Source of the DNA: Candidatus Woesearchaeota archaeon
GTDB taxonomy: Archaea; Nanobdellota; Nanobdellia; Woesearchaeales; UBA10216
Direction: 5' to 3'
Assembly: GCA_016180085.1 (NCBI GenBank)
Contig: JACPBX010000035.1
Coordinates: 1-37,981 of the forward strand
DNA: 37,981 bases
Shown here: positions 1 through 37,981 of the stretch, one piece after another
Layout of the letters: every line of letters begins with the position of its first letter
Numbering within the stretch: the stretch's first letter is position 1
Notes under the pieces: generated by a model
Database searches by the model: none
What the model saw: only the letters and a program-made list of their open reading frames with translations
What the model was told of the DNA's origin: nothing
Translations under genes and position numbers: made by a program

Positions 1-1629
1 CTCGATTTTCCCGATTTTGTCAGAAGCGACCTTGCCCTTGAAGTCTGACAGCAGCTTCTCGGTTGAGTAAACAAGGGAGTCTGCCTGGTTTATTGTTTCA
101 GCTTCTTCCCTTCGCTGCTTGTCCTGCCCGGCAAACTCTTCCGCTTCCTTCCTCATCCTTTCAAGCTCTTTCTCGTCAAGCTTCTGGCTTGCCGTAATCT
201 TAATGCTCTGCTGCTTCCCTGTTCCGAGGTCTTTTGCGGTAACGTGCACTATGCCGTTTGCGTCAATGTCAAATGCGACCTCAATCTGGGGAATGCCTCT
301 TGGCGCAGGCGGTATTCCCACCAGGTCAAAGTTGCCAAGCAGCTTGTTGTCTCCGGCCATTGCCCTTTCTCCCTGGAACACCCTGATTGAAACAGCGGTC
401 TGGCTGTCAGCTGCCGTGCTGAACACCTGGCTCTTCTTTGTCGGGATTGTGGTGTTCCTTTCAATCAGCTTTGTTAATACTCCGCCAAGAGTCTCAATGC
501 CCAAGGACAGAGGGGTTACGTCCAAAAGCAGTATGTCCTTTACCTCGCCGGCAAGGATGCCAGCCTGGACAGCTGCGCCCATGGCAACACACTCCATCGG
601 GTCAATCCCGCGCTCGACCTTCTTGCCCATAAAGCTCTCAACAAATTTTTGCACAATGGGCATCCTGGTCGGGCCGCCAACAAGGATTATCTTGTCAACA
701 CTGTCTTTTGAAAGCTTCGCGTCAGCGATTGCGCGCTCAAGAGGCTGCCTGCAGCGGTCAACTATGGGCTGTATGAGCGACTCCAGTTTGGCCCTGGTAA
801 GCTTGTATGCAAAGTGCTTCGGGCCCTCGTTTGTTGCAGAGAGGAATGGCAGGTTAATCTCGCTGTCCAGCGTCGTTGACAGCTCAATCTTCGCCTTCTC
901 CGCAGCCTCTGACAGCCTTTGCATTGCAACCTTGTCCTTTGAAATGTCTATGCCCTCAAGCTTCCTGAACTCTGCAACGAGAAAATCAACCAGGACCTTG
1001 TCCATGTCTGTTCCGCCAAGCTGGGTGTCACCGGAAGTTGCCTTGACCTCGAACACGCCTTCCTCGCCCATTTCCATTATGGTAACGTCCAGGGTTCCGC
1101 CGCCAAGGTCAAACACCATGATGTTCGCCTTCTTGCCAAGCTTGTCCACGCCGTAAGCGAAAGCCGCGGCCGTGGGCTCATTCACAAGCCTCACTACTTC
1201 CAGGCCGGCAATTGCTCCTGCATCCTTTGTTGCCTGCCTCTGGTTGTCATCAAAGTATGCCGGGACGGTAATGACTGCCTTCTCAACCTTTTCGCCGAGA
1301 AATTCCTCAGCATCCCGCTTGATTTTCTGAAGTATGAATGCAGATATTTGCTGGGGAGTGTAGTCTTTGCCGCGGACTTTGAACTTGAAAGACGTTCCCA
1401 TCTTCCTCTTGGCAGCAAAAACCGTTCCTTCAGGGTTGCTGACGGCCTGCCTCTTTGCAGGCTCTCCCACGAGCATCTGGTCATCCTTTGCAAACGCAAC
1501 CACGCTTGGAAATGCCTTGCCGTAAAGCGAAGCGCCCTCGGCGCTTGGAATAATCTTCGGCTTGCCAGCTTCCATGTATGCGGCGGCAGAATTACTGGTG
1601 CCGAGGTCCACTCCAATCGTCTTTCCCAT
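1..1629 (-). CDS. dnaK: Chaperone DnaK (Hsp70), C-terminus cut by window edge
   Basis: Reverse-strand translation from ATG at 1629 reads [32 protein letters not shown]...[28 protein letters not shown]...; it has no stop before position 1, so it is missing from the ORF track. Confidence 0.97.
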
Positions 1630-1631
1630 TT

Positions 1632-2240
1632 TCATTTACCTCCACTCACATTATTTTTATCATTTTTATCAGTATTTTTGTCAGCGCTGGCTTTCGCAAA
1701 CTTCAAAACCTTGACCTTGCTGTAGCGCAAAATCACATCGTTCAGCGCGTAGCCTTTCTGGAACTCCTCAACCACAACGCCGTCTCTTTTCTCGTCTGCA
1801 GTCTCTTCCTGCATCAAAACTTCATGCTTGTAAGGGTCAAATTTTTCACCGACTGCTTTTATCGGCCTGAGCCCCTGGGCCTCAAGGGCAGAGTAAAACT
1901 GGCCATAAATTAATTCAAGGCCCCTGGCAATTTTGTCATCCGCAGCTGCGGTTATGATTTTCCCGCTGTTGCTGCCGTTAGCAATTGACTTTAGTGCAAG
2001 CTCAAAGCTGTCGAGCACAGGCAGGAAGTTTTTCACAACCTCAGCAGCGGCGAATTGCCGGAACTGAACTTTTTCCTTATCAACGCGCTTCTTGTAATTC
2101 TCGAATTCTGCCTGGAGGCGCTGCAAAGAGTCCTTGTAATCATTCAGCTGCTTCGCCATGCTGTCTTCTGGCTCCTTTTGTTCAGCCGCTGCAGCAACGC
2201 CCTTGTTTTCCTTGCTTTTGTCCATTTTGGTTAAAGACAT
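1632..2240 (-). CDS. grpE: Nucleotide exchange factor GrpE
   Basis: [17 protein letters not shown]...[12 protein letters not shown]...[25 protein letters not shown] is typical of GrpE; directly upstream of dnaK. Confidence 0.95.
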
Positions 2241-2272
2241 TTTCGTTGATTTTAGGTCAACAGAAGATTGAG

Positions 2273-2285
2273 CTTATATTTAAAG
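2273..2285 (-). promoter_or_regulatory. Archaeal TATA/BRE-like element for grpE-dnaK
   Basis: Reverse strand CTTTAAATATAAG upstream of grpE. Confidence 0.5.
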
Positions 2286-2337
2286 ATTTCGGTAGTGGAG
2301 AAGCTAAACTGCCACCGGTGTCGTTGTAACCGGAAAG

Positions 2338-2347
2338 GTTTAAATAG
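2338..2347 (+). promoter_or_regulatory. TATA-like element for wHTH gene
   Basis: GTTTAAATAGG about 30 nt before ATG 2373. Confidence 0.5.
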
Positions 2348-2372
2348 GGCAACAGACGGATATGCAATTGCC

Positions 2373-2630
2373 ATGATAATCAGGGAACAGCGCATAACCA
2401 TAATAAGGGTGTCAAGGCCAAGGCAGCACAACGTCAATGACGAGCTCAAGTGGCTTGGCCATTCGCTGGGCCTGTTCAGCGAAAGGGACAAGGACAGCTC
2501 CCTTTACAGGCTTTTCGTCGAGCTTATCAAGAGCACCAGGGGCAACAGGCCCATTACCAGTGATGAGCTTGCGTCAAGGAGATTGCAAGGCAGATTGATG
2601 AGGAGCTTGAGCTTTGAGTTCTGCATTTAA
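2373..2630 (+). pseudogene. Winged-helix regulator-like protein, apparently internally deleted and frameshifted
   Basis: MIIREQRITIIRVSRPRQHNVNDELKWLGHSLGLFSERDKDSSLYRLFVELIKSTRGNRPITSDELA resembles the N-terminus of a DPANN wHTH family; the usual-looking C-terminus VKEIARQIDEELEL* is in another frame (2573-2617). Confidence 0.55.
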
Positions 2631-2650
2631 CTTTAACTAACGCAAAAATT

Positions 2651-3061
2651 TTAGAAAGTCTCTTCCTGGGGACCGGCAGCCTGCGGCTCTTCGGTCTGGA
2701 CGCTTGTGGCGCCAATCTTTGCCCTGTAAATCTGCGCAAATGAAGGCGTTGCTATAATGTAGTCATCGCCAAAGCCGGCAAGGTCGCCTGACACTGCATC
2801 TGCTGTTTTCTTAAGCTTGCTTATTGCCCTCTTCAGCTCTATGATGTCCTTGTCCTTCAGGGGCCTGATGTTGACAATGGCTATAGTGTTCCCATCGCGC
2901 AGAGCATCAACAACATTCTTGATGTCCTGGAAGTTTTCCATAACAAAAGGCCTTACAACAACCTTGCCCCTTGCCTCGGCTGCGGTTGTGTCGAGCTCAA
3001 CATACTCCTTTTCCCCGCCTTCGCTGATGGCTTCGGGCTCCCTGCCGCCCATCATGTTCAC
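2651..3061 (-). CDS. sepF: SepF-like cell division protein
   Basis: VVVRPFVMENFQDIKNVVDALRDGNTIAIVNIRPLKDKDIIELKRAISKLKKTADAVSGDLAGFGDDYIIATPSFAQIYR. Confidence 0.85.
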   Translation of the reverse strand: MNMMGGREPEAISEGGEKEYVELDTTAAEARGKVVVRPFVMENFQDIKNVVDALRDGNTIAIVNIRPLKDKDIIELKRAISKLKKTADAVSGDLAGFGDDYIIATPSFAQIYRAKIGATSVQTEEPQAAGPQEETF

Positions 3062-3241
3062 GATTTTTGCCTTAACATTTCGATGATTTGTTTTTCAGAC
3101 AGTTTTACCTGATATAGCGCATATTTAAAGTTTGTGTTTTAATTCCGGCAATTGTTATCCGTCGCAGTGGTGACTGGCAAAAAAAGAAGCGACGACAGAT
3201 AAATTTTAATAGTTGTTGCCGAATTTGCCCATTGAGTAAAA

Positions 3242-3934
3242 ATGGTGCCCTTTATTGTTGTGAATTTCAAAACTTACAAGGAAGGCACGGGCGGGAATGC
3301 AGTAAAGCTGGCGAAAATGTGCGAAGCAGCGGCTTTGAAAGCGAAAAACAAGGTAAAAGTGGCTGTTGCTGTCCAGGCCACTGACATATTCAGGGTTGCG
3401 GCAGCGGTTGACACGGCAGTGGTTGAAGTCTTTGCACAGCACATTGACGCAAACGGCCAGGGAAAATCAACGGGGTTTGTCATTGCAGAAGCCGTTAAGG
3501 AGGCAGGGGCTTCCGGAACGCTGCTGAACCATGCCGAGCACAAGATTACAGACATCGCAAAGCGCATTGCAACGGCAAAAGCTGCAAAGCTGGCAACTGT
3601 CGTGTGCGCGGCTGATGTTGCAGAAGCAAAAACGATAGCATCACTCACGCCATCGCCTGATTACATAGCAATTGAGCTTCCTGAACTGATAGGAACGCTG
3701 GTTTCTGTATCAAAGGCGAATCCTGAGGTCATCACATCTTCAATTGCTGAAGTCAGAAAGATAAAAAACATCCCTGTGCTGTGCGGAGCCGGGATAGCTA
3801 ATGGGGAAGATGTTCGAAAAGCTGTTGAGCTAGGAACAGTTGGCATACTCGTTGCAACTGCGGTCGTGCTGGCAAAGAACCCGGAAAAGGCGCTGGCGGA
3901 ACTAATAAAAGGAATCGGTGAAGATGGAAAGTGA
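3242..3934 (+). CDS. tpiA: Triosephosphate isomerase (archaeal type)
   Basis: MVPFIVVNFKTYKEGTGGNAVKLAK...GTLLNHAEHKI...YIAIELPELIGT...VLCGAGIANGEDVRKAVELGTVGILVATAVV. Confidence 0.95.
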   Translation: MVPFIVVNFKTYKEGTGGNAVKLAKMCEAAALKAKNKVKVAVAVQATDIFRVAAAVDTAVVEVFAQHIDANGQGKSTGFVIAEAVKEAGASGTLLNHAEHKITDIAKRIATAKAAKLATVVCAADVAEAKTIASLTPSPDYIAIELPELIGTLVSVSKANPEVITSSIAEVRKIKNIPVLCGAGIANGEDVRKAVELGTVGILVATAVVLAKNPEKALAELIKGIGEDGK

Positions 3935-4109
3935 AGTAAAGATTAGGTTAAGCATACCCCGAAAGATGCACGACCAGATGAAGCAGCATCCGGAGATTGA
4001 CTGGAATGAGGCGGCAGTCAGAGAAATAAGCAAGCAGTTTGCTGCAGCCGGCATAAGAGTAGAGGAAAAGGGGCACCAAAACCCGAAATCGAACCACCAC
4101 AAACTTTAA
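3924..4109 (+). CDS. Small conserved-looking hypothetical protein
   Basis: [39 protein letters not shown]..., overlapping the tpiA end. Confidence 0.5.
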
Positions 4110-4112
4110 ATA
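4104..4112 (+). promoter_or_regulatory. TATA-like element for EF-1A
   Basis: CTTTAAATAGG upstream of the EF-1A coding region. Confidence 0.5.
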
Positions 4113-4144
4113 GGACTGGAAAATCCTCGCTTCTGCGATTTTAC

Positions 4145-5425
4145 GTAGACCACGGCAAGTCAACCACAGTAGGCAGGCTGCTGTATGACACCGGCAACAT
4201 AGACGAGCAGAGCATGAGGAAGCTCCAGGACAGGGCCAAGGAAGTCGGGAAGCCCGGATTCGAGTTCGCATTCGCGATGGACACACTTGAAGAAGAGCAG
4301 AAGAGGGGCGTAACCATTGACCTCAGCCACAGGAAGTTTGAGACTGACAAGTACTACTTCACAATCATAGATGCACCTGGCCACAGGGACTTCATAAAGA
4401 ACATGATAACAGGCACAAGCCAGGCAGACGCTGCTGTGCTGGTAATATCTGCAAACAAGGGCGAAGCTGAAGGTGGCATGAAGAGGCCTGACGATTCAGG
4501 CCCAGGCGGGCAGACTTATGAGCACATATTCCTCTCCAGGACGCTGGGCGTTGCCCAGATGGTAGTAGCCATTAACAAGATGGACATGGCAAACTACGAC
4601 CAGAAGCGGTTTGAGGAAGTCAAGAACAGCGCTTCGCAGATTCTCAAAGGGGTTGGCTATGACGTTACAAAGCTGCAGTTCGTGCCAACAGCATCCTACC
4701 TTGGCGACAACCTCACCAAGAAGTCAGACAAGATGCCCTGGTACACGGGCCCTTCGCTTCTTGAGGCAATGAACAGCTTAAAGGCTCCTGAAAAGCCGAC
4801 GCAGCTCCCGCTCAGGCTGCCAATACAGGACGTTTATGAGATCAAAGGCATAGGCGCAGTGCCAGTAGGAAGGGTGGAAACCGGCATAATGAAGGTCAAC
4901 GACAAGATCATCGCTGTGCCGGCAAGGGAAGGAAAGGGCGTAACAGGTGAGGTCAAGAGCATAGAGATGCACCACGAGGCAATGCAGCAGGCTGAGCCTG
5001 GAGACAACGTGGGCTTCTCGGTAAGGGGCATGAACAAGCAGGACATAGCAAGAGGAGATGTCATTGGCCATGCCTCAAACCCGCCAACAGTCGCAAAGGA
5101 GTTCACAGCGCGCATAGTCGTGCTGAACCACCCGAACGTTCTCACAGTTGGCTACACTCCGGTGTTCCACATACACACGGCGCAGATTGCATGCAAGATA
5201 ACCGAGCTTGTCAAGCAGATTAACCCGGCTACGGGCGAAACGCTGAAGGAGAAACCCGACTTCCTGAAGAACGGCGAGGTTGCCATAGTCAAGGTCCAGC
5301 CAACAGGCGGACAGGGACTTGTCATCGAAAAGCAGCAGGATATACCGCAGCTGGCAAGGTTCGCAGTCAGGGACTCAGGCAGCACAGTGGCAGCGGGACA
5401 GTGCATTGACGTTGTGAAGAAGTAG
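4145..5425 (+). CDS. Elongation factor 1-alpha, N-terminus (MxxKPHxNLxxIGH) missing
   Basis: Reads [26 protein letters not shown]...[15 protein letters not shown]...[11 protein letters not shown]...; no ATG/GTG/TTG start in frame just upstream. Confidence 0.9.
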
Positions 5426-5504
5426 AAATTGCTTTCTTCCGCTTCTTTTTTCTTTTCTTATATGTGCAGAATAATTATAAATGCCTTTGGCCTGAAACAC
5501 CAAT

Positions 5505-6110
5505 ATGGACCAAGCGGAATACGCAAAAGAATACGATGAACTCGTGGTGAAGATTCACAGATTGTACGAGAGCATGTTCAGCGTGAACGAGTGGACTTCC
5601 CACAACATGGGAAGGTCCTGGGAGATTAAAGTCACGTATGGCGGCGTTCTCACGCATTCCTGGCACCGCACGGCAATATTGGAGTCTATTCTGGCCGCGT
5701 CGGGGTTCGTACGCATACTGAGACACTATTCTCCGGTCTTTTCAAGGCTGCAAGCGGTTTGGCCGATGCACTGCCTCGTGAATCTTTACGTCGCGAATCG
5801 GTTTTTCCACGGAAACGTTGGCGAGCTGGCAAAGACTGCGGAGGAATTCCGGAAGGAGTATCATGTGGTTGCCGCGAGGATACAAGATATGATAAATGCG
5901 TCCATTCAGGGCAGAAGGTTGCCCATAAAAGCGCTCATGATGTACTATGTTGTCCTGATGAAAATCCGGTCCAGCCGGGCTTTTGCGCCGTTTTTCACCC
6001 ACCCAACCTACAGGGGTTATCTGGAAGATGCTGTTAAGTCGCTAGGGAACCAGCTGAATGGTGATTTCTTTCAACGCCTGCGCATGAGGGACGACTTATA
6101 CAACGTCTAA
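5505..6110 (+). CDS. Hypothetical protein, 201 aa
   Basis: Long ORF with upstream TATA-like TTATAAATG (about 5475); no family recognised. Confidence 0.6.
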   Translation: MDQAEYAKEYDELVVKIHRLYESMFSVNEWTSHNMGRSWEIKVTYGGVLTHSWHRTAILESILAASGFVRILRHYSPVFSRLQAVWPMHCLVNLYVANRFFHGNVGELAKTAEEFRKEYHVVAARIQDMINASIQGRRLPIKALMMYYVVLMKIRSSRAFAPFFTHPTYRGYLEDAVKSLGNQLNGDFFQRLRMRDDLYNV

Positions 6111-6281
6111 CGGCTGCCCCCATACGAGATTTTTTTGAAGAGTTTCTAAACACGATAAATGCGCCAGGCCGAAACAATTAGCTTTATAAACTCCCTCCGA
6201 ATTCTGCACATGTCAGGCAGCGGTAATAATTGCTGTGATTGCTGTTAAAGCAGCGAAAGGGCATTACTGTTGCATACAAAC

Positions 6282-6593
6282 ATGCAAAAGGCCAGAATAA
6301 AGCTCGCAAGCACGGACATTGAAAAGATAAACTCTGTATGCACGTCCATAAAGGACATAGTTGAAAGAACAGGCGTTGACATGCACGGGCCCATCCCGCT
6401 TCCCACAAGAAAGCTAAAAGTCACAACAAGAAAATGCCCCTGTGGTGACGGAAAGGCAACATGGGACAGGTTCGAGATGCGCATCCATAAAAGGCTGATT
6501 GACCTCGGCGTTGACGAGCGCGCGTTAAGGCTTGTGATGAGAGTGCCAATTCCTGAAGGTCTCAATATAGAGATTGAGATGCTTGAGAAGTAA
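6282..6593 (+). CDS. rps10: 30S ribosomal protein S10 (uS10)
   Basis: [75 protein letters not shown]. Confidence 0.95.
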
Positions 6594-6610
6594 GTTTGGT
6601 ATGGTTCTGG

Positions 6611-6670
6611 ATAATAAAAAAGAAAAAGCGTAATCGGTATGCGCTTAGATCGTGCCCAACGATCATGCGG
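6611..6670 (-). ncRNA. Putative small structured RNA unit, copy A (two hairpins plus T-tract on minus strand)
   Basis: Minus strand GATCGTTGGGCACGATC-TAA-GCGCATACCGATTACGC-TTTTTCTTTTTT; shared with 13711-13810 and 13931-14020. Confidence 0.35.
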
Positions 6671-6820
6671 ATTCAAACAGCCCTTTTTGCTGCGGCAAAA
6701 CCCAAATCGTGCATAGCACGATTGGGCCCAGTCGTCTTTCAGACGACTTGGGAGCGCTGGCGGAAAACGTCAGTTTTGGATTGACCCTTTTTCCTAAAAG
6801 GGTCACGCTCCCGGCGCATC
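6645..6820. repeat. Palindrome-rich mosaic with a tRNA-like 3' end in the uS10-prs spacer
   Basis: Hairpins at 6648-6664, 6705-6723, 6731-6747, 6757-6773, 6782-6805 and closing stem GGGAGCG/CGCTCCC (6750-6756/6806-6812); shares ATGCGGATTCAAA and CGCTCCCGGCGCATCA with 14180-14295. Confidence 0.6.
6774..6805 (-). repeat. Diverged copy of palindromic element family (ACCYTTTT..AAAAGGKT + ATCNAAAA)
   Basis: Minus strand TGACCCTTTTAGGAAAAAGGGTCAATCCAAAA. Confidence 0.55.
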
Positions 6821-6913
6821 AATTCTTCAGCAATGAAACAATCAAATTTAAATACTACTGCGGATTCGATTTCTACAGGGGTTGGCAAAATCGCAAAAGA
6901 AGACGGCAGCTAC

Positions 6914-7873
6914 GTGAAGTTGGTTGCTGGCACCGCTGTGCCTGAACTGGCAAAAGAGATTTCTAGGAACGTTGGCATCCCGCTTGTCAAGGCAGACATA
7001 GGGAGGTTCACGAATGGCGAGAGCAGAGTTGAGATTCTCGAGTCAGTAAGAGGAGCTGATGTTTTTCTGATACAGTCAACGTGCCCTCCGGTGAACGACA
7101 ATGTCGTGGAGCTTCTGCTCATAATGGACGCGCTCAGGAGGGCGTCTGCCAACTCAATCAACCTGATGGTGCCTTACTTCGGCTATGCCAAGCAGGACAA
7201 GAAGAAAACAGGCAGGGAGCCTATCTCAGCTAAGGTCATGGCAGACCTGATGGAAAATGCCGGGGCTGCGAGGCTGGTTACGATAGACCTACACGCGCAG
7301 CAGATTGAGGGCTTCTTCGACATACCGGTAGATAATCTTTCGGCAATATATCTTTTTGCCGAATATTTCAGGAGCAAGGGGATAAAGGATACGGTTGTTG
7401 TAACTCCTGACGCGGGCGGCACCAAGAGGGCGAGGGACCTTGCCAATGCCATGCAGGCAGAAAGGATTGCCATAATTGACAAGTACAGGCCGGACTGGAG
7501 AAAGGCAGATGCCATGAATGTAATAGGGAAGGTTGAGGGCATGAATGCCATAATCGTTGACGACTTCATAGACACAGGAGGCAGCATGGTTGAGGCAGTA
7601 AAGGCTGTCAGGAACCACAAGGCGGAAAAGATATGGGTAGCGTGCACACACCCTCTTCTGACTGACCCGGCTACAGAAAGGCTGAAAGCCCTGAACGACT
7701 CTGGCGAAGTGGAAGGATTTGTTTTCACCGACACCATCCCAATACCGAAGCAGAAAATGCTGAAGAACTATGAGGTAATATCCACAGCACCGATGCTTGC
7801 AGACACCATAGAAAGGATTGCCAGGGGATTCTCGCTCCACCCTTACAGGTCAAACTCAGACAAAAAGGCATAA
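6914..7873 (+). CDS. prs: Ribose-phosphate pyrophosphokinase
   Basis: VKLVAGTAVPELAKEISRNVGIPLVKADIGRFTNGESRVEI...YFGYAKQDKK...DLHAQQIEGFFDIPVDNL...IVDDFIDTGGSM; GTG start preferred because a TATA-like AAATTTAAATAC lies at about 6842-6853, inside the longer ORF (6833). Confidence 0.93.
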   Translation: MKLVAGTAVPELAKEISRNVGIPLVKADIGRFTNGESRVEILESVRGADVFLIQSTCPPVNDNVVELLLIMDALRRASANSINLMVPYFGYAKQDKKKTGREPISAKVMADLMENAGAARLVTIDLHAQQIEGFFDIPVDNLSAIYLFAEYFRSKGIKDTVVVTPDAGGTKRARDLANAMQAERIAIIDKYRPDWRKADAMNVIGKVEGMNAIIVDDFIDTGGSMVEAVKAVRNHKAEKIWVACTHPLLTDPATERLKALNDSGEVEGFVFTDTIPIPKQKMLKNYEVISTAPMLADTIERIARGFSLHPYRSNSDKKA

Positions 7874-7951
7874 GACATTCTAACTTTTCAATCTTCTTGC
7901 CGAAGTGAAAGTGGCAAACCTTTAAAAACACCCCAGCGTTTTCCCGGTGCC

Positions 7952-8458
7952 ATGACAAATGCAAAAAACAGTGCTGAAAAAGACAACGCGGCTGCTGCCG
8001 CTGCCCAAAAAGCGAATGAGAAAGGCAGGGAAGCCAGCGCGGAAGATGTTCAAGAGGCCCTGAAGGAGAAGTATGCCGAGTTCAGGCTTGCCGCTGCCCA
8101 GATAAAGGGGTTGCAGGAGCAGCTTCAGTCAGTTGACGAGAAGAGGCAGGAACTGGAAGAGGCTGCCGAGAGCATAAGCAAGCTGAAGGAAGCCCAGAAA
8201 GGGACAAAAATACTTGTGCCCGTAACAAGCGGAATATTTGCAAGGGCAACCCTTGACAAAAGCGATGAGATGCTGGTAAACGTCGGGAGCAACGTGTGCG
8301 TAAGTAAGACAGCGGAACAAGCAGGAGACATACTGAAGGCAAAACTGCTGGAGCTGACAGGCTACCAGGAAAGCATGCTGGAGGAGCTTAACAGGCTGAC
8401 CGACCAGGCAAACAAGCTGGAAAAGGAGCTTGGCCAGATGCTGCAGAACGGGGAGTAG
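7952..8458 (+). CDS. pfdA: Prefoldin subunit alpha
   Basis: ILVPVTSGIFARATLDKSDEMLVNVGSNVCVSKTAEQAGDILKAKLLEL flanked by coiled coil; next to ftsY. Confidence 0.88.
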   Translation: MTNAKNSAEKDNAAAAAAQKANEKGREASAEDVQEALKEKYAEFRLAAAQIKGLQEQLQSVDEKRQELEEAAESISKLKEAQKGTKILVPVTSGIFARATLDKSDEMLVNVGSNVCVSKTAEQAGDILKAKLLELTGYQESMLEELNRLTDQANKLEKELGQMLQNGE

Positions 8459-8466
8459 CCGGGGGA

Positions 8467-9603
8467 GTGGCTGCGATGTTTGGCGAGGTAATAAGCAAGT
8501 TCTCGGAGAAGGCTAGGGAACAGCCTGAGGAAGAGGCTAAAAAAGAACAGATAGCAGAGAAAAAAGCAGAAGAGAAAAAGGCAGAGGAGAAGCCGCTGCC
8601 AAAGCTGGAACCGAAAAAGGCAGAGCCAAAGAGAGAAGCTGAAGAAGTTATCAAAGAAGCACCTATTGAAGCAACAGAAGGGGCTGAAGAAAAGCCCAAG
8701 AAGAAAGGATTGTTTGAAAGGATAACTGGCGCCGTCACAGAAGCCGTAACCACGACAAAGATTTCCGGGGCAAGGTTTGAGGAATTATTCCAGGATCTGG
8801 AAATCACGCTGCTTGAGAATAACGTTGCAGTCGAGGCGATAGACAAGATAAAGGCGGATTTGAAAGAAAACCTTGTTGAAAAGCCGCTGCAACGGGGAAA
8901 AGTTGAGGATGCAATAAGAAAAACGCTCCGAAGCAGCATTGAGGAATTATTCGCTCAGGGCTACGACATGAAAGAAAAGGTAAAAGAAATTGCTGCAGGG
9001 AAAAAAACCGCAAAGATAATGTTTGTGGGCATAAACGGCTCAGGCAAGACAACAACAATAGCAAAAATCGCGAAGCTGCTTCAGGAAAACCGGCTGAAAG
9101 TGGTTATTGCAGCTTCTGACACGTTCAGGGCAGCAGCCATACACCAGTTGCAGGAACACGCTGACAAACTGGGTGTTAAGCTGATAAAGCACGACTACGG
9201 GGCAGACCCGGCTGCTGTGGCTTTTGACGCGATAAAATACGCTGAGGCGCATGGCATTGACGCTGTTTTGATTGACACGGCAGGAAGGCTGCATAGCAAC
9301 GTTAACCTCGTTGACGAGATGAAGAAAATTGCAAGGGTTGCCAAGCCTGACCTGAAAATATTTGTTGGCGAGGCAATAACGGGCAATGACTGCGTGGAGC
9401 AGGCAAGAAAATTCAACGAGGCGATAGGCATTGACGGCATAATCCTTGCAAAGGCTGACGTTGATGAGAAAGGCGGGGCAGCAATCTCCGTCAGCTACGT
9501 AACGCACAAGCCAATACTGTTCCTTGGCACAGGGCAGGGCTACAGCGACCTGACGCCGTTCAGCGCAGATACGGTGGTCAAAAGCCTAGGGCTTGCTGGA
9601 TAG
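8467..9603 (+). CDS. ftsY: Signal recognition particle receptor FtsY
   Basis: MFVGINGSGKTTTIAKIAKLLQ...AASDTFRAAAIHQL...LIDTAGRLHSNVNLVDEMKKI...FVGEAITGNDCVEQA; acidic/KE-rich N-terminus. Confidence 0.96.
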   Translation: MAAMFGEVISKFSEKAREQPEEEAKKEQIAEKKAEEKKAEEKPLPKLEPKKAEPKREAEEVIKEAPIEATEGAEEKPKKKGLFERITGAVTEAVTTTKISGARFEELFQDLEITLLENNVAVEAIDKIKADLKENLVEKPLQRGKVEDAIRKTLRSSIEELFAQGYDMKEKVKEIAAGKKTAKIMFVGINGSGKTTTIAKIAKLLQENRLKVVIAASDTFRAAAIHQLQEHADKLGVKLIKHDYGADPAAVAFDAIKYAEAHGIDAVLIDTAGRLHSNVNLVDEMKKIARVAKPDLKIFVGEAITGNDCVEQARKFNEAIGIDGIILAKADVDEKGGAAISVSYVTHKPILFLGTGQGYSDLTPFSADTVVKSLGLAG

Positions 9604-10428
9604 AAGCTGCTTTCTGTGCCTGGCGGCTGCACTGCCCAGAATTTCCTCAAACTCTTTCCTTTCCCACGGCTCCATATCCGGAAGGCTAATCCTAACTGCG
9701 CCTGTGTTGGAAGATGAGAAAATTCTTTCAGCTACTGCGACAAGCCCTGCCAGACCATCCTCCTGGCATTCATCACCCGTGGTGGCCTCACTCTCAAGGC
9801 TAAATCTCACGGTCGTAGTGGCAGTGGCATTGCGACGACTTGCACCTGGAAAAACAAGGTCCCGGGAAGAAGTAGTGAAATAAAGCGGGCCGCCAGCTTT
9901 AGGCTCACGTTTCTTGGCATAGTCCGGCGGAACTTTTGACGGGCCTTCGTAACGCAGGGAACCAAGCAATACCTTGAGATTTTCCACTTCACCTGAAGGA
10001 ACTTCCCTGCCAATAATGAACAGGGCCTGCCTGCCCGGCGGCGACCTGCGGAACGCTTTTTTAATTGAGTGAGCGACTTCTTGGACATCATTGCAGCGAT
10101 CACCTGATTTCATGAAGAAGAAAGCATATTGCCTGCCAAACAGCTCTGCTTCCATCCTAAACTGGTGCTCCGGGGCCAAGCCAAAAGGCCGCATGCTGCC
10201 CGGCTGCAGCATATAGCCCTTATCCACAAGGGCAACAAGCCTGCTTGAATCGACAGTGAGGTAATAGATGACCGTCTGGTTGTAACGCGCACCCGAAAAA
10301 ACAGCCCTGAACAAAGTAGGGGCGGTAAGGCTTTCAGAAGCTACATGAATACCTGCCTTGGGCGTCCCCGCAAGGTAAAACTGGGGCTGCCCGCCCCTGA
10401 AAGGCTCGATAGCTGAACGGAGGCTCAT
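9586..10428 (-). CDS. Hypothetical protein, no family recognised
   Basis: Long ORF; start at MSLRSAIEPFRGGQPQFYLAG (10428) avoids most of the overlap with the upstream ORF. Confidence 0.55.
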   Translation of the reverse strand: MSLRSAIEPFRGGQPQFYLAGTPKAGIHVASESLTAPTLFRAVFSGARYNQTVIYYLTVDSSRLVALVDKGYMLQPGSMRPFGLAPEHQFRMEAELFGRQYAFFFMKSGDRCNDVQEVAHSIKKAFRRSPPGRQALFIIGREVPSGEVENLKVLLGSLRYEGPSKVPPDYAKKREPKAGGPLYFTTSSRDLVFPGASRRNATATTTVRFSLESEATTGDECQEDGLAGLVAVAERIFSSSNTGAVRISLPDMEPWERKEFEEILGSAAARHRKQLLSSKP

Positions 10429-10435
10429 TCGGTCA

Positions 10436-10867
10436 CTACCTCTGATAAAGCGGATTTGGAATGCGCACCCAGTTGATGCTATCCCGCTCCACATTGTAGC
10501 CTGCGGCTTCAATGTGCTGCACAAGCACTTTTATCGGTTCAGGTGCGAACAAGGCCGCGTGGTAGTCCTGCCGAGCTTGCTCGCCTGGAGGCCCGTGCTC
10601 AGGATAAAAAGAGCGGATAGTAAGGCCAAGTCTATCCGCAAGGGCAGTGCTGTGAGGATTCCACGGCACTGTTACATAGGCGATGGGTACTGTTATCATC
10701 TCCTGGTCCGGCTTTGCGGCAAGAACCATGCCCGTAAGGTCGGCTGCGCCTGACTGATGATTCCCATTATTGCCGTTTTTGTAGCCGTTGCTGCGTGTTG
10801 TTGCTGCGGCTGCAGGTCCAGCCGCTGTCCTGGCCGGTGCATTGCTCCCTGCTGTTGTCATGTTCAC
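10436..10867 (-). CDS. Hypothetical protein with low-complexity N-terminus
   Basis: MNMTTAGSNAPARTAAGPAAAATTRSNGYKNGNNGNHQSG... then IPIAYVTVPWNPHSTALADRLGLTIRSFYPEHG-like globular region; adjacent to 9586-10428. Confidence 0.55.
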   Translation of the reverse strand: MNMTTAGSNAPARTAAGPAAAATTRSNGYKNGNNGNHQSGAADLTGMVLAAKPDQEMITVPIAYVTVPWNPHSTALADRLGLTIRSFYPEHGPPGEQARQDYHAALFAPEPIKVLVQHIEAAGYNVERDSINWVRIPNPLYQR

Positions 10868-10993
10868 TTTCCTCCTGTTTTCAAGTTTTTTCCGTTGTTT
10901 GCCTATTCCTCTGCCAGGACACGCTTTTTCACTGGAGAATCTGGAACTCCGTTTGGAACACTTACGTGCCTTGGCAGAAAAAACAATGAGCGC

Positions 10994-11092
10994 TTAGGCG
11001 ATAAGCAGCAGCCCAAGCAGCAATAAGAGCAGCAGGCCTACAAGAAGGCTTACATCAAACTTCAAGCCCTTTAACGAATCCGCTGCTGTCAT
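10994..11092 (-). CDS. 32-aa single-pass membrane microprotein
   Basis: MTAADSLKGLKFDVSLLVGLLLLLLLGLLLIA*; minus-strand TATA-like TGTTTAAATATAAG (11113-11126) about 27 nt before the start. Confidence 0.55.
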   Translation of the reverse strand: MTAADSLKGLKFDVSLLVGLLLLLLLGLLLIA

Positions 11093-11139
11093 GGCTACAA
11101 CAGCTTTTCAAACTTATATTTAAACATTGCGTATATGCT

Positions 11140-11808
11140 CTACTTCTTGAATGTTATTGCACCATCCCTGTAGACGCCCTGGTGCAGCCTGACAGGTCTC
11201 CAGCTGTCGGTAACGAGTTCGGCATCCAGCCACTTTGCAAGCTCTTCAGGATTGCCTATTGTAGCAGAGAGGCCAATAAGCTGAGATTTTGGCAGAAGCT
11301 GCCTCAGCATCGTGATAAGAATTTCCAAAGTAGGACCTCGGCCGGGGTCGTTGAGAAGGTGGATTTCGTCAATAACCACGACAGAAAGCATCCTTACCCA
11401 TGGAGCGTGGTGACGAATAAGGGAATCCAGCTTTTCAGCGGTGCATATGATTAAGTCGTAATCGGACAGGTAAGGGTCTGAGGCGTCAAAATCGCCGACT
11501 GAAAGGGCGACCTTTATGAAAGAGCCGTAGCGCTTTTTGAAATCGTTGTACTTTTCGCTGGCTAATGCTTTCAAAGGCACGACATAAACAGCCTTGCCTT
11601 TTTTGTTAAGGATTGCTGAAACAGCCGCCAATTCTGCAATCAATGTTTTGCCTGAAGCTGTTGGGGTGCAGACAAGCAGGTTTTTCCCTTCAAGCAGCCC
11701 TGCGCTTATTGACTTGACCTGGGCAGGCCTGAGCTCGGTAACGCCAGCAGCTACAACTGCTTCGTACAGCTTTGACGGGATTTTGTCCCTGATTTTGTCA
11801 ATGTGCAT
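11140..11808 (-). CDS. Hel308/Ski2-like helicase, first RecA domain only
   Basis: ELRPAQVKSISAGLLEGKNLLVCTPTASGKTLIAELA...VVPLKALASEKYNDF...VIDEIHLLNDPGRGPTLE...LIGLSATIGNPEELAKWLDAELVTDSWRPVRLHQGVYRDGAITFKK*. Confidence 0.85.
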   Translation of the reverse strand: MHIDKIRDKIPSKLYEAVVAAGVTELRPAQVKSISAGLLEGKNLLVCTPTASGKTLIAELAAVSAILNKKGKAVYVVPLKALASEKYNDFKKRYGSFIKVALSVGDFDASDPYLSDYDLIICTAEKLDSLIRHHAPWVRMLSVVVIDEIHLLNDPGRGPTLEILITMLRQLLPKSQLIGLSATIGNPEELAKWLDAELVTDSWRPVRLHQGVYRDGAITFKK

Positions 11809-11872
11809 AGGTGCTGCGGAAGAATGAAGGTTTAAAATTGTTTGCAGAAATCCGGAAAGCCTGAAAGCTTTT

Positions 11873-11893
11873 CACAAAATCGGCGATTTTGTG
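11873..11893. repeat. Perfect 9-bp hairpin
   Basis: CACAAAATC-GGC-GATTTTGTG in intergenic DNA. Confidence 0.6.
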
Positions 11894-12029
11894 CAAAAAA
11901 TCTGGGGAAAGCCATAATATTTGCAAGGTTGGCGTAGAAATTACGGGAAAATCACAGGAAGGCATAAGAATTCTGAAATTCGCAATTAAAGCAATAAATT
12001 TAAATAGTCAATTATAATTTATTATAATA

Positions 12030-12260
12030 ATGGCGGAGATGTTTAAAGCAAAGGTAAGGAAGGTTGGAACATCGTTTGGAGTGCTGATACCTATGGAAAT
12101 AATAACAAAAGAAAGGATTAAGGAGGGAGAGGAAGTGCAGTTAAGCTTATTGAAGGAGAGAAAGCTTGAAGCCATCCGAAAATTATTCGGCAGCATGAAG
12201 GGCGCAAAGCCGTTCGAAAGGGACAGAGAAGACAGGCTTGACAGGGAAGAATACCAATGA
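12030..12260 (+). CDS. AbrB/SpoVT-like antitoxin (VapB type)
   Basis: MAEMFKAKVRKVGTSFGVLIPMEIITKERIKEGEEVQLSLL. Confidence 0.75.
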   Translation: MAEMFKAKVRKVGTSFGVLIPMEIITKERIKEGEEVQLSLLKERKLEAIRKLFGSMKGAKPFERDREDRLDREEYQ

Positions 12261-12269
12261 GGAATATTT

Positions 12270-12491
12270 ATGCTTCTTGACACTTCTGCTTGGGTTGATT
12301 TCATTGAAGGCAATGAGAAGGGCAGAGAGATAAAGCGCATTCTTGAAGGAAGGGAAAACTTCACTAGTTTAGCCACCATTGCGGAGCTTACTCAGTGGTG
12401 CTTAAGAAACAGCAAAGAAGAGGCAGCAACTATTGAGTATGTTAAGCGTATCTCGCAGATTCTGCCACTTACCCTTCAGGGACTTGGCTGA
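12270..12491 (+). pseudogene. PIN-domain toxin (VapC type), C-terminal half missing
   Basis: MLLDTSAWVDFIEGNEKGREIKRILEGRENFTSLATIAELTQW...LPLTLQGLG*; 73 aa, lacks the distal acidic PIN motifs. Confidence 0.7.
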
Positions 12492-12506
12492 GGCGCAGGT
12501 GTTGTG

Positions 12507-12656
12507 ATGGGAGCGGAAGAGCCTGAGCCAAAGCCGGAATTTATTGAAAAAATGGGGCTGATTGCGAAGCAGAAAAGCATCCGTGTTGATGACTTTGCGA
12601 AGAGGTATGGGTTGAAAGATGCACGACAACGTGTACCAGTAGAGGCCAAAGGCTGA
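12507..12656 (+). CDS. 49-aa hypothetical protein
   Basis: MGAEEPEPKPEFIEKMGLIAKQKSIRVDDFAKRYGLKDARQRVPVEAKG*. Confidence 0.4.
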   Translation: MGAEEPEPKPEFIEKMGLIAKQKSIRVDDFAKRYGLKDARQRVPVEAKG

Positions 12657-12745
12657 TGAAGCTTAACCGGCACGAAGGCAAAAACAAAGAATCGCATGGT
12701 TGTTTGCAAAAGGCTTAATAATCACAATTAGCAACATCTCATACT

Positions 12746-13561
12746 ATGGACAAAGATAAGCTACTTTGGTTAACTTATATACCATTAGCATTAATGAGTT
12801 TATCCTCAGTCGGAAGAAACTTACAAGCAGGGGAAGACCCAGTAATAATTTTCGGTTCAACAATCGTTTGGCTGATTATTCTTTATTACATTTTAAAGAT
12901 GGTGCAAAAGTGGCTACTAAAAAGAGATGCTAAAAAGGTACAGATAAAGCGGCTGGAAAAAGACCAATCTGATGAATTTAATTTTTTCCTAATTTTCAAA
13001 AAACGAATAGGTTGGGTGGCTATAATCGTTTTGGGCATTATGATTATTGGTGCATTTTGGGGGTATTTTAGTTCACACTGGACGGGGCTAATAGAGAGTG
13101 AACAAAAAAATGCGACTTTGGTAAGCGTACACGTATTAAATGAGCAAATCATAGAGTGGCAGTTATTATCAAAAATAAATCAGGAAAGAAATACCTCGAA
13201 TAATACAATACTCACCCCTCTTGTTATAAATTGGAGATTACAGGAATTAGCCAAAAATATTAGTAGAAAAATGCTTATTGAACCGTTAAATAATACAAAC
13301 ACAAAAATAGAATTATTGGAGCCTCTGTACGAGTCTCTGTACTTTCAAGGAGGTGCATATAATCTAGATGAACTGCCGCTTTTTACTCAGAACGAACCTT
13401 GTGGCATCGTTGATACCGAACAAAAAGCGGCGGAATGTATCTTTAAAAAGTGGAACACGACCGTTGAATTTCATGCTAATATGTTACGCCATAGAAGCAC
13501 TACCGGAATAGGCGTGTCCTGTAATGTAACCATATGTAAGGTATCCTACGTGGTTAGTTAA
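12746..13561 (+). CDS. Membrane protein with CAP/SCP-like C-terminal domain
   Basis: Hydrophobic segments near the N-terminus; then INQERNTSNN...AECIFKKWNTTVEFHANMLRHRSTTGIGVSCNVTICKVSYVVS, CAP-like; AT-rich relative to neighbours. Confidence 0.6.
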   Translation: MDKDKLLWLTYIPLALMSLSSVGRNLQAGEDPVIIFGSTIVWLIILYYILKMVQKWLLKRDAKKVQIKRLEKDQSDEFNFFLIFKKRIGWVAIIVLGIMIIGAFWGYFSSHWTGLIESEQKNATLVSVHVLNEQIIEWQLLSKINQERNTSNNTILTPLVINWRLQELAKNISRKMLIEPLNNTNTKIELLEPLYESLYFQGGAYNLDELPLFTQNEPCGIVDTEQKAAECIFKKWNTTVEFHANMLRHRSTTGIGVSCNVTICKVSYVVS

Positions 13562-13710
13562 TAACAAGATTCCATGGTAACTGCCTCCTTTTATAGGAAA
13601 AGGCCTAAAGAGCTTACTTGATTTTATGCAAAACCTTCTTATCTTCCACGCTTTCGGGTAGTGTCGTTATCACCGCCCATAACCGTAAGCCTTCTCTTCT
13701 GACCAGGAAT

Positions 13711-13810
13711 AGAAAATAAAAAAAGAAATGGCGTAAAAGGTATACGCTTAAACTGTGCCCAACCGTCTGATTAACTAATAGGCAGAACTCCTTAATAAAC
13801 TTTATTAAAA
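13711..13810 (-). ncRNA. Putative small structured RNA unit, copy D
   Basis: Minus strand CAGACGGTTGGGCACAGTTTAAGCGTATACCTTTTACGCCATTTCTTTTTTTATTTTC; similar to 13931-14020. Confidence 0.4.
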
Positions 13811-13930
13811 AAAGAAAAACGGGCCCAGAATCTGGTATCCGAACCCAAAAGGTTACTGCGAAGTCATCGTTTTATTACTTATACCTTCGCCTATTTAAAA
13901 TTTTTGTAACCGTTCAGAATAAAACAAAAA

Positions 13931-14020
13931 ATAAGAAAAAAAGCATAGCTGGTAACGCTTAGACTGTGCCCAACGGTCTATAGGCTACTACGCAGAACTT
14001 ATTAATAAACTTTACTAAAA
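13931..14020 (-). ncRNA. Putative small structured RNA unit, copy E
   Basis: Minus strand TTTATTAATAAGTTCTGCG...AGACCGTTGGGCACAGTCTAAGCGTTACCAGCTATGCTTTTTTTCTTATTTTTT. Confidence 0.4.
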
Positions 14021-14179
14021 ACCACGGCAAAATAATTCGGTTTTCCCGCAAGATTTCCGAAAATTCGGCCAAAAAGCGCAAGAAAAAAGCGAGAAACCAA
14101 AACTTCTGCAGCTATACTGGAAGATTTTTGGAAAAACACCCGAAAGACATAAGAAAAATCATTGTTACTAAGATAGTGT

Positions 14180-14291
14180 GCCGGGAAAGCACAAGCTGGT
14201 CGTGCGCTCGTTTGAAAAACGAGTGATCGTGCCCAACGATCATGCGGGTTCAAACTCCTGCCTAGGCAGGGTGAGAGTCCCGCTCCCGGCG
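14180..14291 (+). tRNA. Class II (long variable arm) tRNA-like gene, Ser-like body, apparent ~23-nt insert in T-loop
   Basis: Acceptor GCCGGGA/TCCCGGC + G73; D-arm GCAC-AAGCTGGTC-GTGC; anticodon arm CTCGT-TTGAAAA-ACGAG; variable arm TGATCG-TGCCCAA-CGATCA; T-stem GCGGG...CCCGC with TTCAA interrupted by a CCTGCCTAGGCAGG-containing insert. Position 8 is A, not U. Confidence 0.5.
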
Positions 14292-14296
14292 CATCA

Positions 14297-16297
14297 TTAA
14301 AACAGGTGATAGCTCACAATCAGCCCCGCAGCCAGCAGCGCAATCGTGTTTAGCACCTTGATTAGCGGGTTGAGGGCCGGCCCTGATGTGTCCTTGAAGG
14401 GGTCGCCGACTGTGTCGCCAACGACTGCTGCCTTATGGGCGTCAGAACCTTTGCCGCCAAGCTGGCCGGATTCAATGAATTTCTTCGCATTGTCCCAAGC
14501 TGCCCCTGAAGTGGTCATGGTTATGGCTAGCAGAAGGCCTGTGATTATTGCGCCTGCGAGCAAGCCTCCAAGGGCCTCGGGGCCGAGCAAGAAGCCAACA
14601 GCCAAAGGAGCAGCAACAGCAATTATTCCTGGAAGTATCAGTTCCCTTATTGCTGCCCTTGTGCTTATATCCACACACCTCGCATAGTCAGGCTTTGCCT
14701 TGCCCCTCATCAGGCCAGGGATGGTTTTAAACTGCCTCCTGACTTCCTCAACCATTCCCATCGCAGCATTGCCAACAGCCCTCATCGTAAGAGAGGAGAA
14801 AATGAATGGCAGCAGCCCCCCTACGAACAGGCCAACAACAACTCCGGCATCGTAAATGTTAATCACGTCAACGCCGGTAATGTCCTTGTAGGCAGCGAAC
14901 AAGGATAAGGCGGCAAGGCCTGCCGAGCCAATCGCAAAGCCTTTTGTGACCGCTTTTGTTGTGTTGCCGACAGCATCCAACGGGTCTGTTATCTTTCTCA
15001 CAGAGTCAGGCATCTTGCTCATCTCAGCAATCCCGCCGGCATTGTCGGTTATCGGGCCGTAAGCATCAACAGCAACAATTATGGCCGTCATTGCAAGCAT
15101 CGCTGTTGCCGCAATTGCTACCCCATAAAACCCTCCTCCGAAGGTATAGGCGAGAAAAGCTCCTGCGGCTATTGCAAGGACAGGAACTAAAGTGCTTTCC
15201 ATTCCCTTGGCTAAGCCAAGTATGATGAGCGTAGCAGGGCCTGTCTTTGCAGAGTTTGCAATCTGCTGCACAGGTTTCCGGTTTGCTGCCGTGTAATATT
15301 CAGTAACGTAGCCAATAAGGACAGTTAATGCCAAACCAACCACGGCTGCAATGAAGTATTTGTAATCGCTGAACATCAGCTTGTTGGCAACAAAAAAACC
15401 GATTGCGGAAAGGGCAGCGCTGATGAGTATGCCCCTGTTGAGGGCTGGCCATATGCCGCTGGCAACCGATGTTTTGACGAAGAGGCTTCCTACCACTGAC
15501 GCTAATATTGCTATTGCTCCCAAAACAAGCGGCAGGACAAGCTCATTCGCTGAACCTGCACCGAAAGCTGTCCATGCAAGCAGCATCGCAGCGATAATCG
15601 TGACAGTGTAGCTTTCAAAAAGGTCAGCTGCCATGCCTGCGCAGTCGCCAACATTATCACCAACATTATCGGCTATCACTGCAGGATTCCTAGGATCATC
15701 TTCAGGAATTCCCTTCTCAACCTTGCCAACAAGGTCAGCGCCAACATCAGCGCCTTTTGTGTATATCCCTCCGCCAACCCTCGCGAAGAGGCTTATGAGG
15801 CTGGCCCCGAAGCCGAAGCCGATAAGCAGATGGGGGTCCTTAAGGATTAAGTACAGCGCTGTAACGCCAAGCAAGCCAAGGCCGGCAACTGCAAAGCCTG
15901 TAACAGCCCCGCCTGTAAAAGCGACTGAGAAAGCATCCTTCAGGCTCCTTGTTGCTGCCTGGGCTGTCCTCACATTAGCCCTTACAGAAACCATCATACC
16001 AATATATCCGGCAAGGGCCGAGAGGAAAGCTCCGAGCACGAACGCAACAGCCAGGACGTAAGAGTTCAGGGCGACGGCTATCACAACTGCGAGCAGGACG
16101 GTAATAACGGCAATTGTTTTGTACTGCCTGTTGAGGTAAGCCGCAGCGCCTTCCCTTATGGCAGCGGAGATTTGGCGCATTGACTCACTGCCTGAGTCCT
16201 GCCTGAGAACCTTCATGGTTGACAAAAGGGCAAACAGGAGCGCGACAATGCTGCCGGCAAACGCGAGAATGTACAAAGTTGATACTGCAACCGCCAT
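14297..16297 (-). CDS. hppA: Membrane-bound proton-translocating pyrophosphatase
   Basis: GGGIYTKGADVGADLVGKVEKGIPEDDPRNPAVIADNVGDNVGDCAGMAADLFESY...DAYGPITDNAGGIAEMS...GDTVGDPFKDTSGPALNPLIKV. Confidence 0.97.
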   Translation of the reverse strand: MAVAVSTLYILAFAGSIVALLFALLSTMKVLRQDSGSESMRQISAAIREGAAAYLNRQYKTIAVITVLLAVVIAVALNSYVLAVAFVLGAFLSALAGYIGMMVSVRANVRTAQAATRSLKDAFSVAFTGGAVTGFAVAGLGLLGVTALYLILKDPHLLIGFGFGASLISLFARVGGGIYTKGADVGADLVGKVEKGIPEDDPRNPAVIADNVGDNVGDCAGMAADLFESYTVTIIAAMLLAWTAFGAGSANELVLPLVLGAIAILASVVGSLFVKTSVASGIWPALNRGILISAALSAIGFFVANKLMFSDYKYFIAAVVGLALTVLIGYVTEYYTAANRKPVQQIANSAKTGPATLIILGLAKGMESTLVPVLAIAAGAFLAYTFGGGFYGVAIAATAMLAMTAIIVAVDAYGPITDNAGGIAEMSKMPDSVRKITDPLDAVGNTTKAVTKGFAIGSAGLAALSLFAAYKDITGVDVINIYDAGVVVGLFVGGLLPFIFSSLTMRAVGNAAMGMVEEVRRQFKTIPGLMRGKAKPDYARCVDISTRAAIRELILPGIIAVAAPLAVGFLLGPEALGGLLAGAIITGLLLAITMTTSGAAWDNAKKFIESGQLGGKGSDAHKAAVVGDTVGDPFKDTSGPALNPLIKVLNTIALLAAGLIVSYHLF

Positions 16298-16343
16298 AAG
16301 CTAATCACCCCGATAAAAATTAGAACCAGCGGCAGCAGCGGGC

Positions 16344-17651
16344 TTATTTAAAGGTTTCTGTCATCACTCTGCCCATAAAATCGCTGCCGTTTAGCGTGCC
16401 GAAGCCGCCATTCCTGCAGTAGCTCTCGCCGAACCGCTCAACAAAGTCAGACTTCACCCTTCCGCCGCTGATGATAAAAGGCACAGGGTCGGCTGAGTGG
16501 CCTTTCATCTCGCAGGGGGTTGCGTGGTCAGCAGTTACAACAACAACGGTATTGCCAAGGCTGATTTTTTTCAGCAGCTGCGAAAAGAATAATTTGTCAC
16601 ATTCCTCAATGCACTGCTTCTTTCCCCTGTAATCGCCATCGTGGCCGAAGAGGTCGGGGCCTTTGATGTGGATGTAGAGGCAGTCAAACCTCTTTAATGC
16701 TGCAATGGTTCTTTCAACGCGGACTTTGTAATCAGCTGCCGTGAATGTTGGTAGCGGCAGGTGAACCAGGCTCATTCCTGCAAGCTCACCGATGCCAATT
16801 TCAAGGGGCATGTCAGCAAGAAGCGCCCATTTCCTGCCGTATTTCTTCGAAATGCTGTAAAGCTGGGGAAGGCGGTTGCCTGCGTCTCTGCATATTATGG
16901 TATTTGCCGGAAGCAGCCCTTTTTTGCTGCGGCGGATATTTACAGGATGATTTTTCATGACATCAAATGCCTTTTCCGTGAATTCGTTGACAAGCCCGGC
17001 AGCCTTCGCAGCAGCTGCTGTGTTGTCGAGAGGGACAGACCTCTTCACTTTTTTCTCAAAGCTGCTAAGCGCATGGGGAATGCCACTCCGAATTTCGTAA
17101 GCTGGATCAGTGTTTGTGATATTTGCGGAAAGCTTTTTCGTTTTTAATTTGCTGCCGCCATCGCTGATAACCAGAACTCCCCTGTGGGCAACTGAGGCGT
17201 AGAATTTGAAATTTGCATCAGTTAATTTTACTTTTTTATTAATCGCTGCCGCCAATGCAGCTGCCTCTTTGCTGGTCAAAGTCCGCCCTGCCCTCCTGTC
17301 CAAAAGGCTTTGCCCGTCAGCAGTTGTGGCGAAGTTGCACCGCAAGGCAAGCATTCCCTCCTTGAATCTTGCACGGGTACCAACGCCTTCAAGAGGGCCC
17401 CTCCCCGTGTAGTATTTGTAGGGGTCATACCCGAGGATGGCGAGCACGGCAGCGTCAGACTCGGGAGCTACTCCTTCAATGACTCTAAGCATGCCCCCGC
17501 TTCCTTTGGCTGCGAGGCTGTCAAGCGCAGGCGTGTATGCTGCTTCCAGGGGGGTTTTGCCGCTAAATTCAGCTATTGGCCTGTCAGCCAGGCCGTCCAT
17601 AACTACGAAAACGAGCTTAGATTTGTTAGTGCTGCCAGCCCTGCCAGTCAT
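16344..17651 (-). CDS. apgM: 2,3-bisphosphoglycerate-independent phosphoglycerate mutase (archaeal type)
   Basis: LVFVVMDGLADRPIAEFSGKTPLEAAYTPALDSLAAKGSGGML...SDAAVLAILGYDPYKYYTGRGPLEGVG...HIKGPDLFGHDGD...VVVTADHATPCEMKGHSADPVPFI. Confidence 0.95.
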   Translation of the reverse strand: MTGRAGSTNKSKLVFVVMDGLADRPIAEFSGKTPLEAAYTPALDSLAAKGSGGMLRVIEGVAPESDAAVLAILGYDPYKYYTGRGPLEGVGTRARFKEGMLALRCNFATTADGQSLLDRRAGRTLTSKEAAALAAAINKKVKLTDANFKFYASVAHRGVLVISDGGSKLKTKKLSANITNTDPAYEIRSGIPHALSSFEKKVKRSVPLDNTAAAAKAAGLVNEFTEKAFDVMKNHPVNIRRSKKGLLPANTIICRDAGNRLPQLYSISKKYGRKWALLADMPLEIGIGELAGMSLVHLPLPTFTAADYKVRVERTIAALKRFDCLYIHIKGPDLFGHDGDYRGKKQCIEECDKLFFSQLLKKISLGNTVVVVTADHATPCEMKGHSADPVPFIISGGRVKSDFVERFGESYCRNGGFGTLNGSDFMGRVMTETFK

Positions 17652-19007
17652 TTACATAACACCGTACGAATGCTTTTTCCCTGCTGCTGCCAATTCTTCT
17701 TCAATCCTGATAAGGCGGTTGTACTTGGCAGTTCTCTCAGTCCGTGCAGGCGCTCCAGACTTTATCTGGCCGCACCCCAAGGCAACCGCAAGGTCGGATA
17801 TAAATGTATCCTCTGTCTCACCAGACCTGTGGCTGACCATGACATTCCACCTCTCACCAGTTGCCAGTGTTGCGGCAGCCACCGCTTCTGTAAGCGTGCC
17901 AATCTGGTTCACCTTGAGAAGAAGGCAGTTGCACGAGTTGCGCCTGACTGCTTCCCTTATCCTGTGAATATTGGTAACAAGCAGGTCATCGCCAACCGTC
18001 TGTACATTCATCATCGCAAGCTTTTTTGTCAGCTCGGCAAACGCCGAAAAGGATTCCTGCTCGAAAGGGTCCTCAACCGATACAATAGGAAAATCTTTTG
18101 CGATTTTAACGTAATAATCTATCATCTCAGCAGCTGTTAAAAAGCGGCCGGCTTCAGCCTCGTACATCCTCTCCCTGCTGTTGTAAAACTCCGATGCTGC
18201 GGCATCAATTGCAAACCTTATTTTCCCGGAGTAGCCTGTTGTTGCGACCGCGGACTCAAGCAGGCTCAGGGCTGCTTCTGCAGACGAAAGCTGCGGCGCA
18301 AAGCCGCCTTCATCACCCACATTGACCGAGGGCTTTCCAAACTTTCTCTGCAGCAATGATTTAAGCCCGTGGTAAACCTCGGAAACTGCCGTTATGGCTT
18401 CCTTGAATGAATCAAATCCTGCAGGCACGACCATGAACTCCTGGATTTTCAGGCTGCTGCCGGCGTGCTTCCCGCCGTTTATTACGTTGCAGAATGGTAT
18501 TGGCAAAATAAAGCCATTATTTTTGCTGCCGCGATTGCTGCTGCCATTGCTGTTTCTGTGCCTTTTATCTGCTGAAGTTGCAACTGCAGCAATTGCCGAA
18601 TTTGCCAAATACCTGTAAAGCGGCTGCCTTGAAGCCATTGCCGCTGCCCTTGCCGCAGCAAGGCTCACGGCCAGTATCGCGTTTGCGCCCAGGAGTGACT
18701 TGTTTTCAGAGCCGTCAAGCTTAACCAGGAAGCCATCTAACTGCTGCTGTTTCCTGCAGTCAAGGCCGGCAATTTTCTTGGCTATTACCTCGTTGATGTT
18801 TCTGACCGCTGTCAAGACGCCAAGGCCGTGAAACCTCCTGCCGCCATCCCGAAGCTCGTGAGCCTCGTGCTTGCCTGTTGAAGCGCCGGAAGGAACGGCA
18901 GCCCTGCCCATCACACTGCCCTGCAGAAAAACATCGCACTCAACAGTCGGGTTGCCTCGGCTGTCAAGGATTTCCCGGGCAAGCACCTTTTTTATCCTGA
19001 AGGACAT
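17652..19007 (-). CDS. eno: Enolase
   Basis: AREILDSRGNPTVECDV...AAVPSGASTGKHEAHELRD...VINGGKHAGSSLKIQEFM...VGDEGGFAPQ...VSVEDPFEQE...GDDLLVTN...LLKVNQIGTLTEA...SHRSGETEDTFI. Confidence 0.97.
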   Translation of the reverse strand: MSFRIKKVLAREILDSRGNPTVECDVFLQGSVMGRAAVPSGASTGKHEAHELRDGGRRFHGLGVLTAVRNINEVIAKKIAGLDCRKQQQLDGFLVKLDGSENKSLLGANAILAVSLAAARAAAMASRQPLYRYLANSAIAAVATSADKRHRNSNGSSNRGSKNNGFILPIPFCNVINGGKHAGSSLKIQEFMVVPAGFDSFKEAITAVSEVYHGLKSLLQRKFGKPSVNVGDEGGFAPQLSSAEAALSLLESAVATTGYSGKIRFAIDAAASEFYNSRERMYEAEAGRFLTAAEMIDYYVKIAKDFPIVSVEDPFEQESFSAFAELTKKLAMMNVQTVGDDLLVTNIHRIREAVRRNSCNCLLLKVNQIGTLTEAVAAATLATGERWNVMVSHRSGETEDTFISDLAVALGCGQIKSGAPARTERTAKYNRLIRIEEELAAAGKKHSYGVM

Positions 19008-19078
19008 AAAAAAGCCAGAGGCAGCGGTGTTTATAAGTTTTTTTATACAAGCTTAGAAGATGCGCTTAGACGATGCAC

Positions 19079-19897
19079 CTAACCAATATAGCTGACATCT
19101 TCTCCAGACCGGGCCTTGCCGATGCCGCGAAGGGCTTTTGGCAGCTCGCTCAGCTTTGCCCTTCCCTCTGCTTCAGCTTCCATTTCCCTTATTTCTGCAT
19201 CAAGCTCCTTGATGTTAATGCCCAGAGCGAGCTTGTCGTTAAGAACTGAGACCACTTCCCTTGCGCCCTTGATGCCAAGGTACATGGGATGGGAGAATGT
19301 TTCTGCCAGGAGGGAAACAGCAGGGATTCCCCTGCGCTTGGAGAGCCCAAGAAGCACGCCGGTAACTCCTATTATCGGACCAACAACGCCGTAAAGCTTA
19401 GGCTCAATGCTAATAGACTTGTAGCTTTCAACAACTGCCTTCGTGGTGCCGGTACAGTAAACCTTTGGCTTCTTTGGCACAGCCGGCAGCCCTATGCCGC
19501 CAATAGTGATTACCATGCTGCCGCTCAGCTTCGTAAAGTGATCAAGCACAGCCTCGGAAAAGGAGTAGCAGGACTGCTCGTTGATTGGCTGAACGTCGCC
19601 TGCAACGAATACGATGTCAGGCCTCTTGCCTGAACCTTTCTTAAAATAAAGCTTAATCGAAGGAAGCTCAATCAGGTTTTCCTCTGTAACGAAAACAGAA
19701 TGAGGAAGGTTGAACGAGAAGAACTCGTAAAGCTTTTCAGCCCCAAGCTCCTCAATCATGAAGTCAACAGCTACCTTGCCCACATTCCCGATGCCCGGGA
19801 GCCCTGCGATAAGCATGGGCTTGCTAAGCTTCGGGACGCTCTTTGCCAGCAGCTTTACCGCCCATTCTGCCATTTTTACCGTCATTTTTACAGCCAC
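19079..19897 (-). CDS. PAC2 family protein (proteasome assembly chaperone-like)
   Basis: KPMLIAGLPGIGNVGKVAVDFMIEELGAEKLYEFFSFNLPHSVFV...GVVGPIIGVTGVLLGLSKRRGIPAVSLLAETFSHPMYLGIKGAREVVSVL. Confidence 0.88.
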   Translation of the reverse strand: MAVKMTVKMAEWAVKLLAKSVPKLSKPMLIAGLPGIGNVGKVAVDFMIEELGAEKLYEFFSFNLPHSVFVTEENLIELPSIKLYFKKGSGKRPDIVFVAGDVQPINEQSCYSFSEAVLDHFTKLSGSMVITIGGIGLPAVPKKPKVYCTGTTKAVVESYKSISIEPKLYGVVGPIIGVTGVLLGLSKRRGIPAVSLLAETFSHPMYLGIKGAREVVSVLNDKLALGINIKELDAEIREMEAEAEGRAKLSELPKALRGIGKARSGEDVSYIG

Positions 19898-20079
19898 CCC
19901 TTGGCCTTCAGCTGCCCTTCCTTCGCCTTTCTCCTGTAAGCTGCGTAATTGTCCTCAGGGCTGTACCTTGCGGGCTTTGGAATAACTGTTTTTGATAAAC
20001 CTTTTTCGCAAAAAGGTTTGCTGCAAATTTCCTTAAGCGTATAAACGCTGCAGCCTTGACAACGCATTATGTGCCTCAT
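19888..20079 (-). CDS. nop10: Ribosome biogenesis protein Nop10 with in-frame insert
   Basis: MRHIMRCQGCSVYTLKEICSK-PFCEKGLSK-TVIPKPARYSPEDNYAAYRRKAKEG; normal family spacing is CxxCGxxT. Confidence 0.85.
   Translation of the reverse strand: MRHIMRCQGCSVYTLKEICSKPFCEKGLSKTVIPKPARYSPEDNYAAYRRKAKEGQLKAKGWL
19989..20019 (-). repeat. Palindromic element inside nop10
   Basis: Minus strand AAACCTTTTTGCGAAAAAGGTTTATCAAAAA; 29 of the 30 bases from AACC onward match 33634-33663. Confidence 0.8.
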
Positions 20080-20090
20080 AAGATTACACC

Positions 20091-20744
20091 CTACACCTTA
20101 ACAAACTTTCCTTCCCCGCCTTTGCCCTCAATAAAGCTTATGGCAGCCGAGGAAGCCTTCGCCATGACCTGCTCGCCAGACTTGTAATTTTCAGCCACGA
20201 CCTTGAACAGGTAAGCGCCTGACCCGAGATAGGAAACGCTCGCCCCTTCCTGAACAGCAAGTTTCAGCGCCTCTTTAACGATTGAAACACCATCAGGATC
20301 ATAGCTTGCCAACGCCAGCCTGCCCTTAAGCTCAACCACAGGCGGCTTGATTCTCTGCATTACTGCCTCGTTAATGCCGTCCGAAACCTCCTTCGGAAGC
20401 TTCAGGTCAGCTACCAAAACATCCCCTTTCGCTATGGCTATGAACGCCTCAAACAGCGAATGAAACCTCTCAGAAATCTTCTCGGATAGCTGGGAATAAA
20501 TCTGCGGGGGCTGCATGCTGAGCTGCTTTGCAACCAGCTCGACAATCTTTTCAGCCTTCTGCTCCTGCTTTACTTCGTTTAGCTTTGCCCGGCGCTGGCT
20601 CTCCGTGACCCTCCTGAGGGAGAGGTCAACGTGGCCCCGTTCCTTGTTAACGCCAATGACCTTGCAGACAACAGGCTTGTTCTCGACAACGTAATCGCGG
20701 ATGTTCCTTATCCTGCCGGGAGCAACCTCTGATATGTGAATCAT
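20091..20744 (-). CDS. Translation initiation factor aIF2 alpha, N-terminal part of S1 domain missing
   Basis: MIHISEVAPGRIRNIRDYVVENKPVVCKVIGVNKERGHVDLSLRRVTESQRRAKLNEVKQEQKAEKIVE...; starts mid S1 domain, remnant EYDAEE in another frame upstream. Confidence 0.92.
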   Translation of the reverse strand: MIHISEVAPGRIRNIRDYVVENKPVVCKVIGVNKERGHVDLSLRRVTESQRRAKLNEVKQEQKAEKIVELVAKQLSMQPPQIYSQLSEKISERFHSLFEAFIAIAKGDVLVADLKLPKEVSDGINEAVMQRIKPPVVELKGRLALASYDPDGVSIVKEALKLAVQEGASVSYLGSGAYLFKVVAENYKSGEQVMAKASSAAISFIEGKGGEGKFVKV

Positions 20745-20878
20745 GCCGCCTCTTCAGCATCATATTCTTGTTTTCACCAGTAAAGTTTTAAGTTTTGCCA
20801 AAGCTATCAGCTGAAGCGTTTTATCAGTTTTCATCACAGCAGCTGTTGCAAATGCCCTGTCATGGCCAAAAAATAAGG

Positions 20879-21064
20879 TTACTCAAGCACTTCCAAAACC
20901 CTTGCCTTGAGCCTTGATTTTCCCCCTGTTGACTCTGCAAGCGGCTTGCCGCAGACAAGGCACGTTACAGCTGTCGAAATCTTGCCGAATATTATCTGCT
21001 CATTCTTGCACTTCGGGCAGCGGACTTTCACGAACTTTGAACTTGGCTCCTTGATTTTTACCAT
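20879..21064 (-). CDS. rps27e: 30S ribosomal protein S27e
   Basis: MVKIKEPSSKFVKVRCPKCKNEQIIFGKISTAVTCLVCGKPLAESTGGKSRLKARVLEVLE. Confidence 0.95.
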   Translation of the reverse strand: MVKIKEPSSKFVKVRCPKCKNEQIIFGKISTAVTCLVCGKPLAESTGGKSRLKARVLEVLE

Positions 21065-21134
21065 GCATATCACCTGAAGAAGCGAAAAACAGCAGCCGTT
21101 TAAAAAGGTATCGCAGCATCCGCACAGCAGGATT

Positions 21135-21295
21135 ATGCGCCGGAGCCGGGATCCCACGTCGCTTTGGGCGACGGGGCACAGTCGTGCAATGCATGACTTG
21201 TGTGTCACCCTTTCCATTGCAATGAAAAGGGCTTTGAACCCGGATGGCTGTGGAGTAACCCCGGGTTCGTCTGACCAGTTTCGTAACCCGGCTTT
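21135..21295. repeat. Palindrome-rich structured intergenic element with tRNA-like 3' end (copy B)
   Basis: Minus strand CCGGGTTCAAAGCCCTTTTCATTGCAATGGAAAGGG...TGCATTGCACGAC...GTCGCCCAAAGCGACGTGGGATCCCGGCTCCGGCGCAT; parts resemble 6665-6820. Confidence 0.5.
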
Positions 21296-21305
21296 CTTTA
21301 TTCTA

Positions 21306-21353
21306 AAGAACCACCAGTCATAGACTGGTGGGATTACAGAACTGGTGGTTCTT
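21306..21353. repeat. Structured element with two mutually exclusive stems
   Basis: CCACCAGTC-ATA-GACTGGTGG (21311-21331) versus AAGAACCACCAGT/ACTGGTGGTTCTT (21306-21318/21341-21353). Confidence 0.65.
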
Positions 21354-21358
21354 AGTGC

Positions 21359-21433
21359 TCAGAATTTTCCTACCTTATGAAATCAGCAGCAATCAAAGCT
21401 TGCCATCAGTCACAGACTGATGGAAAATTCTGA
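21359..21433. repeat. Related structured element
   Basis: CCATCAGTC-ACA-GACTGATGG (21403-21423) nested against outer stem TCAGAATTTTCC/GGAAAATTCTGA (21359-21370/21422-21433). Confidence 0.65.
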
Positions 21434-21448
21434 CATTTTATTTAGAAC

Positions 21449-21757
21449 TTACTCAAACTCCACTTTCTTGAGCCTTATGCCTTTATTTTGCGTGTGGGTC
21501 TTGCTGCAGACAGAGCACTGATACCTGATGTCGGTCTTCTTTGTCTGCTTCTTGCCGGTCATCTTCCACTGCGTAACCGGAGGCTTGGAATACCTTCCAA
21601 GGTTGCCCGCCCCCCTGGCACGGCCTCTCCTTCTTGCCCTGATTTTTGAGCCATATTTGAGAGGGCTCGGAGCCTTCTTCTTGGCAGTAAAGACCTTGTG
21701 CTCGGTGTGCTTCCTGCAAAAAGGGCAGAAGCGCTTCACGGTTTTCGGGAATTTCAT
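21449..21757 (-). CDS. rpl44e: 50S ribosomal protein L44e
   Basis: MKFPKTVKRFCPFCRKHTEHKVFTAKKKAPSPLKYGSK...YQCSVCSKTHTQNKGIRLKKVEFE. Confidence 0.95.
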   Translation of the reverse strand: MKFPKTVKRFCPFCRKHTEHKVFTAKKKAPSPLKYGSKIRARRRGRARGAGNLGRYSKPPVTQWKMTGKKQTKKTDIRYQCSVCSKTHTQNKGIRLKKVEFE

Positions 21758-21905
21758 CTTGAGGAGAGAGAACCAGGAGGGTGTTTAAAAAGGTTGCGCC
21801 TATGTGAGCCGCAAGTTTAGCGACATCTGTGAATAACCTTTATATATTCTGGTTAGCAGCTAACTAATGTTGGATTTTTAATTAAGGGAAGCGTCGGGGG
21901 ATAGC

Positions 21906-22718
21906 ATGGAAGCGCAGCACGGACAGCAGCAGGACCAGTCGAACCAGCCCGGCAGGATAACAGTGACTTATGAAGCGCTGTTTGACATGGTCGTGAGGGA
22001 AAAAGGAAGGGACGAGCTGCAGGCCCTGAATGAAAACTTCTTCTCCGAGCTTGTGAGCTATCTCATCGAAAAGAAATCAATGCTTGCCGTCCTCGGCCCT
22101 GAGGAGAAGGAAAAGACAGCCAGGCAACTGCAGAACATAAACCGCCTGGTAAAGGAGCTGTACGAGAGAAGGGAGAAAAAGATAATCAGCCTGGCGCTTG
22201 CAAGGTCCCGTGCCGGGGTTGACATAATAGACACCTCGGCGCTTCTTGCGGATGAAAAGGCCCTGTTTGATGGGCTTGTAAGCCAGCTTGACGCCTTCAG
22301 GGACGGCGTGCTTAACAGCCTCCTTGTTGCAAAATTGCCAACACCGCAGAAACAACACCAGCAGACGCAGCAAACACAAACAGGCGCTGAAACTCTGGCG
22401 GCTGCGTCAAGGGTAATCACCTCTGCCTCATTAAGCGCAATAAGCGGCACGAACATCACTGACAAAGGCAGGGCAGGAACAGCTGAAGAGCACAATCAAA
22501 TAGCTGCTGCAACCGGGGAAAACGAGTCTTCTGACTCTGCCACCGCTGCCACCGGCGCAACAAAGCTTGTCAGGTTCCTGCATCCCGTGCCAAGGTTTGT
22601 CGGCAGCGAACTGGAGGTATACGGCCCATTTGACCAAGAAGACATGGCCAACCTCCCAAGGGAAATAGCTGAAGTTCTCATAGCCAGAGGCCGTGCCGAG
22701 GAAGTAGCGCAGGCGTAA
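21906..22718 (+). CDS. DNA replication factor GINS (Gins51-like)
   Basis: ITVTYEALFDMVVREKGRDELQALNENFF...KTARQLQNINRLVKELYERREKKIISLAL...; C-terminal LVRFLHPVPRFVGSELEVYGPFDQEDMANLPREIAEVLIARGRAEEV. Confidence 0.87.
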   Translation: MEAQHGQQQDQSNQPGRITVTYEALFDMVVREKGRDELQALNENFFSELVSYLIEKKSMLAVLGPEEKEKTARQLQNINRLVKELYERREKKIISLALARSRAGVDIIDTSALLADEKALFDGLVSQLDAFRDGVLNSLLVAKLPTPQKQHQQTQQTQTGAETLAAASRVITSASLSAISGTNITDKGRAGTAEEHNQIAAATGENESSDSATAATGATKLVRFLHPVPRFVGSELEVYGPFDQEDMANLPREIAEVLIARGRAEEVAQA

Positions 22719-22762
22719 GAAGCACAAAAACCTTAATAACCGCAGTCGCAGACCTCTCTCAC

Positions 22763-23989
22763 GTGGCAACACTGACTTTTCAGGACCTGGACTTCATGCA
22801 GGCAGGGAATGGTAAGGTAATTGCAAGGTTCCTGCACAACTACCAGTTTGAGATAGAGCCAGAAACGCTTAGGGGCATAGGCGACTACAGGGCAGAAGGC
22901 AACAGCATCGAATTCAAAGATGTCGATGAAGATGCTGCTAAGAGAAGGTTCAATGCCGTGCTTGACTTAGGCCTGTCGAACCTGACAAACGCTGTGACAA
23001 AGAAGAAAACGCTTTACATTCACCGCTACTCAGGAATACCGCTCATTGGAACGACAAGCTTCGGCATTATCGACAGGAACACGAACATGATAGAGGTCAG
23101 GCCTCTGACCGGCTGCAACATGAACTGCATATTCTGCTCGGTAGACGAGGGGCTTGCTTCAAGGAAGACATCGGAAGTGGTAATTGAAGAGGAATACCTC
23201 GCCGCTGAAGCCAAGAAACTGGCAGAGTTCAAAGGCTGCGAGTGCCATGTCATAATCAATTCGCAGGGCGAGCCGACGCTCTACAAGCCGATGCCGAAGC
23301 TCATAAGCGACTTGAAAGCAATTCCGGCTGTGAAGACGATTACGCTGATAACAAACGGAACGCTTCTTACGGAAAGGTTTATTGACGAGCTGGCGGCTGC
23401 CGGGTTGACCATGCTCAACATATCGCTGAATGCCATAGACCCGAAAATAGCCAAAATAATGGAAGGCCACGGCTCCTACGATGTTGAAAAAGTCAAAAAA
23501 ATGGCAGCCTACGCCGCTGCCAGGACAGCGATTAAAGTTACATTAGCACCGGTAGTTGTTGGCAGCTACAACGATTCAGAAATGGAGAAAATAGTGAGGT
23601 TTGCAAAGGAGATAGGGGCAGCAACAGCAATGCAGAATTACCTTTTTTACAGGAAGGGAAGGAATCCAAGGAATGCACAGCAGATGCCGTGGCCGAAGTT
23701 TTACTCTGAGCTGGAAAGCCTGGAGAAGAAATACGGGTCCAAGCTTGTCTTTTCAGCAGCAGACTACAAGATAATAAAAACAAGGCCGCTGCCAAAGCCG
23801 TTCAGGAAAGGGCAAACGGTAAAGGCACAGGTTGTAGCCGAGGGAAGGTATCCGCGGGAGTACATTGCGGCCGCAGAAGGGAGGATTATAACTTTGCCGG
23901 ACTGTGAACGCAGATTGGCGGCTGCCGAAAAAGTAAAAATAAAAATCGTGAGCGACAAGCACAACATATTTTACGGTAAAGTGACCTGA
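22763..23989 (+). CDS. Radical SAM protein with C-terminal TRAM-like region
   Basis: RPLTGCNMNCIFCSVDEG (CxxxCxxC), INSQGEPTLYKPMPKLI, TLITNGTLLTERFIDEL; GTG start. Confidence 0.88.
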   Translation: MATLTFQDLDFMQAGNGKVIARFLHNYQFEIEPETLRGIGDYRAEGNSIEFKDVDEDAAKRRFNAVLDLGLSNLTNAVTKKKTLYIHRYSGIPLIGTTSFGIIDRNTNMIEVRPLTGCNMNCIFCSVDEGLASRKTSEVVIEEEYLAAEAKKLAEFKGCECHVIINSQGEPTLYKPMPKLISDLKAIPAVKTITLITNGTLLTERFIDELAAAGLTMLNISLNAIDPKIAKIMEGHGSYDVEKVKKMAAYAAARTAIKVTLAPVVVGSYNDSEMEKIVRFAKEIGAATAMQNYLFYRKGRNPRNAQQMPWPKFYSELESLEKKYGSKLVFSAADYKIIKTRPLPKPFRKGQTVKAQVVAEGRYPREYIAAAEGRIITLPDCERRLAAAEKVKIKIVSDKHNIFYGKVT

Positions 23990-24076
23990 AATCGCCAAAT
24001 TTTGAAATTTGGAATCGTAGTTTCTGTTGTTTTCTATTGAAGGGCAGAGGGTTTAGTGAGCAGAATAAGGCATACG

Positions 24077-24143
24077 TTCATTTTATTGAATATTAATCGG
24101 TTTTCTTTATAAATAAAAAGGTAAAATTCACTTTATTGAATAT
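24077..24143. promoter_or_regulatory. Direct repeats upstream of HEPN/MNT module
   Basis: TTCAYTTTATTGAATAT at 24077-24093 and 24127-24143 (50-bp period); TTTATTGAA again at 24211-24219. Confidence 0.55.
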
Positions 24144-24207
24144 AGAAAGATTTATATATATGCTATATTCATTGATATTCATAATATTGAATTATGTGGT
24201 GGTTTTG

Positions 24208-24852
24208 GTGTTTATTGAAAGCCTATTGGGAGCAACGTCAAGGGTCAAGATACTCAGGACACTGACCGAAGTTACAATCGGCTTTACGTTGAGCGAACTT
24301 GAAAAGGAAACAGGACTGAGCAGAGGCATTGTTCACAAGGAGATCAAGAGGTTAGTAAAAGAAGGGGTTGTTATTGAGGTAGCGTCAGAAGGAAAATTAA
24401 AGTCCTACAGGATAAACGTAAATCACCCGCATCACAACCAGATAGTCAGCCTATTTGGAAAAGAAAAGTTGGTTGACAGAAGGAGTGTGGTTATGTTGGC
24501 CGTATGGAATGTGCTGGAATCGCTAGTGTCTGCGATTGTTGACAAAAAGAAGGTTGAGAAGGGCGGAAACATACAAGCTGTAAAACTATTTGGAAGCCAC
24601 TCTCGTGGGACAGCAGCCCTGACCAGTGATATCGACCTGCTAGTCATTCTGTGGGAAAAAAATCCGGAAGATGAAGCCAGCATTTTAGCCGCATGTGAGA
24701 AGTATGGTAAGAAACTAAAAACAAAAATCAATCCGGTATTCATGACAGCCGAACGATATACCCAAGAACTTGCCACGAAAACAGCGTTTATCGACCAGGT
24801 GAACCGCAGCAGCATCGACCTTTATTTCAACGGAGAACAGCACTATGGATGA
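24208..24852 (+). CDS. wHTH + MNT-type nucleotidyltransferase (putative antitoxin)
   Basis: SRVKILRTLTEVTIGFTLSELEKETGLSRGIVHKEIKRLVKEGVV...VKLFGSHSRGTAALTSDIDLLVILW; GTG start preferred because TATA-like TTTATATATATGC (24150-24162) is inside the longer ORF. Confidence 0.8.
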   Translation: MFIESLLGATSRVKILRTLTEVTIGFTLSELEKETGLSRGIVHKEIKRLVKEGVVIEVASEGKLKSYRINVNHPHHNQIVSLFGKEKLVDRRSVVMLAVWNVLESLVSAIVDKKKVEKGGNIQAVKLFGSHSRGTAALTSDIDLLVILWEKNPEDEASILAACEKYGKKLKTKINPVFMTAERYTQELATKTAFIDQVNRSSIDLYFNGEQHYG

Positions 24853-25309
24853 AACAAAATTCACCGAGGAATGCTCAAAGGAGCGGGAAGTTACACAGAA
24901 GCCAGGAGCCACTCCGATACAGACGCAGCTTGAGCGAGAAAACAAAAGCAAAAATTCATGGTCTAATTCGCGCTATTTTTTGGAAGGAGCCAAACAGATT
25001 ATGAACGGAAACACACCGTACCTTGTTTTTACCCTTGGCTTTTTCGCAATGGAACACGCGGCAACTGCGCTTATTGCACAAAATGGATATTCAATAACGG
25101 ACCACAAGTGCGCCCAGATTTTCTTCTCAAAAATGCTCAACAGGGAAGACTTGGCAAAAGCCCTGTCGCGAGCATACAACGCGAGGATAGCATTTAACTA
25201 CAGGAACAACTTGAGTGACTACACAGATAAAGTGGAAGCTGAAGAGTTTCTGCAAAAAGAAGTTGTGCCTTTTATAGAAGAGATAGAGAAACTGCTAAAG
25301 GAGGAGTAA
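24845..25309 (+). CDS. HEPN-domain protein (putative toxin)
   Basis: SRYFLEGAKQIMNGNTPYLVFTLGFFAMEHAATALIAQNGYSITDHKCAQIFFSKM...AYNARIAFNYRNNLSDY; overlaps the MNT gene. Confidence 0.7.
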   Translation: MDETKFTEECSKEREVTQKPGATPIQTQLERENKSKNSWSNSRYFLEGAKQIMNGNTPYLVFTLGFFAMEHAATALIAQNGYSITDHKCAQIFFSKMLNREDLAKALSRAYNARIAFNYRNNLSDYTDKVEAEEFLQKEVVPFIEEIEKLLKEE

Positions 25310-26761
25310 ATGGAAAAAATCAAGTTTGACAAGAGCTGGCTTTTGTTTCTGGCAGCTGCAGCTGTTTTTCTCGCAATAAAATTATCAGCCGCGGATTATG
25401 CTGTCAGCGACGAGAATACATACTACAAGATGGGGCAGCTTGTTGGTGAAGGGCGGCTGCCATACAGGGACTTCTTTTTTGCGCATCCGCCATTGCAGGT
25501 TTACCTGTATGCTGCTGTGTTCAGGCTGTTTGGGTTCAGTTTTCTGCTGCTGAAGATGATTTCGGCAGCTGCTGTCGTTGCGGCTGCGGCTTTTATTTTT
25601 GCAGCGGTGAAGGACAGATTGAATGCGAAGATAGCGGCTGCCGCTACGGTGCTGTTCCTTTTCTCGTATGGCACGTTGCTGTTCTCAAACTTCCCGACAG
25701 GCACTGAAATCGCAACTGCGTTTTCTGTTGCAGGGTTTTATTTTTTCATGAGAAAGAAGTTCGCCACAAGCGGCATCCTGCTGGGTTTTGCAGCTGTGAC
25801 TGCGCTGCTCAGCGCGATTATACTGCCGCTGCTCCTTTTCTTTGCCGCATTCATTCTGAGGGACAAGAAATCCGCAGCCAGGCTTTTGATCGGCTTCTCT
25901 GCCGTTTTTGTTGCTATTACTGGCTTGTTTCTCCTGATTGCCAAGGGCGAGTACCTGAAGCAGGTGCTGATTTACCACCTGAATAAGCCTGCTGCCAGCA
26001 CTGACAAGGCAGCGGTGTTTTTCAGGATTTTGAAAACGAACGCCCTATTATTCATAGCAGCAGCTGCAGCCTTTGCTTCAAAAAACAAAGCAAAGGCGCT
26101 TGTAGTCCTGTCTGCTGCTGTGGCTGCTGCCTACATCGCAGCGTTTCCCCTGCTGAAAACAGCGTTCAATTACTACCTCCTGTACGCTTTTCCCTTTCTG
26201 GCCGTTGTTGCCGGCTATGGAATTTTGCAGCTGTGGGAGTTCCTCACTGAAAAAGCAAAGCTAAGAGGGGAAGCTGCGTTTATCGCTGTTGCCCTGCTGA
26301 TACTGCTTGGCAGCTTTGCTACGGTGAGGGGCTTTGCAAGCTATGACTCTCAGGATTTCCCTCAGGCAGAAGAGGTTGCGGCGTATGTCAGGGAGAACAG
26401 CCTTTCGCAGCAAACCATATTTGGCGATGACTCTACAGTGCCATTGCTGTCGCTGCTGTCCGGGAGGGAGATTGCGCTGAATTACGTAGACAATAACGCA
26501 CTGAGATATAGCTCAGGCATAACTGACTTAGGGCAGACGCTTCAGCTCCTGCAAGGCGGGATTAACAAAGGCGAAGTGAAGTTTATCATTCTAAGGAGGA
26601 TTAAGGCGGCCAAAGGCGCATTTGACTTCGGAATAGCAACCCAGCAGCAGTTCACGGGCTTTGTCAATGAAAGCTGCAGGCTGGCGAAGGAGTTCCCGCT
26701 GGAGTGGCGCGGCCTTATCAAGACTTATGAGGTTTATGACTGCCTGAAAACCAGGGACTGA
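25310..26761 (+). CDS. Integral membrane glycosyltransferase (GT39/PMT-like)
   Basis: DYAVSDENTYYKMGQLVGEGRLPYRDFFFAHPPLQVYLYAAVFRLFG followed by many TM segments. Confidence 0.75.
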   Translation: MEKIKFDKSWLLFLAAAAVFLAIKLSAADYAVSDENTYYKMGQLVGEGRLPYRDFFFAHPPLQVYLYAAVFRLFGFSFLLLKMISAAAVVAAAAFIFAAVKDRLNAKIAAAATVLFLFSYGTLLFSNFPTGTEIATAFSVAGFYFFMRKKFATSGILLGFAAVTALLSAIILPLLLFFAAFILRDKKSAARLLIGFSAVFVAITGLFLLIAKGEYLKQVLIYHLNKPAASTDKAAVFFRILKTNALLFIAAAAAFASKNKAKALVVLSAAVAAAYIAAFPLLKTAFNYYLLYAFPFLAVVAGYGILQLWEFLTEKAKLRGEAAFIAVALLILLGSFATVRGFASYDSQDFPQAEEVAAYVRENSLSQQTIFGDDSTVPLLSLLSGREIALNYVDNNALRYSSGITDLGQTLQLLQGGINKGEVKFIILRRIKAAKGAFDFGIATQQQFTGFVNESCRLAKEFPLEWRGLIKTYEVYDCLKTRD

Positions 26762-28611
26762 GCTTTCCTGACAACTGCCTCTGCCTTGTTTGGCCTCCAA
26801 AAAGCGGCTATCGCTGCAATTGCCGTGAACAACGAAATTATGGTGCCGAAGGCAAAGGGCCGCGAGGCGTATGAGAAAGCCACGGTTTTCCCCAAGTCAC
26901 CCTTGCGAATCAAGGCTGCAAGCATGCCGCGATGGGAGCCTGCTTCTCCTGATAAGCCGTTAAAGCTCCAGCCCTTGTAGTAGTTTTGGTTTATGACAAG
27001 GGTAAGCTCAGAAACATTACCAGCTGTCAGCGCCTCCTCAGCCTTTGGGATGCCTGAGAGGCGCAGCAGAATCCTCTGCGGCGTGAACTCGCTGAAGTTC
27101 AGCGATTCATTTGTCTCGAAGATATATGCGTTGCCAACAAAGCCAGGGTAAGGCTCTCCGTCGACAAACTGGGGCATGGCCCTAATCCTGAGGTGAAGGC
27201 GCTCATAGCAGTTCAGTGTTCCTATTCCCTGCAGCAGGTTGGGATACTGCGCAAGCTCCGGCACTGACGAGAGCATCTGGATGAACTCCGGGCTGCCCAG
27301 GTTCGTTGACTTGGTCTCAAGCGGCTGCAGCGGGAAGGCTGTGGAAAGGAGCGGCCTTGAAACAAGCAGGAGGTCGGCAGCCACAATGATGCACAACGCA
27401 GCAGCAACAGCCGCTTGGACTTTTCTGTTGCCGGGAATTTTAAGCGAGGAAAGCGCTTTCGCAGCCAGCAGGGCAACGAAAAACACAAAAACAATAACGA
27501 ACCTTGACGGGCCGTGCAGTGAGCTGAAGAACGGAAGCTCCCTCAGGAGCTGCCAGGGGGCAAAGGGCAGGTAAGTCCCAAGGGCAAGCAGCAGGAAAAA
27601 CGCTGCCGACAGAATGAGCTTCCAGTTCTTTCTGTAATTGACAATTGCAACTGCTGCCAGAAGAAGCGGAATAATGCCGAGGTATGCAGAGTATTCATGC
27701 CAGCCCCACGGGATCTTTCCAGCGAGCGTATCAAGGTATTTTTGCCTGCCCTCAGGGACAAGGTCACGGCCTGTATTGAGGTCATTCTGGGGAATTGCCT
27801 GGTCCCTTGACAGGAAGGAATTGAAAACAATCCCTGCGGATATAAGCTGGGTGTCTTTTTCTGCTGCCACGCCTGAAGTGAAGTCGATAACAGGCAGCAC
27901 CTTTATAGACGACAAAAGCAGGGCAAGCGCGAGAATTGCCGCAACGGCAGCTACGGGGAATATTTTTTTCATGGCTGCAGAGTCAAGCAGGGAATACAAA
28001 GCCAGCAGGGTAACTGCCGCATAAAACGGGTAAATCCCACCGGAAAGGAACGCAAGTGCCAGAACAACGGCAGAAGCAATAATCCAGCGTATCCTATGCT
28101 GAACCGTTGCCTGGGCGGAAACCGAGTTAAGGTAGAAAAGGAAAACAAGCGGCAGAAGCGCAAACGGGAAGAATGTGGTGTGACCAATAACCACCCTTAC
28201 GGCAAACCAGCTGCTGAACATGAAAACAACGGCTGCAAATGCCGAAGCAAGGCTGCTGCAGCCAAGTTTTCTTGCAACAAGGAAGGTTCCGCTGAGTCCT
28301 ATCGCGAGGTAAATGAACGCCTCAAGCTTCAGCCCTGAGACTGCCCCGAACAGCAGCACGAATACGAAAAACGGCGACAAAAAGGGGGACTGGGGATTGG
28401 CGAGGAGGACATTCCCGCCGCAATAGTAAGGCGTCCACAACGGGAACTGGTTAAAGGTAAGAAGCGAAACCCTTGCCGATTCGTGGTAAAATGAGTGCTG
28501 GTCCCAGTCGTAAAGCCCCCAGTTGCCCATGTTTGACAGGACTGGCTGGAGGAAGAGGAAGGCAGCCGCTAACGAAACGGCAACAGCAATAAATATGCCA
28601 GGCAGCCTCAT
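26734..28611 (-). CDS. Integral membrane protein, YfhO/GT-C-like
   Basis: NWGLYDWDQHSFYHESARVSLLTFNQFPLWTPYYCGGNVLLANPQSPFLSPFFVFVLLFG with many TMs; C-terminal extracellular domain. Confidence 0.7.
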   Translation of the reverse strand: MRLPGIFIAVAVSLAAAFLFLQPVLSNMGNWGLYDWDQHSFYHESARVSLLTFNQFPLWTPYYCGGNVLLANPQSPFLSPFFVFVLLFGAVSGLKLEAFIYLAIGLSGTFLVARKLGCSSLASAFAAVVFMFSSWFAVRVVIGHTTFFPFALLPLVFLFYLNSVSAQATVQHRIRWIIASAVVLALAFLSGGIYPFYAAVTLLALYSLLDSAAMKKIFPVAAVAAILALALLLSSIKVLPVIDFTSGVAAEKDTQLISAGIVFNSFLSRDQAIPQNDLNTGRDLVPEGRQKYLDTLAGKIPWGWHEYSAYLGIIPLLLAAVAIVNYRKNWKLILSAAFFLLLALGTYLPFAPWQLLRELPFFSSLHGPSRFVIVFVFFVALLAAKALSSLKIPGNRKVQAAVAAALCIIVAADLLLVSRPLLSTAFPLQPLETKSTNLGSPEFIQMLSSVPELAQYPNLLQGIGTLNCYERLHLRIRAMPQFVDGEPYPGFVGNAYIFETNESLNFSEFTPQRILLRLSGIPKAEEALTAGNVSELTLVINQNYYKGWSFNGLSGEAGSHRGMLAALIRKGDLGKTVAFSYASRPFAFGTIISLFTAIAAIAAFWRPNKAEAVVRKAQSLVFRQS

Positions 28612-28673
28612 GCCTTAATGTTCTGCCTGGCCGTATAAAAAGTTTACCACAGGGTTCACAAGATTCGCTTTGT

Positions 28674-30158
28674 TCACCGACGAGACAGAAGGAAAGCGCA
28701 GTGGCTGCCACTGCAAAACTCCTTAACAACGGCATAAAGACGCAACTCTTCCCTGTTGCCATCGAAAACTACTGTGCTGCTGTGATTTGCAGCTTCCAAA
28801 TCCGCAACAGAGTAATATGCGCTCATCTTTTTCCCGGAGTAGTAAGCGACAGGAGGGCAGTTGCCCATACAGCCAAATTCGGCAACTTCGCTGCTTCTAA
28901 GGGATAATCCCGTGTCTTTTGCTGCAAACCGCAGGCCGTCTTCGAACATGACTGAAGGAGTGTATGCCCTGGGCAGCTGCGGGTAAAGCTGGAAGTGGAT
29001 TGAAAGGATAACTGCAACAGCCAGGATTATTGCGATGGGCAGCCTTTGCCGGAAAAGCTCCGGAAGCCGCACAATGCCATGGCCAATAAACGGCATTGCA
29101 AAGAGCAGGAACAAAAGCATGAACCGCTCAGCCTCCCACTCCATGCCAAATGGCTTTGCGACTCCCCTGCCAATTATGAAAAAGGAGTAGGCCATGGTTA
29201 CAGAGAGGCAGTATAACGTGTAAAGCTTGTAGGGCTGATAACTCCAATCAGTCCACTTATGTTTCCGCAGTTTCCAGTGCGATTGCGATAGCAGCTTTGC
29301 CAGTGAAAAAATGCTGAATGCCGCGCCCAAGGCGAGAAAAGCCAGGAGAATGGCGCCAAGGGCGTCTTTCAGCAGGTAAAGGAAAAAGCCAAAGCCCGCA
29401 GCTTCCTGCTCAGCAACGACGTGAAAAGCCCTGCCGAAGGTGTAGAAAGGGCTTCCGAAGCTTAGCGCGCTGTAAATGAGGTAAGGAGCCACAACTGCTG
29501 CGGCTGCAGCAATGCTCACTGCAATTTCCGGAAGCCTTTTCCTCAAGTTAGCAAGGAAGAGCGGCAGCAGCAGGACAAGAAGCAGCAGGTTGGTGAACTT
29601 CATCAGAACAGCCAACCCTGTTAATACGCCGCCAACGTAGATCAGTGATTTCTTCTGCTGTTGCAGCCCCATAGCATATGCCGTAACAGCTGAAAAGGCC
29701 AGCAGAGCGCCCAGAGCGTCAGTCATCACCCAGCGGCTGTTGAGGATGTGCACAGGAAGGACAGCAGCTACTACGGCTGCGACTACGGCTGAACGCTGGT
29801 TAAAAATGGCTTTAGTGATATGATAAACCGGGAAAACAACGAGAGAATTCAGCAAAGCAAGGAAAAGCCTTGAAGCAAGCTCATAGGATTCCAGCCTCGC
29901 GAAGGGGGAAAGCAGCAACGGCAGCAGCGGAGGCCTGAGAAAGGTTTCAGAATACCCTGCGCCCTGGCCTGCGATGAGCTTGCCGTGGAGCAGGTAAACA
30001 GACTCGTCCCAGAAGAAGTATGAAGTATCTGGAAAAATGGCTCTTAGAGCAAAAGCCAGCAGAAACAAGGCAAATAGCACTAGCAGCGGCCGTGACTTGA
30101 CTATTGTAACTACTGATTTTATCGCTGCTGGAACAATCGTTGTATGGCTCTGCCTCAT
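28674..30158 (-). CDS. Integral membrane glycosyltransferase (GT39/PMT-like)
   Basis: FPDTSYFFWDESVYLLHGKLIAGQGAGYSETFLRPPLLPLLLSPFARLES...PVHILNSRWVMTDALGALL. Confidence 0.8.
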   Translation of the reverse strand: MRQSHTTIVPAAIKSVVTIVKSRPLLVLFALFLLAFALRAIFPDTSYFFWDESVYLLHGKLIAGQGAGYSETFLRPPLLPLLLSPFARLESYELASRLFLALLNSLVVFPVYHITKAIFNQRSAVVAAVVAAVLPVHILNSRWVMTDALGALLAFSAVTAYAMGLQQQKKSLIYVGGVLTGLAVLMKFTNLLLLVLLLPLFLANLRKRLPEIAVSIAAAAAVVAPYLIYSALSFGSPFYTFGRAFHVVAEQEAAGFGFFLYLLKDALGAILLAFLALGAAFSIFSLAKLLSQSHWKLRKHKWTDWSYQPYKLYTLYCLSVTMAYSFFIIGRGVAKPFGMEWEAERFMLLFLLFAMPFIGHGIVRLPELFRQRLPIAIILAVAVILSIHFQLYPQLPRAYTPSVMFEDGLRFAAKDTGLSLRSSEVAEFGCMGNCPPVAYYSGKKMSAYYSVADLEAANHSSTVVFDGNREELRLYAVVKEFCSGSHCAFLLSRR

Positions 30159-30211
30159 CAGGAATAAGAAATGAAAATAAGAAAAAGAAAAAAGGGCTTA
30201 AGCTTTTTTGC

Positions 30212-32935
30212 TTAAGCTGTTGTTACGTTTGCTGCAGGTGCCGCTTCAACTACCGGAGCAACTACCTTCGGTGCTGGCGCACTCACTGTTATGTCAGTGA
30301 AGCTTGTTCCTGCAACCTCAACCTCCATGCCCTTCAGGACGCCCTTCTCCTGCCACTTTGCGTAGTCAGCAAGCACTCTGGCTGCCCTTCTGGTGTCCAT
30401 GGCGGATGCGCCTGCTACAAGCAGCGCGACCTTGCCACTGGCCTGCTCAACGAGCTTAACCATTGCCTTGCCTTCGCTAAAGCCTTCTGCACAGTTTGCA
30501 GGGTTGCCCATCAAAGTGGCAGCTGCTGCGTTGGCACATGGACCGCCAACAACGATGGCGTTCTGCGCTGTTACGTCAGCAACCTCTGAAGCAAGCTTGG
30601 CAGAGCCAACCTCGATTGGGTTTGTCTCGTAGTAGACAATCTGGCCTGCCTCTGTGGCAGCGGTTGTTGTTACCTCAGCCCCAGGTGCCGTAACCACAAC
30701 GATTGGCAGCCTCTGTGCATTGCTCGGGTAGTCAATCACCAGAGAGTCTGGGTCGTTGCTGACTGTCTTCCAGTCGATAAACGCGCCCAGGCTTGTGTAG
30801 GCCTGCCTCAGGTTGGTATCAACACTTGGCGTCACATATTTTATGTTGGACGTTGCTGTCTGCTCAGCTATGTCAACCTTTGTGCTTGCCACTGAGACGT
30901 TGAACTCAATGTTCGAAGGCACAATGTTGTCATAGTCGTCAGCGTCCAAGGTCTGCACTGAAAAGATGATGCTACCCGCATTGACTCCGCTGTCAACAGT
31001 GTTGGTGAGTGACGCATTAGCTGTGTAGTTCAGCGGATGGAACGCCAGTGAAATCTGGGCACCGCCCTTAGTCGTTACGTTTATGATGTTGCGGTTGTCA
31101 CCAGTGAGCACGTTATCTCCTGTACCTACGGATTCGAGAGTAGCGTCGCCATCAAGGTCCATCCGGAAGTTGAAGTTGCTGCTGGCGTCTCCAGAGCTGT
31201 TCCATAGCTTGAACGTTCCTCCGCCGAGCTTCAGCGTTGCGTCTTCTGTGCCAACACCAGGCTCACCGGTTTGGGCCTTGTAGTCAACCTCTACCTTGCC
31301 GCCTGAACCCAAGTCCTGGAACTCTATCTTCGGGCTTGTCTCAGATGAGGCAAGGGCGCTGATGTATCTAAGGCCGAAAGTCCTGCGCTCGCCCTGCTTC
31401 TGCGTGCTGTCAGTTATGACGAAGTAGTCGTTCTTCGTTACGCTTTGGTTCTCTATGAGAACAGTGTCGTCGTCGCTGTCACCCAGCTTCAGCCCTGTGC
31501 TTGCTGAGGCATAAGCTACAGGCAACCTGACGTTGTTGCCTGCACCGTCAGCGAACTCCAGATAGTACTGTGTAGAGCCTGACGGGGATAGCTTAATCTT
31601 TTCAGATGCCACAGGCTCCAACCCGGAGTATTCGATGTCCCAGCTGTTGAGCAATGCCTGAGGCCTCCTCAACTGCTTGCTGAGCTTTCCGCCTGCTGGT
31701 ATGTACTCGTCCTCATTGGCTGTTACGTTGACATTCAACGATGTCCACGTGTACGAGTTGCTGGTGTTTGTACCGGAAATTGATATCTTGGTGCCGGTTA
31801 TTGTTTCTGTCCCGACTTCAAGCGTTTGCTCACCGCCTGCGCCTGACTGGACACTGTTGGTGTCTCTTGCCCTGACCTTGTCAGCGCCCAGATAGAACTC
31901 TGTCTTCCTGACACCGCCGGCGAATTCCTGGGAAATTATGTCCCTTACGCCAACCTGCGTGCCGTCCTTGAGAGTCTGGGTGTTGCCTTCCTGCAAGGAG
32001 TCAGTTACCTCGCCGTTGACAGTGAACTTCGTGGTTGTTGAGCCAACGAAATCCAGAGTGACCTCATAGTCCTTCCCGCCAACAGTGTAGGTCTTTGTGT
32101 CGCCCTCACTGAGAACGTCCTTTACAGCGCCTCCCATCAGGGTAAGGTCAACCTCAAAATGGTTGGTGCTGTCTGTCCTTGCCTTAACGATGGACCAGTC
32201 CTTCCCGAGCAGGTTTATGCTCTTGCCCTCGAAGTTCCACAGGTATGTTCCTGTTGTGGAGATTGAGCCTGAGCTGTCAGTAATATCTGACTTGGCAGAC
32301 TCTGTAAACTCAAGCGCATACCTTGCAATAACGTTGCTAGATGCACCGTCTATAAACAGGAAATCTCCTGCCTTGCTGGTGTCAGGGTCTTCTGCATACA
32401 CCACAGACAGCATTATGCCCGGGTTTGTCTTTGCCGGGTTTGAGTCAAAGTATATGTACTGCCTGTAGTCGTAGTCGCCCTGCGTGTTTGAGAATGTGCC
32501 GTCCTTCAAAAGGGTTGGCAGCTCATCGTCGCTGATAAAGGTTGTTATGTTCCTGATGTTTTCCTGCCTGGTGCTTGCTGTGCCGGCATCCAGAGTTTCG
32601 GAAAGCTCAAGCTTCTTTGCACCGAGCTGGACCCTCCAAGCGTCAGCGCCTCCAATGCTTACCTGGCCGCCGCCTGCCGACTGGGTAGTCTTCTTTACCC
32701 TTGAGGCGAACTGCAGGCTTGTTGCGACGTCAACAGAGCCGATAACGTCTGAAGAAGCTGCGCTGTCACCAACTACGAGAACAGCGTTAAACTTCCCATC
32801 CTTTACAAAAGGGTCAGGGTAGTTCTTAAGGTCAGCAGCTGCTGAGGCGCTCAAAATCGTGGCACCCACCATGACTGCACCTGTGCCTAAAGCTAACATC
32901 TTACTTATTGTCTTGCGCAACTTCACTCTCAACAC
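30212..32935 (-). CDS. S-layer protein, secreted
   Basis: Signal peptide MLRVKLRKTISKMLALGTGAVMVGATILSASAAAD; FNAVLVVGDSAASSDVIGSVDVATSLQ; C-terminal NAIVVGGPCANAAAATLMG...GKVALLVAGASAMDTRRAARVLADY. Confidence 0.88.
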   Translation of the reverse strand: MLRVKLRKTISKMLALGTGAVMVGATILSASAAADLKNYPDPFVKDGKFNAVLVVGDSAASSDVIGSVDVATSLQFASRVKKTTQSAGGGQVSIGGADAWRVQLGAKKLELSETLDAGTASTRQENIRNITTFISDDELPTLLKDGTFSNTQGDYDYRQYIYFDSNPAKTNPGIMLSVVYAEDPDTSKAGDFLFIDGASSNVIARYALEFTESAKSDITDSSGSISTTGTYLWNFEGKSINLLGKDWSIVKARTDSTNHFEVDLTLMGGAVKDVLSEGDTKTYTVGGKDYEVTLDFVGSTTTKFTVNGEVTDSLQEGNTQTLKDGTQVGVRDIISQEFAGGVRKTEFYLGADKVRARDTNSVQSGAGGEQTLEVGTETITGTKISISGTNTSNSYTWTSLNVNVTANEDEYIPAGGKLSKQLRRPQALLNSWDIEYSGLEPVASEKIKLSPSGSTQYYLEFADGAGNNVRLPVAYASASTGLKLGDSDDDTVLIENQSVTKNDYFVITDSTQKQGERRTFGLRYISALASSETSPKIEFQDLGSGGKVEVDYKAQTGEPGVGTEDATLKLGGGTFKLWNSSGDASSNFNFRMDLDGDATLESVGTGDNVLTGDNRNIINVTTKGGAQISLAFHPLNYTANASLTNTVDSGVNAGSIIFSVQTLDADDYDNIVPSNIEFNVSVASTKVDIAEQTATSNIKYVTPSVDTNLRQAYTSLGAFIDWKTVSNDPDSLVIDYPSNAQRLPIVVVTAPGAEVTTTAATEAGQIVYYETNPIEVGSAKLASEVADVTAQNAIVVGGPCANAAAATLMGNPANCAEGFSEGKAMVKLVEQASGKVALLVAGASAMDTRRAARVLADYAKWQEKGVLKGMEVEVAGTSFTDITVSAPAPKVVAPVVEAAPAANVTTA

Positions 32936-33028
32936 CTCCGTGTTAAATCCTTTTTATCTATCATGATTTACGAGCAGCTTTTTGCTTTTCACAGCCCTTT
33001 TACTGCGTCGTACAAGCCAAAAATTACA

Positions 33029-33042
33029 GGGTATATATAAAG
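33029..33042 (-). promoter_or_regulatory. TATA-like element for S-layer gene
   Basis: Minus strand CTTTATATATACCC upstream of the S-layer ATG. Confidence 0.45.
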
Positions 33043-33528
33043 CTTTTGATTGGCGTCGTTAAAGCGTTTTTAGCTTCTGATTGCCTCACATAAGCAACGC
33101 ACATATAATATTGTTATCGCCCACCTGTCTTTTTGGACTTGCTTGCTTCTTTCTGCTTATTAATAGTTGCAGACCAGCCAGATAACCTGAGAGACAGCAC
33201 TGCATACCTCGCAATACTGCTACGCTGGCAAGCCAGCTACTAAGCAGCTATAGGGACACAGCTACTTTATAAAGTTTTCGGAACTACAGGATATATTTGC
33301 GTCGAAAAATAGCCAAAAACGTATATAGGAGTAGGTATTTGTAAAGGTTGGCAAACTCCTAGTAGATTCTGCTGATAGCATAAGCTGAGGCAAAAAGCCC
33401 GGCAATGACAACTTTTTTATAATAGGATAAGCCAACACTGGCAGGAGCAACTGCTGAAAAGCTTAAGGCAGAAGCTACCGCAAGACTATGGCACGGAAAC
33501 CGTGATAAGATTTATCGACGGAAAAATC

Positions 33529-33630
33529 GCGGGGATGCCGCAGCGGCCAACCGGGGCAGGCTTAGGACCTGCTGGCTTAGTGCCTTCGGCGGTTCGAATC
33601 CGTTCGGCGGTTCGAATCCGCCTCCCCGCA
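33529..33630 (+). tRNA. tRNA-Leu(UAG) with 18-nt tandem duplication in the T-arm
   Basis: GCGGGGA...GCAGG-CTTAGGA-CCTGC...TTCGGCGGTTCGAATCCG x2 then CCTCCCCGC-A; removing one copy gives a canonical 84-nt tRNA-Leu. Confidence 0.88.
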
Positions 33631-33632
33631 CT

Positions 33633-33664
33633 CAACCTTTTTGCGAAAAAGGTTGATCAAAAAA
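33633..33664 (+). repeat. Palindromic element copy 3 nt after tRNA-Leu
   Basis: CAACCTTTTTGCGAAAAAGGTTGATCAAAAAA; near-identical to the element in nop10. Confidence 0.8.
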
Positions 33665-33796
33665 CGACTGTAACGGAAGGCAGGAGCGAAAAGAATTTAT
33701 AGTAGTAATTACTAATAATTCCTAGTAAGATTAGGAAATTGTTCATTAACTCAAGTTTGGCTTGAGCTTAGATTGGGTAAAGGAGAGGCAGGAGGA

Positions 33797-34051
33797 ATGG
33801 CTGTTTCAAGGGTGACAAGGAACTATCAGGTTACGGTGCCAAGGGAGATAAGGGAGCTCACTGGCGTCAAAGTGGGCGATATGCTGCTTTTTGCCAGGGA
33901 AGGCGAGGACGTTGTGCTCAGGAAAATAGACAAGGACCTGCTGGCAAGCGGCTTCGGGCTCTGGAAGAAAGCGAAAGAGAAAACACCCTGGCTGGTTACA
34001 AAGCTCCTAAGAGGCGAGGCGGAAAAGCGGCTAAACAGGCTTAAGGCATAA
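33797..34051 (+). CDS. AbrB-type antitoxin (VapB-like)
   Basis: MAVSRVTRNYQVTVPREIRELTGVKVGDMLLFAREGEDVVLRKID. Confidence 0.8.
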   Translation: MAVSRVTRNYQVTVPREIRELTGVKVGDMLLFAREGEDVVLRKIDKDLLASGFGLWKKAKEKTPWLVTKLLRGEAEKRLNRLKA

Positions 34052-34106
34052 GTGGCATGGGTGGGTAAATAAGGCAAGGTAATGCACAAAGCAGGGCAGA
34101 CTTAAC

Positions 34107-34487
34107 ATGACAAAAAAGCTCCTTATCGATACTGACGTGTTTGTTGACTACCTCATGGGAGAGCCCAAGGCGAAGGAGTTTTTTGAGCAGCTGCCGGAAG
34201 GCACCTTCCACTATTCCGCACTGGCCAAGCTTGAGCTTTTATCATCGAAGGCGTGCGATGAGCCATCAATAAGGAACTCAACATCCGCCATGCTTTCGCT
34301 TGGGAAAAGGATTGAGATTGATGACACCATAGTCAATCTCGCTGCCGAGACGAAAAGGCAGCACGGCCTTTCCGTGTCTGACTCGATAATGGCCGCAACA
34401 GCGCTGCACCTTAAGGCGGAGCTTGTCACGAGGAATATTGGCGAGTTCAAGAAAATCAAGGAACTGCTTCTGATGAAGCCGTATTAA
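34107..34487 (+). CDS. PIN-domain toxin (VapC-like)
   Basis: LLIDTDVFVDYLMGEPKAKEFFEQL...SDSIMAATALHLKAELVTRNIGEFKKIKELLLMKPY. Confidence 0.87.
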   Translation: MTKKLLIDTDVFVDYLMGEPKAKEFFEQLPEGTFHYSALAKLELLSSKACDEPSIRNSTSAMLSLGKRIEIDDTIVNLAAETKRQHGLSVSDSIMAATALHLKAELVTRNIGEFKKIKELLLMKPY

Positions 34488-34706
34488 AAGCCTAAAAGCC
34501 GCATTAAATAAGACTGCATGCGTTGCACTACCATCTTCCTGAACTCGCGGGGTGGAAGATTTCTAGCCTGAGCTTCCTGATTAACCTGGTAAAGCCAATC
34601 AGATTATAAGGAGGAAAAGTTGAAAAAAAGCTGCAACATCGCCAAAGGCAGTCACACTTCTGGCAACACAATCTTTTTAAATGGGCATCTTTTCCGAACT
34701 TTGAAC

Positions 34707-35207
34707 ATGGCAGACGCAAAGCTCGAGGAGACAAAGCCGGTTGAGGCGGAAAAAAAGGATAGCAAGCAGGCTATGGTTACAGCACTTTCGGTTGACGCCA
34801 ACCAGTTTATAGAGGAGCTTGCCAGGGAGCTGCAAAAAGTCAGGGATGTGAAGCCGCCAGCCTGGGCAGACTTTGTAAAGACAGGAACCTACAAGGAAAG
34901 GCCTCCCCACAGAAAGGACTGGTGGCACGTCAGGACAGCAGCAGTCTTAAGGACAGTAGCCAGGCTTGGGCCCATTGGCACTGCAAAGCTGAGAACAAGG
35001 TTTGGCGGAAAGCACAGCCGCGGCTACAAGTCAGAAAGGTTCGCAAAAGGCTCAGGAAGCATACTGAGGAAGGCCCTGCAGCAGCTTGAGAAGGCAGGCC
35101 TGATAAAGCAGGCAGTCAAGGGCGTCCATAAGGGCAGGGTAATCACGCAAAAGGCAGCATCAATGATGGACGTGATAGCGCTCAAAGTCAACAAGCTTCA
35201 AAAATAA
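34707..35207 (+). CDS. rps19e: 30S ribosomal protein S19e
   Basis: PPAWADFVKTGTYKERPPHRKDWWHVRTAAVLRTVARLGPIGTAKLRTRFGGKHSRGYKSERFAKGSGSILRKALQQLEKAGLI. Confidence 0.95.
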   Translation: MADAKLEETKPVEAEKKDSKQAMVTALSVDANQFIEELARELQKVRDVKPPAWADFVKTGTYKERPPHRKDWWHVRTAAVLRTVARLGPIGTAKLRTRFGGKHSRGYKSERFAKGSGSILRKALQQLEKAGLIKQAVKGVHKGRVITQKAASMMDVIALKVNKLQK

Positions 35208-35235
35208 GTATCAAGAGCAAGTATCGGGAATCAAA

Positions 35236-35598
35236 ATGGACAGCGAGCTTGAAGAGCTTAAGAAGAGGAAGCTTGACCAGCTCAGGCAAACCTACTCCGA
35301 ACAGGCGCAGAGGCAGGCGCTTGAGCAGCAGCAGGCCGAGGCAGAAGCTGCCCGGCAGCTGGAAGCTCTTGAAGATGCTGTGAAAGCCCACCTGACGAAG
35401 GAAGCGCTGCAAAGGTATGGCACATTAAAGCTTGCCCATCCCGAGACCGCAACACGGCTGCTTATCGCGATTGCCCAGGCACTGGAAACAGGAAGGCTAA
35501 AAGGAATGCTCAGCGAGGAGCAGCTTGTAAACGCGCTTCAGCGGCTGTCGCAATTATCGCAAAAAGGCAAAAAGGAAATCAGGATAATAAGGAAATAA
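35236..35598 (+). CDS. DNA-binding protein, PDCD5 family
   Basis: ELEELKKRKLDQLRQTYSEQAQRQALEQQQAEAEAARQLEAL...HPETATRLLIAIAQALETGRLKGMLSEEQL. Confidence 0.9.
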   Translation: MDSELEELKKRKLDQLRQTYSEQAQRQALEQQQAEAEAARQLEALEDAVKAHLTKEALQRYGTLKLAHPETATRLLIAIAQALETGRLKGMLSEEQLVNALQRLSQLSQKGKKEIRIIRK

Positions 35599-35600
35599 AC

Positions 35601-35774
35601 ATGGCACGTTACAAACATCCAAGCAGGAAACAAAGGCTCGCAAAGAAGGGCGACCAGACAAAGTGGGCTCCTTTCTGGACAGTGCCAAAGATATACGGCA
35701 AAGGCCGGAGAATCCACCCAGGCAGGCACACTACAGTAAAGAGGCACTGGAGAAGAAACAAGCTGAAGGCTTAA
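35601..35774 (+). CDS. rpl39e: 50S ribosomal protein L39e
   Basis: MARYKHPSRKQRLAKKGDQTKWAPFWTVPKIYGKGRRIHPGRHTTVKRHWRRNKLKA*; below the length cutoff of the ORF track. Confidence 0.95.
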   Translation: MARYKHPSRKQRLAKKGDQTKWAPFWTVPKIYGKGRRIHPGRHTTVKRHWRRNKLKA

Positions 35775-35797
35775 AACCGGATTTAACGTGAACAAAA

Positions 35798-36122
35798 ATG
35801 GCAACTGTTGAAAGAACACTCACGATAAACGTCAGGCATGCCGTGATAAAAGTTCCGGCGTACAGGCGGGCCAAGAAGGCAGTCACTGCAGTGAGGGAGT
35901 TCCTACAGCAGCACATGAAATCAGACAACATCAAGATTGGGAAATACCTCAACCTGAAGCTTTGGGAGCACGGCATAAAGAACCCTGCCATGAGGGTAGC
36001 AAAAGAAAGCTGCTGCCAAAAAAGAAGAGAAAGGCACAAAACCCGCAGCAACCGAAACTGCCCCTGCATCAGCGGCATCAGATACTGCAGCAATCAGCGC
36101 AGCGAAAACACCTGAAAAATAA
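35798..36122 (+). CDS. rpl31e: 50S ribosomal protein L31e, C-terminal region deleted/frameshifted
   Basis: MATVERTLTINVRHAVIKVPAYRRAKKAVTAVREFLQQHMKSDNIKIGKYLNLKLWEHGIKNPAMRV; expected-looking tail KKAAAKKEEKGTKPAATETAPASAASDTAAISAAKTPEK* is in a different frame. Confidence 0.88.
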
Positions 36123-36207
36123 TTTCTGAATAACTAGATTTCTTAGAAACCTTTTTATTTCTAATTAATGAGCCTTGTGAGGTTAAAAAGAGAAAAAGGA
36201 GGTAAAG

Positions 36208-37404
36208 ATGCACTCAGACAGGAGGCGGAAAAGGCATCCGCTGCTCAGCGAAAAAGAGGCAATAACGCTGCATGGCAAAGAGGAGGTAGTGAAGGCAGCC
36301 AAAGCCCTGCTGCGGCACAACCGCAGGACAGTTTGTGGCTATACATTCACGATACCGTCTCCTCACGAGTACAGGCACCAGTGGCTTTGGGACAGCTGTT
36401 TCCATGCAATAGTTTTGAGGCACTTTGACATCACAGCTGCTGAAAATGAGCTGATCAGCCTGATGGCCTCGCAGCACAAGAGCGGGATGGTGCCTCACGA
36501 GAGCAAATACACGCTCCTTGGGGCAGAGCTGCCCTACACCAGCAGGATAACCCAACCGCCCCTGATTGCCAGAGCTGTCCTTGACGTCTACAGCAAAAGC
36601 CGGAACAAGAAGTTCCTCATGGACATCTTCCCGAGGCTGCAGCTCTACCACCACTGGCTGGAGGACAAAAGGGAAGTTGACGACGTGCTCAAGGTTATAG
36701 ATTCAAACGAGAGCGGCGAGGACAACTCAGTGCTCTGGGATGATGAGTTCACCATACCAACGCACATGACCTACCTGCGCTGGCTCACAACATACGTGCC
36801 GTTCGTGCCACAGAAGGCTGCAATAAAAAGCGTGAAGTCAACCGCCATCTATGCTGATGCGCTTCACTGCATGGCCGAAATAGCAAAGGCACTTGGCATG
36901 AGGGAGTTCAGCAGCTATTACAAGGAGAAAAGCGAAGCAGTTGCCGCTGCAATGGCCGCAGTCTTCAAACTGAAAGACGGCATGTACTACAGCAGAACAA
37001 ACAAAGACAGGCCTATACTTTACAAGACGAATTCCCTGTTTGCGCCGATGTTCGCCGGCATTGTTTCAAAAAAAGAGGCCAAAGAACTCGTGGAGAAGCA
37101 TTTGCTGAATGAAAACGAGTTCTGGACAGAGTTCGCCATACCCACAGTTGCCATCAGCGAACCAAAGTTCTCAGCCAAGGGCTACTGGCGCGGTCCCATG
37201 TGGGTGAACATAAACTGGATGCTTCACAGAGGGCTGCTGAGGTATGGCTTTAAGGATGTGGCGAGGCAGCTGCTGCAGAAAACCATAGCTGCCGTGAAAA
37301 AGAGCGGCTTCAGGGAATACTATAACCCCTTGACAGGAGAGGGGCTTGGCGCAACGCATTTTGGGTGGAGCACGCTGGTTGCTGACATGATCCTGAAAAA
37401 GTAA
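36208..37404 (+). CDS. Glycoside hydrolase, GH63/MGH1-like (six-hairpin glycosidase)
   Basis: HEYRHQWLWDSCFHAIVLRHFD...SGMVPHE...WDDEFTIPTHM...AKGYWRGPMWVNINWMLHRGLLRYG...EYYNPLTGEGLGATHFGWSTLVADM. Confidence 0.85.
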   Translation: MHSDRRRKRHPLLSEKEAITLHGKEEVVKAAKALLRHNRRTVCGYTFTIPSPHEYRHQWLWDSCFHAIVLRHFDITAAENELISLMASQHKSGMVPHESKYTLLGAELPYTSRITQPPLIARAVLDVYSKSRNKKFLMDIFPRLQLYHHWLEDKREVDDVLKVIDSNESGEDNSVLWDDEFTIPTHMTYLRWLTTYVPFVPQKAAIKSVKSTAIYADALHCMAEIAKALGMREFSSYYKEKSEAVAAAMAAVFKLKDGMYYSRTNKDRPILYKTNSLFAPMFAGIVSKKEAKELVEKHLLNENEFWTEFAIPTVAISEPKFSAKGYWRGPMWVNINWMLHRGLLRYGFKDVARQLLQKTIAAVKKSGFREYYNPLTGEGLGATHFGWSTLVADMILKK

Positions 37405-37427
37405 AAAAGTAGTAATGATTTATATAC

Positions 37428-37482
37428 AGGGGCTCATTTTCGGCATCTTAGCCCATAGAAAAGGGCTTCGCCGGAAGCCCCT
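37428..37482 (+). promoter_or_regulatory. Structured 5' leader with competing stems upstream of DEAD-box helicase
   Basis: GGGCTTC-GCCG-GAAGCCC (37463-37480) competes with AGGGGCT (37428-37434)/AGCCCCT (37476-37482); TATA-like TTTATATAC just upstream. Confidence 0.45.
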
Positions 37483-37564
37483 GAAACTGCGGCAGAGAAC
37501 AGAGCAAACCGGCCATCAAACGCTATTGTTCTCAGATTTATTTGAATAGGTGAGGAAGATAAAA

Positions 37565-37981
37565 ATGAAGATTGAAGAGTTAAATTTGAACCCAATGCTG
37601 CTAAAGGCAGTGCAGGGAATGGGATTTACAGAGGCAACGCCCATACAGGAAAGGTGCATACCTGAACTAAGGAAAGGAAAGGACGTTGTCGGGCAGTCGA
37701 GCACAGGCTCTGGAAAGACAGCAGCTTTCGCACTGCCAATCCTTGAAAAAATCCAGCCGGGAAAAGGGCTTCAGGCGCTCGTTCTTACGCCAACCAGGGA
37801 GCTTTGTGTGCAAGTGACAGAGGCAATAAACGAATTCGGAAGGTTCATGCATGCTAAAGCAGCCAGCGTATACGGCGGCGTGGGGATTGAGCCCCAGATA
37901 AGGGCCATCAGGAGTGCTGATATCGTCGTCGGAACACCGGGAAGAATACTGGACCATATTGAAAGGAAGACCATCAGGTTT
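37565..37981 (+). CDS. DEAD-box RNA helicase, N-terminal part (window edge)
   Basis: MKIEELNLNPMLLKAVQGMGFTEATPIQERCIPELRKGKDVVGQSSTGSGKTAAFALPILEKI...LVLTPTRELCVQV...IVVGTPGRILDHI. Confidence 0.95.
   Translation, partial: MKIEELNLNPMLLKAVQGMGFTEATPIQERCIPELRKGKDVVGQSSTGSGKTAAFALPILEKIQPGKGLQALVLTPTRELCVQVTEAINEFGRFMHAKAASVYGGVGIEPQIRAIRSADIVVGTPGRILDHIERKTIRF

Follow-up and report, generated by a model that had tools for sequence, protein, structure and literature searches.

The nop10 gene of a Candidatus Woesearchaeota archaeon contains, in frame, a sequence that can fold back on itself, which raises the question whether this palindrome is an inherited part of the H/ACA RNP protein Nop10 or a copy of an element that moves between genes. 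The gene lies in a stretch of 37,981 nucleotides (contig JACPBX010000035.1, here called the window, to which all coordinates refer) from the draft genome G000 (998,598 bp, 45 contigs), an 82.8 % complete metagenome-assembled genome (MAG). The initial annotation had described a palindromic element inserted in nop10 and likened it to the in-frame palindromic elements (RPEs) of Rickettsia. The presence of the in-frame palindrome is confirmed here, and its interpretation as an RPE-like mobile element is supported. All genomes used are metagenome-assembled drafts, and the findings rest on assembled sequence.

The insert in nop10

The insert-bearing nop10 gene (19888–20079, minus strand) is an open reading frame for a protein of 63 aa that matches PF04135 (3.7e-15) and Nop10 entries in the PDB. 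Its hairpin, AAACCTTTTTGCGAAAAAGGTTT, is located exactly at 19997–20019 on the minus strand: a stem of 10 bp, AAACCTTTTT / AAAAAGGTTT, closes a GCG loop at 20007–20009, with a predicted folding energy of −7.3 kcal/mol and with covariation of the stem in its favour. The hairpin is followed at 19988–19996 by the conserved tail ATCAAAAAC, which is read as S-K-T in nop10 and is kept in other genera too. The whole insert (19988–20019, minus strand) is in frame and is translated, as had been stated, as KPFCEKGLSK within CSK-PFCEKGLSK-TVIPKPARYSPEDNY. Shuffled windows gave 0 matches to the nop10 palindrome.

An independent MAG, G004, has this insert too, at the corresponding place and between flanks that are approximately 90 % identical to those of G000. 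An assembly or binning artefact in G000, to which the draft state and incompleteness of this MAG could point, is hardly credible in view of this second, diverged occurrence and of the hundreds of copies of the element across several MAGs. Four congeners (G001, G003, G006, and G007) have an ordinary Nop10 of 57–58 residues with CSCGSKT, CSKCGSRT, CGKCSFQA, or CASCSSKT in place of CSKPFCEKGLSKT. The CxxC/CxC knuckle is uninterrupted in these four and in every other relative in an alignment of 30 Nop10 sequences; the extra residues are, thus, not vertically inherited Nop10 sequence in all relatives. The nop10 gene was not found in the drafts G002 and G005. The distribution over the other six indicates that the insert arose once, before G000 and G004 split.

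The gain itself was untidy. The net change in length at nop10 is +15–18 nt, as compared to an element of 32 nt, and a plain insertion of 31 nt would break the reading frame, as 31 is not a multiple of three. The initial annotation was right about an in-frame gain; the common unit is about 32–33 nt, and the event was not a clean insertion of 31 nt. The sequence before the event can be reconstructed as, most likely, TGCAGC-AAATGCGGCTCAAAAAC-AGTT, and this putative ancestor and the element have AAA, TGCG, and TCAAAAAC in common. The simplest reading of the event, given these shared stretches, would be a replacement or an insertion guided by microhomology.

The TGC codon at 20008–20010 (minus strand), composed of the last T of the stem arm and the GC of the loop, specifies Cys24. 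In the alignment of 30 Nop10 proteins and in those with PDB entries, this residue aligns with the fourth, otherwise universal cysteine of Nop10, and the column is occupied in 30/30 sequences. It is plausible, albeit unproven, that the TGC of the element supplies the fourth zinc-knuckle cysteine. As GCG is common among the three-base loops of the family (12 of 88), Cys24 may be a matter of luck that was retained by selection. An AlphaFold2 model of Nop10 made without an alignment reached a pLDDT of 55, which is too poor to judge the zinc site.

Anatomy and spread of the element family

The unit consists of a 10-bp stem, NN-ACCTTTTT / AAAAAGGT-NN, around a loop of mostly 3–4 nt, followed by the 3' tail; it is about 32–34 nt long in its short form and up to about 45 nt in a long-loop form. 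The outer stem pairs vary between A-T, C-G, T-A, and G-C, and the inner pairs change in step: 98.6 % of the cells are paired, double changes number 58 versus 14.6 in shuffles, and the covariation score is 0.359 versus 0.124 (0/500). Subfamilies were defined by linked diagnostic positions among 158 copies extracted from retrieved stretches, which were also the basis for the flank counts: CCT..AGG+ATCA with 105 copies, CCT/TCT..AGC+ACCA with 25, mostly of the long-loop form found in tRNA introns, and CCC..GGG or GGT+ATCC with 24.

Many further palindromes of this kind are present in G000 and in relatives, both outside and within protein genes. The pattern CCTTTTTN{1,6}AAAAAGGTT matched the whole draft genome 9 + 10 times on the two strands; its reversed control matched 0 + 0 times. 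With a covariance model built on hairpin and tail (cut-off E ≤ 0.01) and applied to the best 150 candidates of each genome, so that all counts are lower bounds, we detected at least 29 copies in the 1-Mb genome G000 and at least 91, 60, 41, 38, 21, 4, and 0 in seven congeners. Six of the eight MAGs of the genus are rich in copies, with about 20–90 each; the copy-poor ones are G003 (0) and G002 (4). Applied in the same way to 11 other genomes of the family (best 150 candidates each), the model found no copies at E ≤ 0.01. A scan of 84,980 species with an exact pattern, restricted to the form with a four-base NNCG loop, returned 22 stretches, all in five Candidatus Woesearchaeota MAGs. A related hairpin plus tail is present in other genera of the Woesearchaeales (loci L227–L246), with the stem CAAACTTTTT/AAAAAGTTTG and a tail as in the family described here.

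Two more copies are located in the window. The near copy that had been placed beside tRNA-Leu is indeed there, at 33633–33665 on the plus strand; it is of the CAACC...GGTTG form, shares the GCG loop with the nop10 copy, and begins two bases past the 3' end of a tRNA gene found with Rfam (33529–33630, plus strand; RF00005, 46 bits), which by our own reading of its TAG anticodon would be tRNA-Leu. The T arm of this tRNA (33580–33630) contains an 18-nt tandem duplication, TTCGGCGGTTCGAATCCG. The third copy (6774–6805, minus strand) is diverged, belongs to the TGACCC...GGGTCA + ATCCAAAA subfamily, and adjoins a tRNA-Phe-like sequence of which a decayed 3' part is left (6640–6830; cf. 14179–14300) and on which both this and a second family of palindromes are found. 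In the T-loop of the tRNA-Phe gene at 14179–14296, GGTTCAAA is followed by an additional stretch that is probably a non-canonical intron.

The second palindrome family is dispersed genus-wide and is represented in the window at 6704–6753 by CCCAARTCG-hairpin-CGAYTGGGCCCAGTCG-hairpin-CGACTTGGG. At L217, a site in Kae1, and at L005/L091, a tRNA intron, it is nested in the first family, and some of its copies may be in frame too. In one other genus (G055, G231), the related element is succeeded by another hairpin (GTACGGC...GCCGTAC type), with long direct repeats at the flanks. At locus L180, units of GGCTGGCGGAAAAC form a tandem array next to a copy; one similar unit is present near 6755 in the window.

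Copies within other proteins

Besides the one in nop10, at least 20 copies are in frame in other proteins; counts within coding sequences were drawn from stretches chosen for containing a copy. Carriers verified with Pfam are CarB (within the MGS-like domain), CarA, GatD, Kae1/TsaD (within the match to the catalytic family), ELP3 (between the radical SAM domains), the methionyl- and prolyl-tRNA synthetases MetRS (at the N-terminus) and ProRS (in the C-terminal domain), DnaG primase (identified by its layout and a match to Toprim), a DUF460 protein, and a NurA-like protein. A DUF362 protein has an antisense copy, and several Q-rich linkers also bear one. Kae1 of G001 reads QLAAA-KPFWKKGLSKN-VTGAAARKY, as compared to an empty or shorter site, e.g., LAAAGKNY, in six other genomes. 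For DnaG, G004 has a copy at the site, and G000 has none. Two in-frame inserts are present in the Kae1 gene of G001 (L217), the first being a composite, KPFSQKA...GLSKT, that contains the second palindrome family.

The copies are not placed at random with respect to reading frame. Within coding sequences, 24 of 25 are in the sense orientation and one is antisense, and the peptide KPF/NLF-x-EKGLSK recurs. Sense copies that start with AAACC, GAACC, or AGACC are all read in the frame that ends in (E/Q/K)KG(L/S)SK, even though other sense frames are open as well; TGACC copies use other frames because TGA would be a stop codon. Such a bias is expected if the peptide is translated and then filtered by selection. 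TGACC-type copies that follow GC (L104, L159, L177, and others) create a new ATG (GCATGACC) and, with it, possible new N-termini starting with MTF. A homology test for copies that disrupt a gene by breaking its frame gave no convincing case; it was noisy and dominated by spurious open reading frames and tRNAs.

tRNA genes and gene edges

Many copies are present in tRNA introns, in the anticodon loop as well as in the T-loop. Others are located one base before the 5' end of a tRNA (in antisense orientation), two bases past the 3' end of a tRNA, or a few bases upstream of an ATG. Intron-bearing tRNAs were missed by ARAGORN, and Rfam recovered some of them. At the same spot of several tRNA introns, different genomes have different subfamilies, which indicates that either the occupancy or the sequence of these sites turns over. 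Introns in archaeal tRNAs are located at position 37/38, or at another position of the tRNA, and have a bulge-helix-bulge. One of three pre-tRNA/intron folds resembles such a structure, with a helix of 4 bp (UUCG/CGAA), and splicing of the element copies out of tRNAs would be expected from their position.

One could accordingly imagine a mobile archaeal intron on which the tRNA splicing endonuclease acts in tRNAs and in mRNAs alike, the nop10 mRNA included; the element would be cut out and the peptide never made. Many copies are the core of an intron in the anticodon loop or the T-loop, one fold is suggestive, and transposition of tRNA introns is known from the Thermoproteales (Fujishima 2010, as cited in PMC3293823), where, as far as that citation describes them, similar sequences occupy the introns of several different tRNAs. 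The woesearchaeotal unit differs from these introns in that its copies extend to protein genes, gene starts, and the ends of tRNAs. Moreover, nop10 and about 20 other genes keep an open and preferred frame, for which splicing would have no need, excision of 31–32 nt from nop10 would shift its frame, and no evident exon pairing partner is present in that gene. Splicing of the in-frame copies from mRNA is, thus, unlikely, and the explanation that depends on it is improbable. Somewhat less improbable, albeit still unlikely, is the idea that a mobile tRNA intron escaped into the rest of the genome: tRNAs would lose it by splicing, gene edges would tolerate it, and core proteins in which it lands in frame would contain its peptide, which in Nop10 would even have provided a zinc-binding cysteine.

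The clustering of copies at tRNA ends and just upstream of ATG codons, together with the stable, covarying hairpin, could also be taken to mean that the element is a signal for regulation or RNA processing (a terminator or a stability or cleavage hairpin) that is kept at gene edges and gets into genes by occasional accident. This does not agree well with the copies within core protein domains, with the varying orientation of copies to genes, with the difference in presence among close relatives, two of which (G003 and G002) are almost without copies, or with the turnover that was seen in part at orthologous sites. We regard such a signal as a poor explanation of the family as a whole.

Insertion signature and mechanism

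Direct repeats reveal how some copies arrived. On contig C37 of G001, a perfect repeat of 26/26 bp runs from the ATG of a gene to the exact edge of the element and is found again, as a complete start of the gene, just downstream. In a direct-repeat test, seven copies of the genus reach a score of at least 10, as compared to 0.67 expected from re-paired flanks; most copies of the genus have no visible direct repeat. In other genera of the order, related copies have a truncated version of a gene or tRNA on one side and a complete one on the other, and the accompanying direct repeats (84, 70, 56, 54, 46, 33, and 31 bp) stop at the element or within a few bases of it. The repeats, which measure 10–84 bp overall and accompany a minority of copies, indicate by their position real insertions that duplicated a variable stretch of the target. 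Pairs of occupied and empty sites other than nop10 are untidy as well.

The element is multicopy and structured, is present or absent at orthologous sites, and is in frame in many conserved proteins. The insert in nop10 is, with high probability, a copy of a mobile palindromic element that is dispersed in the genomes of this woesearchaeotal genus; the element would move in trans and be filtered by selection where it lands in genes. It would spread as DNA, its hairpin and tail being recognized in trans by an enzyme of the host or of a mobile element. Near gene starts and tRNA ends, insertion would copy a variable stretch of the target, so that an intact gene remains downstream of a truncated piece; within genes, a copy would survive only if it leaves the frame intact and if its hydrophilic peptide, of the KPF/NLF type, can be tolerated. 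The ancestor of G000 and G004 may have gained the element in the second zinc half-knuckle of Nop10, probably aided by microhomology (AAA ... TCAAAAAC), and Nop10 would have retained a cysteine because the loop reads TGC.

Neither a transposase nor, in a non-systematic look, an autonomous partner came to light for the element. REP elements, which are extragenic hairpins with a GTAG or CGTC tetranucleotide at their foot, are moved by RAYT (TnpA-REP) transposases, and the size, high copy number, and compensatory changes in the hairpin of the woesearchaeotal element are REP-like. Three matches to PF01797 (RAYT) were obtained in two of the eight genomes. This domain was not found in the other six drafts, incomplete as they are (G000, G001, G003, G005, G006, and G007), among which are copy-rich ones. 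The foot is also lacking: the usual 5' flank is GCA (60/158 copies), and GTAG is not among the common flanks. As the element is, in addition, often intragenic, its being of REP type and moved by RAYT has little to recommend it. A virus was considered as a carrier and rejected: a search of 2.9 million viral contigs gave one terminator-like match, judged to be due to chance, and none for the second stem form.

Relation to other repeats

RPEs were reportedly described by Ogata in 2000 and 2002. They are 100–150 bp long, insert in open reading frames without breaking the frame, and give rise to a recurrent peptide in unrelated, often essential proteins, while non-coding copies exist too (PMC3767692, PMC10969869). 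The element of the Woesearchaeota is likewise a dispersed palindrome that is in frame in unrelated proteins with a recurrent peptide and also has non-coding copies. Unlike RPEs, it has an archaeal host, is about 32 nt long (about a third of the length of an RPE or less), is built as a hairpin with an A-rich tail, is frequent in tRNA introns and flanks, and has some copies with long variable direct repeats. The resemblance noted in the initial annotation, thus, holds for behavior and not for membership: the element acts like an RPE and is set apart from RPEs by host, length, and anatomy.

With the archaeal MITEs of Sulfolobus and haloarchaea, it shares being a small, non-autonomous dispersed repeat with target duplication in a minority of copies; it differs from them in lacking the terminal inverted repeats of a known IS and in duplications that vary from 10 to 84 bp. 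Inverted repeats within coding sequences are also described for the mitochondria of Nematomorpha, where those in the account consulted are perfect, up to 284 bp in length, and located in an animal mitochondrial genome (PMC6649704); those of the Woesearchaeota are shorter. No description of protein-coding palindromes in Woesearchaeota or other archaea was found in the open-licence literature, in agreement with the initial annotation.

Concluding remarks

In one genus of tiny uncultured archaea, as judged from its genome sequences, a hairpin of 32 nt appears to have spread beside and inside tRNA genes and also inside essential protein genes without breaking them, among them nop10, which codes for a ribosome-assembly protein. 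To our knowledge, selfish palindromes that are in frame have been described as a peculiarity of the Rickettsiales. Their independent occurrence in streamlined DPANN archaea suggests that tolerance of such palindromes may recur in the small genomes of cells that depend on a host. In-frame palindromes in archaea make the creation of protein novelty by inserts testable, and the occurrence of one element in both tRNA introns and protein genes provides a concrete handle on the gain of tRNA introns in archaea.
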